A DNA stretch of 64,000 bases from Planctomycetales bacterium 10988. Its GTDB lineage: Bacteria; Planctomycetota; Planctomycetia; Pirellulales; Pb10988. The notes beneath the pieces are model-generated. The model made no database searches. It saw only the letters and a program-made list of their open reading frames with translations, and had not been told where the DNA came from. A program made the position numbers and the translations under genes. Shown piece by piece: positions 1-64,000 of this stretch; the stretch's first letter is position 1, and every line of letters begins with the position of its first letter. The DNA is taken from NCBI GenBank assembly GCA_009664345.1, contig CP043547.1, positions 930,001-994,000 of the forward strand, in the 5' to 3' direction.

Positions 1-99
1 CTACACCGGGTCTCTAGGAATCCGGGCAAAGTGAGAACCCGTCTCATTGCTGTTGTCCTGCATCCTCGCGATGCCAAGGAGATTGCCGTTGCGGAATGA
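1..99 (+). CDS. Possible C-terminal tail of a gene entering from the left edge
   Basis: Frame 1 is open from the window edge to a TGA at 97-99, giving 32 residues that end in DAKEIAVAE. No start is visible and no family can be named. The composition is plausible for protein, but a 33-codon open frame also occurs by chance. It would need the sequence to the left to judge. Confidence 0.25.
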   Translation, partial: LHRVSRNPGKVRTRLIAVVLHPRDAKEIAVAE

Positions 100-282
100 C
101 TGGTCGGTCATTCCAAACCCTTGGTCTCAGCAAGGCCAGTTCTTTCAGAGTTTATGGTCAAAAGTAATTGGACAGTCAATTTTTCCAAGTACCCCACTGT
201 TTCTATTGAGATTTGACCACTGTCTTTTTGTTCCATCTATCTAACGCCTCGCGACGAGGCAAGTAAAACAAGGAAATTTATC

Positions 283-1035
283 ATGAAGATCGTAGTAATT
301 GGCGGCAGCGGACTCATTGGCAAAAAGCTAATCCCCCTTTTGATTGAGTGGGGACACGATGCCATCTCGGCGTCCCCCTCCTCGGGCGTAAACACGCTCA
401 CAAAAGAGGGCTTGGCCGAAGTACTAACCGGAGTAGACACTGTCGTAGACGTGACCAACTCACCCTCGTTTGAGGATAACGCGGTCCTTAAATTCTTTGA
501 AACCTCTACTCGCAACATCCTCGCAGCGGAAGCAGTTGCTGGGGTCCAGCACCACGTAGCCCTATCGGTCGTTGGCGCAGATTGCATTCCAGACAGCGGC
601 TATATGCGAGCCAAGGTTTCCCAGGAGCACCTAATCGAGACCAGTGGAGTGCCGTATACGATTCTCCGTGCCACCCAATTTTTTGAGTTCCTCCCCACCA
701 TCGCAGGGCCAGGAACTGACACAGTCCGTCTCCCCGTTGCCCCCATTCAACCCATTGCGGGAGACGATGTTGCCAAGGCTCTGGCAGTCGTCGCTTTAGA
801 GGCACCGAAAAACGACGCCATAGAAATAGCAGGGCCTGAATCCCTATCGATTGCTGAATTTGTTCGCAAAGCGCTGACTGCGATGGGGTATCAACGAAAC
901 ATTGTCGATGACCCACTAGCACGTTATTTCGGGGCAGCATTGGATGAGTTTGGACTTAAGCCGAGGAAAGATAATCCGCTTATCAGTTCAACATATTTTG
1001 ATCATTGGTTTGACCTCGTTCCAGTTCGAAAGTAG
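283..1035 (+). CDS. NAD(P)-binding Rossmann-fold protein, atypical SDR / NmrA-like
   Basis: This 250-residue protein starts with a beta-strand followed by GGSGLIG at residues 7-13, the dinucleotide-binding loop of extended or atypical short-chain dehydrogenases. The middle carries YMRAKVSQEHLIETSGVPYT, which matches the NmrA/SDR_a5 pattern in which a sub-terminal segment decides whether a nearby Rossmann domain acts as a reductase or only as an NAD(P) sensor. The C-terminal third (GPESLSIAEFVRKAL) is the usual substrate-side region. The length is normal for this family. The start follows a purine-rich AAGGAAA. It stands alone, with no neighbouring gene on the same strand that would suggest a pathway. 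The substrate is unknown. Confidence 0.8.
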   Translation: MKIVVIGGSGLIGKKLIPLLIEWGHDAISASPSSGVNTLTKEGLAEVLTGVDTVVDVTNSPSFEDNAVLKFFETSTRNILAAEAVAGVQHHVALSVVGADCIPDSGYMRAKVSQEHLIETSGVPYTILRATQFFEFLPTIAGPGTDTVRLPVAPIQPIAGDDVAKALAVVALEAPKNDAIEIAGPESLSIAEFVRKALTAMGYQRNIVDDPLARYFGAALDEFGLKPRKDNPLISSTYFDHWFDLVPVRK

Positions 1036-2178
1036 ATGGGACAGGCTGCGGGGGGCGAAGCGAACCTTGATCGCCTAGTCAATTTCGCCCCCTCTTGGCC
1101 TCTAAGGTCACCATCTCGGGAAGTTCTTGGCATAGGCTCGGCCCCAAGTTTGAGCCAGCTCCAACATGAGACACGTTGGTGCAGTGATCCTTGCCGGGCT
1201 CTTTTTACAACAGGACTCGACAAATGTTAGTGGCCATCACCAAGAGACATCGAAGTGCTGCTCGGACGTAAAATTCAGGTTATTGGTCTCGATAAATGCC
1301 CTTGGCGACTCTTGTGACTTCGAGGCGTCTTAACACTCGATGGTACAACTTCCACAAAGACAAGTCGCACTTTGGAGCGAATTAAGCGACGAGAACAGAA
1401 TCCAAAAATTATGCGCTTCAGCTATATCTCGATGCCATCACGCCTCCCGTCTAACAGTTTTGAGAAAAAATATCCAGTATGCATCATTTCAAAGTTTCGC
1501 ATCCCCGTCTTTAGTTGAAAAGGAACTAAGGCAGGCGTTCGATGTCGAGCCTGAAAGGCGATTAAAGGCCATCTTGCGAGCCGTGAAATTGGGAACTCGC
1601 GTCAGGATTCCTGATTCTGCAATTGCTAGGCTTCGCACTTCCGAATAAAGCTATATCATTCCCTCTTCTAGATAAAACATGTTCATGAAGAACAGAAAAT
1701 TTTGTGATCAGCTGCTCTATATTCTCCGGTGATGAAACTTCACTCTAGGTCAACTTGTCAAAAGAGCTTTCCTAGCGCTGACACTTCTGGTGATCACTTC
1801 GAAAGACTTTTGGGCTTCCCTTTCTCTGACACTACGCATTTCACGCGTCCTCTCCGACATCCAGAAGAAACAACAGCGAGGCAGCTGATTTCCCTGTAGT
1901 TTTTCTATTTGCTAATGATGTTGAATTCTCGATATCGGAATGCTATTTCACCAGCTGTGGTGAAAGCTTTCGAAATTGATCTCGCGCGTACTCCTTTCTT
2001 TTGGTAGTGTCAGAAATGTCGTGTGCCTGAACGCTCCCTTACGAAGGACACAGGGAGGAACGTTGTATGGCTCGAACATTGGGATCTTTCTTCGAGGAAG
2101 AGCAAACACTTCTCGAAAGGATTCCACCAACCCTAGAAACTCCTAAAACTGGTTTTTGTCAACAAGAAGGTCAAAAAA
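1036..2178. other. Long stretch with no convincing gene
   Basis: About 1.1 kb follows the dehydrogenase gene without a gene I can support. A 102-codon open frame at 1340-1648 (+) has no recognisable motif; its last third (RAVKLGTRVRIPDSAIARLR) looks slightly protein-like, so a short hypothetical protein cannot be excluded. No tRNA, clear terminator or IS end was seen. Confidence 0.4.
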
Positions 2179-3042
2179 ATGATTCAGCACGATCCGAACA
2201 ATCCACACACGCCTCCCGCTTGTCCAACTTGGCGATGGGACGAGGCCAAAAAGTATCATTCTGAAGAGGGGTGTCCGAAGATTGAGGACCCTTTGATCTC
2301 CATCGCCGTCTCTTACCTTAAGAAGCCGAGGGAGAAAACGAACCCATCGATCCACAAGGCGAAGATGATCTTCCAGAAGGATAAATTGGAACGCGCGATG
2401 TTGGAGGCAGCTATTTTAGCGGACATTCCACAAATTAGGATCGCGAAGTCGTGTAAAATCTCGCTAGAGACGGTTGAGATGTATGAATTGCTCTTCTTCG
2501 ATGTGCGTGAGTATCTCGGTGAGACGGAATGGTTAAATGAACATGTAATTGAATATGCCGACCAACGTGGTTTTAAAAAAAGAGAGCTTCGCCAGTATTG
2601 GGCATGGATCGCAATTCGGCATCACCCAAAATTTCTCCTAACGGTCATATTGGGATTTCATCGAGGTTGGGATAAACAAGAAAAACCTACCTTGGCTGTC
2701 TATTTTAAAACCGAGGAAGAAGTCCCTTTGGTACTTCAAGCATTCGTTGCAAGAGCGATCATTCCCGCAACCCCACGGTTTCGTCTCTGGCACTACAAAT
2801 TTAGCGAAGATCACCTACAGATCTATTTTATGAAAGACGCTGCCATGAAAGCTTTGGCACAAGGAGACTTAGACCGTGAGTATGTTCGTCTGGCACGGTC
2901 GATTCTTTCGGGCAGACCAATCTCTGTCCCTGCTTCTTTTAGGAAATCTCACAGGAGGAAGAAGTTACCAAGGGATAAGGAGGCCGCCAAGTACTCCCGA
3001 CGAGGGATCAATGCTCTCCTAAAAGATTTATTTGGTCGCTAG
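2179..3042 (+). CDS. Hypothetical protein with a helix-turn-helix segment
   Basis: The 287-residue protein has a basic, proline-rich N-terminus, then a segment at about residues 70-115 (ILADIPQIRIAKSCKISLET followed by VEMYELLFFDVREYL) that reads as a sigma-4/LuxR-like helix-turn-helix. I know this pattern from unnamed planctomycete proteins in which the helix is followed by LFFDVR. The C-terminus is strongly basic (SHRRKKLPRDKEAAKYSRRG), which would suit nucleic-acid binding. The ATG at 2179 is preceded by GAAGG at a good distance. It is followed on the same strand by two small genes that may form an operon with it. The function is unknown; a DNA-binding role is inference. Confidence 0.6.
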   Translation: MIQHDPNNPHTPPACPTWRWDEAKKYHSEEGCPKIEDPLISIAVSYLKKPREKTNPSIHKAKMIFQKDKLERAMLEAAILADIPQIRIAKSCKISLETVEMYELLFFDVREYLGETEWLNEHVIEYADQRGFKKRELRQYWAWIAIRHHPKFLLTVILGFHRGWDKQEKPTLAVYFKTEEEVPLVLQAFVARAIIPATPRFRLWHYKFSEDHLQIYFMKDAAMKALAQGDLDREYVRLARSILSGRPISVPASFRKSHRRKKLPRDKEAAKYSRRGINALLKDLFGR

Positions 3043-3143
3043 CTTGGGAGGGAGGGGCAAGACAATTGGCCTCTTTTCTTACCATTGATCTTGGGGAATG
3101 TGGAAAAAGGTTGTGCAATGCGGAGAGGAGGAAGAAGAACAGG

Positions 3144-3461
3144 ATGCCTTGGGACCGGAAGCAAAACGGCAAACGATATTACTATCGGGCGAAGAAGGTC
3201 GATGGTCGGTGCGTCAAAGAGTACCTTGGGGGTGGTGCAGAAGGGATCTCCGCTGCCCGTAAGGATCGCGTGTGTCGTCAGCAGCGTGCTGCAGATCGTC
3301 AGCTTTGGGAGACCCGGCTTGCCCAAATCGAGCAGGCGAAGTCTCCCCTTGATGAATTAGTTGACTATTCGAAGTTATTAGGGCAGGCCTTCTTGATCAG
3401 CTGCGGCTATTATCTCCATCGAGGGCATGAATGGAGAGTGCGGAAGCGAGGGGGCTCATGA
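3144..3461 (+). CDS. Small conserved planctomycete-type hypothetical protein
   Basis: The 105-residue protein begins MPWDRKQNGKRYYYRAKKVD, a basic, aromatic start I associate with a common unnamed planctomycete family. The frame is open further upstream, but the ATG at 3144 is the likely start because a strong AGGAGGAAG lies about ten bases ahead of it and the family starts at this Met-Pro-Trp. The central part (ARKDRVCRQQRAADRQLWET) is helical and charged. The stop overlaps the next start as ATGA, so the two proteins are probably translationally coupled. The function is unknown. Confidence 0.6.
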   Translation: MPWDRKQNGKRYYYRAKKVDGRCVKEYLGGGAEGISAARKDRVCRQQRAADRQLWETRLAQIEQAKSPLDELVDYSKLLGQAFLISCGYYLHRGHEWRVRKRGGS

Positions 3462-3976
3462 GCAAGATGCCGAGTTTCTCCTCGCAAGAGTTAAAAAACG
3501 CTTTTCGAAAGGTGGTGGAGCAAGCCAACAAGGGAAACGAAAGGTCCTTGCAGGTTTTACGGAAGTATCTGGAAGAGCACCCCGAGCTTTGGCAATACCT
3601 TGGTGACTTGGCCCGCACTGCCGAGGAAGCCTGGATTCGGCTGCTTTCAAGCGAGGACGTCCTGACGGCGGAAACCACCCGGCTACAATTGGCGGCTTTG
3701 AAAGAGGAATTGCTAGAGCAATCGGAGAACGTCCTCGAAAAGATGCTCGCCGATACGATCCTCGCGACATGGCTGGAGGTCCATTACTTACGCACGGTCG
3801 ATGCCAACACCACACCCCGGACGGCGACACAAGGCAACCTTCTCCTAAAGCGTATCGAGTCCGCACAACGCCGCCATCACAACGCAATCAAGCAGCTGCT
3901 GCAAATCCGCAAACTCCTCCCCGAGCACAACAACGTCCCCAACCTCCGAATCTACAAACAAGAAGATCGTGCTTAG
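3458..3976 (+). CDS. Helical hypothetical protein coupled to the previous gene
   Basis: The 172-residue protein starts at the ATG of an ATGA overlap with the upstream stop; an in-frame start at 3431 is possible but less likely. The sequence is almost wholly helical and charged: KGNERSLQVLRKYLEEHPEL is TPR/HEAT-like, followed by LRTVDANTTPRTATQGNLLL and a C-terminal helical run (RRHHNAIKQLLQIRKLLP). No enzyme motif is present. Proteins of this kind sit beside the YYYRAKKVDG family in planctomycetes. The partner and function are unknown. Confidence 0.6.
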   Translation: MSKMPSFSSQELKNAFRKVVEQANKGNERSLQVLRKYLEEHPELWQYLGDLARTAEEAWIRLLSSEDVLTAETTRLQLAALKEELLEQSENVLEKMLADTILATWLEVHYLRTVDANTTPRTATQGNLLLKRIESAQRRHHNAIKQLLQIRKLLPEHNNVPNLRIYKQEDRA

Positions 3977-4280
3977 CGTAGGTGCCTTTGCTTTAGGTTG
4001 TATTTGATAGTGGGCAACGACGCTAAATCTTGTAGCTAAAGGAATTTCCTTTGTCTGCTTCATCGACCATTCCTACCATGGGTTAAGTGCAATTAAAATT
4101 CTTTTAAGCAGGTAATGATGTATCTGTAGGAATCCAGGGCAGGTAAGCTGCGGACTCCATGAGCAGCACAATGATGGCACAGTCAGTGCTTTTGGTACGC
4201 TTGCCTTCTAGCGATTTCAGACACCGTTAAAACACCCAATGGAGTCCCTTTGGGGGTACAACAATCTATCAGCGCCTAGA
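3977..4280. other. Stretch without a supported gene
   Basis: About 300 bases lie between the helical protein and a possible small minus-strand gene. No open frame of coding character, RNA gene or clear hairpin was seen. Confidence 0.4.
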
Positions 4281-4451
4281 TCACGGCGGACTTTCGCGGA
4301 TTTCTAACGCATCACGCAAAGCATTAGTATCAGTCACCAGCAGGGGGATAGAATAGGTTTCTCGCTCGTGACTTTGAGTGACAAGAATTTGTCCCGGAAC
4401 AGTGAGATCATCCACTTTCGCAACTGACCATTCTTCAACACTATCTGCCAT
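4281..4451 (-). CDS. Putative 56-residue protein
   Basis: A short minus-strand frame runs ATG to TGA with 56 sense codons. The peptide (MADSVEEWSVAKVDDLTVPG near the start, then SIPLLVTDTNALRDALEIRE) has balanced composition and a beta-then-helix pattern, and reads like a real small protein rather than random sequence. No strong ribosome site precedes the ATG and no family is recognised. It lies divergent to the ycjX-like gene, with about 120 bases between the two starts. It could be a genuine short gene or a remnant of a longer one. Confidence 0.4.
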   Translation of the reverse strand: MADSVEEWSVAKVDDLTVPGQILVTQSHERETYSIPLLVTDTNALRDALEIRESPP

Positions 4452-4573
4452 GGATGAGAAAGATGAAAATAGCTAACTTTGCCGCTAGTATATTTCGTTG
4501 TCGGTAGATATAGTAAATATAAACACTAGGAATTAGAGTATTCGGCCATAACTTCAGCTGGAGCTGCCTATCG

Positions 4574-6031
4574 ATGGACCTGTTAAGTACAAAGCCGGGG
4601 ACGAAACATAAAAGAATAGGAGTGGTTGGACTTCTTCAATCAGGCAAGACCGTCTTTTTAACCTCTCTGATCGATCATTTACAAAAGCACGATCCCGAGA
4701 GATTTCGTCTCGGGGAAGTAAAGGGGGGATGGTCCGGCTCTCGAAAAAAGAAGGATCACCAGCGGCAGATGATAAAAATTGTCCCGTTGATCAGAAAAAA
4801 TATTGCCTCCTCAACGGGATGGCAACCTTTTGAATATGAGCGAAATCGATCTAAACTTGCACACCATGAGTGGCCTACAAAGACCGTCATCCCTCAGGAG
4901 TATCGGGGCGTTTTTGCGAGAAGCGACTGGAAGTGGGATAAAATCGATCTTTCACTGCTTGATATCCCTGGGGAAAGACTGACGGATCTCCTGATCGCGA
5001 ATTGTAAAACTTTCGGGGAATGGAGTGATATTATACTAAACCAGCTCTCCATAGTCCCTGAATTTAAGAAGCATGCATCGGAATACTTACAACTGGTAGA
5101 TACCCCCCCTCACGATTCAAGCGATTGGGTGGAAGAAGAGGTTCTTTGCACCTATCGTAGAGCTTTGGCCCGCCTCGCCTACAATTCTATACCTTTCATT
5201 TCTCCATCTACATTTTTAATTGATGAAGACGGAAATTACGTTCCTGATGAGATTCTAGGCATCGAAGATCCTTCTAAATTAGAGGACGAGTTAGTTAAGC
5301 GTCAATTTGTAGGTCGGGATGCGAGGAAACAGTTTTCTCCTCTACCTGCTCGATTTCGCGAAAAGTCCCCCGATATATCAGAGAAATTTGCTAAGAACTA
5401 TGACCGGTATCGCCGTGAATTTGTTCTACACTTTGCAAAAGCGATCAAGTCCTGTGATGAAATTCTTTTTTTAGTGGATATTGCGAGTATCCTTGAAGGT
5501 GGGGTGGGATACCTCAATTCTCAAGAAGCCTTCTGTAATCAACTCTGGGGTTATATTGATCCAGGATTGTCGCCAGTTGGGAGGGTAGGAACTTTCTTAT
5601 CCCGCGTTTTTACCCTTGGTTACGCTCCTCTTCGACATGTGAAGCGAATTGCTTTTATTGCTTCCAAAGCTGATCGAATTCATCCAGAAGATTACGGTAA
5701 CCTAGAACATTTATTAAGAACCTTAGTGAGAAAGCATGTTGATCCGTTCGAAATAGAACGTCGTTTAGAGGTGAGCTATCATTACTGCTCAGCGGTACAT
5801 TCAACCGAACCTACAGGGGATAACCGTTGTTTAAAATATCGAAGATACATAAACGGTAGCGAACCAGATGAAAGACGGCAGAACGTTTCCCCGCTTCCGG
5901 AGGAGTGGCCCGATATATTTACAGGCTCCGACTATCATTTTCCCTATCCTGTTCCTTTTTTTCCTAAAGCTCGCTTAAACCCTCCAAAACAATTTGGGCT
6001 GAACGACATAGCTAAAATCATTCTCTCCTAA
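4574..6031 (+). CDS. ycjX: YcjX-like P-loop NTPase (DUF463)
   Basis: The 485-residue protein has a Walker A motif GLLQSGKT at residues 19-26, directly followed by VFLTSLIDHL as in YcjX proteins. A switch-II-like DIPG lies at 130-133. A hydrophobic strand with DIASILEGGVGYL comes near residue 305, and a base-recognition-like ASKADR near 365. The length matches the family (about 465-490). YcjX is a stress-linked GTPase-like protein of unknown cellular role; in enterobacteria it is paired with the membrane protein YcjF. Here too the next gene encodes a YcjF-like protein 72 bases downstream, which supports the call. The first residues MDLLSTKPGTKHKR are basic and lack a signal peptide, so it should be cytoplasmic. 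Confidence 0.85.
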   Translation: MDLLSTKPGTKHKRIGVVGLLQSGKTVFLTSLIDHLQKHDPERFRLGEVKGGWSGSRKKKDHQRQMIKIVPLIRKNIASSTGWQPFEYERNRSKLAHHEWPTKTVIPQEYRGVFARSDWKWDKIDLSLLDIPGERLTDLLIANCKTFGEWSDIILNQLSIVPEFKKHASEYLQLVDTPPHDSSDWVEEEVLCTYRRALARLAYNSIPFISPSTFLIDEDGNYVPDEILGIEDPSKLEDELVKRQFVGRDARKQFSPLPARFREKSPDISEKFAKNYDRYRREFVLHFAKAIKSCDEILFLVDIASILEGGVGYLNSQEAFCNQLWGYIDPGLSPVGRVGTFLSRVFTLGYAPLRHVKRIAFIASKADRIHPEDYGNLEHLLRTLVRKHVDPFEIERRLEVSYHYCSAVHSTEPTGDNRCLKYRRYINGSEPDERRQNVSPLPEEWPDIFTGSDYHFPYPVPFFPKARLNPPKQFGLNDIAKIILS

Positions 6032-6103
6032 TAACGCATGTTGAAACCTCCCATGAAGTAATTTCTAGGTTACAGGCAATCCAACGATTCTGAATCTCAA
6101 TCG

Positions 6104-7477
6104 ATGGAATCAGCGAAGCAAACAGAAGCGAAAAAGAAAGCAAATTCGATGGAAAAGAGCGCTAACAATCCTCCTCGGCCCAACGCAGCACCACGCCAGA
6201 ATACGACTCTAGGACATCCAAGACCACCGATTATCGATGAGCCTGTTCCCCCTTCGACCCCGGAGCCAGACCCTACTCCACCAGCTCCGGTTATTGAAAT
6301 TGATCCTGAACCAAAGCCTGAACCCTTCCCTGAATCGACAGCATCAGCGAATCCTTCAGGAGCGAAAAAGAGAGACAATTCGACGAAAAAGAAAGCTAAC
6401 GATCCCCCCCGAACCAACGCAGAACCACGCCAGAATACGACTCTAGGACACCCAAGACCACCGATTATCGATGAGCCTGTTCCCCCTTCGACCTCGGAGC
6501 CAGACCCCACTCCACCAGCTCCGGTTGAACCGGCCACACCCACAATCCCTACTACTCAACACTCTGGAGTGCTGTCTTTTCTAAACAACTGGACACTTCG
6601 TTCATTTGTTGTCATTCTTGTCAGTTGCATGATCCTCTTTGTCATAGGCCAACTCGTAGCTCTTATCAATATGTTTGCCAGCTGGCCAGTAGTCTTATCC
6701 TGGGTAGGGATCTTTGCGGTAGCGCTACTCGCGATTGCAATTCTCCTTGCAAGCATTCATTTACTCTATCAATTCTTTCGACTACGAGAGACTCCAAATG
6801 TTTCTCTGAAATTGTTGGAAGACTTACAAGATCGCGAACAGACCCGTCAAGAAGCAGCAAACCAGAGTCGAATTGCCCGAGACAAAATTCGTACCTTTTT
6901 ACAGGATTACTCAACGGAGGAAGAGAACTTCCAGCAAGCAGAGGTGTTGGGCTTTGATGCGGAAACTTTTCGATCACTAAAAGTCCGCAAACAAGAGTTA
7001 ATAGATGACCCACGCTATGAAGATTCCAAGAGATGGCTCATGAAAGTGGATGAGGAATTTCTTGCCATTTTGGATGGCGTAGCAGAGAAGAGGATCTGGC
7101 TTTATGCAAAACAGGCAGGCGTCAAAACAGCGATCGCTCCCACCGGTTTTGTGGATTCAGCAATCATACTGATCAACTCTTATGCCATGATCGGTGACCT
7201 TTGTAGTTTGTATCGGGTGAGAACAAATCGATGGTCCACGATCTATCTAATGGGTCATCTCTTCGTCAACACATTCGCAGCTAGCAAATTAGAAGAAGTT
7301 ACTGACTTTTATGGAGAGGAATTTGCAGAAATTTTAAATAGCTCCATCGGTAGCGTCCTAGCGGGATTAACAGGCAAAATCTCCGCTCGCAGCGCGGAGG
7401 GTCTTGCGAATGGACTACTTCTAAGGCGACTTGGATACGCGACCATCCGGCATCTCCGTCCGATCACCTTTTCTTAA
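6104..7477 (+). CDS. YcjF-like membrane protein with duplicated proline-rich N-terminus (DUF697)
   Basis: The 457-residue protein has three parts. Residues 1-150 are low-complexity, rich in Pro, Lys and Thr, with a near-identical segment at about 27-63 and 105-141 (GHPRPPIIDEPVPPST in both). Residues about 155-225 contain two transmembrane helices (FVVILVSCMILFVIGQLVAL and VGIFAVALLAIAILLASIHL). The C-terminal half holds a helical cytoplasmic domain and a DUF697-like end (SAIILINSYAMIGDLCSLYR, then GEEFAEILNSSIGSVLAGL). That order is the YcjF order; the proline-rich tail in front is unusual. It is the membrane partner expected for the upstream YcjX-like NTPase, and the gene downstream encodes a lipoprotein. 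Confidence 0.75.
   Translation: MESAKQTEAKKKANSMEKSANNPPRPNAAPRQNTTLGHPRPPIIDEPVPPSTPEPDPTPPAPVIEIDPEPKPEPFPESTASANPSGAKKRDNSTKKKANDPPRTNAEPRQNTTLGHPRPPIIDEPVPPSTSEPDPTPPAPVEPATPTIPTTQHSGVLSFLNNWTLRSFVVILVSCMILFVIGQLVALINMFASWPVVLSWVGIFAVALLAIAILLASIHLLYQFFRLRETPNVSLKLLEDLQDREQTRQEAANQSRIARDKIRTFLQDYSTEEENFQQAEVLGFDAETFRSLKVRKQELIDDPRYEDSKRWLMKVDEEFLAILDGVAEKRIWLYAKQAGVKTAIAPTGFVDSAIILINSYAMIGDLCSLYRVRTNRWSTIYLMGHLFVNTFAASKLEEVTDFYGEEFAEILNSSIGSVLAGLTGKISARSAEGLANGLLLRRLGYATIRHLRPITFS
6126..6526 (+). repeat. Intragenic direct repeat, about 165 bp, two copies with 234-bp period
   Basis: The 112-base core at 6181-6292 recurs at 6415-6526 with only a few substitutions. Weaker similarity extends about 55 bases upstream of each copy (the GCGAAAAAGA-rich Lys stretch). 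The period is 234 bases, a multiple of three, so the reading frame of the ycjF-like gene is kept. The high identity suggests a recent duplication. Confidence 0.85.
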
Positions 7478-7505
7478 ATTAAGTTACTCAAGTACGGAAT
7501 CCATC

Positions 7506-8204
7506 ATGCTTCGATCTGCCCCTTTGATATTAATGCTTTGCTTGATCAGCTTAGGTTGCTCAGATGAGTCCCCAGCTAGTCTCGACTTTCAGTCCTCAAT
7601 GTTTTCAAGTTCCGATTCTACAGTTCACCCCGTTTTTCACACCCCTCTAAGTAAAACCACCAGTAATCGACCTGCGGTGCAAGTCGACATCCTAGACGAA
7701 AGTGAACACTGGTTTTTCAGGGCTGAGCTTTACCTATCGGTGCAGTCTAGCAGATTTCCTGAGAATACAAGGATTCTTCTCCCGGTTAACATTGGGGACT
7801 TCGCAGGTTGCCGGAGCCGATTTATTCAACTCCCCTTTGAGCTTGAACCGCAAGATACGCTTCTCATCAATCTTCTGGAGGATGATGAACTGACAGAGGA
7901 AGCCCAGCAAGTTATCCTTAAGTCAAGTGAATCGCTTGGTTATTGCATCCTTGTGGGAACAAAAGTTTTTGCACCTGCTCATTCACAGATGGTTGTTCCG
8001 CCCGCAGTGGCAGGCCTAGAGTTGCTGGGTGAGGCTCTTCTCCAAGACATTTCGATACATCGATTTGAAAACTATGGAACCGCAGAATATCTTTGCCCAA
8101 CCACACTTCCTCACCTCCCACAGAACGCAAACAAGTTGACACTCCTCAACGATTCTAACTACGCCCACATCCAATTACGAATTTACTGCCCCCGAGAATC
8201 TTAG
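7506..8204 (+). CDS. Predicted lipoprotein of unknown function
   Basis: The 232-residue protein starts at an ATG 28 bases after the ycjF-like stop. An in-frame upstream start at 7431 would overlap that gene and put the signal peptide inside, so 7506 is preferred. It begins MLRSAPLILMLCLISLGCSD, a type II signal with lipobox LSLGC-like spacing and lipidated Cys at residue 18. The mature part has no recognised domain; it alternates strands and short helices (LLINLLEDDELTEEAQQVIL, VVPPAVAGLELLGEALLQDI). The spacing suggests cotranscription with the ycjX/ycjF-like pair and a possible periplasmic-side partner of that membrane protein, which is inference. Confidence 0.6.
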   Translation: MLRSAPLILMLCLISLGCSDESPASLDFQSSMFSSSDSTVHPVFHTPLSKTTSNRPAVQVDILDESEHWFFRAELYLSVQSSRFPENTRILLPVNIGDFAGCRSRFIQLPFELEPQDTLLINLLEDDELTEEAQQVILKSSESLGYCILVGTKVFAPAHSQMVVPPAVAGLELLGEALLQDISIHRFENYGTAEYLCPTTLPHLPQNANKLTLLNDSNYAHIQLRIYCPRES

Positions 8205-8558
8205 AATCGCGAGATCACCGCTTTGCTTTCATCACGGCCTCATCCAGCCCGACGAAGCGTTTACACCTAACAGATGGCTAGATGACCATCGTCTCGGTTC
8301 TGCCCCGCACTCCTTAAGCCGAAGCCCTTCGGGGTGGAATGCATACTTCAATAGTACAGAAAGGTTCCAACGTCGATCGGGAATTGGTGGCTTTGAATTC
8401 CGAGGCAGCTGAACTCCTCGACGATTAGACCCATGTCTTTGCCTTTACCACCGACCTCGCGAGGGAGTTTGATCACTTCGAATCGCCTTCCAACGCCGTC
8501 CAGCATAGGCCCAGAAGCGATGGTTCGCGAATGCTTTGGGGATCCCTTAGGCAAATAG
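8205..8558. other. Gene-poor stretch, possibly holding decayed coding sequence
   Basis: No complete gene is visible. Reading the plus strand in the frame of the cyclase gene gives a short open run from an ATG at 8433, ending ...AMVRECFGDPLGK at a TAG (8556-8558), immediately ahead of open cyclase-frame sequence. The minus strand of 8348-8572 is also open (GRRFEVIKLPREVGGKGKDM within it). Either may be the remains of a gene; I cannot name one. Confidence 0.35.
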
Positions 8559-8627
8559 CACGAAGTCAACAATCAATACCAAGGCTACATCGCACGCCGA
8601 ATCAGTCTCACCTCTCAATTCCGCAAC

Positions 8628-9965
8628 TTGGAATCTCGCTGGAACCTGTGGGAAGAAACCGATACCAGCTGCTCCGCGATCTCTTTGGAAACGTTTTTGG
8701 CCAAAGACATAGAAACAACCGGCCTTTCGGTTGAGGCTGCCCAGGTCCTGATCGCCGATGATTCTTCGAGTAGTCGTGAAATCCTTGAAAGAATCTTGAT
8801 CAAAGAAGGACATCAAGTCACCTTGGCCACCACGGGTAAAGAAGCTCTTTCCTTGCTAAGTGAACGGGAATTTGATCTTGTCTTCTTGGATTTGGTTATG
8901 CCAGAGATGACGGGGTTCGATGCCCTCTCGACAATGAAGGCAGACAACCGCCTGCAACATACGCCCGTCATTATGGTTTCGTCATTAGACACGGTGCAGG
9001 AAGTTGCCTCGTGTATCGAGATCGGCGCGGATGACTTTTTGACGAAGCCGGTGGACCACCGACTACTGAAGGCAAGGGTGAATTCCAGCCTCGAAAGGAA
9101 ACGCCTTCGTGAGCGGGAATTCGGACAGTTTTTCACCCCCGAACTTGCCCGATATTACGTCCGCCATCCCGAACTGTTGAAGCAGGGGAGCGAAGAGGAA
9201 GTCAGCATCCTCTTTTGTGATATCCGTAGCTTCAGCCGGATCAGTGAGCGCCTGGGGCCAAGCGATACGGTCAAGTGGCTCGGCGATGTCATGGATGGTC
9301 TCTCCGAATGCGTCCTCAATCACCGAGGCGTGCTCGTCGATTTTATTGGGGATGAGCTAATGGCCATGTGGGGAGCTCCCGAGTCCCAGCCCAATCACGC
9401 CGAGCTTGCCTGTCAAGCAGCCATCGATATGCTCAAGAAGTTACCGAGGATCAATCGAAAATGGAGAGCCCTCATCGGCGAAGAGATGAGGGTTGGCATC
9501 GGGATCAATACCGGCCCTGCCTTGGTGGGAAATACCGGCTCGCAACGGAAGTTCAAATATGGAGCCTTGGGAAATACGGTGAATCTCGCTAGCCGGGTGC
9601 AAGGGGCAACCAAGCATCTCAAGACCGATCTGTTGGTAACGGGTGAGACCTTTGCGGCACTCTCGGAAAAGTTTTCTGCCCGCCGTCTCTGCACAGTTCG
9701 CGTGGTCAACATCGAACGCCCAGTCGTGCTCTATGAAGTCCTGACTGACTTTTCCATCGATTCGATCAAGCTCAAAGACCGCTACGAACTCGCCCTGGCC
9801 GAGTTTGAACAGCAACGCTTTCGGGAGGCGGCCTCCATTCTAGGGAATCTCCTCGTCGAATATCCGCAACATGGCCCAACCTTGCAGCTGATGGCAAGAG
9901 TCATAGACGCCCTCCTCAATAACCCCACCCCCTTTGATCCCATCTCCGCCCTACCAGGCAAGTAG
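8628..9965 (+). CDS. Response regulator fused to class III adenylate/guanylate cyclase
   Basis: The protein has a receiver domain at about residues 38-155 (VLIADDSSSS, phospho-acceptor Asp in FLDLVMPEM, conserved Lys in DDFLTKPVD). A linker helix carries GQFFTPELARYY, typical of the junction to cyclase domains. A class III nucleotide cyclase domain follows at about 190-375, with metal-binding Asp in FCDIRSFSRIS and DFIGDELMAMWGAP and the signature KYGALGNTVNLASR. A short helical C-terminus resembles a TPR. It should make cAMP or cGMP in response to phosphorylation by an unlinked kinase. The start given is a TTG at 8628. The same frame is open from 8559, after a TAG, and that extra stretch (GYIARRISLTSQFRNLESRW) looks coding, so the present gene may be the 3' part of a longer ancestral gene. 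No histidine kinase is adjacent. Confidence 0.85.
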   Translation: MESRWNLWEETDTSCSAISLETFLAKDIETTGLSVEAAQVLIADDSSSSREILERILIKEGHQVTLATTGKEALSLLSEREFDLVFLDLVMPEMTGFDALSTMKADNRLQHTPVIMVSSLDTVQEVASCIEIGADDFLTKPVDHRLLKARVNSSLERKRLREREFGQFFTPELARYYVRHPELLKQGSEEEVSILFCDIRSFSRISERLGPSDTVKWLGDVMDGLSECVLNHRGVLVDFIGDELMAMWGAPESQPNHAELACQAAIDMLKKLPRINRKWRALIGEEMRVGIGINTGPALVGNTGSQRKFKYGALGNTVNLASRVQGATKHLKTDLLVTGETFAALSEKFSARRLCTVRVVNIERPVVLYEVLTDFSIDSIKLKDRYELALAEFEQQRFREAASILGNLLVEYPQHGPTLQLMARVIDALLNNPTPFDPISALPGK

Positions 9966-10108
9966 GCCAATTTTCTTGCGACAAGCCTCTCATGACCCCA
10001 ACCTAGCAAGTGGTGTACTCCCTTTTCCTCCCAATTACTTCAGGTTAATATAAGTAAATATGCTATAGACTCACTCTTATATTCTCTTCGAGATAGGCGG
10101 ATACCTCG

Positions 10109-13100
10109 ATGAAGTGGTTGGAACATTTCCACAAGAGCCGAAGCGCTCCTTGCTCGCAATCGATGTTTACAATAGACACACCGCTACGAATCGAGGCGTT
10201 GGAGCAGCGATATCTCCTTTCGGCGGAACCCTTCCTTATCGATATCAATCAGGTAGGAACCTCGTCCCGAATCAGCAATATTACTGAGCTGAATGGGGAG
10301 ATTTATTTTCAAGTTGATTTGGAGCGTAGTAAGCGGCAGCTGTGGAAGAGTGATGGGACTTCATCGGGAACGCAACTTTTTTACGACTTTCACGATCAGC
10401 AGCAATCAAATTTTTCCACCTATTTGACAAACGCGAATGGTACTCTCTTCTTTCAGGCATATGATCCTTTAAATGGATTTCAACTCTGGAAAAGCGAGGG
10501 AGCAACAGCCAATGCCCAAATAATCCAACCCCAGGAACCAAACCATGCCTTTGCCCATCCTCAATATTTAACAAACGTGGGCGGGACTGTTTTTTTCAGT
10601 GCCTTCAATAGTACTCTCGGAAAAGAACTTTGGAGAAGTGATGGTAGTTCCAGCGGCACAATATTAGTAAAAGACATTAACCCTGTAGGCTTGTCTTCGG
10701 CCCCTTCAGACCTGGTCAATATAAACGGCACACTTTTCTTCGAAGCATCGAACTCTCTGGGACAGGGGCTTTGGAAGAGCGATGGCACCTCGGCTGGGAC
10801 GCAGCTCGTCAAAAATATTCATCAAAACAGCCACAGCCAGGGAATCGATTTCCTTACCAACGTCAATGGCACGCTATTCTTTGCTGCGAATGATGGTTCT
10901 ACTGGCCGAGAACTTTGGAGAAGTGATGGGACATCTTTAGGAACGATGCTCGTCAAAGACCTGTGGTCAGGGGCAGAATCAGGGGCACCTAGCTTTCTCG
11001 AAAATGTCGATGGCATTCTCTATTTTGCGGCAAATGACGGTTGTTCCGGGATCGAACTTTGGAAAAGCAATGGCACCTCAGAGGGGACTTTACTGGTGGC
11101 GGACCTATTGCCTGGAAACGACGGGTCTATCCAGAAAAGTTCAACCCCTAGCTTTTTAACAAATGTTGATGGCACGCTTTATTTTCGAGCTTTTGTTGAT
11201 GGGCTGGGGGTGGAACTTTGGAAGAGCAATGGGACAAGTAGTGGAACACAACTGGTACGCGACATTTTTGTAGGGGAGCCTTGGTCGATTCCTCAGCAAC
11301 TGACGAATGTTGATGGCACTTTGTTTTTTACTGCAAACGATGGAAGCGTGGGGAGTGAGCTCTGGAAAAGTGACGGAACATCTGCCGGAACCCAATTAGT
11401 CAATGATTTCAACCCAACTAGTACACAGGCCGCTTCCCCTGCAAATATCACAAACGTCGAAGGTATAACCTTTTTCACTGCTGATGATGGTGTCCACGGG
11501 ATCGAACTTTGGCGAAGTAATGGCACCTCAGCTGGGACCTATCTGGTCAAAGATATACGAAATGGTGCAGAAAGTTCCTCTCCCCAGAGTCTGACGAATT
11601 TTAACGGAATGTTATTATTCTATGCCAATGACGCGGTAACCGGCTCCCATTTATGGAAGAGCGATGGAACTTCCAGCGGTACGCAGCCGATTAAGGATCC
11701 GATGCCGGATTCGATTGAACTTCATACATCGACGTTTATTGATGGAACGCTATATTTCAAAGGCTCGGATGCATCTTTGGGGACCGGTCTCTGGAGAACT
11801 GATGGTACTTCCGAGGGTACAGAGTTGATTAAGAGTCTGAATTTCTCTTTAGGTACAATAACCAATGTAAATGGTGATCTTTACTTCTCGGCCGAAGGTG
11901 ACCTGTGGAGAAGTAATGGAACCTACGAGGGTACTTATCAAGTCAAGGCTTTCTCAGGTGTTGGACCGCTAGAAAATGTCAACGGGACGTTATTTTTCTC
12001 TGCCAACGAGGCTTCCTATGGCACAGCACTCTGGAAGAGTGATGGAACTTCAGGAGGTACGGCATTGGTCAAGGATTTAGCCCCTAGGGACGCACCGTCA
12101 AGGTTGAGTTGGCTTACGAATGTCAATGGCACCCTGTTTTTTAATGCTGTAGTCGGAATTTCTGACCATGAACTTTGGAAGAGCGACGGAACCAGTATTG
12201 GAACTCAACTAGTTAAGGAAATAGAAGACGACATCTTAACAGGCTTAAATCCGAAGGAGCTGACAAACGTAAACGGAACCCTTTACTTTCGGGCCTATCG
12301 GAGAGGGATCGGCTACGAACTCTGGAAAAGTGACGGAACTTCTCAGGGCACTCAACTAGTTCAAGATCTAAGGGTGGGTAAAGATTCGAGCGTTAGAACC
12401 TCCGACTTTGCAAATATCAATGGCACGCTCTTCTTTAGTGCGAATGATGGGAACCATGGCTATGAGCTTTGGGGATTTGTGCCAGTCGAGCAAAGGGCTT
12501 TGACGGTAACCGGGTCCGATGCCGGAGAGCCGGGGATTGTACGGATCCACGATCTCTTTGGTTCCGAGCTTGCAAGTTTCAGCCCTTTCCCGGAGTCGTT
12601 CACAGGGGGCGTTCGAGTCGCCACAGGTGATATCAACAATGACGGGATTCTGGATATCGTCGTGGCTGCGGGGCCAGGGGGTGGTCCCCATGTGCAAGTC
12701 TTTGACAGTGAAACGCTTCAGCTGATCGAAGGGGGGCTCAATAACTTCTACGCTTATGATCCACTTTTTGGAGGAGGAGTTCAACTTGCGGTGGGCGACG
12801 TCAATGGAGACGGCTTCGATGATATTCTCACCGGAGCCGACGCCGGAGGCGGCCCTCACATCAAAGTCTTCGACGGCCAATCCGGTCAAGTCATCCTTGA
12901 AACGTATGCTTATGATCCTGGATTTACAGGCGGGGTTCGCTTGGCAGCCGGAGATATCGATGGGGACGGGAAAGCTGAAATCATCACCGCTCCCGGAGTT
13001 GGTGGCGGGCCGCATATCCGGGTTTTCGATGGCACAACAGGACAGCAAAAGACAGGTCCTGCGACGGACTTTTACGCTTACGATCCCAGTTTTCTCGGCG

Positions 13101-13633
13101 GTGTTTATCTCGCTGCTGGTGATCTCAATGGAGACGGCAAGGACGACATCGTCACTTCCCCTGGGGCAGGAGGCGGTCCACACGTCAAGGCATTTGATTC
13201 TGAGAGAGGAGAGTTACTACAGAATTTCTATGCCCACAGTGCGGACTTTTTAGGAGGCGTTAGAGTCTCCGTGGCGGATATCAACCAAGATGGCTTTGGG
13301 GATATCCTCACTACTCCTGGACCATCTGGTGGTCCCCACACCAGGGTTTTCGATGGCAAAGACCTTGATGATATCACCAACTTCTACTCCGGCCCCTCGG
13401 ACATCCTCGACGGACTCTTCATCGCCGGTGGCATCAGCTACATCCCGATCGAAGACCCCGCTCCAACCTCGGCACCTTTCACTAGTCCCATGATCACTAC
13501 CAAAGAAGTCTCTCCTGAAGGCATCACTTTAGAGAACCTAGCAAAGAAAAAATCTTGGCAAGACGACGCCGAGGATTTCTTCCAATCCGCCGAAGAAATC
13601 GACAAGCTCTTCAGCGGACTAGGCATCGAATAA
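10109..13633 (+). CDS. Giant ELWxxDGT-repeat and FG-GAP-repeat protein with LEPR-XLL-like N-terminus
   Basis: The 1174-residue protein opens with a short N-terminus containing RIEALEQRYLLSAEP near residues 28-42, an LEPR-XLL-type signature found at the front of very large planctomycete surface proteins. Fifteen copies of a motif of the form ELWKSDGTSxGTxLVKD follow, spaced 45-55 residues apart, and a sixteenth is cut short (ELWGFV). Each copy is paired with TNVNGTLFFxANDG, giving a beta-propeller-like repeat. From about residue 800 there are five FG-GAP/VCBS-like repeats (GDxNGDGxDDIxTxxGxGGGP), whose DxNxDG loops suit calcium. The last 60 residues are low-complexity. No transmembrane anchor is evident. 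A secreted or surface adhesion-like role is inference from the repeat classes. It stands alone. Confidence 0.85.
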   Translation: MKWLEHFHKSRSAPCSQSMFTIDTPLRIEALEQRYLLSAEPFLIDINQVGTSSRISNITELNGEIYFQVDLERSKRQLWKSDGTSSGTQLFYDFHDQQQSNFSTYLTNANGTLFFQAYDPLNGFQLWKSEGATANAQIIQPQEPNHAFAHPQYLTNVGGTVFFSAFNSTLGKELWRSDGSSSGTILVKDINPVGLSSAPSDLVNINGTLFFEASNSLGQGLWKSDGTSAGTQLVKNIHQNSHSQGIDFLTNVNGTLFFAANDGSTGRELWRSDGTSLGTMLVKDLWSGAESGAPSFLENVDGILYFAANDGCSGIELWKSNGTSEGTLLVADLLPGNDGSIQKSSTPSFLTNVDGTLYFRAFVDGLGVELWKSNGTSSGTQLVRDIFVGEPWSIPQQLTNVDGTLFFTANDGSVGSELWKSDGTSAGTQLVNDFNPTSTQAASPANITNVEGITFFTADDGVHGIELWRSNGTSAGTYLVKDIRNGAESSSPQSLTNFNGMLLFYANDAVTGSHLWKSDGTSSGTQPIKDPMPDSIELHTSTFIDGTLYFKGSDASLGTGLWRTDGTSEGTELIKSLNFSLGTITNVNGDLYFSAEGDLWRSNGTYEGTYQVKAFSGVGPLENVNGTLFFSANEASYGTALWKSDGTSGGTALVKDLAPRDAPSRLSWLTNVNGTLFFNAVVGISDHELWKSDGTSIGTQLVKEIEDDILTGLNPKELTNVNGTLYFRAYRRGIGYELWKSDGTSQGTQLVQDLRVGKDSSVRTSDFANINGTLFFSANDGNHGYELWGFVPVEQRALTVTGSDAGEPGIVRIHDLFGSELASFSPFPESFTGGVRVATGDINNDGILDIVVAAGPGGGPHVQVFDSETLQLIEGGLNNFYAYDPLFGGGVQLAVGDVNGDGFDDILTGADAGGGPHIKVFDGQSGQVILETYAYDPGFTGGVRLAAGDIDGDGKAEIITAPGVGGGPHIRVFDGTTGQQKTGPATDFYAYDPSFLGGVYLAAGDLNGDGKDDIVTSPGAGGGPHVKAFDSERGELLQNFYAHSADFLGGVRVSVADINQDGFGDILTTPGPSGGPHTRVFDGKDLDDITNFYSGPSDILDGLFIAGGISYIPIEDPAPTSAPFTSPMITTKEVSPEGITLENLAKKKSWQDDAEDFFQSAEEIDKLFSGLGIE

Positions 13634-13761
13634 AACGGCCTGATAGCTAAAAAAATGGCCTCATTGTTCTGTAGAGGAATGGGGACGAAATATCCTCGCC
13701 CAGCGCCGAGACAAGTTGGAAACTTGTTGGCATTGGACGAGGGCTTTTTTGTTGTAACTGG

Positions 13762-13935
13762 TTATCTTCTGCGAGGTAGGCGGATGTCGCTGGTCAAGAC
13801 CAAGGCGGTGATCATGGCTGCTGCGATGATCAGGAACAACATCCAGCTGCCCGAGAGTGCCGAAAACAGTCCGGCGAGGATGAGACTGCTAGAGAGGTAA
13901 ATGAAATTCAGTTTATCTCTGGCGGTGTAGCCCAT
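13762..13935 (-). CDS. 57-residue membrane protein at the end of the AAA+/DUF1257 operon
   Basis: This minus-strand frame has ATG at 13935 and TAA at 13762-13764. The peptide starts MGYTARDKLNFIYLSSSLIL and holds two hydrophobic helices (IYLSSSLILAGLFSAL and WMLFLIIAAAMITALVLTS), ending in a basic DIRLPRRR that would face the cytoplasm. AAGGAA precedes the start at a usable distance. It lies 60 bases after the stop of the preceding small gene on the same strand, so it is probably the last gene of the operon. It is short enough to be missed by standard length cut-offs. The function is unknown. Confidence 0.6.
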   Translation of the reverse strand: MGYTARDKLNFIYLSSSLILAGLFSALSGSWMLFLIIAAAMITALVLTSDIRLPRRR

Positions 13936-13995
13936 TGGGGTTTCCTTGTACTTCGTGGGAAAATGTTTTAGAAAAGCGATATTGTCTGTTGCCCC

Positions 13996-14214
13996 TTAGG
14001 CAGCGAGACGGCGACCGAGGGATAGTTTGAGGGTATCCATCGCGCGGTCGACTTCGACGTCATCCCAATCGATGACTTGGGGAGGAAGGTCATCCGGTTC
14101 GGGATCGAAGTCGTGATCGAAAGGGTCGGCGATACTGAAACCGAGACGACGAATTTCGCAGAGTGATTCGCCGGTTTGGGTGGCGATGGCTTGATCGAGT
14201 TCACGTTGAGTCAT
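13996..14214 (-). CDS. Small acidic hypothetical protein in the AAA+/DUF1257 operon
   Basis: The 72-residue protein starts at an ATG preceded by AGGAGAACAACACC, a good ribosome site. It reads MTQRELDQAIATQTGESLCE then a Pro/Asp-rich acidic middle (DPFDHDFDPEPDD) and ends in a basic helix (KLSLGRRLAA). The N-terminus with GESxCEIRRLGF is a pattern I associate with short conserved planctomycete proteins. A terminator-like hairpin lies just upstream, between it and the preceding gene. The function is unknown. Confidence 0.6.
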   Translation of the reverse strand: MTQRELDQAIATQTGESLCEIRRLGFSIADPFDHDFDPEPDDLPPQVIDWDDVEVDRAMDTLKLSLGRRLAA

Positions 14215-14241
14215 GGTGTTGTTCTCCTGGAGAAATAGAAA

Positions 14242-14260
14242 AAGCCCGGCGAGCGGGCTT
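14242..14260 (-). terminator. Terminator-like hairpin between two operon genes
   Basis: AAGCCCG at 14242-14248 pairs with CGGGCTT at 14254-14260 around a five-base loop. On the minus strand the hairpin is followed by a short U run. It lies between the stop at 14288 and the next start at 14214. Confidence 0.6.
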
Positions 14261-14287
14261 GAGAGTTAAGATAATTAAAAAGTAGTT

Positions 14288-14692
14288 TTAGCTTTTGGAG
14301 GAACGGTAGCGGCCTTTGTGATCGCGGGTAGGTTCGGGTAATTGATTGATTACCGTTTGCTTGGCGACTTCAGCAGGTAAGCCGGAACGGGTGAGCACGG
14401 CGATGGTCTGTTGGTCAAGAAGTTTGATTTGAAAGCGAAGGCTTTCCTTTTCTGCCTTGCTCCGTCGCTGTTTGAGCTGCTGGCGAAGGGTCTGCTTTTG
14501 CGATTCGATTCCTTCCAGCACCGCGTGGTAGGCCCCCATCCGTTGCATGACGCGAGCGACTTCACTTTCGAGGCGAATCCCTTCAGCAGCAGTGGCCATC
14601 GAGACGACAATCGCTTCTTTCAAACCGTCGATAAAGGCATTGACCTGGTGGCTCACGGCTTGGGTATGAGTACCTTCCTGTGGGGTTGTCAT
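14288..14692 (-). CDS. Hypothetical helical protein in the AAA+/DUF1257 operon
   Basis: The 134-residue protein begins at an ATG with AAGGAGAATAG directly before it, one of the best ribosome sites in the window. The sequence is helical and charged, with a coiled-coil-like middle (MGAYHAVLEGIESQKQTLRQ, LKQRRSKAEKESLRFQIKLL) and a basic C-terminus (RDHKGRYRSSKS). No catalytic motif is seen. Position and strand place it in the operon headed by the DUF1257 gene. The function is unknown. Confidence 0.6.
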   Translation of the reverse strand: MTTPQEGTHTQAVSHQVNAFIDGLKEAIVVSMATAAEGIRLESEVARVMQRMGAYHAVLEGIESQKQTLRQQLKQRRSKAEKESLRFQIKLLDQQTIAVLTRSGLPAEVAKQTVINQLPEPTRDHKGRYRSSKS

Positions 14693-14762
14693 CTATTCTC
14701 CTTATATATCATGGCGATAGGTAAGTTTAAAAAACACTTTTTGGGTTACTGCTCAGTCTCGC

Positions 14763-15008
14763 TTATTGATGTGGAAGCCAATGCTCCTGGAGCCAGCAAA
14801 CCTCTGCCGCCAGGGCTTCGGACCGTGTGGCGAACGGGCCAAGCAGCGGGCCATGCACCAGAGCAAGATCAGCATGCCAGTTTCCTTCCGTGGTTGGCTC
14901 CACCTGCGACCCTCGACGAATGGCAAGTTTCCCCATTTCGCGAAGCGGGAGCATTTCGTCGTAGAGACAATGAACGTTTCCGGTGGTCTTGATATGGAGT
15001 TCCATCAT
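14763..15008 (-). CDS. Small hypothetical protein in the AAA+/DUF1257 operon
   Basis: The 81-residue protein starts MMELHIKTTGNVHCLYDEML and contains GPFATRSEALAAEVCWLQEH, a pattern seen in short proteins where a strand pair is followed by a helix. The first of two consecutive ATGs is at 15008; GAGGAA abuts it, so the second (15005) may be the true start. The upstream gene ends only ten bases earlier, so coupled translation is likely. The family is not recognised with certainty. Confidence 0.55.
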   Translation of the reverse strand: MMELHIKTTGNVHCLYDEMLPLREMGKLAIRRGSQVEPTTEGNWHADLALVHGPLLGPFATRSEALAAEVCWLQEHWLPHQ

Positions 15009-15018
15009 TTCCTCGAAG

Positions 15019-15963
15019 TTAGCGGGGTTTGCGGAGAATGTTCCTGCGAGGACGATCGACCAATAGATCGTCGAGCGAGCCGCGAACCTCAGCCAATTGC
15101 CCGGCGATGCGGTCTCTCAAGAAATCATTATCCCGCAGCTGATGCGGCCTTACCCCTCGCAGAATGCCTTGGGCCTGTGCGACGAAGGCATCAAGTTCCT
15201 CATTGGATCTGACGCTTAGACTGCGGAAGCGATCGAAGAAGTCGGTGAAGTTCGTCACCGCCGAATCTCGAAAAACCTTCGGCTTGCCATCGACCTGACC
15301 GCTCAATCGCTCGTGGAGATGCTCCACCAACTTGGACAACTCTTCGATGAAGGCCGATTCGGCGAGTTGCACGGCTTCTTCGAATCGCGACTGCATTCGC
15401 TGGCATTCCTGCGTATACAATGCCGGATTCAGCTGTTGCAAATAGGCTGGCGGCTCGACCGAGGGATAGTCGTACTCGATGGCAAACATCCCGATCAGAG
15501 ATGCCGGATAGTCCGCAGGATTGAAAAGCTCGCCCAAACGCCTCTGGGCCGCGCCTCGCAATTCTTCATAATGCTGATCGAGCTCCGCCACGGCAACGGC
15601 GAGTTCTTCGCGGAACCGGGCCATCTTTTGGTCGAACTCTCCAATCGCTTCCTGCCGAATCAGCCGAATGCCCGCTTCGGGAAATGGGAGACTGCTTCCC
15701 TTCCAGTAGCTGGTGGCCTGGCTGCGGATCGCGGTCACCGCCTTGTAGGCCGGATGCGAAGTATCGATCAGCTTCTTGTTGGCCGAGAGAAAACTCCCCT
15801 CGGCACCGAAGGAATCAGCTGCTTGCTTCTTCTGCTGCGTGTTCAATGATTTGCGGACGCCGAGCCAAGTGAACCGGACGCGGGCCGCCGCCATCGTCGC
15901 TTGTATCCGTTCGCTAGTGGTGATGCTTACCGTGCTGGTGGTTTCGTTGAGGATCGTGCTCAT
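15019..15963 (-). CDS. Hypothetical protein, possibly DUF3150-like, in the AAA+ operon
   Basis: The 314-residue protein is mostly helical, with a conserved-looking front (VRFTWLGVRKSLNTQQKKQA), a central block with FNPADYPASLIGMFAIEYDY, and a long C-terminal helical region (EELDAFVAQAQGILRGVRPH). The arrangement resembles DUF3150 proteins, which in phage and ICE modules sit next to a MoxR-like AAA ATPase; this resemblance is from memory and not tested. It is directly downstream of the AAA+ gene on the same strand, as expected for a substrate or adaptor of that ATPase. Confidence 0.55.
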   Translation of the reverse strand: MSTILNETTSTVSITTSERIQATMAAARVRFTWLGVRKSLNTQQKKQAADSFGAEGSFLSANKKLIDTSHPAYKAVTAIRSQATSYWKGSSLPFPEAGIRLIRQEAIGEFDQKMARFREELAVAVAELDQHYEELRGAAQRRLGELFNPADYPASLIGMFAIEYDYPSVEPPAYLQQLNPALYTQECQRMQSRFEEAVQLAESAFIEELSKLVEHLHERLSGQVDGKPKVFRDSAVTNFTDFFDRFRSLSVRSNEELDAFVAQAQGILRGVRPHQLRDNDFLRDRIAGQLAEVRGSLDDLLVDRPRRNILRKPR

Positions 15964-15994
15964 TGTGGATACTCCTGAAAAAGAAAAAGTCGGT

Positions 15995-16016
15995 GAGGAA
16001 TCGAAAAAGATTCTTC
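15995..16016 (-). terminator. Terminator-like hairpin after the AAA+ gene
   Basis: GAGGAATC (15995-16002) pairs with GATTCTTC (16009-16016), seven of eight positions, around a six-base A-rich loop. On the minus strand U-rich sequence follows. It lies between the AAA+ gene and the DUF3150-like gene. Confidence 0.5.
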
Positions 16017-16061
16017 ATCAGCTTCTAAAAAGTATTTTTTGGATTTTGTGATCGTTTACAA

Positions 16062-17552
16062 TTAGTTGTGGGAAGGGTCTGGGGTGATGCAGCGGGTCGA
16101 TTGGCTGTGGTTGGGCATAAACCGATAAATCCCTGGCTGACTGGCATCGAGACATCGGCCGCTGGCCCAATTGCGTAATCGCTCGATGGATTTCGATGCC
16201 GTGACCGCTACCGGGACGACATTTTGCACGGCCTGCGAAAGAGGCAAATCAAGCAGAGCCGCCAGTCGGCAAGTCGCTTTGATTTCGGCCCCGGTAAAAA
16301 AATCATCGCTCGGCAGCTGCTGGTCGGGATCGATTTCGTATTGAGAACGATAAAGCTCCCAGATGAGGTCTTTCTCATCTCGACCTGGCAAATCGAGAAA
16401 GAACAGACCGTCCCATCGTTCACTTCTAGAGAACTCCGGCGGCAGCTTTGAAATATCATTGCAGGAAGCGACCACATACACATCGCTCTCGCGATCCGAT
16501 AGCCACTGCAAGAAAGTGCCAAATAGCCGGGAAGAAACCCCGCTATCGGTTTGTCCGGAACTACCCAGGCCACTGAAGGCCTTTTCGATTTCATCCAACA
16601 AAACAATTGAAGGCTCCATCGCGTCGATGGTGGCGAGGGCTTGCCGGATCCTTCGCTCAGTCTCGCCGACCAGCGAACCATAGAGACTGCCAACATCGAG
16701 CGTAATGGTCGGACGTCCGACTTCCTTACCCAAAGAACGGCAAAAAGCGCTTTTTCCAACTCCAGGAACCCCGAGCAATAAAACTCCTTTGGCTCGCTTG
16801 TGAGGATTCGCCCGACTCGGTTGCAAGAGCGACCTGCGACAAAAGGTTTTTAGTGCCGCCAGACCTCCGAGACTCTCGAAGTTTTCTTCACTACGACAAA
16901 GAGACAAGGCACCGCACTTCTTGAGAGTTTGTGCTTTCAGCTCCCAAACGGTCTCCGCCGTAATATTACCTTCACGTACTAAGGAAAGGCTGAAGGCGTT
17001 TTCAGCTTCCAATCGAGTCAAGCCGGAAGCAGCATCCAAAATCCGTTCACGATCGCGCCCCTCGGGATATTCACCTTCCTCGGTAGCGATCCCCTGAGCA
17101 ATCGCATCGAGTTGCTCGCGGCCCGGCAAAGCATGTTGTAAAACCACAAACATCTTTTCGAGTTCCACCGGCAGTTGCACGACAGGTGAAAGAATCACCA
17201 AGATCGTTCGGTTCTGCTTCCCTAAAAGAATCTGCCTGCTCAAAGCCTGTACAATCTCCGCTGACTGCAGAAACCGATGAAAATTTTCTAGCACCAAGAT
17301 CGCCGTCCCCTCGGGAGTGGCCATCGCATTCACTGACCGAATCGCCGACAGCGGATCGATCGAATTCGTCTCCTCTGTACTCTGTCCGGCGACCCTCAAG
17401 CCCGATTCGATATTCCAAGAACTGAGCTGCCAGCCTTCTTGATGGCAAAGCTCAGCCATTTCGCTCAAGGCATCGGCATGCTCATGCGACTCGATCCAAA
17501 TCCCGGTAAAACACGCCCGCACATATTCTGACAGTTGTTCTGTAAGTGTCAT
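16062..17552 (-). CDS. Ycf46-like AAA+ ATPase
   Basis: The 496-residue protein has an N-terminal regulatory half (residues 1-225), weakly P-loop-like in sequence (TAILVLENFHRFLQ near 90), and a C-terminal AAA+ module. Walker A is GVPGVGKS at 261-268, Walker B is IVLLDE ending at 321, and an ARF/second-region segment reads SRSERWDGLFFLDLPGR near 395. This two-half plan is that of Ycf46 proteins of cyanobacteria and plastids. The start at 17552 is chosen because GAGGGCGAAAAG precedes it; a longer in-frame extension upstream would run through a terminator hairpin. It is cotranscribed with DUF1257 and DUF2997 genes, an association also seen in cyanobacteria. Its substrate is unknown. Confidence 0.8.
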   Translation of the reverse strand: MTLTEQLSEYVRACFTGIWIESHEHADALSEMAELCHQEGWQLSSWNIESGLRVAGQSTEETNSIDPLSAIRSVNAMATPEGTAILVLENFHRFLQSAEIVQALSRQILLGKQNRTILVILSPVVQLPVELEKMFVVLQHALPGREQLDAIAQGIATEEGEYPEGRDRERILDAASGLTRLEAENAFSLSLVREGNITAETVWELKAQTLKKCGALSLCRSEENFESLGGLAALKTFCRRSLLQPSRANPHKRAKGVLLLGVPGVGKSAFCRSLGKEVGRPTITLDVGSLYGSLVGETERRIRQALATIDAMEPSIVLLDEIEKAFSGLGSSGQTDSGVSSRLFGTFLQWLSDRESDVYVVASCNDISKLPPEFSRSERWDGLFFLDLPGRDEKDLIWELYRSQYEIDPDQQLPSDDFFTGAEIKATCRLAALLDLPLSQAVQNVVPVAVTASKSIERLRNWASGRCLDASQPGIYRFMPNHSQSTRCITPDPSHN

Positions 17553-17575
17553 CTTTTCGCCCTCTATATTAGTAA

Positions 17576-17600
17576 ACAAAAAAAGCCGCCCGAAGGCGGC
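17576..17600 (-). terminator. Strong terminator-like hairpin between DUF2997 and AAA+ genes
   Basis: GCCGCC (17585-17590) pairs perfectly with GGCGGC (17595-17600) around CGAA, a stable tetraloop. On the minus strand seven U residues follow. This is a textbook intrinsic terminator placed inside what otherwise looks like one operon. Confidence 0.75.
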
Positions 17601-17636
17601 CTCTATAAATAGAAACAATGTCTTTAAATAATCCTG

Positions 17637-17831
17637 CTAGCCACGTTGTTGTTGCCGAAGTTCATTTACTTGCGATGTATAAAACTCGGCTGTCAACTTC
17701 TCACTGTGTGTCTTGCCAAGACCTTCCTTTAAAAATTCGCTAGCCTCGCGACACTCACCTCCGGCAAAGCCTTTGGTCTCGACACGGCTTTGTCCTTGCG
17801 GCGAAACAATAATTTCTATCACTTTCCTCAT
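17637..17831 (-). CDS. DUF2997 family protein
   Basis: The 64-residue protein matches the DUF2997 pattern: IIVSPQGQSRVETKGFAGGE, then CREASEFLKEGLGK. Proteins of this type pair with DUF1257 proteins in cyanobacteria and planctomycetes. Its start overlaps the DUF1257 stop as ATGA, so the two are translationally coupled and probably made in fixed ratio. The function is unknown; the single Cys at the start of the helix is conserved in what I recall of the family. Confidence 0.8.
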   Translation of the reverse strand: MRKVIEIIVSPQGQSRVETKGFAGGECREASEFLKEGLGKTHSEKLTAEFYTSQVNELRQQQRG

Positions 17832-18196
17832 GCGGCACCTCCCATGCTCACGGTCACCTTGATCGATCCATCCGCCAGCAGCTGTTCAGTAGCGAGATGA
17901 CCACGATTTCTCGCCTCCAATTTCGCTTTTTCCACGGCATATCTTTGTAAAAGCCGGTCAAGTTCCTGCGGCTCACCCCACCTGCCATTGAAATGATCGT
18001 ACCGGCACTCTCCACTCGCCAAGTTATGAACAACCGGGTACCGCCACCCTGGCAGTTCCACTCCCAAACCTTCTACTTCACCGCTAAACAACTTGAACTT
18101 CCCTTCGGTAGGGAGCGGCAATCGCAATCGTTCACACGCCGCCCGCAACGCACAAACATCTCGAACCTCTGTTTGAATTTCCACAATGTGTGACAT
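17828..18196 (-). CDS. DUF1257 (Ycf35-like) protein
   Basis: The 122-residue protein starts MSHIVEIQTEVRDVCALRAA, the characteristic opening of DUF1257/Ycf35 proteins. It continues with WRYPVVHNLASGECRYDHFN and ends near TEQLLADGSIKVTVSMGGAA. AAGGAGAAGCG lies just before the ATG at 18196, which rules out the in-frame extension to 18274. It is the first gene of the operon. Ycf35 is a plastid and cyanobacterial protein of unknown role. Together with DUF2997 and the Ycf46-like ATPase it makes a recurring set. Confidence 0.8.
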   Translation of the reverse strand: MSHIVEIQTEVRDVCALRAACERLRLPLPTEGKFKLFSGEVEGLGVELPGWRYPVVHNLASGECRYDHFNGRWGEPQELDRLLQRYAVEKAKLEARNRGHLATEQLLADGSIKVTVSMGGAA

Positions 18197-18248
18197 TCGC
18201 TTCTCCTTTGTTTCATTTGACTTGAATAACAAGCTCACCCATAAACAC

Positions 18249-18330
18249 AAAAAAAGCCTCGACATGATCCCCATTAGAAGATCAAATCAAGGCTTTTCCT
18301 CACTAAAACCGGCCAGCTTAGCTAACCGGT
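18249..18330 (-). promoter_or_regulatory. Leader with two hairpins ahead of the DUF1257 operon
   Basis: The first hairpin pairs AAAAGCCT (18252-18259) with AGGCTTTT (18290-18297), plus an inner five-pair stem, and a run of seven U residues follows it on the minus strand. The second pairs ACCGG (18308-18312) with CCGGT (18326-18330). Lying 50-130 bases upstream of the first start on the operon strand, the first hairpin is either an attenuator or the terminator of a lost upstream gene. Confidence 0.5.
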
Positions 18331-18756
18331 CTCTCTAACTAATATGCCCCTTTTTTGGCCATTGTTTAGCGTGCCAGATCGGTATGGTTGTCCAAAATTG
18401 ATTGGTCTGAACTGATAGCAGGGCTAGGGGAGCTCAAAGGGATCACAGTAATATGTGTGAAAAGTACATCGCACTTGGTGAATGCGTAAGGATATGCCTT
18501 ATAGAAGGGCCAAGACTTCAGCTGAGATTGAGGTTCCGCAGGCTAGGTTGGACTGTTGCAGAAAGGAAAGGGAAGCTCTGAAAAAGAAACTTTCAGCAAC
18601 GAGAGGAAGGGATCTCTTAATACGGAAGGAAAAAAATTTTCCCAATTTCGTCCCAAAGGTATCTCCGAGGGTATCACAAAAGGTATCTCGGAGAAAAACA
18701 AGAAAAAGGTATCACCAGGACATGACGTAAGGCATTGTTATTATTGAAATTAGGAG
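18331..18756. other. Intergenic region upstream of the DUF1257 operon
   Basis: No gene is supported. A run of open plus-strand sequence at 18482-18747 carries short imperfect repeats of AAAGGTATCTC type at 18655-18713; it looks like low-complexity sequence rather than a protein gene. The operon promoter presumably lies here, but no clear -35/-10 pair stands out. Confidence 0.4.
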
Positions 18757-18831
18757 TCGGAGCGATAGGATTTGAACCTACGACCTCTGCGTCCCGAACG
18801 CAGCGCTCTAGCCAAGCTGAGCTACGCTCCG
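18757..18831 (-). tRNA. tRNA-Pro (anticodon CGG)
   Basis: Read on the minus strand, a seven-base-pair acceptor stem CGGAGCG/CGCTCCG closes a full cloverleaf. The D arm contains GCTCAGCTTGGCTAGAGC, the anticodon stem CTGCG/CGCAG has loop TTCGGGA, and the T arm contains GTTCAAATC. The anticodon CGG reads CCG proline codons. The discriminator base is A and CCA is not encoded. Confidence 0.95.
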
Positions 18832-19240
18832 AAGAAACTAACCTAGCAAGATCGGCCTCGGTTTGTCAATTGGACCTTGTTTGCTTTTAGCCTCATTCTT
18901 GAAATTCCATCATAAGAGCTGAAAGTTAGTAGTTCTCAGCGAGCCATTATTCTTTCAGCGTAGGCGATTGTCCCCGTCCGATAGCATCGCAAATCACTCG
19001 CTTTTGCTCCCTTTGGAAGTAAAATGGAGAACGCGAACGGCATGGCAATCTTGGCGTTCAGGAATTTCTCCAACTCGATGGAAAACGTCAGGGTTGTTTG
19101 TTACATTGACAAAGCAAATTCGAAATAGGTTCGGCCTAGATGGTCAACTTTTCGGAATAAGCTACTTTTTTAGCATTCAACAATAATGCCCTCGACTGAA
19201 GGATCGACGTGGGGATCAATATTTAATAAGGGGTACTCCC
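18832..19240. other. Intergenic region with no supported gene
   Basis: About 400 bases lie between the tRNA and the PhoD-like gene. An open plus-strand frame at 18968-19186 has no protein-like character. GGGG is found shortly before the next start as a possible ribosome site. Confidence 0.4.
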
Positions 19241-20917
19241 ATGCGGTCATGGTTTATTACATCCGCTGTTTTCTGCTTTCTCGTCACAAGCTTCTGTTGG
19301 CTAACGACCGTGGGTGAGTTGACTTCGTCTTACGATCTTGTTTCTTCTGAATTTACTCTCACTTTCCAACCTGAGAAACTTCAGAAGAAAACGGAGACAC
19401 AATACAAAAGGATTCATCAGGATTGGTTGAGAATGATCCTGAATGATAAAACAGACAAGGTAGTGAAAGAGATCGATCAATACCTTGAGTCATATCCTAA
19501 AGATGCCGAAACTTACTTCATGTTGACGCTGGCAAACTCCAAGTTGGGGAAGCTTGAAGAAGCTTACAAGGCGATGCAATCTGCGCTTAATGCCGGCCTT
19601 CCGGCAGGGCGATTTTTAAGTGGTCCGCGGAATCTGCTGGAGCCTCTGTTCTCTCTGCCTGAGTTTCTTGAATTTCGAGAAAAGTACCTAAAAACCCCGG
19701 TCCATGGACCGATGCTCGGTTGTATTTCCGGCAGTCGCGTACAAGTCTGGTTGCGGACGGTTGATGAAGCCGATGTTGTCGTCTGGGCGAGTGAATCGGA
19801 AGATTTAAAAGACCCGATTATTTCAACGTTGGGAAGATCGCTTCCTGAAGCGGATTATACAACCGTGATCCCTTTAACAGGCTTGAAACCTGGAAAGACT
19901 TATTACTATGGAGTCCTCATCAATCCAGAGCCGGAAGAAAAGCCTAAAAAAATTCATCAATTTAAAACACTTCACGATGAAGGAACTTCTCTAAAATTTC
20001 GTCTCGCTTTCGGCGGCGGTGCCGGCTATGTTCCTGAACACGAACGAATGTGGAAAACCATTCAAGCAGAAAAGCCGGACTGTTTACTGCTGCTGGGTGA
20101 TAATGTTTATATTGATGATCCTGAAAGTCCCCAGATGCAAAACTATTGCTATTATCGTCGTCAGTCTCGGTCGGAATTTCGCGACTTGGTTGAAGATGTT
20201 CCCGTATTTTCTATTTGGGATGATCATGACTTTGGGACGAACGATTGCTCTGGCGGACCAAAGGTTGATGACCCTCCTTGGAAGCTCGACGTTTGGCAAG
20301 TCTTTTGTAAAAATTGGACCAACCCAGCGTATGGACAAGGAACGGAACAACCCGGCTGTTACTATCAATTCTATTTAGGAGATGTTCATTTTATCATGCT
20401 TGATGGGCGATATTATCGGAATCACAACAAGAAAGATTCTGCGAAGTCAACGATGTTAGGTCCTGACCAAAAGGCATGGTTGAAAGAGGTAATGTCGCAA
20501 TCAGAAGGAACCATTAAAGTCTTGGTATCCCCTGTTCCTTGGGTATTTGAAGCGAAAGGTGATAGTCCTGACACTTGGAACGGTTTTAAAGAAGAGCGGA
20601 AGGAAATTTTCTCTTGGATAAAAGAGATGAATTTGTCAGGTGTCGTTCTACTTTCAGCGGATCGGCATCGTTCCGATTTATGGAAAATAGATCAGAATGA
20701 GAGCTACCCTCTTTATGAAATGAATAGTTCTCGCTTGACGAATCAGCATGTTCATCCAGAGATGAAACAAGCGGTTTTCTCCTACAATAAAAAACAATCT
20801 TTTGGCACCATTGATTTTGATACAAAAGGCGAAAATCCTTCAATCCATTATCGTATCGTCTCGATCGATGGAGAAGAAGTCTTTCAACAAAAGATCTTGC
20901 TTGAAGATTTACAATAG
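19241..20917 (+). CDS. PhoD-like metallophosphatase with N-terminal TPR-like segment
   Basis: The 558-residue protein has a signal peptide (SWFITSAVFCFLVTSFCWL) and a helical TPR-like region (KDAETYFMLTLANSKLGKLE near residue 90). A fibronectin-like PhoD N-domain follows (VQVWLRTVDEADVVVWASES, then GLKPGKTYYYGVL). The catalytic domain comes after that: LLLGDNVYIDD near 285 and SIWDDHDFGTNDC near 326 are the metal-binding motifs of PhoD phosphatases, followed by DRHRSDLW near 473. The family releases phosphate from phosphodiesters or monoesters outside the cell, using Fe/Ca. The TPR front is an addition to the usual architecture. A sulfatase gene follows 50 bases downstream on the same strand, so the two hydrolases may be coexpressed. 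Confidence 0.85.
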   Translation: MRSWFITSAVFCFLVTSFCWLTTVGELTSSYDLVSSEFTLTFQPEKLQKKTETQYKRIHQDWLRMILNDKTDKVVKEIDQYLESYPKDAETYFMLTLANSKLGKLEEAYKAMQSALNAGLPAGRFLSGPRNLLEPLFSLPEFLEFREKYLKTPVHGPMLGCISGSRVQVWLRTVDEADVVVWASESEDLKDPIISTLGRSLPEADYTTVIPLTGLKPGKTYYYGVLINPEPEEKPKKIHQFKTLHDEGTSLKFRLAFGGGAGYVPEHERMWKTIQAEKPDCLLLLGDNVYIDDPESPQMQNYCYYRRQSRSEFRDLVEDVPVFSIWDDHDFGTNDCSGGPKVDDPPWKLDVWQVFCKNWTNPAYGQGTEQPGCYYQFYLGDVHFIMLDGRYYRNHNKKDSAKSTMLGPDQKAWLKEVMSQSEGTIKVLVSPVPWVFEAKGDSPDTWNGFKEERKEIFSWIKEMNLSGVVLLSADRHRSDLWKIDQNESYPLYEMNSSRLTNQHVHPEMKQAVFSYNKKQSFGTIDFDTKGENPSIHYRIVSIDGEEVFQQKILLEDLQ

Positions 20918-20967
20918 AATTCAATCTCTGTCAAAAGTTAAGAAACAACTCTATCAGAAAGTCGAAT

Positions 20968-22419
20968 ATGAATAGGAAACAAGTAATCTTTAAAGTTATC
21001 CTTCTTGGATTATCAACACTCTTTATTTCTCAAGGGGTTTTAGCCGAAGATCGACCTAATTTTGTGGTCATCCTTTGTGATGATTTAGGTTATGGTGATT
21101 TGGAATGTTATGGCCATCCACACATTCAAACGCCGCATTTAAATCAATTGGCTGCCGAGGGAATTCGCTTTACCAACTTTTATTCCGCTGCCCCGGTGTG
21201 CTCTCCATCAAGAGTCGGATTGTTAACAGGACGTTCTCCTAACAAAGCAGGTGTCTTTGACTGGATACCGGAATCTACTCGGTCGCAAGCTCAAAATCGT
21301 CACCTTGTTCATATGAGGGCGGAGGAAGTTACGATTCCTCAATTGTTAAAACAAGCTGGCTATGCGACTTGCATGGCTGGGAAATGGCATTGCAACAGTG
21401 AGTTTAATTCTGTGAAACAGCCTCAGCCAAACGATTTTGGTTTTGATCACTGGCTAGGAACGCAAAACAACGCATCGCCCTCTCATGAAAATCCAGAAAA
21501 TTTTGTTCGAAACGGAAAACCGATTGGAAAGCAAGAAGGATATAGTTGTCAGATTGCGGTTGATGAAGCGATTCATTGGTTAAAGAATCAAAAGTCTTCG
21601 GATCAACCTTTCTTCCTCTATTTACCTTTTCATGAGCCGCATGAGCCGGTCGCTTCTCCACCCGAGCTTGTAAAAAAATATGACTCAGTCGCTCGCAATG
21701 CCGATGAAGCTCAATACTTTGCAAATGTGACCAATGTTGATTTAGCCGTTGGAAGGTTTATCGAGGCTTTAGAAACGTTAGAAATTCGTGACAATACACT
21801 TGTCATTTTCACTTCAGATAACGGGCCGGAAACTTTAGATCGCTATCCCAAAGCGAATCGATCGTATGGACAGCCAGGTCCATTGCGAGGAATGAAGCTG
21901 CATACTCATGACGCTGGTTTTCGAGTGGCGGGGGTAATGAATTGGCCCGGCAAGATTAAACCAGGACAAGTATCCGCGACTCCGGTTTCTTCACTCGATT
22001 TCTTGCCGACTTTCTGTCAATTGGCCAAAACCGACCTGCCTGAAGATATTGCTTTTGATGGAACGATTTTCTTACCTGCGCTCAAGGGAAAGCCTGTTAA
22101 TCGAGAAAAGCCACTTGTTTGGGCTTACTATGCTGGAATCAATAAAGCTCGCGTTGCGATGCGGGATGGAAAGTGGAAGGTTCTTGCCCAGCTTGAAGGA
22201 TTGCAGGATAAACTTTTCCGAAACTTAACACCTGAAATTCTACCACAAATTAAACAAGCCAAACTAACAAACTTTGAAATTTATGACCTGTCTAAAGATA
22301 TCCATGAAGAGAATAATTTGGCGGAAACCGATCCTCAACTCTTAGAACAATATAGCCAAAAGTTGAATGAAGAATATCAAGCACTTTTGGAAGATTCTTA
22401 CATTTGGAAAGCGGAGTAA
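20968..22419 (+). CDS. Secreted sulfatase (arylsulfatase family S1)
   Basis: The 483-residue protein has a signal peptide (MNRKQVIFKVILLGLSTLFI) ending before AEDRPNF. The metal-binding CDDLGYGDLECYG follows, and C78-S-P-S-R is the sulfatase consensus whose Cys is converted to formylglycine. Further family marks are GKWHCN and TSDNGPE. The C-terminal TDPQLLEQYSQKLNEEYQAL is the usual helical tail. The length is typical. It lies 50 bases after the PhoD-like gene and may share its transcript. No maturase gene (FGE or anSME) is seen in this window. The substrate is not predictable. Confidence 0.9.
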   Translation: MNRKQVIFKVILLGLSTLFISQGVLAEDRPNFVVILCDDLGYGDLECYGHPHIQTPHLNQLAAEGIRFTNFYSAAPVCSPSRVGLLTGRSPNKAGVFDWIPESTRSQAQNRHLVHMRAEEVTIPQLLKQAGYATCMAGKWHCNSEFNSVKQPQPNDFGFDHWLGTQNNASPSHENPENFVRNGKPIGKQEGYSCQIAVDEAIHWLKNQKSSDQPFFLYLPFHEPHEPVASPPELVKKYDSVARNADEAQYFANVTNVDLAVGRFIEALETLEIRDNTLVIFTSDNGPETLDRYPKANRSYGQPGPLRGMKLHTHDAGFRVAGVMNWPGKIKPGQVSATPVSSLDFLPTFCQLAKTDLPEDIAFDGTIFLPALKGKPVNREKPLVWAYYAGINKARVAMRDGKWKVLAQLEGLQDKLFRNLTPEILPQIKQAKLTNFEIYDLSKDIHEENNLAETDPQLLEQYSQKLNEEYQALLEDSYIWKAE

Positions 22420-22462
22420 AGTTTAAACTTCGTCTGTTAAATTTTATATTTACCAATCAAGG

Positions 22463-23677
22463 TTAAGTATTTCGGAGAGTTTGAAATGCTTGATCGAATT
22501 GTGAAATAAGGGAGCCGATCGACTCAATCCCAACAGAAATTCGAACCAAACCTTGATGAATGCCTCTCTCAAGACGCTCAGCTTCGGTAAGCCCCCGATG
22601 ACTTGTCGAAGCTGGGTGTGAAAGTGTAGTACAAACATCCCCTAAAGAAGGGCTAAACGGGATACTTGGGAGGGCCTTGATCAATGCTTCAACATTTTCT
22701 CGACCACCTTTCAGCTCAAAGCTAAGCATGGAACCGTAAGGTGCCACCTTCGTGTTGGAAAGCTTAGAAATATTTTGAAATATTTTTTTACCTACTTCTC
22801 GATCGGATTTCCCTTCCAGGCCTGGGTAGAAAAGTTTTTCAATAATATCTTCCTGTTGAGACAACCAATGGGCTAATTGAGCGGCGTTTTGAAAACTTCG
22901 CTCCGCTCTCAAAGCGTAGGTTGTCAAGCCCCGGCTTGCTAACCAACAATCGTGTGGACTTGTTGCCCACCCCCAACGTGTCAACACTTGTTGGATTCGA
23001 TCCTGATTGGAAGATGTTCCGAGTATCGCTCCTAACAGTACATCGCTATGCCCGTTTAAAAGTTTGGTTAAACTTTCCATTACCCAGTCCGCCCCTAAGG
23101 CAAGAGGTCTACATAACGCCGGCCCAGCAAACGTATTATCAATAAATAATTTAGCCCCTTGCTGATGTGCCCAAGTTGCTAATTCTGAAACTGGAGACAC
23201 CTTCAATAATGGGTTCGTTATCGTCTCTGTAAAGACAAGTTTTGTTTTATCCGGTAGTTTTAAATCTCCTAGATTCGCTTGATGAAGGTCAAGCCAATGG
23301 ACCTCGATTCCATAACGAGGAAGCTCCTGTAAAAACAATTCATGACTTCGCCCATAAAGAGTTTTGTGAACAGCGATGCGGTCTCCGACTGTTAGTTGTG
23401 CAATACAGATACTTGCAATGGCCGCCATGCCCGAACTACATACTACCCCAAACTCCGCACCGTGCATTAAACGGAGCTTTTCAGCTAAAGCTTGTGCGTT
23501 TGGGTGAGCATCCCGAGAATAGATAAACCCGTTTTCTTTTTTATTTGCCAGGGAATTGACCTGCGCTAAACTTTCGCAGCGATAAACCGCTGACTGTTGT
23601 AAAGGAGCCACAAGCGGGGAAGTTTCTGAGGGTGGTGGCTGATCAGGTTTAGGACAAAGATCATCCAAGGGGTCCAT
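22463..23677 (-). CDS. Cys/Met metabolism PLP-dependent enzyme (cystathionine gamma-synthase/lyase type)
   Basis: The 404-residue protein has family features in order: YSRDAHPNAQALAEKLRLMH near the N-terminus, CSSGMAAIASI around the cofactor phosphate site, FIDNTFAGPALCRPLALGAD with the conserved Asp, and the PLP Lys in ESLTKLLNGHSDVLLGAI. The C-terminus contains SLGDVCTTLSHPASTSHRGL, the usual substrate-carboxylate region. The fold-type I trans-sulfuration enzymes include cystathionine gamma-synthase, beta-lyase, gamma-lyase and O-acetylhomoserine sulfhydrylase, and sequence alone does not decide between them. It is convergent with the sulfatase gene and shares the minus strand with miaE. 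Confidence 0.85.
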   Translation of the reverse strand: MDPLDDLCPKPDQPPPSETSPLVAPLQQSAVYRCESLAQVNSLANKKENGFIYSRDAHPNAQALAEKLRLMHGAEFGVVCSSGMAAIASICIAQLTVGDRIAVHKTLYGRSHELFLQELPRYGIEVHWLDLHQANLGDLKLPDKTKLVFTETITNPLLKVSPVSELATWAHQQGAKLFIDNTFAGPALCRPLALGADWVMESLTKLLNGHSDVLLGAILGTSSNQDRIQQVLTRWGWATSPHDCWLASRGLTTYALRAERSFQNAAQLAHWLSQQEDIIEKLFYPGLEGKSDREVGKKIFQNISKLSNTKVAPYGSMLSFELKGGRENVEALIKALPSIPFSPSLGDVCTTLSHPASTSHRGLTEAERLERGIHQGLVRISVGIESIGSLISQFDQAFQTLRNT

Positions 23678-23757
23678 AACATTCTCTTCAATGAAGTTGT
23701 GAGTGACGCTTAACTTTTAACTGTCAGACATTCAGTTGATACCTTTTCACTTAGATA

Positions 23758-24345
23758 TTACGAATGAATTCGTGGAAAAGGGTCGCCAAGGGCAATAATT
23801 TCAGCTTCTTTGCGGGCTAACGTTCGAAGTCGAGGAGCGACTTCCTCCTTTCGATCGGCCTGGGCGGCGAAACCTTGAGCAAAGCGCAAATAGATGCCAT
23901 AATGCCGCATCTCCGAATCGTATAAACTTCCATAAAATTGTGCGAGTTCCGGATCGCGAAGGTGGTCGCGTAGAACTCCAAACCGCTCGCAAGATCGGGC
24001 CTCGATCAAAGCAGCGATCAGACAGCGATCAAGAATTTTTTCCGGTTCTTCTTTTCGAACCAATTCCGACAACCGTCTACCATAACTACTTGGTTGCTGT
24101 TTACGAAAAGTGATCCCACGTGACTTGATAAGGTCCAACACTAAACTGAAATGTTCTAGCTCTTCAGTAACGATTTCACATAAAGGTTGAACAAAGTCGA
24201 CAGATTCGACATAAGAAAAAATTAAATTCATCGCCGTACCGGCTGCTTTTTTCTCGCAGTGTGCATGATCAATTAAAACCTCGTCGATGCCGGCTTCGAC
24301 GGTTCCTACCCATGCTAAGGATGTATCAGACTGTAATTGTAACAT
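23758..24345 (-). CDS. miaE: tRNA-(ms2io6A)-hydroxylase MiaE
   Basis: The 195-residue protein is an all-helical diiron protein. Iron ligands of the expected type are in DEVLIDHAHCEKKAAGTAMN, EIVTEELEHFSLVLD, EARSCERFGVL and DSEMRHYGIYLRFA. The spacing and the phrase HAHCEKKAAG are characteristic of MiaE, which hydroxylates the isopentenyl group of modified A37 in tRNAs. The length matches the family. The gene lies 80 bases upstream of the PLP enzyme on the same strand, and an operon is possible but not needed. Confidence 0.9.
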   Translation of the reverse strand: MLQLQSDTSLAWVGTVEAGIDEVLIDHAHCEKKAAGTAMNLIFSYVESVDFVQPLCEIVTEELEHFSLVLDLIKSRGITFRKQQPSSYGRRLSELVRKEEPEKILDRCLIAALIEARSCERFGVLRDHLRDPELAQFYGSLYDSEMRHYGIYLRFAQGFAAQADRKEEVAPRLRTLARKEAEIIALGDPFPRIHS

Positions 24346-24441
24346 TATTATATAGTTTAAATCTTAGAAGCTTTAAAAGACTTTTTATCATCCACAAAGA
24401 AGCAAATTGAAAAATCGACATTCGCCAATTTTTAAAGAGGC

Positions 24442-26043
24442 ATGCTCTTTATGAAGTTCTCACTGTTAAGAAGTTCACGAAAGTTAACTTGGTTCTATCT
24501 TGGAATGGAATGGAGTTTACTGTTCGGAGTTTTCGCCCTGTTTGGCAGTTGGATGGTCCCCGAGGTGAATGAACCTCACTATTTAATGAAAGCCAAACAT
24601 TATTGGCATCCTGAATATTTAAAGAACGACTTCTTTTTGCAAAGCTCCGCGACTCATACAGTATTTTACTGGGCGTATGGCTGGTTGACTACCATCTTAA
24701 CTTTACCGGCTGCCGCCTGGATCGGAAGAATTTCTATCTGGGCTTTATTGAGCCTTGGCTGGCTGAAGTTTATCCGAACATTCACGCCACGCCCAGGTCT
24801 TCCCCTATTAACATGTATTCTTTTCTTGGGAGGGATCGAACATCTGCAGCTTGCAGGGGAATGGTTGATGGGAGGGGTTGAAGCAAAGTGTTATGCTTAT
24901 TGTTTTGTACTCTTCGCATTATCTTCGATCAGCCGAAGGAGATGGGTTTCCGCCTGGCCTCTACTTGGTTTGGCCTCTGCTTTTCACGTTCTCGTTGGGG
25001 GATGGGCAACACTGAGTGCGATCATTAGTTGGATTTTTTGTGATCGCCGTTGTTCCTCTTTTATAAGAATGTTCCCATGGCTGATTGTGGGGGGCATCAT
25101 CGCGTTGTTTGGTCTTTTTCCAGCTTTACAAACAATGCAGAGTGAGAACCTACAGGAAGTAGCCGATGCAAATTATATTTATGTCTTCCGTAGATTGTCA
25201 CATCATCTTTACTGGCCAAGCTTTCCACAAATTTTTCACTACCGGCATTGGACCGCTTGGATTCTCTGGGCATTGCTCTTCTCTTTTACTCTTTTTTCCA
25301 AACAAAAACGAAGGGCGTACTCGATCCGTATTCGCCGCATTCAATGGATGGTTCTCACCTCGCTCGGGTTCTCCTGCGTAGGAGTCCTAATTCCTTATCT
25401 GCTTCCTGCCGATAGTTTCTGGGTTTCGGGGCTATTGAAATATTATTGGTTCCGATTAAGTGACATTTTTCTTCCTTTAGGCTTATCTATCGGATGTTTA
25501 TCTATCTTACTCATGCGAAATCAAAGTGTCAGCTATTGGAAACCAATCTTCTTAACAATCCTTTGGATTCTCGCCTTTGGTTGTTTAGGAGACAGAATTT
25601 TTCAGCGAATACAACAAGAAGTTCCGAGGGCATATCGTGGAAGTGAGCAGGCCGCTTTCGAAGATTGGAAAGAGGCTTGTGCCTGGATTAAAATCAATAC
25701 TCCTGAAGATGCCGTCTTTTTAACGCCGCGAATGAATGCAACTTTTAAATGGTATGCTCAACGAGCGGAAGTAGTCAACATGAAGGATGTGCCACAAGAT
25801 GCGACAAGTGTCAATGAATGGTGGGACAGGATCCGGACAATTCATTATGAAAAGCACTATAAGGTTTGGCTTCCGTCGCTCTCATATCGACATGAAGAAC
25901 AATTAAAATGGCTAGCTGACAAATATAATGCAGACCTATTAATCACAGAAAATAGATTTCCAAAAAAACTTCCTATCCTTTATCAAAATCAATCTTTCAT
26001 TGTTTATGAAGTGCCTCGGGGCAAGTACTTCTTTCCAAAGTAA
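24442..26043 (+). CDS. Polytopic membrane protein, DUF6798-like
   Basis: The 533-residue protein has at least ten hydrophobic helices, with early GMEWSLLFGVFALFGSW and VNEPHYLMKAKHYWHPEYLK. After the last helix a soluble C-terminal part of about 130 residues holds AWIKINTPEDAVFLTPR and WYAQRAEVVNMKDVPQDA. These are marks I associate with the DUF6798 group, distant relatives of membrane glycosyltransferases (GT-C-like; the early Glu-Pro-His loop fits). The substrate is unknown. A second start at 24451 is possible. A terminator hairpin follows. Confidence 0.65.
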   Translation: MLFMKFSLLRSSRKLTWFYLGMEWSLLFGVFALFGSWMVPEVNEPHYLMKAKHYWHPEYLKNDFFLQSSATHTVFYWAYGWLTTILTLPAAAWIGRISIWALLSLGWLKFIRTFTPRPGLPLLTCILFLGGIEHLQLAGEWLMGGVEAKCYAYCFVLFALSSISRRRWVSAWPLLGLASAFHVLVGGWATLSAIISWIFCDRRCSSFIRMFPWLIVGGIIALFGLFPALQTMQSENLQEVADANYIYVFRRLSHHLYWPSFPQIFHYRHWTAWILWALLFSFTLFSKQKRRAYSIRIRRIQWMVLTSLGFSCVGVLIPYLLPADSFWVSGLLKYYWFRLSDIFLPLGLSIGCLSILLMRNQSVSYWKPIFLTILWILAFGCLGDRIFQRIQQEVPRAYRGSEQAAFEDWKEACAWIKINTPEDAVFLTPRMNATFKWYAQRAEVVNMKDVPQDATSVNEWWDRIRTIHYEKHYKVWLPSLSYRHEEQLKWLADKYNADLLITENRFPKKLPILYQNQSFIVYEVPRGKYFFPK

Positions 26044-26058
26044 ATTCATCGAACAAAA

Positions 26059-26086
26059 AAAAGCTGGCCGTGGTAGACCAGCTTTC
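26059..26086 (+). terminator. Terminator hairpin after the DUF6798-like gene
   Basis: AAAGCTGG (26060-26067) pairs with CCAGCTTT (26078-26085) around a ten-base loop, 16 bases after the stop. It is preceded by a run of A and followed by a modest T-rich stretch, so it may act in both directions. Confidence 0.65.
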
Positions 26087-26143
26087 TTGATCGTCGACAA
26101 AATAACTCCTCCCCGGTGGCGGAGTGGAAGGTGTGAAAGCGTA

Positions 26144-26198
26144 TGGCCTGTCTTTACAGTTTGTTTAAGAGAAATAAACAACACAAACCAAGAGGCCA
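26144..26198. repeat. Nested inverted repeat at the edge of a gene scar
   Basis: TGGCCT (26144-26149) pairs with AGGCCA (26193-26198), and inside it TTGTTTA (26161-26167) pairs with TAAACAA (26175-26181). It lies between a terminator and a gene fragment. It could be an RNA hairpin or a recombination scar. Confidence 0.4.
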
Positions 26199-26251
26199 GG
26201 CTATTAACACAATTATCAAATTTTCCACTGATCAACGCAAGCATTTGCTGA

Positions 26252-26995
26252 ACGTTTCTGGCTTTGGGACAGACCTTGAGGATCGCCGCGGCGACCGGAC
26301 TTTGTCTTGCACAGATCGGAGAGTTTGCTTTTGTGCTTGGTTCGATCGGTCGAACAAGCGGGGTGGTCTCAGAAGGGGTCTATGCCCTGGTGGTTTCGGC
26401 GGCGATTGTCTCCTTCTTTCTGAGTGCGTTTCTTGTGCCGCTTGCCCCGCGTTTTGGGAATTGGCTGACAAGTCTGTTAGGGGTGCAAGCTCGAATTATC
26501 GAAGAAACAGAGGCCTCGCATATTCCTCCGGAGGTGCTTATCATCGGGTTTGGCCCTGCCGGCCAGATCGCAGCCCGACCTTTGATCGACCAGGGAATTC
26601 GCGTGGCGGTAATCGACATGAATCATAGCGGAACACAAAAGGCCAAGGAGTTGGGTTTCGCAGCAGAACTTGGCGACGCCACGCAAAGTGAGGTGTTAGA
26701 GCATGCTCGACTGCGGGACTGCAAGGCGGTGGTCATCACCATCCCTTACCACAAAGCGGCCCTCACGATTTTGCATCACGCCCGGAAATATGCCCCGCAG
26801 GCCCAGGTGATCGTCCGATCGCGTTATGAACTCTATTCCAATGATTTCTTCGATGCCGGCGCACATGCGGTTGCAGGCGATGAACATCAAGTTGGAGAAA
26901 GCCTCGCCACGCATCTAGTCAGTTGGTTAGAAGAACGAAAATCAGATGCAACTCCCAAGCATGACTCCACCCCATCCGATACAGAAGAAAGCTAA
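26252..26995 (+). pseudogene. C-terminal remnant of a KefB/KefC-like K+/H+ antiporter
   Basis: The frame is open from 26252, after a TGA. It begins within the last membrane helices of a cation/proton antiporter (GLCLAQIGEFAFVLGSIGRT, ALVVSAAIVSFFLSAFLVPL). A complete regulatory TrkA-N/RCK domain follows (VLIIGFGPAGQIAARPLIDQ, GDATQSEVLEHARLRDCKAV) and a short helical tail. Full family members have about 380 further residues of membrane domain in front, which are absent. A TTG at 26264 is the only candidate start, so no functional transporter is expected. A free-standing RCK domain could still be made. The loss lies next to the IS-rich scar at 27-29 kb. Confidence 0.75.
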
Positions 26996-27005
26996 TTCGG
27001 TGGTA

Positions 27006-27641
27006 TTAGGAGCATTGTAAAATCATCCAAACATTCTGAAATACTCGATTCCGAAGATCTTTTTTACGAATCCAAAAATAGAGTCGTCCGGCATCTCCCC
27101 ACATCCAACCAAGCTTCTCAAACTCGGAATCGAGTTGAAGCAACAATTGCCGATCTTTCGCTGCCTGATCAATCTCTTCGTCGGTGGGGTCTTCATCATC
27201 CGAAGATTCCTCACAGAAAAGCCACTTGTACGCTGCTGCACAATCGAATTTCATATCTGCTTGAATCGATTGAGGATGACCCAATAGGCGGTTATGCAAA
27301 TCATATACAGAACCGATCATGAATTCGAGTAACTCTGAGTAGTTATCGTAGACCGGGCCATAATCAAGGTCTTCAAGCTCTTTGGGTAAAGTAACTTCGA
27401 GGGACAAATCAAGAGCCACCGGCTTAAAGACCCTTTCATCATTAAGTTCGCTCGGGGCTGTTGTATGGGAGAGCTGCTCTTCCGGGCCATCGAAAAATAG
27501 AACACGAAAGCCTTCCTTGTCTTCAGGATTATAGCCCCAAGCCTTATATACGGCATCGCAGAAAAAATAAAGTATCCCTCTTTTAGGAAAGCCTTCAGGA
27601 TGCCAGGGCAATTCTTGCAAATTGATCTGGGCTATAAAGCT
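27006..27641 (-). pseudogene. DUF1963 (YwqG-like) gene truncated at its 5' end by an IS relic
   Basis: The C-terminal 204 residues carry typical DUF1963 marks: LPWHPEGFPKRGILYFFCD, LLLQLDSEFEKLGWMWGDAG and RLYFWIRKKDL. Reading upstream past the first possible start gives SFIAQINLQELP in the same frame, which is the family consensus, so the real protein began further upstream. That frame stops matching at 27641, exactly where sequence related to the end of an IS5-family element begins (27643). The missing N-terminus is about 60-80 residues in the family. It is therefore a disrupted gene rather than a short protein. Confidence 0.75.
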
Positions 27642-27642
27642 T

Positions 27643-27846
27643 AGAACCTTTGGTCAGAACTGATCTTTGCGAATTTCTCTGATTATGGAGAATGCCCCTT
27701 TTTTCCACGGAGGGGACTCGCATAGCTGGCAGACTTTTGACAGACGAACTTTGGACGGAGATCGAACCCCTCTTTCCGATTTACCGCCGTTCTCACATGG
27801 GAGGACGGACCCGGTGCAGAACCGCACGGTCTTCACCTGCGTCTTC
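27643..27846 (+). mobile_element. IS5-family relic, 5' end only
   Basis: This 204-base segment matches, read in the opposite sense, the right-hand end of the complete element at 61613-62504. The shared parts include the terminus AGARCCTKTGGTCAGAACTG, the untranslated front with CCACGGAGG, and the first codons of the transposase. A one-base insertion (four G in place of three) shifts the frame near the transposase start. Homology ends near 27846 within the codons for VFTCVF, so the rest of the element has been lost. Confidence 0.8.
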
Positions 27847-27849
27847 TAA

Positions 27850-28181
27850 GGCATAAGCAGTACCGTATCCCCGCCTATGCCGAAGGTCACTTTTTGAGAA
27901 CAGCTAGTGGAAAAAAGCGGTTGAAAGCCGTGATTCGGATACAAAAAGGCACCCACTCTGAGAACGACCGTTTTTAAATCGTTTTTCTAAAAAACGAGCC
28001 ACCAAAATCAAGCCGATCCGAGGCGGCAAAAAATCAGAACTCCACGTAGAAGCGAGATACCAGCACCATGAGCAAGCGAGGCGAAATACTGAAGTACAAC
28101 CTGAGCACATCGGGCAAAGACCGGCTCCAGTGGTTAGACCCAGTTATTGACTTATGTCCTTCTCTCCGTTCAAGTTAAGGG
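27850..28181. other. Unassigned sequence between two IS relics
   Basis: About 330 bases hold no gene that I can support. A run of AAAAACG-type short inverted sequence occurs near 27970-28005 (CGTTTTTAAATCGTTTTTC against AAAAAACG). It probably consists of leftovers of mobile elements. Confidence 0.35.
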
Positions 28182-28862
28182 ATGAATACCACACGCCAAC
28201 CCTATCCCAGTGATGTTTCCGACGAGCAATGGGAGTTTCTCGTCTCCTATCTCACCCTCCTTCGCGACGCCGTTCCGCAGCGGGAGTATCCCTTGCTCGA
28301 GCTGTTCATCGGCCTGCGTTATGTCGTGCGAACGGGCTGCCAGTGGCTGCTCTTGCCGCATGATTTTCCGCCTTGGACAGCCGTCTATCAGCAGGCCCGT
28401 CGCTGGGTGCAGGCCGGGGTGTTCGAGACGATTTGCCATGACTTGCGGGTGCTCTTGCGGTTGGCGAGTCAGCGAAACGCGGACCCTTCGGCGGCGGTGC
28501 TCGACGGTCGCATGCTGCAATCGACGCCGGAGAGCGGCCCGCGAAGTGGCTACGATGGACACAAGAAGAAAAAGGGGTAGAAGGTCCATCTTGCCAAGGA
28601 TACGTTGGGAAATTTGCTGGCATTGAAGATTACTGCGGCCAACGAGCACGGGATCGAACTGCAGATCGTGCGGCACCCCGAAGCCAAACGCGGCTTCCTG
28701 CTGTTGCCTCGTCGTTGGGTGGAGCGGACGTTTGCTTGGCTAGGGCGTTCCCGTCGCCTGGCCCGCGACTACGAACGTCTGGCTAGCCTTCGTGGCAATC
28801 CTGCTGGCAAGAATTCTCACCGGAGGTACATGACAGCCTCTAGTGAAAAAAATCGAATTTGA
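28182..28862 (+). pseudogene. IS5-family transposase remnant with stop codon and internal deletion
   Basis: The N-terminal part is a typical small IS5-family transposase (PYPSDVSDEQWEFLVSYLTL, GLRYVVRTGCQWLLLPHDFP, WTAVYQQARRW). The reading frame meets a TAG at 28578-28580, where the family has a coding triplet before KVHLA (a CAG to TAG change would explain it). After [12 protein letters not shown] the central catalytic block is missing, and the frame jumps to the C-terminal end ([20 protein letters not shown]). No functional protein can be made. It lies near another IS5-type relic. Confidence 0.8.
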
Positions 28863-28880
28863 GACAAGCTTTGAATACGA

Positions 28881-29720
28881 TTAGTAACTGTCTCGAATCG
28901 AAAAATGAACCGGGGCCAAGACGGTAAAAGGCACAGGAACCCCGCCACGTTTAGCAGGCTCCCCACGCCAGGTTTTGACCCCGTTGAGTGCCGCTTGATC
29001 CATTTCGGGATAGCCGGAGGATTGAAAGACCTCCGTTTTGGAGATACGCCCCTCTGTATCAATCAACGCCTTGATAATTACCTGCCCTTCGATTCCGCGA
29101 GCCAACAAATTAGATGGATATTCCGGAGGCGGACGGTAATTAATCGCCGGTTTGGCCAACGCACCGGTTTGCTTTTGAGAGGCCACCGATTCGAGAATCG
29201 GAATCGCCTGAATATCAACTTTTGCCTTTCCGGCCAGCGGATTGACCTCCGACTTTTTCTTTTCCAGAACGGGTTCTTCGACCGGTTCCTCAACCTTTTC
29301 GACCTCTTCCTCAACTTCCTCTTTCCGATCCAGCTCGACCTTTTTCAAAGGAGCCATAGCGATATTCTCACGCACTGGGCTTCGCTTAATGGGAACGAGG
29401 TTGTGTTTCGCTTTCTGAATTTTCGGAGCGTCGAAGACCCTCGGGGCTGCCATCGGAGGCGGGACTTTCGCCAGTTCCTCAATCACCGGTTGCATTTCTT
29501 CTTTGACTTCCCGCTCTTTTCGCTGCTGTTGAACAGGCGTAATGCGTTGCAAACTGACAGAGGTCTTACCGCTTTGCACCGGATCAAGCCGAGGAATTTC
29601 CGTCATATTTAAGCCGAGGACTCCCCAAAGGTAGTGGAAACCCACATGCCCCAGCAAGCTACAAGCGAGGAAAAACACGAAGAAGAATTGACGAAAAATC
29701 GCTCCCGATTCATTCAGCAC
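28881..29720 (-). CDS. TonB-family energy transducer
   Basis: The protein of about 279 residues has one N-terminal membrane helix (FRQFFFVFFLACSLLGHVGF), a long periplasmic linker rich in Pro, Lys and Glu (KKVELDRKEEVEEEVEKVEE in part), and a C-terminal TonB domain (YPSNLLARGIEGQVIIKALI, then VFQSSGYPEMDQAALNGVKT). The start used is a GTG at 29720, with AAGGA about ten bases upstream; a TTG at 29738 is also possible. TonB transmits the proton-motive force to outer-membrane transporters. The ExbB and ExbD genes are divergent, 400 bases away, so all three parts of the motor are here. Confidence 0.85.
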   Translation of the reverse strand: MLNESGAIFRQFFFVFFLACSLLGHVGFHYLWGVLGLNMTEIPRLDPVQSGKTSVSLQRITPVQQQRKEREVKEEMQPVIEELAKVPPPMAAPRVFDAPKIQKAKHNLVPIKRSPVRENIAMAPLKKVELDRKEEVEEEVEKVEEPVEEPVLEKKKSEVNPLAGKAKVDIQAIPILESVASQKQTGALAKPAINYRPPPEYPSNLLARGIEGQVIIKALIDTEGRISKTEVFQSSGYPEMDQAALNGVKTWRGEPAKRGGVPVPFTVLAPVHFSIRDSY

Positions 29721-29738
29721 AAGGAAAATCCTTATCAA

Positions 29739-30126
29739 TGGAAGTTGGTTCGGAGTGCGTTGGAACTTCTTTGAATTTCCGCTGGCAGCTTTTTCAAGTT
29801 TAAAAAGTCTACCAGGGAAAGAAGGAGGAAAGCCGAGTCGGAGACGGAAAGCCGTTTACTGAAGTTAGACGTAGTAATTGATTCAATTAAAAATTTAGAC
29901 CATTCCCAGAGGAATGATGCGTAACAATTCACACGGTGAGAGGATTAAGGAAGCCAGCTACCAGAAAGAACCGGAAATGATTCTGTTTGGCGGAATCGCC
30001 TCCTTGACAGTTCTTGAGTGGCTGCCCAAGATAACTATCATGAGATTGAGTCTCATTATCACAATTTCTATTGCCTACGCAAGCACTCACGCCAAAGTTC
30101 TCCCATTTTTTAAAGTGAATTGACGC
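29739..30126. other. Divergent intergenic region between tonB- and exbB-like genes
   Basis: It must contain the promoters for both directions. An open plus-strand run at 29914-30123 has one hydrophobic stretch (LSLIITISIAYASTH), but I do not consider it a convincing gene. No operator was recognised. Confidence 0.4.
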
Positions 30127-30864
30127 ATGTTTTGGGGACAAAACCTCTACCAACTACTTTTGCGAGGCGGCCCCTTTATGTGGCCGTTAGTAATCTGCTC
30201 GGTCTTTGCCGTGGCGATTGCTTTGGAACGGCTCGTCGTCTTCATGTTTCGCAGTCCCCCGATGCAAACTCGTTCTTTATTGCAAAAATTGAATCAATTG
30301 CTGGAAAAAGGGGAAGAAGACAAGGCCGTTAAGGCTGTGCAAACTGCTCGAGGGCCAGTCGCTAGAGTGGTGGAATGCCTCTTCTTTTATCGTAACAAGC
30401 CTCCAAAGCTCCGCGACGAAATCGTCAATCGCGAGGCTTCTCAGCAACTTGCGATCTTGGAAACGCGTCTCAACTGGCTGGCGACAATCGGCCATCTTTC
30501 TCCAATGTTGGGGCTTTTGGGAACCGTTGCCGGATTGATTAGCTGCTTTCATAGCATCGAACTACAAGGGGGACAGGTGCAGCCTGGGGACTTGGCGTCT
30601 GGAATTTGGCAGGCCCTGTTGACGACGGTCTTCGGGCTTTGTGTGGCTCTGCCGAGTTTGGCGACTTATCAATTTTTTGATCGCTGGGCAGGAAATGTTG
30701 CTTTGCAAATGCAGTGGGCAGTCTCCTATTTGCATGAGTGGCTAAATATCGAGCCAGACTCTAGCGAAGAATCTTTCCCGCAGGGAGAAGAGCCTAACGA
30801 ACTCGACGATGAACCCGAACACGAATCGGTGAAATCAAAAGAAGTTGGCGTTTCAGTAGAATAA
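30127..30864 (+). CDS. exbB: ExbB/TolQ/MotA-family proton channel protein
   Basis: The 245-residue protein has three membrane helices. The first is LLLRGGPFMWPLVICSVFAV. Two lie in the C-terminal half: GHLSPMLGLLGTVAGLISCF, with the family motif GLLGTVxG, and GIWQALLTTVFGLCVALPSL, which lines the proton path. A cytoplasmic loop separates the first helix from the other two. The acidic C-terminus is variable. It is directly followed by exbD, and with the divergent TonB gene forms a complete energy-transduction unit for outer-membrane uptake. Confidence 0.9.
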   Translation: MFWGQNLYQLLLRGGPFMWPLVICSVFAVAIALERLVVFMFRSPPMQTRSLLQKLNQLLEKGEEDKAVKAVQTARGPVARVVECLFFYRNKPPKLRDEIVNREASQQLAILETRLNWLATIGHLSPMLGLLGTVAGLISCFHSIELQGGQVQPGDLASGIWQALLTTVFGLCVALPSLATYQFFDRWAGNVALQMQWAVSYLHEWLNIEPDSSEESFPQGEEPNELDDEPEHESVKSKEVGVSVE

Positions 30865-30940
30865 GATTCGCAGAGAACTTTGAAATTCTCCCTTTCCTCC
30901 CCTTTTGATTTGTGTTTTTTCGGTTGCCAGGAGCGCACAA

Positions 30941-31336
30941 GTGAAGATCACTCGGTCACGAAAACCTTCCCTTCAGGTGGATATGAGCCCCTTGATCGAC
31001 TGTGTTTTCCAGCTTCTTATCTTCTTTATGCTTAGCTCGACCTTCTTGACTCCGGCGATTTCTTTAACCCTGCCAGAAGCGGAAAGTGGAGAAGCGGATC
31101 AAAACCAAGAAATCATGGTGACCATCAGCGAAGAAGGGAAGATTTTCGTCAATAAAGACCCGGTGGAACTTGATACCCTGGAAGCCCATCTACGCGAAAA
31201 ACTTTCCCAATCCACCAAGCAAACGATTACTCTGCGTGGCGATGAAAAAATGCCGTACGAATATTTCGTACGTGCCTTGGATGCCGCTGAACGAAGTGGG
31301 GCCATTCACGTCAACGTAGCCCATCAAAATCCGTAA
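30941..31336 (+). CDS. exbD: ExbD/TolR-family protein
   Basis: The 131-residue protein starts at a GTG preceded by CAGGAG; an earlier ATG at 30905 lacks such a site and adds an unusual N-terminus. It has a short basic front, then LQVDMSPLIDCVFQLLIFFM, one membrane helix in which the Asp of the PLIDC motif carries protons. A periplasmic domain follows (VTISEEGKIFVNKDPVEL, RGDEKMPYEYFVRALDAAER). It lies 76 bases after exbB and the two surely act together. Confidence 0.9.
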   Translation: MKITRSRKPSLQVDMSPLIDCVFQLLIFFMLSSTFLTPAISLTLPEAESGEADQNQEIMVTISEEGKIFVNKDPVELDTLEAHLREKLSQSTKQTITLRGDEKMPYEYFVRALDAAERSGAIHVNVAHQNP

Positions 31337-31422
31337 TCCGTAGCCCACGGCCATCTTGCTGTCACGAAGCACTTCGAATCTAATAAAGCAAAACGATCAA
31401 AGCTTTTTAGAGAAATTAAGCG

Positions 31423-32436
31423 ATGGCTTCCTATTCTTTTCGATCTCACCTCAAGCGGTACGGTCCCGAGGCTCGCTATCCTCAACCATCGCTTGACCAG
31501 GCATTCAGCTATTGTCAGCAACTCGCTCTCTCCCATTATGAAAACTTTGCCGTTGTCAACCACTTGGTACCGAGCGAGTTACGTCGATATCTCTATCCCA
31601 TTTATGCCTACTGCCGGTGGGCGGATGACTTGGCGGATGAAGTTGAAGAAATTGCCGAAAGCCTTGCCTTCCTTGATTGGTGGGAGCAAGAATTAAAAGC
31701 GTGTTTCTCTGGAACAGCCAAGCATCCTGTCATGGTCGCCTTGCTGGAGACGATTCAGAAGTTACCTTTTGAACAGGGTGATTTTCTCGACCTATTGACT
31801 GCCTTTCGACAAGATCAACAAACCTTCCGTTATGACACCCCTCAAGAAGTTGCGGATTACTGTCGCTTTTCGGCCAATCCGGTTGGTAGAATGATTCTCC
31901 ACCTAGCAGGCTATTCGCAAGAAGATTTAAACACAAACCATAAAATGTTAACACAATCGTCGGACCTTATTTGTACCGGCTTACAGTTAGTCAATTTTCT
32001 ACAAGATGTACCTACTGATTTAAAAAAAGGACGCATCTATCTTCCTGGCTCGACAATGGAAAATTTTGGAGTGAATGAAAAGGACCTTTCACAACAAAAG
32101 CATTATGAAGCAATGAAAGGGCTACTCGCCGAAGAGGCTGATCGTGCGGAATGTTATTTTCTGCTCGGGCTAGAGAAAATTTCTACACCCGTTTATTGGC
32201 TTCGTAGAGACATGGAGTTTTTCGCCCGATGTGGTTTGGCTGTACTCGAAAACCTCAAGAAACACAACTATAATATCTGGTTAAAACATTTAAAAATTTC
32301 AGGTCGAAAAAAGCTTCAATGTTATTGCAGTGCCAGCCTCCGTGCGTATTGGAATTCTTCAGCAATACGACAGTCAGAAAGGGAACTACTAAAAACATTG
32401 CTTGCACGTTTTGATCAAGAGGGAGTGTTGTTTTAA
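31423..32436 (+). CDS. hpnC: Squalene synthase HpnC (hydroxysqualene synthase)
   Basis: The 337-residue protein belongs to the squalene/phytoene synthase fold. The first Asp-rich motif D68-D-L-A-D72 is in YAYCRWADDLADE. The second lies in LQLVNFLQDVPTDLKKGRIY. HpnC hydrolyses presqualene diphosphate to hydroxysqualene, the second step of the three-enzyme route farnesyl diphosphate to squalene. The order hpnC-hpnD-hpnE downstream strongly supports the assignment. The C-terminus is extended with a basic helix (KKHNYNIWLKHLKISGRKKL). Confidence 0.9.
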   Translation: MASYSFRSHLKRYGPEARYPQPSLDQAFSYCQQLALSHYENFAVVNHLVPSELRRYLYPIYAYCRWADDLADEVEEIAESLAFLDWWEQELKACFSGTAKHPVMVALLETIQKLPFEQGDFLDLLTAFRQDQQTFRYDTPQEVADYCRFSANPVGRMILHLAGYSQEDLNTNHKMLTQSSDLICTGLQLVNFLQDVPTDLKKGRIYLPGSTMENFGVNEKDLSQQKHYEAMKGLLAEEADRAECYFLLGLEKISTPVYWLRRDMEFFARCGLAVLENLKKHNYNIWLKHLKISGRKKLQCYCSASLRAYWNSSAIRQSERELLKTLLARFDQEGVLF

Positions 32437-32485
32437 ATAGAACATGTTAAAGAATGATTGATGTTTCTCACTATCTAGGTTTCTT

Positions 32486-33385
32486 ATGTCCGCTTCGTCC
32501 TTGGATTCTAGCTACCGTTATTGTCGAAAAATAACACAAAAGGTTGCGGGAAATTTTTCTTATTCCTTTTGGACGTTACCCTATCATCAGCGAAGGGCAA
32601 TGGAAGCGGTCTATACCTATTTTTTCGAAACCGATGAAATTGGAGACAATCAAGTTCATACACTCATTCAAAAAAAAGAAAACTTACAACGGTGGAAAAA
32701 GTCTCTTGAAAACGCAATCAATGGAACGTTTACTTCTCAGATGCACCCTGCTTTGAAAGATAGCATCGATCGCTTTCATATTCCTCCTCAATATTTCTTT
32801 GAAGTCATTCAGGGAGTAGAGCAGGATTTAGAAAAAGATCGTTACAAAACTTTTCAAGAGTTAAAACAGTATTGTCATCTCGTTGCTTCCTCGGTTGGTG
32901 CAGTTTGTATTCACATTTGGGGATTTCAAGGAACTGATGCCTCCCAATTCGCGGAAGATTGTGGGGTCGCCCTGCAATTGACGAATATCCTCAGAGATAT
33001 ACAAGAAGACTTCAACAGAGATAGAATTTATTTACCTCAAGAGGACCTCGATCGCTTCAATTATTCAACTGAAGATTTGCAATCAAAAACAATCAATCCT
33101 GCCTTTCGCCAATTGATACAATTTCAAGTTGATCGTACTAAAGAATTTTATCAATCTGGAGCGTTGTTAACTTCTTGTCTAAATACAAAATCCCTACCGG
33201 TTTTCCAGGCGATGATTCGTATTTATTATCAACTCTTGCTTTCCATAGAAAAACATCCAGAGCAAATTTTTCAATCGAGAGTTCGACTGTCTCCTTTAAA
33301 AAAATGGCAGATCGCCATTGACAGTCTCTGGGGAAAATATACTGGTAGAAAAATTTGGCTGGGAGAACTCCAGCGTGAAGTCTGA
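32486..33385 (+). CDS. hpnD: Presqualene diphosphate synthase HpnD
   Basis: The 299-residue protein belongs to the squalene synthase family. The first Asp-rich motif is a variant, TDEIGD at 49-54, in which the second Asp is replaced by Glu. The second motif is in LTNILRDIQEDFNRDRIYLP. The start carries SYRYCRKITQKVAGNFSYSF, a family front. It makes presqualene diphosphate from two farnesyl diphosphates. Only 49 bases separate it from hpnC, and its last 11 bases overlap hpnE, so the trio is coexpressed. Confidence 0.9.
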   Translation: MSASSLDSSYRYCRKITQKVAGNFSYSFWTLPYHQRRAMEAVYTYFFETDEIGDNQVHTLIQKKENLQRWKKSLENAINGTFTSQMHPALKDSIDRFHIPPQYFFEVIQGVEQDLEKDRYKTFQELKQYCHLVASSVGAVCIHIWGFQGTDASQFAEDCGVALQLTNILRDIQEDFNRDRIYLPQEDLDRFNYSTEDLQSKTINPAFRQLIQFQVDRTKEFYQSGALLTSCLNTKSLPVFQAMIRIYYQLLLSIEKHPEQIFQSRVRLSPLKKWQIAIDSLWGKYTGRKIWLGELQREV

Positions 33386-34799
33386 CACGACGGAATCGAA
33401 AAGTGCCCTGACAATCGGCATTGTTGGAGGAGGCTTAGCCGGTATTGCTGCCGCGGTTCGATTAAGCCAGCAAGGTTTTAAAGTCAGCCTATTTGAAGCG
33501 AAGCGTCAGTTAGGGGGAAGGGCTGGTTCGCTTTACGACAAAGCTTCTTCACAATGGATTGATCATTGTCAGCATGTCAGTATGGGATGTTGTACGAATT
33601 ATAATGACTTCTGTCAGCAGATTGGTTTTGACCATTCTTTTACTTGGTCGGATACTCTTTATTTTATTCAACAACCTCAACAAGTTTTTCATTTTCGGGC
33701 GAGTCAATATTTACCCGCTCCACTTCATCTTGCGCCTGCGCTTTGGAACTTAAAGTTTTTATCCATTCGTGAGCGAATTTCCATTGCTCTCGCGATGGAG
33801 AAACTGGCAAGACAACCTTCCAATATTAAACAAACAATGGATGTTTGGCTCAACAACAAAAAGCAAAGCCAACAAACAATTAAACAGTTTTGGTTTCCTG
33901 TTCTTGTGAGTGCGTTGTCAGAATCCTTAGATCGCATTTCCGTTTCGATGGCAAGAAAAGTTTTTGTTGATGGAATGATGTGCAATCGGCAAGCGTATCC
34001 GTTAGCGATTCCCAATTTGTCACTTTCAGAACTTTATGGAGAAAGATTAATCTCTTGGCTTACAGATCATCGCGTTGCACTTTTTTTGCAATCACCTGTT
34101 CGAAGGATTGAAAGGTTGGATGATCTATGGAAAGTCAAGTTTTCCATAGATCAAAGTCAAAGTTTTCAACATCTCATCCTTGCTTTACCGTGGCATCGAG
34201 TGTCAGATCTCTATCCGACTAATTTAAGTGATACAAATTGTGACTTTTTTAAGAGCTGCTCAAAGTTAGAATCTTCGGCCATTACCAGTGTTCATGTTTG
34301 GGTAGATCGACCTATTACGGAACTTCCGCATGTGGTGATTGTGGGGCGTCTTTCGCAATGGTTGTTTGCTAGGCCTCAGCAGGATTCTGCTTCAGATCAA
34401 TCGGGATTTTATTATCAGGTTGTTATCAGTGCTTCACGGGAGATTGCCAAACTTTCTCGCTCTGAAATATTTCAACTTGTATGGAGAGAATTGTGTGAAT
34501 TATTTCCTCAAGCCAAAGAAGCAAATTGTTTACATTCTCGTGTGCTCACTCAAGCAGATGCTGTTTTTTCTCCACTTCCAACAGTGAATGAGAAACGTCC
34601 TCCGCAGAAGACTCCTCTTCCAGGATTCTATTTAGCAGGAGATTGGACGCAAACGGGTTGGCCGGCGACGATGGAAGGTGCGGTGAGAAGTGGATATTTG
34701 GCTGCTGATTATGTACTCGAAGCTGAAGGGCGTTCCGCTCTGGGCCTCGTTCCGGACCTACCTGCGGAAGGCTTGATGAAGTGGATAGCATCTTCCTGA
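33375..34799 (+). CDS. hpnE: Squalene-associated FAD-dependent desaturase HpnE
   Basis: The 474-residue protein starts at a GTG inside the hpnD end (11-base overlap), with GGGAGAA upstream. It has a flavin-binding N-terminus (IVGGGLAGIAAAVRLSQQGF), the amine-oxidase GG motif (GGRAGSLYD), and a C-terminal FAD signature (PGFYLAGDWTQTGWPATMEG). It reduces hydroxysqualene to squalene. The gene set gives squalene for hopanoids, sterols or related lipids; no squalene-hopene cyclase is in the window. Confidence 0.9.
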   Translation: MKSDTTESKSALTIGIVGGGLAGIAAAVRLSQQGFKVSLFEAKRQLGGRAGSLYDKASSQWIDHCQHVSMGCCTNYNDFCQQIGFDHSFTWSDTLYFIQQPQQVFHFRASQYLPAPLHLAPALWNLKFLSIRERISIALAMEKLARQPSNIKQTMDVWLNNKKQSQQTIKQFWFPVLVSALSESLDRISVSMARKVFVDGMMCNRQAYPLAIPNLSLSELYGERLISWLTDHRVALFLQSPVRRIERLDDLWKVKFSIDQSQSFQHLILALPWHRVSDLYPTNLSDTNCDFFKSCSKLESSAITSVHVWVDRPITELPHVVIVGRLSQWLFARPQQDSASDQSGFYYQVVISASREIAKLSRSEIFQLVWRELCELFPQAKEANCLHSRVLTQADAVFSPLPTVNEKRPPQKTPLPGFYLAGDWTQTGWPATMEGAVRSGYLAADYVLEAEGRSALGLVPDLPAEGLMKWIASS

Positions 34800-34870
34800 G
34801 GCATCCTTTATGCTGATCCTTTGCAAAATAGAAACAGGCAAGAACATATCATCTATAGAGGAGTCGTAAA

Positions 34871-35914
34871 GTGAAGAAGGTGGGAATCGTCGGCATTGGG
34901 TTTATGGGAATGATTCATTATCTGGCATATCAACGGATGCAGAGTGCTGAGGTGGTAGCCATCAATACCCGAAATCAAAAGCGTTTGGCGGGGGATTGGC
35001 GAGATATTCAAGGAAACTTTGGTCCAGCAGGTGAGATGATGGACCTGTCTGGAATCGCTACTTATGCGGACTTCGAAGAGATCATCAAAGATGATTCGGT
35101 GGAAGTGATCGACCTTTGTTTGCCGCCGAACTTGCATCCTGAGTTCACTATTCAAGCACTGGAGGCGGGCAAAGATGTGATTGTAGAAAAGCCGATTGCC
35201 CTCACTTCCGCAGATGCCGATCGGATGTTGGAAGCGGCCGAGCAGTGTGGGCAGAAGCTGCTGGTTGCGCATGTCTTGCCATTTTTTCCAGAGTTTCAAT
35301 TTGCCTATCAAGCAGCGAAGGAAGGCACTTACGGAAAGCCAGTCGGCGGATTGTTCCAGAGGACGATTGCCGATCCGACTTGGTTGAAGGACTTTTATGA
35401 TCCCAAAACCGTGGGCGGTCCGCTGGTGGATCTGCACATTCACGATGCCCATTTCATTCGCCTTCTTTGGGGGATGCCGAAATCGGTGCGAACGATTGGG
35501 AGAATGAAGAACGAGGTCGTCGCCAGCTTCCAGACGCAATTCTGTTTTGAAGAGGATTGGGTCGTCTCCGCCAGTGGGGGCGTGATTCCGCAACAGGGCC
35601 GGCCTTTTGCTCATGGATTTGAACTGTATTTTGAGAAGACAACGCTGATCTTTCATCAATCGGTTTGGAATCAACTCGAAGGGGGAAATGGAATCCCGCT
35701 GACTTTATTAACTGAGGATGGCAAGGCCGTTCGGCCAGAGTTGGGCGATGGAGACCCGGTCCTCAGTTTTGTTGCGGAACTGGAAGAAGCGATGAAAGCC
35801 TTGGAGCCTGCTTCTGAACCTTCGCTCCTGGCTGGAGAAGTTGCTAGGGATGCTCTGTTATTATGTGAGATGCAAACGGAATCAGCTGTCAAAGGTGTCG
35901 AAGTTTCTCATTGA
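34871..35914 (+). CDS. Gfo/Idh/MocA-family oxidoreductase
   Basis: The 347-residue protein starts with GTG. It has a Rossmann front (KKVGIVGIGFMGMIHYLAYQ), a conserved EKPIALT motif near residue 105, and a C-terminal alpha/beta sheet domain with VGGPLVDLHIHDAHFIRLLW. These are marks of NAD(P)-dependent sugar or inositol dehydrogenases, often involved in carbohydrate breakdown in planctomycetes. It stands 70 bases after hpnE on the same strand but has no evident tie to squalene. The substrate is unknown. Confidence 0.85.
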   Translation: MKKVGIVGIGFMGMIHYLAYQRMQSAEVVAINTRNQKRLAGDWRDIQGNFGPAGEMMDLSGIATYADFEEIIKDDSVEVIDLCLPPNLHPEFTIQALEAGKDVIVEKPIALTSADADRMLEAAEQCGQKLLVAHVLPFFPEFQFAYQAAKEGTYGKPVGGLFQRTIADPTWLKDFYDPKTVGGPLVDLHIHDAHFIRLLWGMPKSVRTIGRMKNEVVASFQTQFCFEEDWVVSASGGVIPQQGRPFAHGFELYFEKTTLIFHQSVWNQLEGGNGIPLTLLTEDGKAVRPELGDGDPVLSFVAELEEAMKALEPASEPSLLAGEVARDALLLCEMQTESAVKGVEVSH

Positions 35915-36755
35915 GCGTTGTAATTGTTGCAATTTCTTCGATTTTTTTATCAAGTTTTCAATGGGAAGCCATTTGGTGGAAGTGGCGGACTTGAAATGCC
36001 AGTTTAATTCTATACTTTTACCAGTGATTGATCAAGAAATCTTTTACATCGTAAGTCATTTAATAACAATGCTTTATAGAACAACCTGCCTTTGTAAATC
36101 CAAAAGGGCGCCCTCCATTTCTTAGTTTCTCTAAAAAAATCCCTATCCAGGCACTCGGTTTGCGATAAAATTTGGCATGCTCATCTCAAGCATCCTTATG
36201 CTCACTCCTATTCGGTGAGGACACCGAACGAGCGTACGGCCCTTCTGGAAATGGATTTCCCTTCACTGCGTTTTCTGCAACCGGCTTGGTTGTCAACGCA
36301 CCGGTGCTTTTGAACCTCGTTTCAAAGTGCCTTTCATTACCGCTCAAAGACTCGAATGAGCTGGGCCGGTACTATCTGTTTTAAATCGTTTGAACTTTAG
36401 CAAAAACAGATTTTTCGAAGGGATGATTGATTGATGCGTCTCCTATATCACCTAAGAACCCGTCAGGTCGACCGATCACACCGACACTTAGAGCCTCTAT
36501 AACTGTTGTAAGGTGCGTAACTCGTTGGTAAAGCATGACTAAAGCCAAAAAAGCTTGGTCGAAAATCACCAACTTTTGTTTGACCTGGTATTAAACGTGA
36601 TCTATATTCAAATCGGTCGACGTGTAGGAAGCGCGAAACGGCCATTGTGTTTGCACACAGGTTTGGAACCGTTCCTTTTTGCTCACTCCTCCAAGGAAGG
36701 CTCTCATTTCGAGAGGCGTATGATGCAAAATCGCATCACACTGGAGTAAGGGAAA
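35915..36755. other. Long gene-free stretch
   Basis: About 840 bases contain no gene that I can support. Several short open frames exist, but none has protein-like composition. No RNA gene was recognised. It may carry the promoter of the downstream S41 protease. Confidence 0.4.
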
Positions 36756-38438
36756 ATGGCGACGGGGACTCTAGTGCGAAATCTTTTACCCATGCGACAA
36801 TTACTTAAAATATCGACAATTGGCCTAATGTGGGCCTCCTGTGTTTTCACAGGTTGGGAACCTTCCCAAGCCTGGTCGCAGGAGCTCCGTTTACGGTCGA
36901 CCAGCTCTTCTTTCAATGCCTTGGATAATGCTTTTCAAGTGGGCAAAGAGTTGGAAGCGAGTTCTCGCTGGTCGGAAGCCCTCACGCATTATGAAGAAGT
37001 TTTGCGTGAATATCCCGACAATCCAGTGTTATTACAACGTATTCAGGAAGCGAAAATCCATTACGGCATCAGTCGCCGTTACAGCGATGTCACCTTCCGG
37101 AACTATCTGATTGGATTGGATGAAGCTTCGGTGCTTTCTTTATATGAAGAAGTGCTGAACAAAGTGCATACGCATTATGTGCATGAGCCGAATTGGCAAG
37201 CGATCTCCGATCGTGGGACTTATGCAATTAATGTCGCTTTGAATGATGCCACCTTCAAACAAACAAATTTGAAAGATGTTCCCGAAGATTGGATCAACCA
37301 GTATCGAACGGATTTGAAAGAGCGTTCGGGCATTCAGGTGGTTCGTTCGCGACAAGATGCCATCGAACAAGCTCGGTTGGCGGGTCGCTTGGCCCGTCGC
37401 CATCTGGGCACTTCGCCGACTCCGATTGTGTTGGAATTTGTTTATCACGCGATTATCAACCTAGATGATTACTCTTCTTATTTGACGCCTGGTCAACTCG
37501 AAGACCTTTATTCGCAAATCGATGGAAATTTTGTTGGTTTAGGAATTGAACTGCAAGCCGATCAAGGCACCTTGTTGATTGTCAATGTGATTGAAGGCAG
37601 CCCGGCGTACCGTGTCGGAATTCGTCCTGGGGATCGGATTGTTTCGGTTGAAAATCAATCTCTGGATGGGATTTCGACTGATCAAGCCGCCAGCATGTTG
37701 CAAGGAGCGGAAGGGACGTTTGTCCAAGTTACCGTGCGAAGTGAGTCGGATCGCAAGTTGCGACAACATCGAATTGAACGCCGTCGCATTGAAGTTCCCA
37801 GTGTGGATAAGGCCCAGATTTTAGACCCGAATACGGGACTGGCTTACTTCCGCTTAACGAGTTTCCAAAAGACAACTCTTGGGGAAATTGATGCGACGCT
37901 TTGGAAATTGCATCGTGATGGCATGCGAAGTCTGGTCATTGACCTGCGAGGAAACCCCGGCGGGCTTCTTCCCAGTTCGGTAGAAGTTGCAGATCGTTTC
38001 ATTGCGGAAGGTCAGATTGTTTCCACCCGAGGACGCAGCCCAGATCAAAACTGGACGTACTCCGCCCATCGTTCGGGAACGTGGTACATGCCGCTGATCG
38101 TCTTGATTGACGGAGATAGTGCCAGTGCGGCGGAAATCTTTTCCGGTGCAATTCGCGATCATCGTCGAGGTTACTTAGTTGGGGAAACAACGTATGGCAA
38201 AGGTTCGGTGCAAAGTATTTTCTCTTTGGAAAATGCCCGATCCGGTCTCCGCTTGACCACTGCGAAGTTCTATTCGCCGCTTGGTCGTCCTTTTAACAAG
38301 ATCGGGGTCTCGCCGCATATCACGGTTCATTCCGTGGCCAAAGCGACCCTTCCTGGAGGAATTGCCACTGAGGTTGATAAAGACCCGGTGATCTTGGAAG
38401 CGATGCGACTTGCTCGTGATCAGTTTGCCAAAAAGTAA
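36756..38438 (+). CDS. S41-family carboxy-terminal processing protease
   Basis: The 560-residue protein starts after AAGGGAAA. It carries a signal-like hydrophobic segment (ISTIGLMWASCVFTGW), then a TPR-like helical pair (FQVGKELEASSRWSEALTHY). A PDZ domain at about 255-330 has GLGIELQADQGTLLIVNVIE then GIRPGDRI. The S41 catalytic part has LVIDLRGNPGGLL, the SASAAEIF motif near 455-461 and the catalytic Lys in TTYGKGSVQS. Such Ctp proteases cleave exported proteins at their C-terminal end in the periplasm. It stands alone and is followed by a strong terminator. Confidence 0.85.
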   Translation: MATGTLVRNLLPMRQLLKISTIGLMWASCVFTGWEPSQAWSQELRLRSTSSSFNALDNAFQVGKELEASSRWSEALTHYEEVLREYPDNPVLLQRIQEAKIHYGISRRYSDVTFRNYLIGLDEASVLSLYEEVLNKVHTHYVHEPNWQAISDRGTYAINVALNDATFKQTNLKDVPEDWINQYRTDLKERSGIQVVRSRQDAIEQARLAGRLARRHLGTSPTPIVLEFVYHAIINLDDYSSYLTPGQLEDLYSQIDGNFVGLGIELQADQGTLLIVNVIEGSPAYRVGIRPGDRIVSVENQSLDGISTDQAASMLQGAEGTFVQVTVRSESDRKLRQHRIERRRIEVPSVDKAQILDPNTGLAYFRLTSFQKTTLGEIDATLWKLHRDGMRSLVIDLRGNPGGLLPSSVEVADRFIAEGQIVSTRGRSPDQNWTYSAHRSGTWYMPLIVLIDGDSASAAEIFSGAIRDHRRGYLVGETTYGKGSVQSIFSLENARSGLRLTTAKFYSPLGRPFNKIGVSPHITVHSVAKATLPGGIATEVDKDPVILEAMRLARDQFAKK

Positions 38439-38468
38439 TCTTTTCAAGTTACAACTTGAATCAGCGAA

Positions 38469-38497
38469 GAAGGGGCCCACGACGGTCCCTTTTTTTG
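38469..38497 (+). terminator. Intrinsic terminator after the S41 protease gene
   Basis: AAGGGGCC pairs with GGTCCCTT (one mismatch) around a six-base loop, directly followed by seven T. It begins 31 bases after the stop. Confidence 0.8.
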
Positions 38498-38827
38498 TTG
38501 ACATGCCAAGTTCGGTGGGCCGTTCATGATTTGATCATACCGATTACACAGAAAAATTTTGTTATCATATTTTTTCGGAAATATTAGGGTGAAGAAAACT
38601 CATTCTCATTTCGTCAACGCTAGCGAGCGGCTTCGTCTTTCGATATGCTAAACGCGGAGTTGTCCCCCCTTTGCAACTCCCGACCCAAAGCCGTAGTGCT
38701 TTGCTTTAAAAACTTTGCTCCCTGCCAAGAACCTTGACTCTTTACACAATCGCGACCTTTGTGTCCGACGTGAAGCGGCTTGCCTCCGCCTTCCAATTCT
38801 CAATCTCTTGCAAGAGTGAGCCTCATC
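38498..38827. other. Upstream region of the large PEPCK-like gene
   Basis: About 330 bases hold no gene. A clear inverted repeat, GGAGTTG (38656-38662) with CAACTCC (38674-38680), loop eleven bases, lies about 150 bases before the start and could be a leader hairpin. Confidence 0.4.
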
Positions 38828-41800
38828 ATGACAGCAGTGGATCTTCGCCAGGCCGTTGGTTTTGATATTAATCCTGATGCTGAACGCAGCCAGCTTGAGA
38901 GAAAGCGAATTGTTCGCTACATCAATCTTCAGTTGATGGCCATGGGTTTGCCGACTGCCCTCCAGCCTGAAGACCGCGAGTTCTCTGAGTTTGCCAAAGG
39001 TTTGCTCGATCGCTTCCGTCAGCAATCGCAACTTCTTCGAGATCACCGTGCTCCGATCGATGCACGGATTGAAACCTTTCTCCAAAACCACTTTTCGGAT
39101 GTTGCCAAAGCGGATGCCTTGCGGCTCCCCAATCGTAGTTTCATTCTCGATCGTCATGGAATTGCCAGGGAGTTGTCGCTCCCCGTTGATGGAGATCACA
39201 TCAGCAGTGACTTGGTTGAATCTTATCGCGTCAAAAATGGAGTGTTGCACAATCCCCGGCATGATCGAAGAACGACCAAAGGGACCTTTCATGTCTGTGA
39301 AGGTGGGCTTCCGATCGCAGGTGATAAGAAGGCGGTTCCCAAGAAAACCTTCGTTGCTCTCTTCCAAGCTGCGATGAAGCCGCCAGCCAAGCTGAACGAA
39401 CTTCCTTTCACGAGCAATCTCGATACTCCCGCTCAAAGCTTCGTCTCTCTGCTGCTGCGTCCGATGGTCTGTCCTGAAGTCCCTGGCGTTTGTCCTCAAA
39501 AGACGATGGAAACGCGGTTTTATGTGCCGGGTAGTTTGGTTAGCAACTTGGATTTTGTGGAGTCAATCTTTGGCAATGCCGGCGATGCAAGCCTGCCCGA
39601 GAACGATGCTGCACTCGATATCGAACATTGGACCGGACACACCGGGGCGGTGATTCTAGCGCCGCAAATGCTTTCGTTGACCAAGAAAGAAGTGCATCTT
39701 CCCCATTGGGAGGAAGCGACCGAACAGCAACGAAAAGATGGAATGTGCTGGACGGATGAGTCGGAGATTTACAACGATGGGACGCCGTTCAAACTTACTT
39801 GCCGCACAGATGAAGGCGTCGTCGTCACCCTGATCGCAGATAACTATTTCGGCTATTGCAAGAAGGAAGTCAAAACGCAACTTAGCTACTCGGCCAACTT
39901 GTATGGGAACGCCGAAGAAGAGCACGCCGGCGGTGCCTTGGCTTTTTCGAGCTATAGCCTCGGCGACAACTATCAGGTCATCAGCCGCAAATTTAATGGA
40001 CGGACTTTTGCGGATATCACCCGGGATTATGCTCCGATCATGGAGGTAAAACCGGAAGGATATGCCGTTGATAAGCTGTTCAATAACTTGATTTATATCC
40101 CTGAAGATGCCAACGCGAGTTTGATCGAGCAGAAGATTCGTTGGACGCATGAAGGGAAAGAGAGCAGTATTCCGCTTCTGCCCGGCAAAGTTTATATGGC
40201 TCCGTCGGGATATAAGCTCCGTATGGAAAAACACCCGGAAGCCCCGAGTTGGCGGCTGATCGGAACAACGGGCGAAGGTGTCTTCTGCCACAAGCCTTGT
40301 ACCGTCAGCGGTGGAGGGAAGAGTGAAATCAGCAAATCGCTCAATGATTATATGCTGTTTGGTTCGATCTTTGTGGCGGACCTCGACGATGACCTCGATC
40401 GCATTCAAGAGATGATCGATTACGATTACCAATATCGTTGGCGAGAAGATTCCAAACGGCGTCCTGATTATTCCAAACGCAGTAGTCGGGCGTTGCTCGA
40501 TCCAAAGCGATCACTCGGAAGTGTGGTGAAATTGCTTACCCCTTCGCCAGATTATACGGACGAATATAACGACTGGTTAGAGGCCAAGCCGAATTATCTC
40601 TATGCCATTCTTTTCATTATCAAACGATTCTACCGACCCGATTGGGGAGAGACTTGGCGGGAACGTTTCACGGTTGACTTGGTGAATGGTTTCCCCGGTC
40701 ATGAGCTGAAATACCATGACCGTAAGATCGTCGGTTTCTATCTTCGCGTCGGGTTGCATGGAGCCCAATCAAGCTGGCGAACCTTTAAACTCCGCCAGGA
40801 TTTCTGCCCTGCCGCGAAAGTTCAAACGGAAGATGATATCTCTGCCTCTGTGGTTGTGCCAAAGAAACAGATTCCGTATGTCGATCACGATCGGATGACT
40901 CTCTCATGTAAGTTCACCAAGAACTGTGAATATCGTCTCTTCCAGCGTCCGGATGATGCCATCCATCGCGGGCTAGATAAGCAAACCGAATGGGACCTCG
41001 CGCAGCCGGGCAACTTTATCTCCAACTTCGAACCACTAACGCATGCCGAAATTGCTCAGATGATGGAGTACGTGGCGGACTTTGAATCGTTCAGCGAACC
41101 GATGCAAAAGATGCTGAAAGAGATGTACGAAAGCGAAGATACCTACGTTGTTTGCTCCGCGAATCCTCGCAAGATGGCCGATGGGCAGCCGACCAAAAAT
41201 CCTCGCTATTTGCAAGTCCGGCCCGACTTGGTGAAGCCCTTGGACAAGTATGTAGCCGAACAAGGAATTCGATTCTCCAGGGCGATCCCCATTGACGAGG
41301 CCGTTCATCAGCCGGTCGATTCGGTATTGGTCGGACGTCGGAACAATCCCCCGGACTATGACCAAGGGATTCGTCCTTTGGCGGTCTATAATCCAATTCA
41401 TTACCAAGAGTTGCCGGAACTCTTCATGGACTTTATTTGCTCCTTGACGGGAAAAAGTCCTTCTACAACGGGTGCCGGGAGCGAAGGGGCGTTGACCAAG
41501 GGGCCGTTTAATGCGTTGCGATTCGCCCCGGATTTGAATACGGCCCTTATTAGTTATGCCCTCACCGGATTGCATGGCTTCTCGACTGCCGCGGGTCACA
41601 TCGGCCCAAATGTCCGTGTTGATCATGACGTCAGTTTGTTGATCCCGGAAGTCTGGTGCCGATTGACCGCCCGGGAACGCGATCCCGAATACCTCATCGA
41701 ACAACGCTTGCTGGCCCCGCTTGAAGATTTCACTCATAAGGGCGAACGCATTTTCGCCAGCCGCCTTGGCTATCGGATCACCCGGCGATTCGTGCAACGT

Positions 41801-42304
41801 TTCTTCGGCCGTATCTTTGACAATCCGGATAAGGTCTTTGATCAATCGATTCTTGAGCCGGAAACGCAGGACTTTGAAGCCTGGGTCGATGGGATCAAGT
41901 ATATTACCGAGGCTCATCAGCGAGTGGCTCGCCAATACTTTGCCGATGGGACGGTGGAAGACCTTTGCCCGCCGCTTAAGGCCATTGTGCATATCATGGC
42001 CGAAGGAACCTATGAGGGAAAGAATGCCCAAGACCCTGCGATTCGGCAAATGTTCCAGCGAGATGCAATCTACAAAAGCGATTGGTATGCAGGGCGTTTA
42101 AAGATCAAACAGCAGCGTGATATTGCCCTTTGGAAGAAACATCTGGCGAATTTGCAATCCGCTCAATCGAACCCTGTGTATCAGCACTATCGACTGTTGA
42201 ACATCGACGAAAAGAAACAATACGCAGAAGCCGAACTCGCACGCGTTCAGGACCCCAGTTATCTCGACTCACTCCGAGGTACATTGGGTGCATCCAAGTT
42301 GTAA
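38828..42304 (+). CDS. Very large enzyme, possibly PPi-type phosphoenolpyruvate carboxykinase
   Basis: The 1158-residue protein has no signal peptide or membrane helix. The ATG at 38828 is preferred over one at 38780. It contains WTGHTGAVILAPQM near residue 275, a P-loop-like SGGGKSE at 494-500, YNPIHYQELPELFMDFICSL near 865 and a long well-conserved-looking C-terminus (TGLHGFSTAAGHIGPNVRVD). The combination of length (PPi-type PEPCKs are about 1100-1150 residues), a P-loop and no other known domain fits the pyrophosphate-dependent PEPCKs of Propionibacterium and Entamoeba. That enzyme interconverts oxaloacetate and PEP using pyrophosphate or phosphate. This call is from size and remembered pattern; it could instead be an unnamed conserved family. 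Confidence 0.5.
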   Translation: MTAVDLRQAVGFDINPDAERSQLERKRIVRYINLQLMAMGLPTALQPEDREFSEFAKGLLDRFRQQSQLLRDHRAPIDARIETFLQNHFSDVAKADALRLPNRSFILDRHGIARELSLPVDGDHISSDLVESYRVKNGVLHNPRHDRRTTKGTFHVCEGGLPIAGDKKAVPKKTFVALFQAAMKPPAKLNELPFTSNLDTPAQSFVSLLLRPMVCPEVPGVCPQKTMETRFYVPGSLVSNLDFVESIFGNAGDASLPENDAALDIEHWTGHTGAVILAPQMLSLTKKEVHLPHWEEATEQQRKDGMCWTDESEIYNDGTPFKLTCRTDEGVVVTLIADNYFGYCKKEVKTQLSYSANLYGNAEEEHAGGALAFSSYSLGDNYQVISRKFNGRTFADITRDYAPIMEVKPEGYAVDKLFNNLIYIPEDANASLIEQKIRWTHEGKESSIPLLPGKVYMAPSGYKLRMEKHPEAPSWRLIGTTGEGVFCHKPCTVSGGGKSEISKSLNDYMLFGSIFVADLDDDLDRIQEMIDYDYQYRWREDSKRRPDYSKRSSRALLDPKRSLGSVVKLLTPSPDYTDEYNDWLEAKPNYLYAILFIIKRFYRPDWGETWRERFTVDLVNGFPGHELKYHDRKIVGFYLRVGLHGAQSSWRTFKLRQDFCPAAKVQTEDDISASVVVPKKQIPYVDHDRMTLSCKFTKNCEYRLFQRPDDAIHRGLDKQTEWDLAQPGNFISNFEPLTHAEIAQMMEYVADFESFSEPMQKMLKEMYESEDTYVVCSANPRKMADGQPTKNPRYLQVRPDLVKPLDKYVAEQGIRFSRAIPIDEAVHQPVDSVLVGRRNNPPDYDQGIRPLAVYNPIHYQELPELFMDFICSLTGKSPSTTGAGSEGALTKGPFNALRFAPDLNTALISYALTGLHGFSTAAGHIGPNVRVDHDVSLLIPEVWCRLTARERDPEYLIEQRLLAPLEDFTHKGERIFASRLGYRITRRFVQRFFGRIFDNPDKVFDQSILEPETQDFEAWVDGIKYITEAHQRVARQYFADGTVEDLCPPLKAIVHIMAEGTYEGKNAQDPAIRQMFQRDAIYKSDWYAGRLKIKQQRDIALWKKHLANLQSAQSNPVYQHYRLLNIDEKKQYAEAELARVQDPSYLDSLRGTLGASKL

Positions 42305-42587
42305 AAACTGCTTTTTGCGTTGAGTGTCTCTGTTCAACAAACATTAGAGGCAGGCCATTGCTGCTAATAGCTTCATTTCGATCTCGAAAGGATGATGCGC
42401 TACCCAGGGAATCTCTCAACTATAAAGCAAAAACGTACCTGTTATTCCTCTATGGCCCCTTTTGGCCTGCTGCTCGTCGAGCTTTCCATCCTGAGGGTTC
42501 TCTGATTGTAACCCTACTCAAGGAAAAAATCTCTACGAACAGCAAGCGGTGATGGAGGAAGCGATGGTTGATGGGAAGTTTTTATGT

Positions 42588-45566
42588 CTATCGCTTGTTC
42601 CAAACTCTTACGTAGTCAACTTCCATAGTGGTGGGGAAGCCTTCCTTGGTCGCCGCCTGGGGAACGGGCTTAATGTTCTGGCCGACCCAGCCGATGTGGG
42701 GATGCCTCAGCCCTAACGAGAGAGTGACATTCATAGGGAGATGCCAGTATTCATTGTCCTCACTTGCTACTTCTTGGCCGTCGATGAACCAAGTGATCTC
42801 TTCAGGAGTGACTTCGCAACCATACACATGAAACGCATCGCGAGGATCCCAAGGAGCCTCCCAATGATGAGCGCACAATTCGGGATTTGTCCCAGGACGT
42901 AACCAGCGGACGTTGCCTGCCTGGTCCGCCAAACGCAAATGCAAATTGAGATCAACATGGTTGACCGGGTCTCGTTCCTTGGTCGTTCGATTCAATTCGT
43001 TCATCTGAAGTTCGACGAAATCGACCTCACAATAGCGAACCTCTCCTGTATATTGCCGGCCGTTGCTATACATCCAGAAGGCGGGACACGCACCGGGGAA
43101 GAGATCACACCCTTTGATCCGTGCTTCGAAGTATCCATAAGTCATCTGATGGTGACTGCGGATGATCCCCGATTTGTAAAACAGCTTCGTTTGATTCCGA
43201 ACATGCGGTGCATAATCAAGCTGAAGATGGAGCCTCCCGTCGGTTTGATAAGTATTCGCTTCGTCCCAACTCCAGGCCCCCCAGCTACCGGGATTGTTAT
43301 TCCATTTTCTAGGGTTGATCTGAGAACCATTGAACTCATCAGAAACTTCTCGCTGAAGTTCCCACTCTCCCGATTGATCAAATGGAGCGGCGGGGAGGGC
43401 TTTCGGCGATGAAGAGGAGGACGGCTCAGGCAATAATTCAACTCGAATATTATCCACCGCCAAGGAAGGTAGCGGGCTTGTGCCTCCGTTCTTCACCTGC
43501 GTCCAGCCAAGCACGAGGAAATCTCCGCGCTGGCCAGCTTCGCTCAGTCCAAACCGGAGCCGAAATCGCCCATTCTCTTTGAGTTCGTTTTCCACTAAAA
43601 CTTGGTGGAGCTTGGCTCCCTTGGCACGAATGGCTGGGATGGTAGGAACCAGTTCGGGCAGCATGGTTTGATAGGTCACTTGAAAGGTCACATGCCCTTG
43701 GTGCGAATCCTTTCCTTCCCACAGATGGAAATAGACGGCGGTTTCCGGAGGAGTGATCAAATCACTGACATTGAAAGAGACCTCATACTGACCAACAACC
43801 GCCTTGGAGGTATCAATCACCGTTAGATAGCTACGATTCCGGGATTTCTCATAGATGGTTTGATGGGAACCGAATCTCAATTGCCCCCCATCGGTCGAGC
43901 CGAGCAGTCGGGTGTCGCGGAGATATTGCGAAGTGCCTCCAAATTGTCCCGGCTGGAGATGAGGGAATCCTGAGTTGCCCGCTCCGTATGAAAGAAACGA
44001 AATGTTGTTGTCATTCGGGCCTTTAGCTCCGACGTAACCGGGGTCTATATCAAACGATTCCTGATAGAGCGCATTCCCGGCCATCGGCTTCACTGGAGCC
44101 GGCTCCTTGTTGCTCAGCTTTCTTAACGCGAAGGTTTCTTCGTGTCGAGGCATCTTTTTCTCTTCCCATTGCTGTTGAGCCTTCCGATTATCGAACCACC
44201 GCGGATTGGTGTGGGTGCTGCTCCAGGTCTTCGCTTCCTGCACCAATTCTTGCAAAAGCTCCGGGTGCTGAGGGCTTAAATCTCTTTGCTCGCGGGGGTC
44301 TTCGTCCAGATTGAAGAGTTTCCAAGGCGAGTTATAGACTCTCACCGCCTTCCATTGATCGCGTCGAGCCCCGACGTCACTGAAGCCGAGCCGATGCCGC
44401 ATGGCGAAGATCGCTTGCCCTGGACGAGGATTGCGATCAGCGAGGAAAGCATCCCAAATATCAATGCCATCCAATTCTTTCTCGGAAGGAAGTTCCGCAC
44501 CTGCCAGCCGAGCAAAGGTAGGATAAAAATCTAGCGCGGAGACCGGATGCTCGAAATGCTTACCGGCAGGGACTTGCTTCGGCCAATGGAAGAACATCGG
44601 GACACGATAACCGCCTTCATAAATGCTTCCTTTCCCTTCCCGCAAGGGAGTGTTCATTCCGCCGGAACCTAGCTTCCCTCCGTTGTCACTGAGAAAGACG
44701 ATCAAGGTGTTCTCGAACTGATTCGTTTTCCGCAAGGCGTCCACCAATTGGCCGACGCCTCGATCCACGGCATAGACCATCGCCGCATAGGTTTTGCGTT
44801 TTTCATCTTGAATACCGGGGAAATGAGCCATGTCCTCCTCTTTCGCCTGCAGCGGGGTATGCGGGGCGTTGTAAGCGAGATAGAGAAAGAAGGGACGATC
44901 TTTCGTAGCGGCCTGATTGACAAAATGCACGGCCTCGCGCGAGAAGGCATCCGTCAGATATTCCGTTTCGTCAACCGCTTCTCCATTCCGTTCAAGCGGG
45001 GTGATATAGTCGTTGAGATGTCCCTTGCCCGTGCGAACCTGCCGCTGGTAAATCGGTTGAAAGTGCTCGGGGAAGTATTGATGCCCGCCTCCGAGAAACC
45101 CGAAGAATTCGTCGAACCCTCGTTGATTGGGGTTAAATTGCGAATCGATTCCCAAGTGCCATTTGCCAATCGCCCCGGTGAAGTAGCCCGCTTCTTGCAG
45201 CATGGAGCTGAGCATCGTCTCTTCAACGGGAATCCCCTCGCGATTATATTTCTCGATTCCAAGCCCGGTATTCGGGAGGTTGAACGGTGCTCCGAAGGCA
45301 TGAGGATATCGACCGGCCATTAATCCCATCCGGCTCGGACCACAAAAGGGATGGGCTACATACGCGGATCGAAAGACCGTCCCGGCAGCTGCCAATCGAT
45401 CGAGTTCCGGCGTTGTGATATCCTGGGAGCCATTGAAGCCGACATCCGCATAGCCAAGGTCATCGGTCATCACGATGATAATATTTGGCGGCTCTGACCG
45501 GGCTTCGGAAAGCAAAATCAAGCCAAATAGCGGGAAAACCATCGACCAGGAAAATCTGTTCTTCAT
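42588..45566 (-). CDS. Sulfatase fused to a GH16 glycoside hydrolase
   Basis: The protein of about 992 residues has a signal peptide (FSWSMVFPLFGLILLSEARS). An S1 sulfatase spans about 25-480, with metal-site TDDLGYADVGF and formylglycine motif CGPSR (Cys 75 from this start). A beta-sandwich linker of about 240 residues follows (VGQYEVSFNVSDLITPPETA). A GH16 domain from about 735 to the end carries the catalytic E-V-D-F-V-E (ExDxxE, Glu 847, Asp 849, Glu 852) and nearby RYCEVDFVELQMNE. GH16 members with this motif cleave beta-linked galactans such as carrageenan, agar, porphyran or beta-glucans. Joining sulfate removal to chain cutting suggests a sulfated galactan. It is the distal gene of the ECF-sigma/sulfatase run. 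A TTG three bases earlier is an alternative start. Confidence 0.85.
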   Translation of the reverse strand: MKNRFSWSMVFPLFGLILLSEARSEPPNIIIVMTDDLGYADVGFNGSQDITTPELDRLAAAGTVFRSAYVAHPFCGPSRMGLMAGRYPHAFGAPFNLPNTGLGIEKYNREGIPVEETMLSSMLQEAGYFTGAIGKWHLGIDSQFNPNQRGFDEFFGFLGGGHQYFPEHFQPIYQRQVRTGKGHLNDYITPLERNGEAVDETEYLTDAFSREAVHFVNQAATKDRPFFLYLAYNAPHTPLQAKEEDMAHFPGIQDEKRKTYAAMVYAVDRGVGQLVDALRKTNQFENTLIVFLSDNGGKLGSGGMNTPLREGKGSIYEGGYRVPMFFHWPKQVPAGKHFEHPVSALDFYPTFARLAGAELPSEKELDGIDIWDAFLADRNPRPGQAIFAMRHRLGFSDVGARRDQWKAVRVYNSPWKLFNLDEDPREQRDLSPQHPELLQELVQEAKTWSSTHTNPRWFDNRKAQQQWEEKKMPRHEETFALRKLSNKEPAPVKPMAGNALYQESFDIDPGYVGAKGPNDNNISFLSYGAGNSGFPHLQPGQFGGTSQYLRDTRLLGSTDGGQLRFGSHQTIYEKSRNRSYLTVIDTSKAVVGQYEVSFNVSDLITPPETAVYFHLWEGKDSHQGHVTFQVTYQTMLPELVPTIPAIRAKGAKLHQVLVENELKENGRFRLRFGLSEAGQRGDFLVLGWTQVKNGGTSPLPSLAVDNIRVELLPEPSSSSSPKALPAAPFDQSGEWELQREVSDEFNGSQINPRKWNNNPGSWGAWSWDEANTYQTDGRLHLQLDYAPHVRNQTKLFYKSGIIRSHHQMTYGYFEARIKGCDLFPGACPAFWMYSNGRQYTGEVRYCEVDFVELQMNELNRTTKERDPVNHVDLNLHLRLADQAGNVRWLRPGTNPELCAHHWEAPWDPRDAFHVYGCEVTPEEITWFIDGQEVASEDNEYWHLPMNVTLSLGLRHPHIGWVGQNIKPVPQAATKEGFPTTMEVDYVRVWNKR

Positions 45567-45648
45567 CAAAAAGGCTCATAGCTTGGGGAGCAAAAGGGAT
45601 GGGGGGGAACGAAACTTGTTTAAAAGTGGAAACATCGAAAAGAAAGTG

Positions 45649-47163
45649 TCACGAAGCGTGTTTCTCCAAAACATCGTGAACCACGTGGCCATGAACGTTG
45701 GTTAGTCGTCGTTCGAGGCCGTTGTGATAATAGGTCAGACGCTCATGATCGAGGCCCATCAGATGCAAAAGAGTCGCATTGAAGTCATAAACGGTCGTCT
45801 TGTCAGCCACCGACTTAAAGCCAAACTCGTCGCTTTCCCCATAGCTGAAGCCGCGCTTCACGCCTGCTCCGGTGAGGAAACAAGTGAAGGCATCCGGGTT
45901 GTGATCGCGGCCGGTTCCATTGGCTTGCAAGAAGGGCATCCGTCCGAATTCCGTGGCCCACACGACCAGGGTGTGGTCGAGCATCCCGCGTTGCTTCAAG
46001 TCAGCGATCAAGGCCGCGGTCGGTTGGTCCATAATCTCCGCTTGCATGGCGTGGGTCTTCGCGATGTCGGAGTGCGAATCCCAATTGGTGATCCCATTTC
46101 CCCCGGAAGGGTCGCTACCGTTGAAGAGTTGAACGACGCGGACCCCCTTCTCTAGCAAACGTCGTGCGAGGAGGCAGTTTCTAGCATAATGGCCACGCAA
46201 CTCGCTGCCGCCTTCGACTCCGTAAGCCTCTAAGGTCGCCTGGGTTTCGCCGGACAGGTCCATGACATCAGGGACCGACGTTTGCATCCGGCCCGCCAAC
46301 TCATAACTCGCGATACGGCCGGCGAGATCGGCATCACCGGGGTATTGTTCCAGGTGTTGAGCATTCAATCGTTCGAGCAAATCAGCCGTGCGGCGATCGG
46401 CTCGCGGAGAAAGACTCGCAGGGCGATGCAGATTATTCGGAGGGTTCTTCGCCGTGAAATCCGTCCCTTGAAAGGCCGCCGGCAGGAAACCATTTCCAAA
46501 GTTATTCTTGCCACTGCGGGCGAGTCCTCGAGGATCATTGATCGCAACGAAGGCCGGCAATTCCTGATTTTCTGTTCCCAACGCATACGTGACCCAGGCC
46601 CCAAAGGAAGGGAAGCCCTCCATCGTGAAGCCGGTGTTCATGAAGTTCTCGCCCTGGGGATGGGCACTTGTTTCGGTCGTCAAAGCGTGGAAGAAACAGA
46701 AGTCATCAACCTGTTCCGCCAAGTGAGGAAGCAAGCCGGAGACCATCTTTCCCGTCTCGCCACGCGGTTTGAACTTCCAAAACGGCTTTGCGATATTGCC
46801 GGTCGGCCCCTCAAACGTGACTGCCGGAATCCCTGGCGGTTTCTGTTCATCGTACTTGAACAACTCCGGTTTATAGTCAAATGTATCGACATGGCTGACC
46901 GCACCGGGGCAGTAGATCACGAGCACCTGTTGGGCAGGAACCTCAAAATGCGCTTTTCGAGAAGCATACGGATTGCCAGGATCGATGTCCGGACGAATCG
47001 GAGTTTTCCCCCCAGCGGTCAGAGGTTCCTTGGCTAATAGCCCATCGGCTTGCAATAGACCAGCGAGTGCAAGCCCCGCTGTCGAAAGTCCTGCGGTACC
47101 CAAGAAGTGCCGGCGATTCAGTAAATGACGACCTTGCTGAGAAAGGTTTTCTGGATGGTTCAT
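45649..47163 (-). CDS. DUF1501 protein with Tat-type signal
   Basis: The 504-residue protein has a twin-arginine-like front, RRHFLG at 17-22, followed by TAGLSTAGLALAGLLQADGL. Typical DUF1501 marks follow: VLVIYCPGAVSHVDTFDYKP, RGLARSGKNNFGNGFLPAAF, VVWATEFGRMPFLQANGTGR and GAGVKRGFSYGESDEFGFKS. The family resembles alkaline-phosphatase-fold enzymes and is found next to DUF1549/DUF1553 genes throughout planctomycetes; its reaction is not known. The gene starts 23 bases after the stop of that partner, so cotranscription is nearly certain. Confidence 0.9.
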   Translation of the reverse strand: MNHPENLSQQGRHLLNRRHFLGTAGLSTAGLALAGLLQADGLLAKEPLTAGGKTPIRPDIDPGNPYASRKAHFEVPAQQVLVIYCPGAVSHVDTFDYKPELFKYDEQKPPGIPAVTFEGPTGNIAKPFWKFKPRGETGKMVSGLLPHLAEQVDDFCFFHALTTETSAHPQGENFMNTGFTMEGFPSFGAWVTYALGTENQELPAFVAINDPRGLARSGKNNFGNGFLPAAFQGTDFTAKNPPNNLHRPASLSPRADRRTADLLERLNAQHLEQYPGDADLAGRIASYELAGRMQTSVPDVMDLSGETQATLEAYGVEGGSELRGHYARNCLLARRLLEKGVRVVQLFNGSDPSGGNGITNWDSHSDIAKTHAMQAEIMDQPTAALIADLKQRGMLDHTLVVWATEFGRMPFLQANGTGRDHNPDAFTCFLTGAGVKRGFSYGESDEFGFKSVADKTTVYDFNATLLHLMGLDHERLTYYHNGLERRLTNVHGHVVHDVLEKHAS

Positions 47164-47186
47164 GGTTTGGCTCTTTCTGATTTGTT

Positions 47187-49958
47187 CTACGGAAGGAAGG
47201 CAAATTCATTGGAGTTGATCAAGGCCCGGCAGACGAGTGACAGGTCGAACTCGTTCGCCAGTTCCAGGGCCGCTTGACGTTCGCCATCAGTAGGAAAACG
47301 GCCTAACAAGCGGTAAAAACATTGATCAACGGCTTGAGCTTTGTCTCCTCCGAACTCCTTTGCACGCTCCGCGATGAGGTTCGCTTGTTCGATCACAAAC
47401 GGGCTATTCATCAAGTTGAGGGCCTGAAGCGGTGTCGTGGAGATCGGACGTTTGGCGCGAACTTGTCCACAGTCGGGGAAGTCGAAAGCGGTAAACATCT
47501 GATCGTCGACGCGTCGCATCCGTTCTTGATAGAGCATTCGCCGCCAAGTTTCCGGGCCATGATTGTCGACAACTTCCCATTGGGAGTAGCGTTTCTTCAC
47601 GTTATGAATGCGAAAGCTGCGGCCACCGAGGGAGCGGTCCAGGCCCCCAGCGGCTTGCAGGATGGCATCACGAATGACCTCCGCTTCCACGCGTTTGGGC
47701 GGAAAACGCCAGAGCAAGGCAGAGTCAGCATCTTTGTCGAGGCCGCGTTGGGTCGGCGAGCTTGATTGCCGAAAAGCCTTGGACATCACCATCAGCCGGA
47801 TCAGATGTTTCATCGACCACGGCTGAGCCTCATTCCGAGAAGCTTCGAATGTTGGCCCGACAAGCTCCGCCGCCAACCAATCCAAGAGTTCGGGGTGAGT
47901 CGGCTCCGTGCCAGCTGCTCCAAAGTCACTGGTCGTCGTAACGATTCCCTGTCCAAAAACATGATGCCATAGGCGGTTGGCGGCAACGCGAGCGGTCAAA
48001 GGATGCTCTTCGCGAATCAACCACTTCGCAAAGGCCACCCGTCGCTGGGGTCCGGGAGCATCCGAGGAGAGTTGTAAGTCCCCTTCTAACTCGCTAAGAC
48101 CTTTGGGAAACACTTCTTCGCGAGGGTTTTCCGGGCTTCCTCGACCGAAGACATACGTCTGGACTGGTGCAATGAAATTTCCGACGAAACTTGGTTGCAC
48201 GCCGGCTTCCCCGACTTCTTCAATCAAGCCTTTCAGCTCCTTCTGTAACTTCCCTCGGAGCGGATGGGTTTTATTTTTAAGGTTGAAGTTCTTGGTGGCG
48301 GCGATTTGCTTCCATTCCCCTTGGAGAGTTTCCACTTCAACCCGGTAGTCACCAAAATTAAAATTGTTGATGCCGAGCAGATAGTCCGTTTCGAGGAAAT
48401 CCTCTCGGTTGGTACTCATGCGAATGCGTTGGATTTCTCGGGGTTCTGGAAAGCTGAATTCAATCCAAGGCTTCTCCTTACTACCGGGTAACGACTTCGC
48501 TACCCAGGCCATTGTCCCATACTTCCCGTCATTGACCTCCTTCAGCTTCGCCCGATAGTTCGTCATTTCCGGGGGGCTAACGGTTTGCGTCCCTTCGCTG
48601 GCGAGAGCAAAGTTTCGCTCCGGTTCCGCAGGGCCGAACATTTCGATTTCATCCAAGCGAACGGCTTTCCACTCGAAAGAGATCCGAATCTTACGGGTTT
48701 CGGTCTTCGGAAAATGAAGCTCGCGGTAGCCGGTCCAATTTTCTTGCCACGGCCCCCATTGTTTTAACTGCTGATGAATGCCGGCGATTTCTTGGGACAG
48801 CTCCCGCTCTCGAACGGAGCGAGGGTGATCCTCGGCCAACTCTGGGTAGCGGCTGCCGAATTCCACATCCTGAAAGACCGCACTCATCGAGTAATAATCT
48901 TGAATCGAGATCGGATCGAACTTGTGATTATGACAGCGAGCGCAGCTAATCGTCAGCCCGAGCGCCGAGGCTCCGATGGTCTGCAAAACCTCGTCCATTC
49001 GATCGGCGCGGGCTTGGCGTTGGGCCGACGGCTCGCGTCCCACCGTGGCGACAGGGACATGAGGACCAGCAACAAGATACCCCGTGGCGTCACCCTGCCC
49101 GACCGTATCGCCGGCGATTTGCTCGAACAGAAATTGATCGTAAGGCTTGTCTTCGTTGAAGGCCCGCACGACATAATCCCGGTAAATCCAGGCATTTTTG
49201 CGATACATATTACTTTCCGAACCATTCGTTTCCGCCCAACGAATCACATCGAGCCAGTGCTGTGCCCAACGCTCCCCGAAATGCGGGGAAGCCAAGAGGC
49301 GATCGATTGCGGCCAGGTAGGCGGCCCCTGCATCTTGGTTGTAGGCTTTTAAAAAGCGTTCCAATTCTTCCGAAGTCGGAGGAAGCCCCGTAAGGATAAT
49401 GGAAACTCGCCGGAGCAGCGATCGCGGGTCCGCTGGCGGGGAGAATGACAGTCCTTCTTTCGCAAGCTTCTTCGCCAAGAAACGATCGATCGGGTTCTCT
49501 CGCGTTTTATCCGAAGAGGGAACTTCGGGGCGGACGACGGGCTGAAAGGACCAATGGTCCGAGTTCTCCGAATCGATCGTCACACTTTGACCCGGCCAAA
49601 TCGCTCCTTCGGCGATCCAACGCGCGATCAAGTCAATTTGCTCTTGGGGAAGTTTGTCTTCATAAGGAGGCATCGCGATTGCCTCATCGGCATGACGGAT
49701 CGCATCCAGCAGGTAGCTTTGCTCGGGCTTACCTGGAACGACCGCGGCGAATCCGGAATCCCCCCCTTTCAGCAAGTACGCCAGACCATCCAGCCGAAAG
49801 CCCGATTCCTGGGCATCTTCTCCATGGCAGAATTGGCACCCCTCCTCCAATATGGGAGCGATCTCTTGTTCAAAATCGACCTTCTCCGCCGCTGAAACCG
49901 AGGAGAGCAGGAAGCCTCCCAACAAAATCGCACCGTAGTTTATTCGTTTCTTAATCAA
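47187..49958 (-). CDS. DUF1549/DUF1553 planctomycete cytochrome-type protein (PSCyt1 domain)
   Basis: The protein of about 923 residues has a signal peptide (YGAILLGGFLLSSVSAAEKV). A PSCyt1 haem domain follows with one CxxCH (CQFCHGEDAQESGFRLDG), then DUF1549 (NPIDRFLAKKLAKEG, LLRRVSIILTGLPPTSEELE). A discoidin-like beta domain lies in the middle, then DUF1553 (LTARVAANRLWHHVFGQGIV, TTPLQALNLMNSPFVIEQAN). The start used is a TTG at 49958, with AGGAAA upstream; 49970 is an alternative. The family probably has an electron-transfer role in polysaccharide breakdown at the cell surface, which is inference. It precedes DUF1501 and follows a sulfatase. Confidence 0.9.
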   Translation of the reverse strand: MIKKRINYGAILLGGFLLSSVSAAEKVDFEQEIAPILEEGCQFCHGEDAQESGFRLDGLAYLLKGGDSGFAAVVPGKPEQSYLLDAIRHADEAIAMPPYEDKLPQEQIDLIARWIAEGAIWPGQSVTIDSENSDHWSFQPVVRPEVPSSDKTRENPIDRFLAKKLAKEGLSFSPPADPRSLLRRVSIILTGLPPTSEELERFLKAYNQDAGAAYLAAIDRLLASPHFGERWAQHWLDVIRWAETNGSESNMYRKNAWIYRDYVVRAFNEDKPYDQFLFEQIAGDTVGQGDATGYLVAGPHVPVATVGREPSAQRQARADRMDEVLQTIGASALGLTISCARCHNHKFDPISIQDYYSMSAVFQDVEFGSRYPELAEDHPRSVRERELSQEIAGIHQQLKQWGPWQENWTGYRELHFPKTETRKIRISFEWKAVRLDEIEMFGPAEPERNFALASEGTQTVSPPEMTNYRAKLKEVNDGKYGTMAWVAKSLPGSKEKPWIEFSFPEPREIQRIRMSTNREDFLETDYLLGINNFNFGDYRVEVETLQGEWKQIAATKNFNLKNKTHPLRGKLQKELKGLIEEVGEAGVQPSFVGNFIAPVQTYVFGRGSPENPREEVFPKGLSELEGDLQLSSDAPGPQRRVAFAKWLIREEHPLTARVAANRLWHHVFGQGIVTTTSDFGAAGTEPTHPELLDWLAAELVGPTFEASRNEAQPWSMKHLIRLMVMSKAFRQSSSPTQRGLDKDADSALLWRFPPKRVEAEVIRDAILQAAGGLDRSLGGRSFRIHNVKKRYSQWEVVDNHGPETWRRMLYQERMRRVDDQMFTAFDFPDCGQVRAKRPISTTPLQALNLMNSPFVIEQANLIAERAKEFGGDKAQAVDQCFYRLLGRFPTDGERQAALELANEFDLSLVCRALINSNEFAFLP

Positions 49959-50075
49959 AGCTTTCCTCAACTTCTTTCACATGAGTCGGGGGGGAGCGTG
50001 CCACTCTGCTGTTGACAATCTTGAGCCATCAGACAAAGCAGCGTTCAGTTGCAGATTCACAGATAAGGAAAACAG

Positions 50076-51698
50076 CTAGTTCTGAGCGGCCTTCCAACCG
50101 GCCCGGAGTTGGTCCTTGAGTTGTCGAACGATTTCCGGATGGTCTTCCGCGATGTTCGTTGTTTCGTGCGGATCGGTTTGATGATCGTAAAGCTCCACGT
50201 AGAGCGGTTCAGCTTCTCGATCTCGCATGTCTTGCCATACGACTAAGCGATAACGGTCGGTCCGCATGGTGTATCCCATCAAATGTTTTTCGAAGAGTTC
50301 CCGATTCCAGGCGTCGCCTTGTTGCTTGAGAATGCGTTGTTCCACATCTTGAATCAGCGGTCCAAACCAAGTTTCCCGCATCCCTTGCGATAGCGGATTG
50401 GCGGCCCATTCACGCAGCGCGGGGTTGGGATATTGACTGAACGCCGCTTTTTTCCAAGATCGATCCGGGTCGTCGAGCAACGGAACGAAGCTCTGCCCTT
50501 CGAGATGATCCGGCAACGGAACGCCTGCTAGTTCGCAAAGCGTCGGGTAAATATCAACCAATTCGACCAGTGCGTTTGTTGTTTGTCCGCGAGCATTCAA
50601 TTCCGGCGTCCAGATCATCAAAGGCACTCTCGTGGCGATTTCATAGTTGGTAGCCTTGCCCCAAACTCCGAGGTCCCCAAGGTGCCAACCATGATCTCCC
50701 CAGACAATGATGATCGTATTCTCGCGGAGTCCCTCCTCTTCCAGGGCGGCGATCATTCGACCGATTTGGGCATCGACATAACTCACACAGGCGAGATAGG
50801 CATGTTTGAGCGTACGGGCCAACTCGGGTTCGATCGCTTCATACTTGGGAATGCCCGTACGCGTTCGCAATTCAAATGAAGCATGCAGGCCCATCGCGGC
50901 CCCTTCGGCAGGTGCGTCGGGTTGGCTTGAAAGTGGGATTTGCTCTCGATCGTAAAGGTCCCAATACTTCTTTGGTGCTGTCCAATTCAGATGCGGCTTT
51001 TTAAAACCCAAGGCAAGAAAGAACGGCTTATCCCCGTGTTTCGCCATCTCTTTCATCGTGGCAATGGCCCGCAATGTCTCATAGCCATCGCTGTAGGCAT
51101 GGTCGGGCACGTCCGCGCTTTCATACGCAGGACCACTCGCTAGACCACGCTTGGCGGCTTCGCCGTACTTGGCGATCATGCGTTTCAAGTCTTCCAGCCT
51201 ACGTTGATTGTTTTCGGTAAGGGCGAATGGGCCGCGGGGTGGCTTGATCCCAGGGAGAAACTTCACAGGCATCCGGCTCCATGAATGGGCTTCATCGGTA
51301 TCCCCTTGATGAAAAATCTTCCCGCAATAGACCGTCTCATAACCTTGAGCAATCAAGTGCTGGGGCAAGGTAACTATCTCGGGTTGAAGTTCACGGAGTG
51401 AAACATAGTTATGAAAAAGGCCGGTCGTATCAGGTCGGGCACCCGTCATAAGACTTGCCCGCGATGGGCGGCAGATCGCCTGTTGGCAGTATGCTCGATT
51501 GAACAAGAGCCCGTCTTCGGCAAGAGCATCGAGATTCGGAGAGACGGCGATTTCCGAACCATAACAACCAAGCTCCGGTCGCAAATCATCAACGGCAATG
51601 AACAAGATATTCGGTCGTTCGGCCAGGCAGACATTCGCCGCGATGCTCAGTAAAAGCCAAGCTCCACCGAGGAATCCGAGTCGTCGTTTAGTATCCAA
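50076..51698 (-). CDS. Sulfatase, iduronate-2-sulfatase-like
   Basis: The 540-residue protein starts at a TTG inside the end of the FecR gene (11-base overlap), with GAAAGGAAAG before it. It has a signal peptide (FLGGAWLLLSIAANVCLAER), metal-site AVDDLRPELGCYG and formylglycine motif C76-R-P-S-R. GLFHNYVSLREL and GFKKPHLNWTAPKKYWDLYD are shared with iduronate-2-sulfatases and their bacterial relatives. The C-terminus reads YDHQTDPHETTNIAEDHPEI. The overlap couples its translation to the FecR-LamG gene, so the sulfatase is probably part of the ECF-sigma regulon. Confidence 0.9.
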   Translation of the reverse strand: MDTKRRLGFLGGAWLLLSIAANVCLAERPNILFIAVDDLRPELGCYGSEIAVSPNLDALAEDGLLFNRAYCQQAICRPSRASLMTGARPDTTGLFHNYVSLRELQPEIVTLPQHLIAQGYETVYCGKIFHQGDTDEAHSWSRMPVKFLPGIKPPRGPFALTENNQRRLEDLKRMIAKYGEAAKRGLASGPAYESADVPDHAYSDGYETLRAIATMKEMAKHGDKPFFLALGFKKPHLNWTAPKKYWDLYDREQIPLSSQPDAPAEGAAMGLHASFELRTRTGIPKYEAIEPELARTLKHAYLACVSYVDAQIGRMIAALEEEGLRENTIIIVWGDHGWHLGDLGVWGKATNYEIATRVPLMIWTPELNARGQTTNALVELVDIYPTLCELAGVPLPDHLEGQSFVPLLDDPDRSWKKAAFSQYPNPALREWAANPLSQGMRETWFGPLIQDVEQRILKQQGDAWNRELFEKHLMGYTMRTDRYRLVVWQDMRDREAEPLYVELYDHQTDPHETTNIAEDHPEIVRQLKDQLRAGWKAAQN

Positions 51699-53394
51699 GA
51701 GGCTTTCCTTTCTCAAAGAGGGAGTGTATTTCTTGCGGAAGCAAGGCCGCGTTGAAGATCGCCAACTCATCGATCGTTCCATTGAGATTACGAACCGCAA
51801 ACCAAGGTGATTTGCGAAAAGGCTGTCCCCAATTGCCGATTTCAGCGGGACCAATCCGTAAGGTGGAAACATAGAAGTCATCACGGATTGGCTCTTGGCT
51901 GATCTTCTCGCCATTCACATATTGCAGGACGCGGCGATTGGCAGGGTCGTAAACTGCTGCCAGGTGAAACCATTGACCACTTTTGGAAAGGTCCCACATC
52001 TGCTCCGTCAAATAGACCCGGTGAAGCCCGGCATCCTTGACGACTTTTTGATCGATCGCGTTGAAATACCGCACGTCTTTCGTGTCATCGACCATGATGG
52101 AAAACATCAAGCGGCCATCATCGCGGATCTGCCAGTGAGGCTCTCCATTCTCATAGCCATCCCCCATGAAAAGGGCGTTGTAGCGATGATCGAGTCCGTC
52201 GATTTTGACCCAACAGGAAAAGGTAAACGCTTGGAACTCGCCATCGATCCGCGTGCGAACGCGGGCTCCGGGACGCTCGAAGCTGAGCCCAGTAGATTCC
52301 AATTCGAAGCGACCTTCCGTCCGATTGACCGAGCCGACCAAATGCCCGTCGAAGTCGCCGCCAGTAGCTGCCGCGTTGGGAACCACTCGCTCTATCCGCG
52401 AATCAGCGATCGGGTAATAAGCGATTAAACGTTCATCGTTTCGCAGGATTTGATAATAAGCTTTCCATTCCGCGAGCCGTGCTTGTTGGGCGGAGGCCCG
52501 CCGACTTTGCACATCCGCCAGGGTGCTGAGTGAACGAATTCTTTCCGATGCTTTTGGAGTCCCTTTAAGCCATTGTCGTTGGCCTGTCGTTAAGAGTTGG
52601 CCATCGTGATCGCCCCCACGAAGTTCGACTTCGCCATCGACGACCTCTAGACGAGCATCTTCCTCACCGACTTCCAGGGCGAACTCCGTCCCAAGGTCCA
52701 CAATCTCTGAACCGACGGCTTTGATCACAAAACCACGAGCCGCCGGGGGGACACTGGCTCGCAGGCGACCTTCGATCACTTGAACCGACCAATCCGATTC
52801 AAGCACCAAATGAGCCGGACCTTCGACAATGAGTGTCGCTCCACAAAACAGATCGATTTCGGCAACCCCAGCTTCAAATTGAAGTTTCCCCGCTTGGAGT
52901 ACGTCCCCCTCACGATACGAAGGCGTCCCCGCAGTCCATCGCAACGCAAGCGATCTTCGTAAGGAAGCATGGCCGGAAATCAGCGGTTCCACCCCTTGTT
53001 CCGTTTCCTGGTCCATCACACTGAGGAGACTTGGTTCGGCATTTTGTTGTCCGAACCAATAGGCTATCCCTCCTACCAGAAAGAGAATCATGGCAGCCAA
53101 TGACCACTGCGGCACCTGCCAGTTTGCGGGAGAGGAAAGCAAATGGGCAGGTTTATTCTCATTCTTAGTAATAGAGATCGAGGAATGACCACCTGGAAAC
53201 TCCTCTACATTAGCAGCAGAATCCCATTCCGTTTCCGCAATCTCTTGTAAAGACTCGTTCAAATGAACGGCGAGCAGATACTCTTGACGAACTTCCTCAT
53301 CCGCTTCCATTGCATCTTGCAAGCGGTCGAAGTCCTCCGGCGAGATCGCCCCATCGATGAGTTGATAAATGAGTTGTCGGGTTCGATCATCCAT
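51688..53394 (-). CDS. FecR-LamG membrane protein, probable ECF anti-sigma/sensor
   Basis: The 568-residue protein starts at ATG 53394, inside the sigma gene end (8-base overlap). The N-terminal 90 residues are cytoplasmic and resemble a zinc-free anti-sigma domain (MDDRTRQLIYQLIDGAISPE). A membrane helix at 97-115 (WSLAAMILFLVGGIAYWFG) follows. The periplasmic part holds a FecR domain (VQVIEGRLRASVPPAARGFV, GSEIVDLGTEFALEVGEEDA), then a LamG/concanavalin-like beta domain (FTFSCWVKIDGLDHRYNALF) ending in RNLNGTIDELAIFNAALLPQ. LamG domains bind glycans, so the protein could sense a polysaccharide outside and control the sigma factor inside. Confidence 0.85.
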   Translation of the reverse strand: MDDRTRQLIYQLIDGAISPEDFDRLQDAMEADEEVRQEYLLAVHLNESLQEIAETEWDSAANVEEFPGGHSSISITKNENKPAHLLSSPANWQVPQWSLAAMILFLVGGIAYWFGQQNAEPSLLSVMDQETEQGVEPLISGHASLRRSLALRWTAGTPSYREGDVLQAGKLQFEAGVAEIDLFCGATLIVEGPAHLVLESDWSVQVIEGRLRASVPPAARGFVIKAVGSEIVDLGTEFALEVGEEDARLEVVDGEVELRGGDHDGQLLTTGQRQWLKGTPKASERIRSLSTLADVQSRRASAQQARLAEWKAYYQILRNDERLIAYYPIADSRIERVVPNAAATGGDFDGHLVGSVNRTEGRFELESTGLSFERPGARVRTRIDGEFQAFTFSCWVKIDGLDHRYNALFMGDGYENGEPHWQIRDDGRLMFSIMVDDTKDVRYFNAIDQKVVKDAGLHRVYLTEQMWDLSKSGQWFHLAAVYDPANRRVLQYVNGEKISQEPIRDDFYVSTLRIGPAEIGNWGQPFRKSPWFAVRNLNGTIDELAIFNAALLPQEIHSLFEKGKPLGY

Positions 53395-53974
53395 GGCCGA
53401 TCTCCTGTGTAACTTGGTGTCGTACACATTCCAAAAGCACTTTTCGCAAGTAATTAACTTGGGAATAAAGTCGGCGTGCTTGCCTTCCGCTCTCTTCGGC
53501 AATGCGGGCAATCGACTCTCCTGGCGAATGAACACTGAGGACCAACCGCCGTTCTTCCGAGGAAAGTTTTTGCAAACAACCTTGAATCGCGGTCCGTTCC
53601 TGCTCGCGTTGATCAAGTTCCTGCATCGAGGTTTGGGCCAACCGTTCCACGATGCTCTCTCGAAACACAAGCCGATCGCGTGCTCGATCCCGTTGCCAAC
53701 TCAAGGTTTTGTAACGTGCAATGACACAAGCCCAGCGAATAAAATCCCCTGCGATATCCTCTGGATTGCGAGGAGTAAACTGAGCAAATTGGTTCCAGCA
53801 TTCAAGCGCCGTCTCTTGCATCACATCATCCACTCCTTCTCGGGTGGGAAGTAGCAAGCGAATAAAACGACGAATGGATTGATCATGCCGGGCTAGCAAA
53901 GAAACAAATTCGCCATACTTGGCTTCTTGCTCATGAGCCGCGGATTTGCGAGGAGGTATTTGTTCTTGGTCCAT
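53387..53974 (-). CDS. ECF sigma factor, planctomycete type
   Basis: The 195-residue protein has region 2 with REGVDDVMQETALECWNQF and the region 2.4-like FIRWACVIARYKTLSWQRD. Region 4 has EERRLVLSVHSPGESIARIA and QARRLYSQVNYLRKVLLE as the recognition helix-turn-helix. AAGGGA precedes the ATG. It is the first gene of the minus-strand run, and its stop overlaps the FecR start. It most likely directs RNA polymerase to genes for polysaccharide use, including the ones after it. Confidence 0.9.
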   Translation of the reverse strand: MDQEQIPPRKSAAHEQEAKYGEFVSLLARHDQSIRRFIRLLLPTREGVDDVMQETALECWNQFAQFTPRNPEDIAGDFIRWACVIARYKTLSWQRDRARDRLVFRESIVERLAQTSMQELDQREQERTAIQGCLQKLSSEERRLVLSVHSPGESIARIAEESGRQARRLYSQVNYLRKVLLECVRHQVTQEIGHG

Positions 53975-54037
53975 GCGTTCCCTTCTAAACGGTCTTGTCG
54001 TTCTTTAATCAGTAATTCCACTTCCGAGGAGAATTAC

Positions 54038-54049
54038 CAAAATATTTTG
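54038..54049. promoter_or_regulatory. Perfect 12-bp palindrome in the divergent sigma/sulfatase region
   Basis: CAAAATATTTTG lies 64 bases upstream of the sigma gene start and 220 bases before the divergent sulfatase gene. It could be an operator, but AT-rich palindromes of this size also arise by chance. No ECF promoter was confidently recognised nearby. The rest of 53975-54270 holds no supported gene. Confidence 0.3.
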
Positions 54050-54270
54050 ATTTTTTGAAAAAAAGTGAAATCGTTGGCCCATCGAACAAGAGGGTGTTTC
54101 GCTTTCGATAGAATTCTCTGGATGGTAACCTTCTATAAGAGTCAATGGTTTCGAGAGGGCTGTGTGATGGACCTTTTATCACTCAGGGTAGAAAGAGGCA
54201 GCAGATTCGGAAATACTACGGAGAATGCATTCCGTTTCATGAATCGATGCTCGATAGATGTGGATAAAAT

Positions 54271-55737
54271 ATGAAAGACCGAATTGCCCTTGTTCGTACT
54301 TCTTCGCCGTTGGCGGTGTTTCTAATAGGAGTAGTTACAGCCATTTCCCTCGGCGAGGAACGGCCGAATGTTGTTTGGATTGTCGCAGATGATTTAAGCC
54401 CCGATCTGCAATGCTATGGATATGAAGGAGTCGCCACGCCTCATATCGATCAGTTGAGTTCACAAGGACGACGCTACACCCAGGCATTTGCGACCTCTCC
54501 GGTTTGTTCTCCTTCACGATCGGCGTTGATCACCGGGGTTTATCAAACCTCGACCGGGACGCATCAGCATCGCACTTCGCAAAAGAAACCGTTGCCGGAG
54601 CCTGTTCAGCCTCTCCCGGTTTTGATGCGGGAAGCAGGTTATTTTGTTTGTAATCTCGGTTCCGATATGAAACGGACAGGCAAAGAAGATTACAATTTTG
54701 CCACGCCCGAGTCGCTTTATGATGCGGCGGATTGGTCCGCGAGAAAAAAAGGCCAGCCTTTCTTCGCACAAATCCAAATTCACGAGCCGCATCGAGATTT
54801 CATCCGAGCCGATCAAGATCGCCGTTTTGAAGACTTTGCGCTGCCGTCTTATTATCCCGATCATCCCGTGATCCGGGCGGATTGGGCGAATTACTTGGCG
54901 ACGGTTGAAGTGCTTGATCAAAAGGTAGGGAAAATTCTCGATCGACTTGAGCGTGAGGGGCTAAGTGACAACACGGTCGTGTTTTTCTTTGGCGACCACG
55001 GTCGTCCGCACTATCGCGATAAGCAGTGGCTTTATGACGGTGGGATTCGTGTTCCGCTGCTTCTCCGTTGGCCGGCGAACATTCAAGCGGGAGAAATTTC
55101 AAAGGCACTCGTCAGCCTGATCGATGTCACCGCCACGACATTGCGGCTCGCCGGAGCGGAGATTCCCACCTGGATGGACAGCCAAGACCTCCTTGCCAAG
55201 GACTTCTCTGGACGTGAAATGATCGTCGCCGCGCGGGATCGTTGTGGGAGTACGGTCGATCGGATTCGTTGTGTGCGAACCGACCGTTTTAAATACATCC
55301 GGAATTTCTACCCTGATCGGCCTTATGCCCAACATAGTAATTATAAAGAACTACAATACCCCGGAATGACGGTCGCCCGGTTCTTGAAGCAACAAGGCAA
55401 GCTCGAAGGAGGCCCCGCCATCTTTTGGGCAAAGCACCGCCCTGAAGAGGAACTTTATGATCTGCGGAAGGACCCGGAGGAACTCAAGAACCTTGCAAGC
55501 GATCCTGCGTATGTTGATACGTTTCTTCGATTTCGAAATACCCTCAATGAATGGATGGAACAAACCGCAGATCAAGGGGAAGTTGCGGAAAGCGACTTGG
55601 CCGAGGTCACCGAAGCGAGCGATCGTTGGTATGAAAACGTGATGAAAAAGCGTGGTCTTTCTCCGCAGATCGAGCCGGTTCCCTATCTTCACTGGTGGCA
55701 GCAAAGGTTCGGCATGGAACCGATTTCAAAACCGTGA
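54271..55737 (+). CDS. Secreted sulfatase, divergent to the ECF-sigma run
   Basis: The 488-residue protein has a signal peptide (SSPLAVFLIGVVTAISLGEE), metal-site VADDLSPDLQCYGYE and formylglycine motif C79-S-P-S-R. HGRPHYRDKQWLYDGGIRVP is the usual C-terminal metal-binding and substrate loop, followed by YDLRKDPEELKNLASDPAYV. The architecture matches heparan or N-sulfoglucosamine sulfohydrolase-like S1 sulfatases, but the substrate is open. It is divergently placed from the sigma gene and may share control by it. Confidence 0.9.
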   Translation: MKDRIALVRTSSPLAVFLIGVVTAISLGEERPNVVWIVADDLSPDLQCYGYEGVATPHIDQLSSQGRRYTQAFATSPVCSPSRSALITGVYQTSTGTHQHRTSQKKPLPEPVQPLPVLMREAGYFVCNLGSDMKRTGKEDYNFATPESLYDAADWSARKKGQPFFAQIQIHEPHRDFIRADQDRRFEDFALPSYYPDHPVIRADWANYLATVEVLDQKVGKILDRLEREGLSDNTVVFFFGDHGRPHYRDKQWLYDGGIRVPLLLRWPANIQAGEISKALVSLIDVTATTLRLAGAEIPTWMDSQDLLAKDFSGREMIVAARDRCGSTVDRIRCVRTDRFKYIRNFYPDRPYAQHSNYKELQYPGMTVARFLKQQGKLEGGPAIFWAKHRPEEELYDLRKDPEELKNLASDPAYVDTFLRFRNTLNEWMEQTADQGEVAESDLAEVTEASDRWYENVMKKRGLSPQIEPVPYLHWWQQRFGMEPISKP

Positions 55738-55748
55738 TCCGTTCGCAT

Positions 55749-55796
55749 TGCAACCAAATCAGCAACCCCGAAAGCCAAAAGTAGTTTTCGAATGGT
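55749..55796 (-). mobile_element. Short relic of an IS5-family transposase C-terminus
   Basis: Minus-strand sequence reads TIRKLLLAFGVADL, almost the same as NIRKLLLAFGPA in the larger element at 57725-59262. About 24 bases around 55764-55787 are nearly identical to that element. It lies between a sulfatase gene and an IS256-type element. Confidence 0.55.
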
Positions 55797-55930
55797 AAAG
55801 TAGGTGCTAGCTAAATAACTTCTCCTCGGAGCTATAACCGAAAGTTGTGTTCTTGCGAATGAGGGAAAAGGGGCGCATCCTGCTGGAACCATCACCCTCC
55901 AGCGGCCCACAACGGGCATCAGGATACGCC

Positions 55931-57227
55931 ATGACTCAGTCTACGACTCAGCCGTCCAGCACGCCAGCGGACGGGGTAACCGACCCGGAAGTCCTCGCGT
56001 TTCGACAGCCGTCTGACTCCCGAAGCCCGCTGGATGAGATCGTCCGCGAAGGGGCTCGGAGGATGTTACAGGCAGCCATTGATGCGGAAGTCGAAGTCTT
56101 TCTCTCGCAGCACGAGCATCGCCGCGACGAGCAGGGCCGGCGGCAAGTGGTGAAGAACGGGCGACTGCCGGAGCGAAAGATTCTCACCGGGGCCGGGCCG
56201 ATTCCCGTCACCCAAGGCCGGGCCCGAGACAAGAGGACCGACCCTCACCAGCGAGTCACGTTCACCCCCAGCGTGCTGCCGAGCTACCTGCGAAAGACTA
56301 CCGCGATCGAGGCCGTGGCTGTACCTCAAAGGCATCTCGACGGGTGACTTCGCAGAAGCCTTGCAGTCGCTGGTCGGCGAGCGGGCGGCGGGGCTGAGTG
56401 CCAACGTCGTCGTCCGGCTGAAGGAGAAGTGGAACGTCGGATGTAATAGGAAATATCTATTAACACAAAAAGCGGTTTTTACAATATAAAGCAAAAAGTA
56501 GTTCTTAATATACGAGTCAAAAAGCAGTTTTCATTAGTGATGGATTTCAGAGTCAAAAAGTAGATTTTACTTTTTAGCGAAAGGCAAGAAGGAGTTGATC
56601 GCGGTCCTCGATGGCTATCGCGAAAGCAAGCAAAGCTGGAAAGAACTGCTGCTGGACCTCAAGCATCGCGGCCTGCGGATCGATCCCAACGTGGCCGTCG
56701 GCGACGGAGCATTGGGCTTCTGGGTGGCTCTTCGCAAGGTCTTCCCCGGCACCCGCGAGCAACGTTGCTGGCTGCACAAGACGGCCAACGTCCTCAACAA
56801 GTTGCCTAAGAGCCTCTAGCCAAAAGCAAAAAGCGCTCTTCACGAGATCTGGCAGGCCGAGACCCAAGCGACCGCCGAACAGGCCTTCGACAAGTTTCTG
56901 GAAAAGTAGGAAGCGAAGTACGCCGCAGCCTGTACTTGCCTGAAAAAAGATCGGGCGGAGTTGCTGACATTTTACGCTTTCCCGGCCGAACACTGGAGCC
57001 ACCTTCGAACGACCAACCCGATCGAATCGACCTTCGCCACGATTCGGCTTCGCCATCGCAAGACCAAAGGGAGCGGCTCCCGCCGAGCCAGCCTGGCAAT
57101 GATGGTCAAGCTCGCCGAGTCGGCCGCGAAGAAATGGCGACGCCTCCACGGCGTAGCAAAACTCCCGCTCGTCCAGGAAGGACGTTCCTTCCAAGACGGC
57201 CTCCTGCAGGAAGAACCCGCCGCTTAA
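55931..57227 (+). pseudogene. IS256-family transposase, multiply broken
   Basis: The N-terminal part is sound (LDEIVREGARRMLQAAIDAE, VLPSYLRKTTAIEA). A frameshift near 56315-56325 moves the frame to LYLKGISTGDFAEALQSLVG. After VRLKEKWN at 56440 the expected catalytic segment is absent, replaced by AT-rich repeats to 56578. The frame resumes at GKKELIAVLDGYRESKQSWK. TAG stops follow at 56817-56819 and 56907-56909. The C-terminus is recognisable (HLRTTNPIESTFATIRLRHR). It cannot produce a working enzyme. Family: Mutator/IS256. Confidence 0.85.
56464..56571 (+). repeat. Four degenerate copies of a CAAAAAGYRGWTTTT motif
   Basis: Copies start near 56467, 56492, 56519 and 56555, at spacings of about 25-36 bases, all in the same orientation. 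Each begins with five A and AG and ends in a T run. They occupy an AT-rich block inserted in the IS256 transposase gene. Confidence 0.65.
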
Positions 57228-57247
57228 CCCCAACCCCAGAACACAAC

Positions 57248-57722
57248 ATTTGACAATTGCTCACAACCAATTATACTACATAAATTTATGAGAAATTCTG
57301 TAGGCTTAAGACGCAAATCTTTTACAAGGATTAACGAAGTTTTTCCACCTAGGCATGCATTCCGATTTTGCTATTCTAGATTCTAACCGTCATTCAGTAT
57401 TTTATCGCGTTCAGACAAAGATTAATTGATTTTGACAAAATAATTTTAATCTCTCACATTTAGAATCATTATTGTTGATATACCAAGAGGATTGTTATTC
57501 AAGAGTAATCTTGGTTTTAAATATATATTCCGATAGCTGGCAGTACTAGATGAGGTCGCCAAAGAGTTCATAGGAGTAGGTGCTAGAGCGATTGAGTAAT
57601 TGTTTGTTTGACGAGGCTTCCCGGCTTTCTTCGCTTAGGCAACGGCTCAAAGAGCCTACTTTTGGCTGAGAAAAGTGCAGGCTCTTTGGAAGACCAATTT
57701 TTAAGATGCTACACAAATTACC
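57248..57722. other. AT-rich gene-free region between two IS elements
   Basis: About 475 bases lie here, the first 300 strongly AT-rich. No gene was found. One strong hairpin occurs in it (57648-57688, listed separately). Confidence 0.45.
57648..57688. repeat. Long near-perfect stem-loop
   Basis: CAAAGAGCCT (57648-57657) pairs with AGGCTCTTTG (57679-57688). After a two-base bulge (GC at 57677-57678), ACTTTT (57658-57663) pairs with AAAAGT (57671-57676), closing a seven-base loop. That gives 16 base pairs. No clear U run follows, so it is not a standard terminator. It may be a transposon end or a small structured RNA. Confidence 0.6.
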
Positions 57723-57724
57723 TA

Positions 57725-59262
57725 GTCGTCCCTGAAAAAAGGTCTTTTTTTCTCGCTTTTATCAAGCGAGGAGGGGAGTGCGGGTTCGGGGGGGAGCCAT
57801 TGCTGGGCAGGTAAACGCTTCTTTGAGGAGCTTGAGGAGCAGGGCGAGCTGTTGCCACGGCCAACCAATCCGCGCAGGCCCGAAAGCCAAAAGTAGTTTT
57901 CGGATGTTCGCCGCCGCTCCAGCCAAGACCGCGTTGATCGCGTCACCGGCCAAGCCCTTGAGAAAGCAACGTCCCAGAAGGTGGTCCGACTTGAGGTGGC
58001 CGATCTTTGGCTCGATCGCGTTGCGGCGTCGGCGGCGTTTTTTCTGGGTCCGACTCAGGCCTCGCGTGCTGCTGCCGGCCAAGTGAACCCTCGCTGGACC
58101 ACGGTAATCATGGCCGCGATATCCCTTGTCAACGAAGGCGTCGCTCACCGCTTGGCCGGTCGTCGACTCGACCGTTTGCAGCGTCGCGGCGAGGGTGTGG
58201 CCGTCGTACGGATTGCCCTCGCACAGCCGCACGCCGACGACCCAATTGCCGCGATTGCTCGTCGCGAGGGCGATCTTTTGCCCGAATTCGTACCGCCGGT
58301 GGGCCTTGCCTTTGCTGATGCAAACCACCTCCGGCTCGTGGAGGCTGTAGAGTTTTTGCTTATCATGCGGCTGCTGCCGGTGGACGCGTTCGCACAAGAA
58401 CAGCAGTTTTTCCAGGGAAAAATCGGGCTTCGGCTGCTTGCGGCGGACGTCGCGGATCACCCGACCGAGGCAAGTGCGGAGCTTTTTGAGGCGGCGTCGC
58501 ATCCGCTTGAACTGCTTGGCGTGGGCATAACGACTCGCTTGCAGGGCGGCCTGCTTGGCGACGTTGACATACGATTGCCGCAGGCGAATGCCCCGCGTTT
58601 TGGCCGCCTTGCCGAGTTTGTGGATCGCCTTCAGCAGCAACTTCGAGTCGGCGGCGTGATATTTTTCTCCTGCACGGTCGTGTCGACGGTGACCTGCCGC
58701 AGCTCTTGAGGCCGGACTTGCTTGCTACGAACGGCCAGAGCGAGGGTCTCTTCCAGCAGCTGTTGCAGCCGTTCGGCCCCGACGCGTTGCCGCCATTTGA
58801 TGAGCGCGGTGGGATGAATCGGCGGCACATGTTGCATCGTCGTGAAGCCGCAAAAGCACTGCCAGTACGGGTTTTCCACCCAACGATCCAGCAGCGATTC
58901 GTCCGACTCGCCGAAGGCGTGCTTGAGATAATGCAGCCCGACCATCAGCCGGGTGGCCTTCGCCGGAGCCCCGAAGTCGGCGGCATAACAGCCCTCGAAC
59001 GCCGCCTCAAACCGCCGCCAATCGATCCGCTCGGCGAGACGAACAAGCGGATGCTCGGGGTTGAGAATCTGCTCGAACGACGCCCGAAACAGGTCCTGCT
59101 GGTTCGACTCTGGGTTCAAAGGCGGCTTCATCACCGTTCTCCGTTTGCAAGGTTTGCAAGGTCAAGGCCGAAAATCCTGGCAAAGTTTACCCTACCCTTC
59201 GCCGGTGTTAAAGCTATCATACCCAGGAAAAATTGAATTTTTAAGACTTTTTCAGGGAGGAC
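57725..59262 (-). mobile_element. IS5-family insertion sequence with TA-type target duplication
   Basis: Terminal inverted repeats of the form GTCSTCCCTGAAAAA start at 57725 on the left and end at 59262 on the right; both ends are flanked by TA. The transposase frame inside is on the minus strand and broken once (see pseudogene). Confidence 0.75.
57762..59134 (-). pseudogene. IS5-family transposase split by a frameshift
   Basis: The N-terminal frame (58631-59134) has ATRLMVGLHYLKHAFGESDE and WQCFCGFTTMQHVPPIHPTA. It stops shortly after VDTTVQEKNIT. The C-terminal frame (57762-58640) has LLLKAIHKLGKAAKTRGIRL, the DDE parts VVGVRLCEGNPYDGHTLAAT and DKGYRGHDYRG, and NIRKLLLAFGPARIGWPWQQ near the end. 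The junction near 58650 is explained by loss of one four-base unit from a CGACCGAC repeat, which would restore TPPTDSKLLLK. Without that the protein is in two pieces and inactive. Confidence 0.8.
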
Positions 59263-59346
59263 TACATATTCCCGCTGCTTTTCGTAGCAACGAAGGAACT
59301 TGACATGGAGTTCAGCGATTGCTTAGTGCGATGTGTTATATGTTTG

Positions 59347-60794
59347 TTATGGCAACTCTGTTTCGAGATCCAGAGCGTACAAAATTCTAACAAAGTCCTT
59401 GGGATCCGGAATCTCACCAATTTTAGGCTTAGTGCCGACCACGCGTAAGAACTGTACATCCTCCAGATGCCCTTCTACACTTCCAATAGACAAATTTTCA
59501 ATGTGTGTACTCTCAGACAGTACTACTTCCGGCGACTTTCCTTCGTTCAGAGATTTGCGAAATTCTCCACTCATAGGATTCGCTTCCCAGACAACACTCT
59601 CAAGCTCAAAAAAATCATTAATTTCATGGAGCCTCGACATTACTCGCGGCCACTTGTACCACAATAACTCGATTTTCAAGACTGCGGCTTCCAGCTCATC
59701 CCCAATCTTTAACGTTTCTTCGTTAAACAATTGTCGAAGGATGTCCAATCGCAATGCGACACGATGAGCAAATCGAGTCCAAGTACGTGGATTTCTCGCA
59801 GGCCCAACATCAATCAAGTCCAAATGGGTTGATAGCATTTCCGACTCGGGTAGACCTTTGAGAAAGGAATTGAAGCCAGATACGGTAGGGTTTGGAATTG
59901 GAAAAGTGAGATCGATCATTTTCTCAGCATAAAGCTCCGCTGTGATTCTTCGAGTAGGGTTCCCACCATGACCGTACCTTATATCAAGAGCATGTTGCAG
60001 TACACTTTGATCCATCGCGACAAGGAAAACAGTATTGGGCAAATCCGAAAAAGCTTAATAGCTTCGAGGACTTCAAGTCCTTGCTCAGGTAAACAGCGAT
60101 CTACATCATCAATGGCGACAATTAGCTGTCGATCTTTTGAAACAAATTTAGAAAGTAAATTGCTAATCGACTTTCGAAATTGTTCTAGTGACTCTACTCG
60201 GGCAACATGGCGTTTAACTACAGATCGTTTGAACACACTCCACAGTTGATCAATGTCACCCGCATCGATAGACGGACCATCACCTTCGCTTTTGTTATCC
60301 TTTACGTTCTTACTTCCAGCTAACCAATCGCTTAAGCTACTGATCGTATCTCCCCAAGGTACAAATTTAAGTGCAAGCTTTGCCCCTGTCTTCGCCAACT
60401 TTCCAGTGTCAAGTTGGATTTCACCGGGGCTCTCAGTTGTGAAGGCCATATAAAGCGATTGCTCACTCTCATCGAGAAGCTTTTCAAGAGCGTGTTTCTC
60501 TTCGCTAAACGAGCCTGCTTGATGCGAATTCAATTCCCTTCGCAGTTCGGCTACAACAGCGACGAAGAACGACCGCCATACAACGTCTTGCTTGCTGTGT
60601 GCCCAAGCGTTGAACATAAACGTGATATGATTTTCCTCAACGCCATCCAAAACCGATTTGAGAAGTGTTGTTTTACCTGCACCCCATGGACCTGTAATTC
60701 CGACAACAAAGCCGCGCTCAGATTGTTGAGATGTAACCCTTTTAACTAATGCTTGCGAAAAGATGTCGAATGAAAACCTGAGTTTTTTAGTCAT
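59347..60794 (-). pseudogene. KAP-family P-loop NTPase with a frameshift
   Basis: Two overlapping frames join into one KAP NTPase of about 480 residues. The first (59979-60794) has Walker A GPWGAGKT at 35-42, the KAP FMFNAWAHSKQDVVWRSFF after it, and Walker B VAIDDVDRCLP. It loses frame at a run of five T (60048-60052 on the plus strand as A). A sixth T would give KLFSDLPNTVFLVAMDQSVL, the normal continuation, which is found in the second frame (59347-60042). KAP NTPases occur in phage-exclusion and membrane-linked systems. The start follows directly after the stop of the upstream partner, a sign of tight coupling. The break could be decay, a sequencing error, or less likely programmed slippage. 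Confidence 0.75.
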
Positions 60795-61610
60795 CTAATG
60801 GTTCCTAAAGTATAGTCTGTCAGTATCTTCATCGATTGCCTTGGCAACATAACGTGGTAATGACGAGAGTTGATGAAATTCGTTAATGTGAGGAGGTGAG
60901 ACTTCAATATCAAATCGTCGTCTAAAAAAGGATGATTGTAAAATTGAATCGTAACGGTCAAAAGCAATATGAAATGTCTTGTCTAAATATCTGCATTCGG
61001 CCCTAAGAGCTTTGATTTGTGGAGATAATCGTTCTTCAAACCGAAAGTCAATTCGGCTCAGACTAGAAAATACGTATCTACGAAAACCCTTAATAACCCC
61101 ATGCCATATGTCAATCGTAGCTATGTACTCTCGCAATTCACTTCTCTCAAAAAAAAGCTCATCAAACAATTGCTTTGCGGAACTCCGTTGATTAATTGAT
61201 CGTTCGCCTTGAAAAAAAAGCTGATCGAATACTTGGTCGATAACGGATTGACTATGTTGAATAGATTCTTCGGCTCTATTAAAGACTTCTGAGACCCTGG
61301 GAAATCGTGGATCCGATTCTGAGCCAACTCTGCTGAATTGACCGAAAACGTTTCTTAATCCTTGTTGAACCGATCTTTCAATCAAATAAGGTGTCACAAG
61401 AGCCCTATTCAACTCGTCAATTGATGAACGAGTGGCATTTGCTTGTCGGCTAATCTGTTCAATTTTTGTATGTAGCAACGCAATACTGTCTTCGCGAACA
61501 GATTCTTCGATTCGTCTTGCGGCTCCTTTTAATGCTGCATCAATATCTTCCGAAAACTTTCGGATACTGTAAATGATAACCCTATCAAACTCATTCTGAA
61601 AAAGGGGAGC
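60795..61610 (-). pseudogene. Partner gene of the KAP NTPase, 5' end cut by an IS
   Basis: The frame is open from the IS border (61610) to a TAG at 60795-60797, directly before the KAP start. The protein is helical and charged, with coiled-coil stretches (VIIYSIRKFSEDIDAALKGA, QANATRSSIDELNRALVT) and a basic, aromatic C-terminal part (YVFSSLSRIDFRFEERLSPQ). A TTG at 61478 would be the first start inside, but the frame continues upstream through FSEDIDAALKG, so the real start is beyond the IS. No family is recognised. Its fixed place just ahead of a KAP gene suggests a dedicated partner. Confidence 0.65.
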
Positions 61611-61612
61611 TA

Positions 61613-62504
61613 AGAGCCTGTGGTCAAAACTGCTTTTTGAGTTGTTTCTAGGTGATCATGGTACACGCTAAGGTGACAAAAACTTCGTACATGGAGGCTC
61701 GGCGTTCCCGGCGGGTGCCGACGCGGCGATACTGTTTGAGCCACGAAATCGTCCGCTCCACTGGCCAACGTTGTCCCCCTAGGCCAGCCCCGGAGTCTTG
61801 GCCGCGTTGCGGTATTTCTGCCTCGATGCCACAACCTGCCAGCAAATTCAACAACGGCCCGGAGGTGTAACCGGCATCCGCCCGAATCCGCTTGGGCTTG
61901 GTGGGCGGTCGACCTGCCATGCCGCCGAGACGAGGAAAATGCACAAGCGAAAGCGGCAGCAAAAAGCCGACGTCGTGTTCGTTCGCGGCCGAGACTTGGA
62001 CCGCTAGCGGGATACCTTGAGAGTCGGTCATGACATTCAGTTTGCTGCCACTGCGGCCTCGGTCGGTCGGGTTGGGGCCGCATTTTCGCCTCCGCAGGGG
62101 GCTTTGACGAGCCCGCCGTCGATCAGCACCTCGGCCAGGTCGAGGCCTCCGGCAGCCCGGAGCCGGGTGAGCAGGCGATGAGCGATCGCCTCGAACAGTC
62201 CGAGGGCCTTCCATTCGTTGAGCCGTCGGCGGACCGTCTTCTCGCTGGCACCCAGCTCGGTGGGGAACTCTCGCCAGCCGATGCCGGTCTTGCACAGAAA
62301 GAGGACGCAAGCGAAGACCGTGCGGTTCTGCACTGGCGGCCGTCCGCCCTTGTGAGAACGTCGATAGGTCGGAAAGAGGGGTCCGATCTGAGTCCATAGT
62401 TCATCTGTCAGTAGTCGACTAGCCATGCGAGTCCCTCCGTGGAAAAAAGGGTTATTCTCCACATTCAGAGAAATTCGCAAAGATCAGTTCTGACCACAGG
62501 CTCT
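61613..62504 (-). mobile_element. IS5-family (IS427-like) element, apparently complete
   Basis: It is 892 bases long with imperfect inverted repeats AGAGCCTGTGGTCARAACTG at both ends and a TA on each flank (61611-61612 and 62505-62506). The transposase lies on the minus strand in two overlapping frames with a -1 slippage site. A related 204-base relic occurs at 27643. Confidence 0.85.
61648..62427 (-). CDS. IS427-type transposase made by -1 frameshifting
   Basis: The first frame starts at MASRLLTDELWTQIGPLFPT (62427) and has VFACVLFLCKTGIGWREFPT and a helix-turn-helix-like ASEKTVRRRLNEWKALG. At GGCGAAAATGC (about 62086-62096) a slip of one base back on the A run gives GGEKCGPNPTDRGRSGSKLN, the normal continuation. 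The second frame continues with VMTDSQGIPLAVQVSAANEH, RADAGYTSGPLLNLLAGCGI and the DDE Glu in RWPVERTISWLKQYRRVGTR, ending at 61648. Two-frame transposases joined by -1 slippage are typical of this group, so I treat it as intact. Confidence 0.8.
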
Positions 62505-62520
62505 TAGTAGGACAAACTTA

Positions 62521-63009
62521 TGGATGATGAAATCTCGATGTATGCTGCAGTGATAGATGGAAATGTAAAGGTGGTTAAGGAACTCCTCTCTAATGACTCT
62601 AAACTAATAGAAGAAATAAATGTAAGAGAAGAATTGGCTTCATTGGGCCGCGCAGAATGATCACACGGAGATCATGGAAATCTTTGTGAATTCTGGACTT
62701 CCTATTGATGGATTTACAAAAGATGGAAGTAGCACTGCATTAGAGATCGCCGCCGGGCTGGGACGTTTAAAAGCATGTGAATGGCTCATTGCACATGGTG
62801 CGGACCTCAATCGAGGTTTGGGAAGGGAGGCAACTCCTATTTTCAGTGCGATCTACGGAAATTCTTTAGAAATCGTGAGGCTCTTTGTAGAAAAGGGAGC
62901 CAAGCTAAATGCTGTCTTTAGTGATAACAACATCGGTGTCATTGAATACGCAAAACTTTACGCGAATGCAGAAATCGTTGAATACCTCAAGCAGTGCAAA
63001 GAAGCATGA
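62521..63009 (+). pseudogene. Ankyrin-repeat protein gene with a frameshift
   Basis: Frame one begins MDDEISMYAAVIDGNVKVVK, a standard ankyrin front, and runs to about 62640. There the normal continuation HWAAQNDHTEIMEIFVNSGL is in another frame. The rest is sound: ALEIAAGLGRLKACEWLIAH, TPIFSAIYGNSLEIVRLFVE, YAKLYANAEIVEYLKQCKEA, about four repeats. One base gained or lost near 62640-62650 separates the halves. The start lies only 14 bases from the right flank of the IS, so expression may depend on the element. If the shift is a sequencing error it is a normal small ankyrin protein. Confidence 0.65.
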
Positions 63010-63117
63010 GAGTGTTAGATACATTGAGGCGAACCAACTTGTGTGTAGAAAAAATCAGATGATGTAAACCTATGGTTGGCTATCTTTTCAGATTTTTCAG
63101 TAGTCTAAGGTTTAAAA

Positions 63118-63489
63118 ATGTTCAATGTGAAGATGTATATTCGAACTGAAGAGGATGCACCGAAAAATAGTGTGCTTAATATTCCGATTGCGGACATTGC
63201 CTCGCCGTATAATTTATTCGGTGAATTCTTAACCATCGAGTTAGGCGATTCAAATCAATGTCTATTTAAAGACCTACCAAAGATTCAGAAAGATATTGAG
63301 TTGGGGAAGCTCGACGAATACGACGGTGGTGGGGAAGGATACTATTTACTCATCAATTTGGATAGGGTTCAAATTGAAACGATTTATGGTGACCCACAAA
63401 GAATGTGTAATCTTGATCCAAAGGGTTTTTGGTGTGTCGTAAATGACTGGAGAAAATTTGTCAGGAAGTATGAAGAATCCAAAAGCTAA
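63118..63489 (+). CDS. Hypothetical small protein, possibly immunity-like
   Basis: The 123-residue protein has no signal peptide and no known motif. It alternates strands and short helices (VLNIPIADIASPYNLFGEFL, GKLDEYDGGGEGYYLLINLD) with an acidic middle and a basic end (NDWRKFVRKYEESKS). The acidic, compact make-up resembles immunity proteins of contact-toxin systems, but no toxin gene is next to it, so this stays a guess. It follows an ankyrin gene, which is also common in such accessory patches. Confidence 0.5.
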   Translation: MFNVKMYIRTEEDAPKNSVLNIPIADIASPYNLFGEFLTIELGDSNQCLFKDLPKIQKDIELGKLDEYDGGGEGYYLLINLDRVQIETIYGDPQRMCNLDPKGFWCVVNDWRKFVRKYEESKS

Positions 63490-63559
63490 TTGAGGCCATC
63501 CTCAAGTCATTAATAATCTTTTCTTTTACACCTTCTATCAAAAGCAAAGGTATCTAGAA

Positions 63560-64000
63560 CTACAGTTGTAGATCGTTCGCCGGGGGTGGTTTTGGTTGTC
63601 TGGAGCGGTGGTGGGACTGACGGGCATAGTGCTGATGGCTGCAGCGCCAGAGGCTCGCTTGAAACACCGAGGCGAGCGGCTCGCCGTGGTTCAAATAGCT
63701 CAGAAGCAAGCGTTTCAACTCGGGGGTACTCAGACGAATCAATCCGCCGTTTTTTTCGCGGACTCGTGCGGCTCGCGGGGCGAGTCGGCAGCACGATCAG
63801 CATTGCATGGGCCAACAGGCTCAGGGTGACGTGACGCTGCCACCCCTCGAAACTTCGCACCTCGTATTCATCCAAGCCGACTTCCCCTTTCGCCTCCTCG
63901 AAGGCTTGCTCGACTCGCCAGCGGCTCCCGGCAATTTCGGCGAGTTTCCGCAGTCTCGTACGGCTCGGAGCCCCGGCCACGTAGTAAGAGCGGGCTCGGT
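63560..64000 (-). pseudogene. IS701-family transposase, partial and frameshifted
   Basis: The frame enters from the right edge and reads [40 protein letters not shown] and [10 protein letters not shown], the C-terminal DDE region of IS701 transposases. Near a run of seven T (63750-63756, A on this strand) it loses frame. One extra A would continue to [20 protein letters not shown] and [19 protein letters not shown], which is the natural end in another frame. The rest of the element lies beyond the window. Confidence 0.75.

Follow-up and report, generated by a model that had tools for sequence, protein, structure and literature searches.

A Ycf46-like AAA+ ATPase module with DUF1257, DUF2997 and DUF3150 proteins, multi-copy in a planctomycete genome and shared with phages

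The genes ycf35 and ycf46 are conserved in cyanobacteria and algal plastids, and we know of no biochemistry for their products. In cyanobacteria ycf46 belongs to the stress operon slr0373-slr0374(ycf46)-slr0376 (PMC7496141, PMC7283877), which reacts to iron deficiency and oxidative stress and has a reported role in CO2 utilisation (PMC7496141). A second cyanobacterial DUF1257 gene, ycf35, clusters with DUF2997 and fed7 (PMC4284462), and among 127 red algal plastids both ycf35 and ycf46 are genes whose retention follows habitat (PMC5940233). A search by name of a PubMed Central library found three papers mentioning DUF1257 or DUF2997, none of which describes the module; no paper there names DUF3150.

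The eight genes and their families

The window, meaning the whole stretch of 64,000 nucleotides analysed here, covers positions 930001-994000 of the 6.65 Mb, single-contig genome of Planctomycetales bacterium 10988. A sequence-only reading had placed a DUF1257 protein, DUF2997, a Ycf46-like AAA+ ATPase and five smaller proteins together in it, and this gene content is confirmed as eight collinear ORFs on the minus strand:

13762..18196, minus strand: whole eight-gene set, all ORFs present and collinear
17828..18196, minus strand: DUF1257 (Ycf35-type), 122 aa, invariant N-terminal MSH; from family profile and annotated relatives
17637..17831, minus strand: DUF2997, 64 aa, G-x-x-G-x-x-C motif; PF11211 E=1.7e-13
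16062..17552, minus strand: Ycf46-like classic-clade AAA+ ATPase, 496 aa; from PF00004, phrog_8638 and tree
15019..15963, minus strand: divergent DUF3150 protein, 314 aa, mostly helical; from family profile and AlphaFold/Foldseek
14763..15008, minus strand: 81-aa protein from a family without a name (motif R-x-S..E..W..R..E) that recurs in phages; from profile and conservation
14288..14692, minus strand: 134-aa coiled protein, only in copies within this genome
13996..14214, minus strand: acidic protein, 72 aa, present in copies of planctomycetes and in L176, a viral contig
13762..13935, minus strand: 57-aa membrane protein, in the window, L023, L244, L042 and L050
18756..18831, minus strand: tRNA-Pro(CGG), directly after which the block common to the window and copy L023 begins

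The tRNA was the sole match in an Rfam scan of the locus. As the earlier reading had it, the DUF1257 stop and the DUF2997 start overlap in an ATGA (17831/17828). Between copies in this genome dN/dS was 0.03-0.38 for all eight genes, wherever computable, so all eight are under purifying selection, and the small 57-aa ORF, too, is a genuine gene. Next to the set lies a protein of 1174 aa with ELWKSDGTS-type repeats (window 10109-13633); its C-terminal part also adjoins copy L023, and the shared block therefore extends past the operon to about 12818.

The DUF2997 gene scores above its Pfam cut-off (50.6 bits against 24.1 for PF11211), and the DUF1257 gene, searched as a single sequence, falls below that of PF06868 (13.9 bits against 22.2, E=0.067). 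The DUF1257 family profile recovers publicly annotated DUF1257 proteins (E 1e-14 to 1e-25), and we assign the window gene to the DUF1257/Ycf35 family by this iterated profile, its DUF2997 partner and its Met-Ser-His start, which is kept in 92/100/93% of alignment rows. Four natural DUF1257-DUF2997 fusions were found (L145, L183, L186 and L227), from which a complex of the two proteins is predicted. The only structural model of the pair is the L145 fusion, from another organism, which AlphaFold folds as a compact single unit (pLDDT 92, pTM 0.86). Foldseek returned no PDB relative of this model with a convincing TM-score; RnlA (E=2.4e-4) and spermine synthase reached just 0.25-0.34, and we claim no homology to either.

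DUF2997 has a single conserved cysteine, present in 97% of rows and placed at a helix start in the fusion model. This residue fits a role in redox or iron-sulphur maintenance, with DUF2997 a modified or metal-bearing carrier loaded or unloaded by the ATPase and DUF1257, by which phages would keep an Fe-S or radical enzyme working. The cyanobacterial DUF2997-ycf35-fed7 cluster (PMC4284462), the response of slr0373-slr0374-slr0376 to iron deficiency and oxidative stress (PMC7496141) and the radical-SAM gene, NrdG-like, that immediately precedes the ATPase at 8 genome and 4 viral loci point the same way. However, the window and most viral copies have no radical-SAM or ferredoxin gene, only one cysteine is conserved and the stress responses of the cyanobacterial operon are broad, which leaves this role unlikely in our view.

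The ATPase matches PF00004 (E=2.2e-24) and, over its full length, phrog_8638 (E=2.6e-82). Its C-terminal half is predicted to be an active-type AAA domain, and its N-terminal half, aligned by eye (alignment A1), reads as an AAA domain without a P-loop. Judged by similarity that runs through the N-terminal half and by the adjoining DUF1257 gene, it is a Ycf46-like protein; among solved structures its closest relatives by sequence match are Cdc48/p97. PADLOC, NCBIfam and PHROGs matched only the AAA domain and phage families without a name, and no system as a whole. In SGI1 the 'Ycf46-superfamily' protein is a toxin-antitoxin ATPase whose partner is a subtilisin, and we treat it as a different system.

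The 314-aa protein, which had been called DUF3150-like, has no direct Pfam match (the PF11348 cut-off is not reached). Its family profile recovers a Manganitrophus plasmid protein annotated as DUF3150 (2.6e-42), its relatives score as PF11348 (9.8e-25, 1.1e-15), and its AlphaFold model, a confident one (pLDDT 89), matches a phage DUF3150 (Foldseek E=1e-16, TM 0.76). By family profile and shared fold it is a divergent DUF3150, as proposed; Foldseek found no PDB fold match for the model. The DUF3150 and 81-aa proteins accompany the ATPase mainly in viral contigs. Co-occurrence of the smaller genes with the ATPase beyond close relatives, whose absence would have counted against the sequence-only reading, holds for the DUF3150 protein and the 81-aa family. 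It fails for the 134-aa gene, seen in this genome alone, and for the 57-aa gene, seen here and at the related loci L042 and L050; the 72-aa gene reaches planctomycetes and one IMG/VR contig (L176) only.

Terminator-like hairpins lie at four points in or before the set:

18255..18294, minus strand: leader hairpin ahead of DUF1257 (-23.9 kcal/mol), conserved in L023
17581..17604, minus strand: in the gap between DUF2997 and the ATPase gene, conserved in L023, L024 and L025
15986..16025, minus strand: before the DUF3150 gene, weak here and strong in relatives
14242..14260, minus strand: before the 72-aa gene, conserved in L023, L024 and L026

Hairpins were found 5′ of DUF1257 at 7 of 21 loci (0.6 expected), of the ATPase at 6 of 20 (1.4 expected), of the DUF3150 gene at 8 of 18 (0.0 expected), of the 72-aa gene at 5 of 13 (0.2 expected) and of the 81-aa gene at 0 of 16. 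The expectations were obtained by shuffling mononucleotides, which is a weak control, and it is chiefly in this genome and those closest to it that the hairpins stand out. Sigma-70 promoter matches were at chance level (3 found, 3.3 expected). Attenuation or phage-style antitermination would explain the hairpins. The eight genes had been described as one operon; their collinearity stands, but with the hairpins before the DUF1257, ATPase, DUF3150 and 72-aa genes a single operon is only a possibility.

Copies in the genome, their surroundings and exchange between them

This genome holds five complete copies of the set, in the window and at 444 kb, 561 kb, 5.56 Mb and 5.60 Mb (the last one truncated downstream), together with two broken ones, at 683-699 kb with a 13-kb insertion and at 5.62 Mb without the ATPase. 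As the window copy begins directly after tRNA-Pro, copy L023 begins directly after tRNA-Ala. The 81-aa gene of L023 is split by an IS-like element (10101-11644) that recurs, 99.8% identical, at window 57723-59264. Upstream of L024 are three serine recombinases, two of them confirmed by Pfam, and L025 has one related recombinase; the upstream ORFs of L026 read like recombinases by eye only. Around the window copy we saw, by eye, no recombinase or phage gene among the flanking ORFs, and no duplicate of the tRNA-Pro end that could mark an attachment site was found in the window or the genome. Comparison of the copies did not fix the element borders, and from its sequence the window copy is not an intact prophage or integrative element. 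CRISPR-like repeats (FQSTLPRGER frames) lie at L026 18001-18899, about 4.5 kb downstream of that operon copy.

These surroundings can also be read as a module for defence or inter-element conflict, with many copies held against phages or rival elements. Multi-copy islands, two of them by tRNA genes, a repeat array near one locus and a distant likeness of the ATPase to the anti-phage protein IetA would suit such a role. Against it, the ATPase has no partner that is a protease (IetS), a nuclease, an NADase or a pore protein, the IetA likeness is limited to the common AAA domain, and cultured phages themselves carry the module (below), so that we find this role decidedly improbable.

Sequence comparison indicates that the copies exchange segments. 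Between tRNA-type copies and the recombinase-type copies L024 and L025 the DUF1257-DUF2997-AAA block is ~89% identical over 2.08 kb (in L026 this identity is confined to the ATPase), and the part from DUF3150 to the 72-aa gene is ~70-72% identical between the two types. Tree distances run in parallel: 0.10 between window and L024 for the ATPase, against 0.78 to the relative L035, and 0.54 between window and L025 for DUF3150, against 0.55 to L035. Between L024 and L026 the DUF3150 and 81-aa genes do not differ (dS 0), but the ATPase genes have a dS of 0.59. Three genomes of the same order (G023, G039 and G052) have several copies each, clustering by genome in the ATPase tree, and in G023 a 2.1-kb shared block likewise lies in different backgrounds. 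The three-gene core DUF1257-DUF2997-AAA acts as a single unit in these exchanges; mixed hexamers between co-resident copies are, speculatively, one possible reason for its homogenisation.

Occurrence in phages, plasmids and other bacteria

Profiles of the window proteins were used to score the neighbourhoods of ATPase loci, 80 cellular and 80 viral, picked by best match and not at random; the viral loci include IMG/VR contigs, which are predicted viruses. DUF1257 stood beside the ATPase at 45 of the 80 cellular and 61 of the 80 viral loci, and DUF2997 at 22/80 and 54/80. Near it we found DUF3150 at 3/80 cellular and 45/80 viral loci and the 81-aa family at 2/80 and 23/80, respectively. Shuffled or reversed ORFs, the control for these profiles, gave 0 matches. 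Cellular loci with DUF1257 and/or DUF2997 by the ATPase came from Cyanobacteriota, Verrucomicrobiota, Myxococcota, Spirochaetota, Melainabacteria, Omnitrophota, Acidobacteriota and Bacillota, and the ATPase loci of Armatimonadota (7) and Chloroflexota (4) had neither gene. A reverse survey from DUF2997 at 30 planctomycete loci found DUF1257 within 1.5 kb in 29 and the ATPase in 27. Gene order in distant genomes had been set beforehand as the check on the eight-gene proposal, and the first five proteins do occur together in distant bacteria, on plasmids and in phages, with the order of DUF1257, DUF2997 and the ATPase recurring in many phyla and in tailed phages; we are close to certain that the association of the module genes is conserved.

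All 28 sampled cyanobacterial loci have the ATPase followed by a DUF1257 gene (L112, PF06868 E=3.9e-23). From this conserved position after ycf46, slr0376 itself is presumably a DUF1257 protein, and by layout the slr0373-slr0374(ycf46)-slr0376 stress operon is the cyanobacterial counterpart of the module. In cyanobacteria, Myxococcota and Verrucomicrobiota the cellular homologues sit in chromosomal regions where no phage genes are evident, and the core trio may therefore have an origin other than a viral one.

Module-bearing viral contigs encode terminase large subunits, DnaB, primase, RecE-/RecT-like proteins and ParB. Among cultured phages, JP1 (Agrobacterium), HJ05 (Aeromonas), FBPa45 (Pseudomonas) and RHph_I4 (Rhizobium) have the common order AAA-x-DUF1257-DUF2997-s81, where s81 is the 81-aa family, and most of these genes bear the annotation 'hypothetical'; the 81-aa match of JP1 is a weak one (E=5e-4) and placed further off. 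Mycobacteriophage Dylan encodes the ATPase as gene 95, after which comes gene 94, with a product of 275 aa. One Dylan protein of that length weakly matches the window DUF3150 model (E=7.6e-4, TM 0.35-0.39), and from its length we infer that it is the product of gene 94. The trio also occurs on plasmids of Manganitrophus, Bacillus licheniformis, Nostoc, Geminocystis and Thermovibrio.

Several other genes recur around these loci. In anaerobes and some plasmids (L137, L077, L046, L029) the gene immediately 5′ of the ATPase is the NrdG-like one. In some elements (L176 10116-12927, L043, L045, L054, L056) the module is followed by a ThiS-like small protein (in L176), a cysteine-rich protein and a ThiF/E1-like enzyme, which resemble a PRTRC cassette. 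A TOPRIM-looking family (VLLVVEGPNDIEFL) lies in or after the operon in L026 (8231-8902), L038-L041, L045 and L176 (6253-6882), and a family that looks by eye like a DNA polymerase sliding clamp follows it in L024 (13596-14849), L026 (13924-15081), L035, L036 and L042. Both families were named by eye, and a Pfam search recognised neither.

In an unrooted FastTree tree of 204 ATPase sequences, which has long branches, the planctomycete clade nests among viral sequences (98*/99* branches), apart from the cyanobacterial and other cellular branches. This bears on a further alternative, an ordinary planctomycete host chaperone operon spread by vertical inheritance and duplication, for which strong purifying selection, the mostly joint clustering of the copies of each multi-copy genome and the chromosomal trios of several phyla would speak. 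The interleaving of viral relatives with the planctomycete ATPases argues against it, as do the recombinases, tRNA sites and IS-broken copies and the patchy presence of the module (20 of 58 same-order genomes, this one included, and DUF2997 in 44 of 294 genomes of the phylum), and we rate a host chaperone operon as quite unlikely.

Proposed role and comparison with known systems

The reading we favour, tentatively and at a little under an even chance, takes the ATPase for a phage-derived remodeller of the Cdc48 kind, with DUF1257:DUF2997 as its adaptor and DUF3150 as a subunit on the client side, the whole carried on amplified and partly decayed mobile elements. The window set would then be a chromosomal copy of a phage- or mobile-element-borne AAA+ remodelling module. 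Its ATPase would form a Cdc48/p97-type hexamer, with a degenerate first and an active second AAA domain, pulling on a protein client, with DUF1257 and DUF2997 as one tight adaptor and the DUF3150 and 81-aa proteins as element-specific client-side subunits. The module may serve an early DNA-metabolism stage of the phage or mobile element, through replication-complex turnover or host-factor remodelling, as gene neighbourhood alone suggests. In the planctomycete lineage it would have been amplified with integrative elements, several copies staying under selection. The 'one machine' of the sequence-only reading seems better founded for DUF1257, DUF2997, the ATPase and DUF3150 than for the other proteins; beyond that reading, the unit exists in several copies, has links to mobile elements and is also found in phages. 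New here are the four fusions (with one joint model), the clade among viral sequences, the seven copies in one genome, the block homogenisation, the hairpins and the DUF1257 gene behind cyanobacterial ycf46.

Like the window, the slr0373-slr0374-slr0376 operon has a Ycf46 ATPase adjoining a DUF1257 gene, but it lacks DUF2997 and DUF3150, is chromosomal with no phage link seen, and has slr0373 upstream, a gene with no counterpart upstream of the ATPase among the window ORFs. The Cdc48/p97 unfoldases, the best sequence match among solved structures, likewise have two AAA domains (the first alike by eye), whereas the window protein has a degenerate first domain, no p97-type N domain and small partners of its own. 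IetAS, an AAA protein with a subtilisin, has the AAA superfamily in common, but the similarity is confined to the AAA domain and the eight window genes include no subtilisin-like IetS or other protease. Phages FBPa45, HJ05, RHph_I4 and JP1 resemble the window in AAA, DUF1257, DUF2997, 81-aa family and order, although their ATPases are just about 27-30% identical to the window's, the profile recognises no DUF3150 in them and the 72-, 134- and 57-aa genes are absent. It is possible, if on balance doubtful, that these loci represent an undescribed and widespread phage machine, with a Cdc48-like ATPase, a dedicated DUF1257:DUF2997 adaptor and a DUF3150 subunit without a PDB match, whose core, and probably biochemistry, are common with cyanobacterial and chloroplast Ycf46 and Ycf35. 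With ycf35/ycf46, DUF2997 and DUF3150 as parts of one module carried by cultured phages of laboratory hosts, the function of Ycf46 and Ycf35 may become testable in phages by co-purification and gene deletion.
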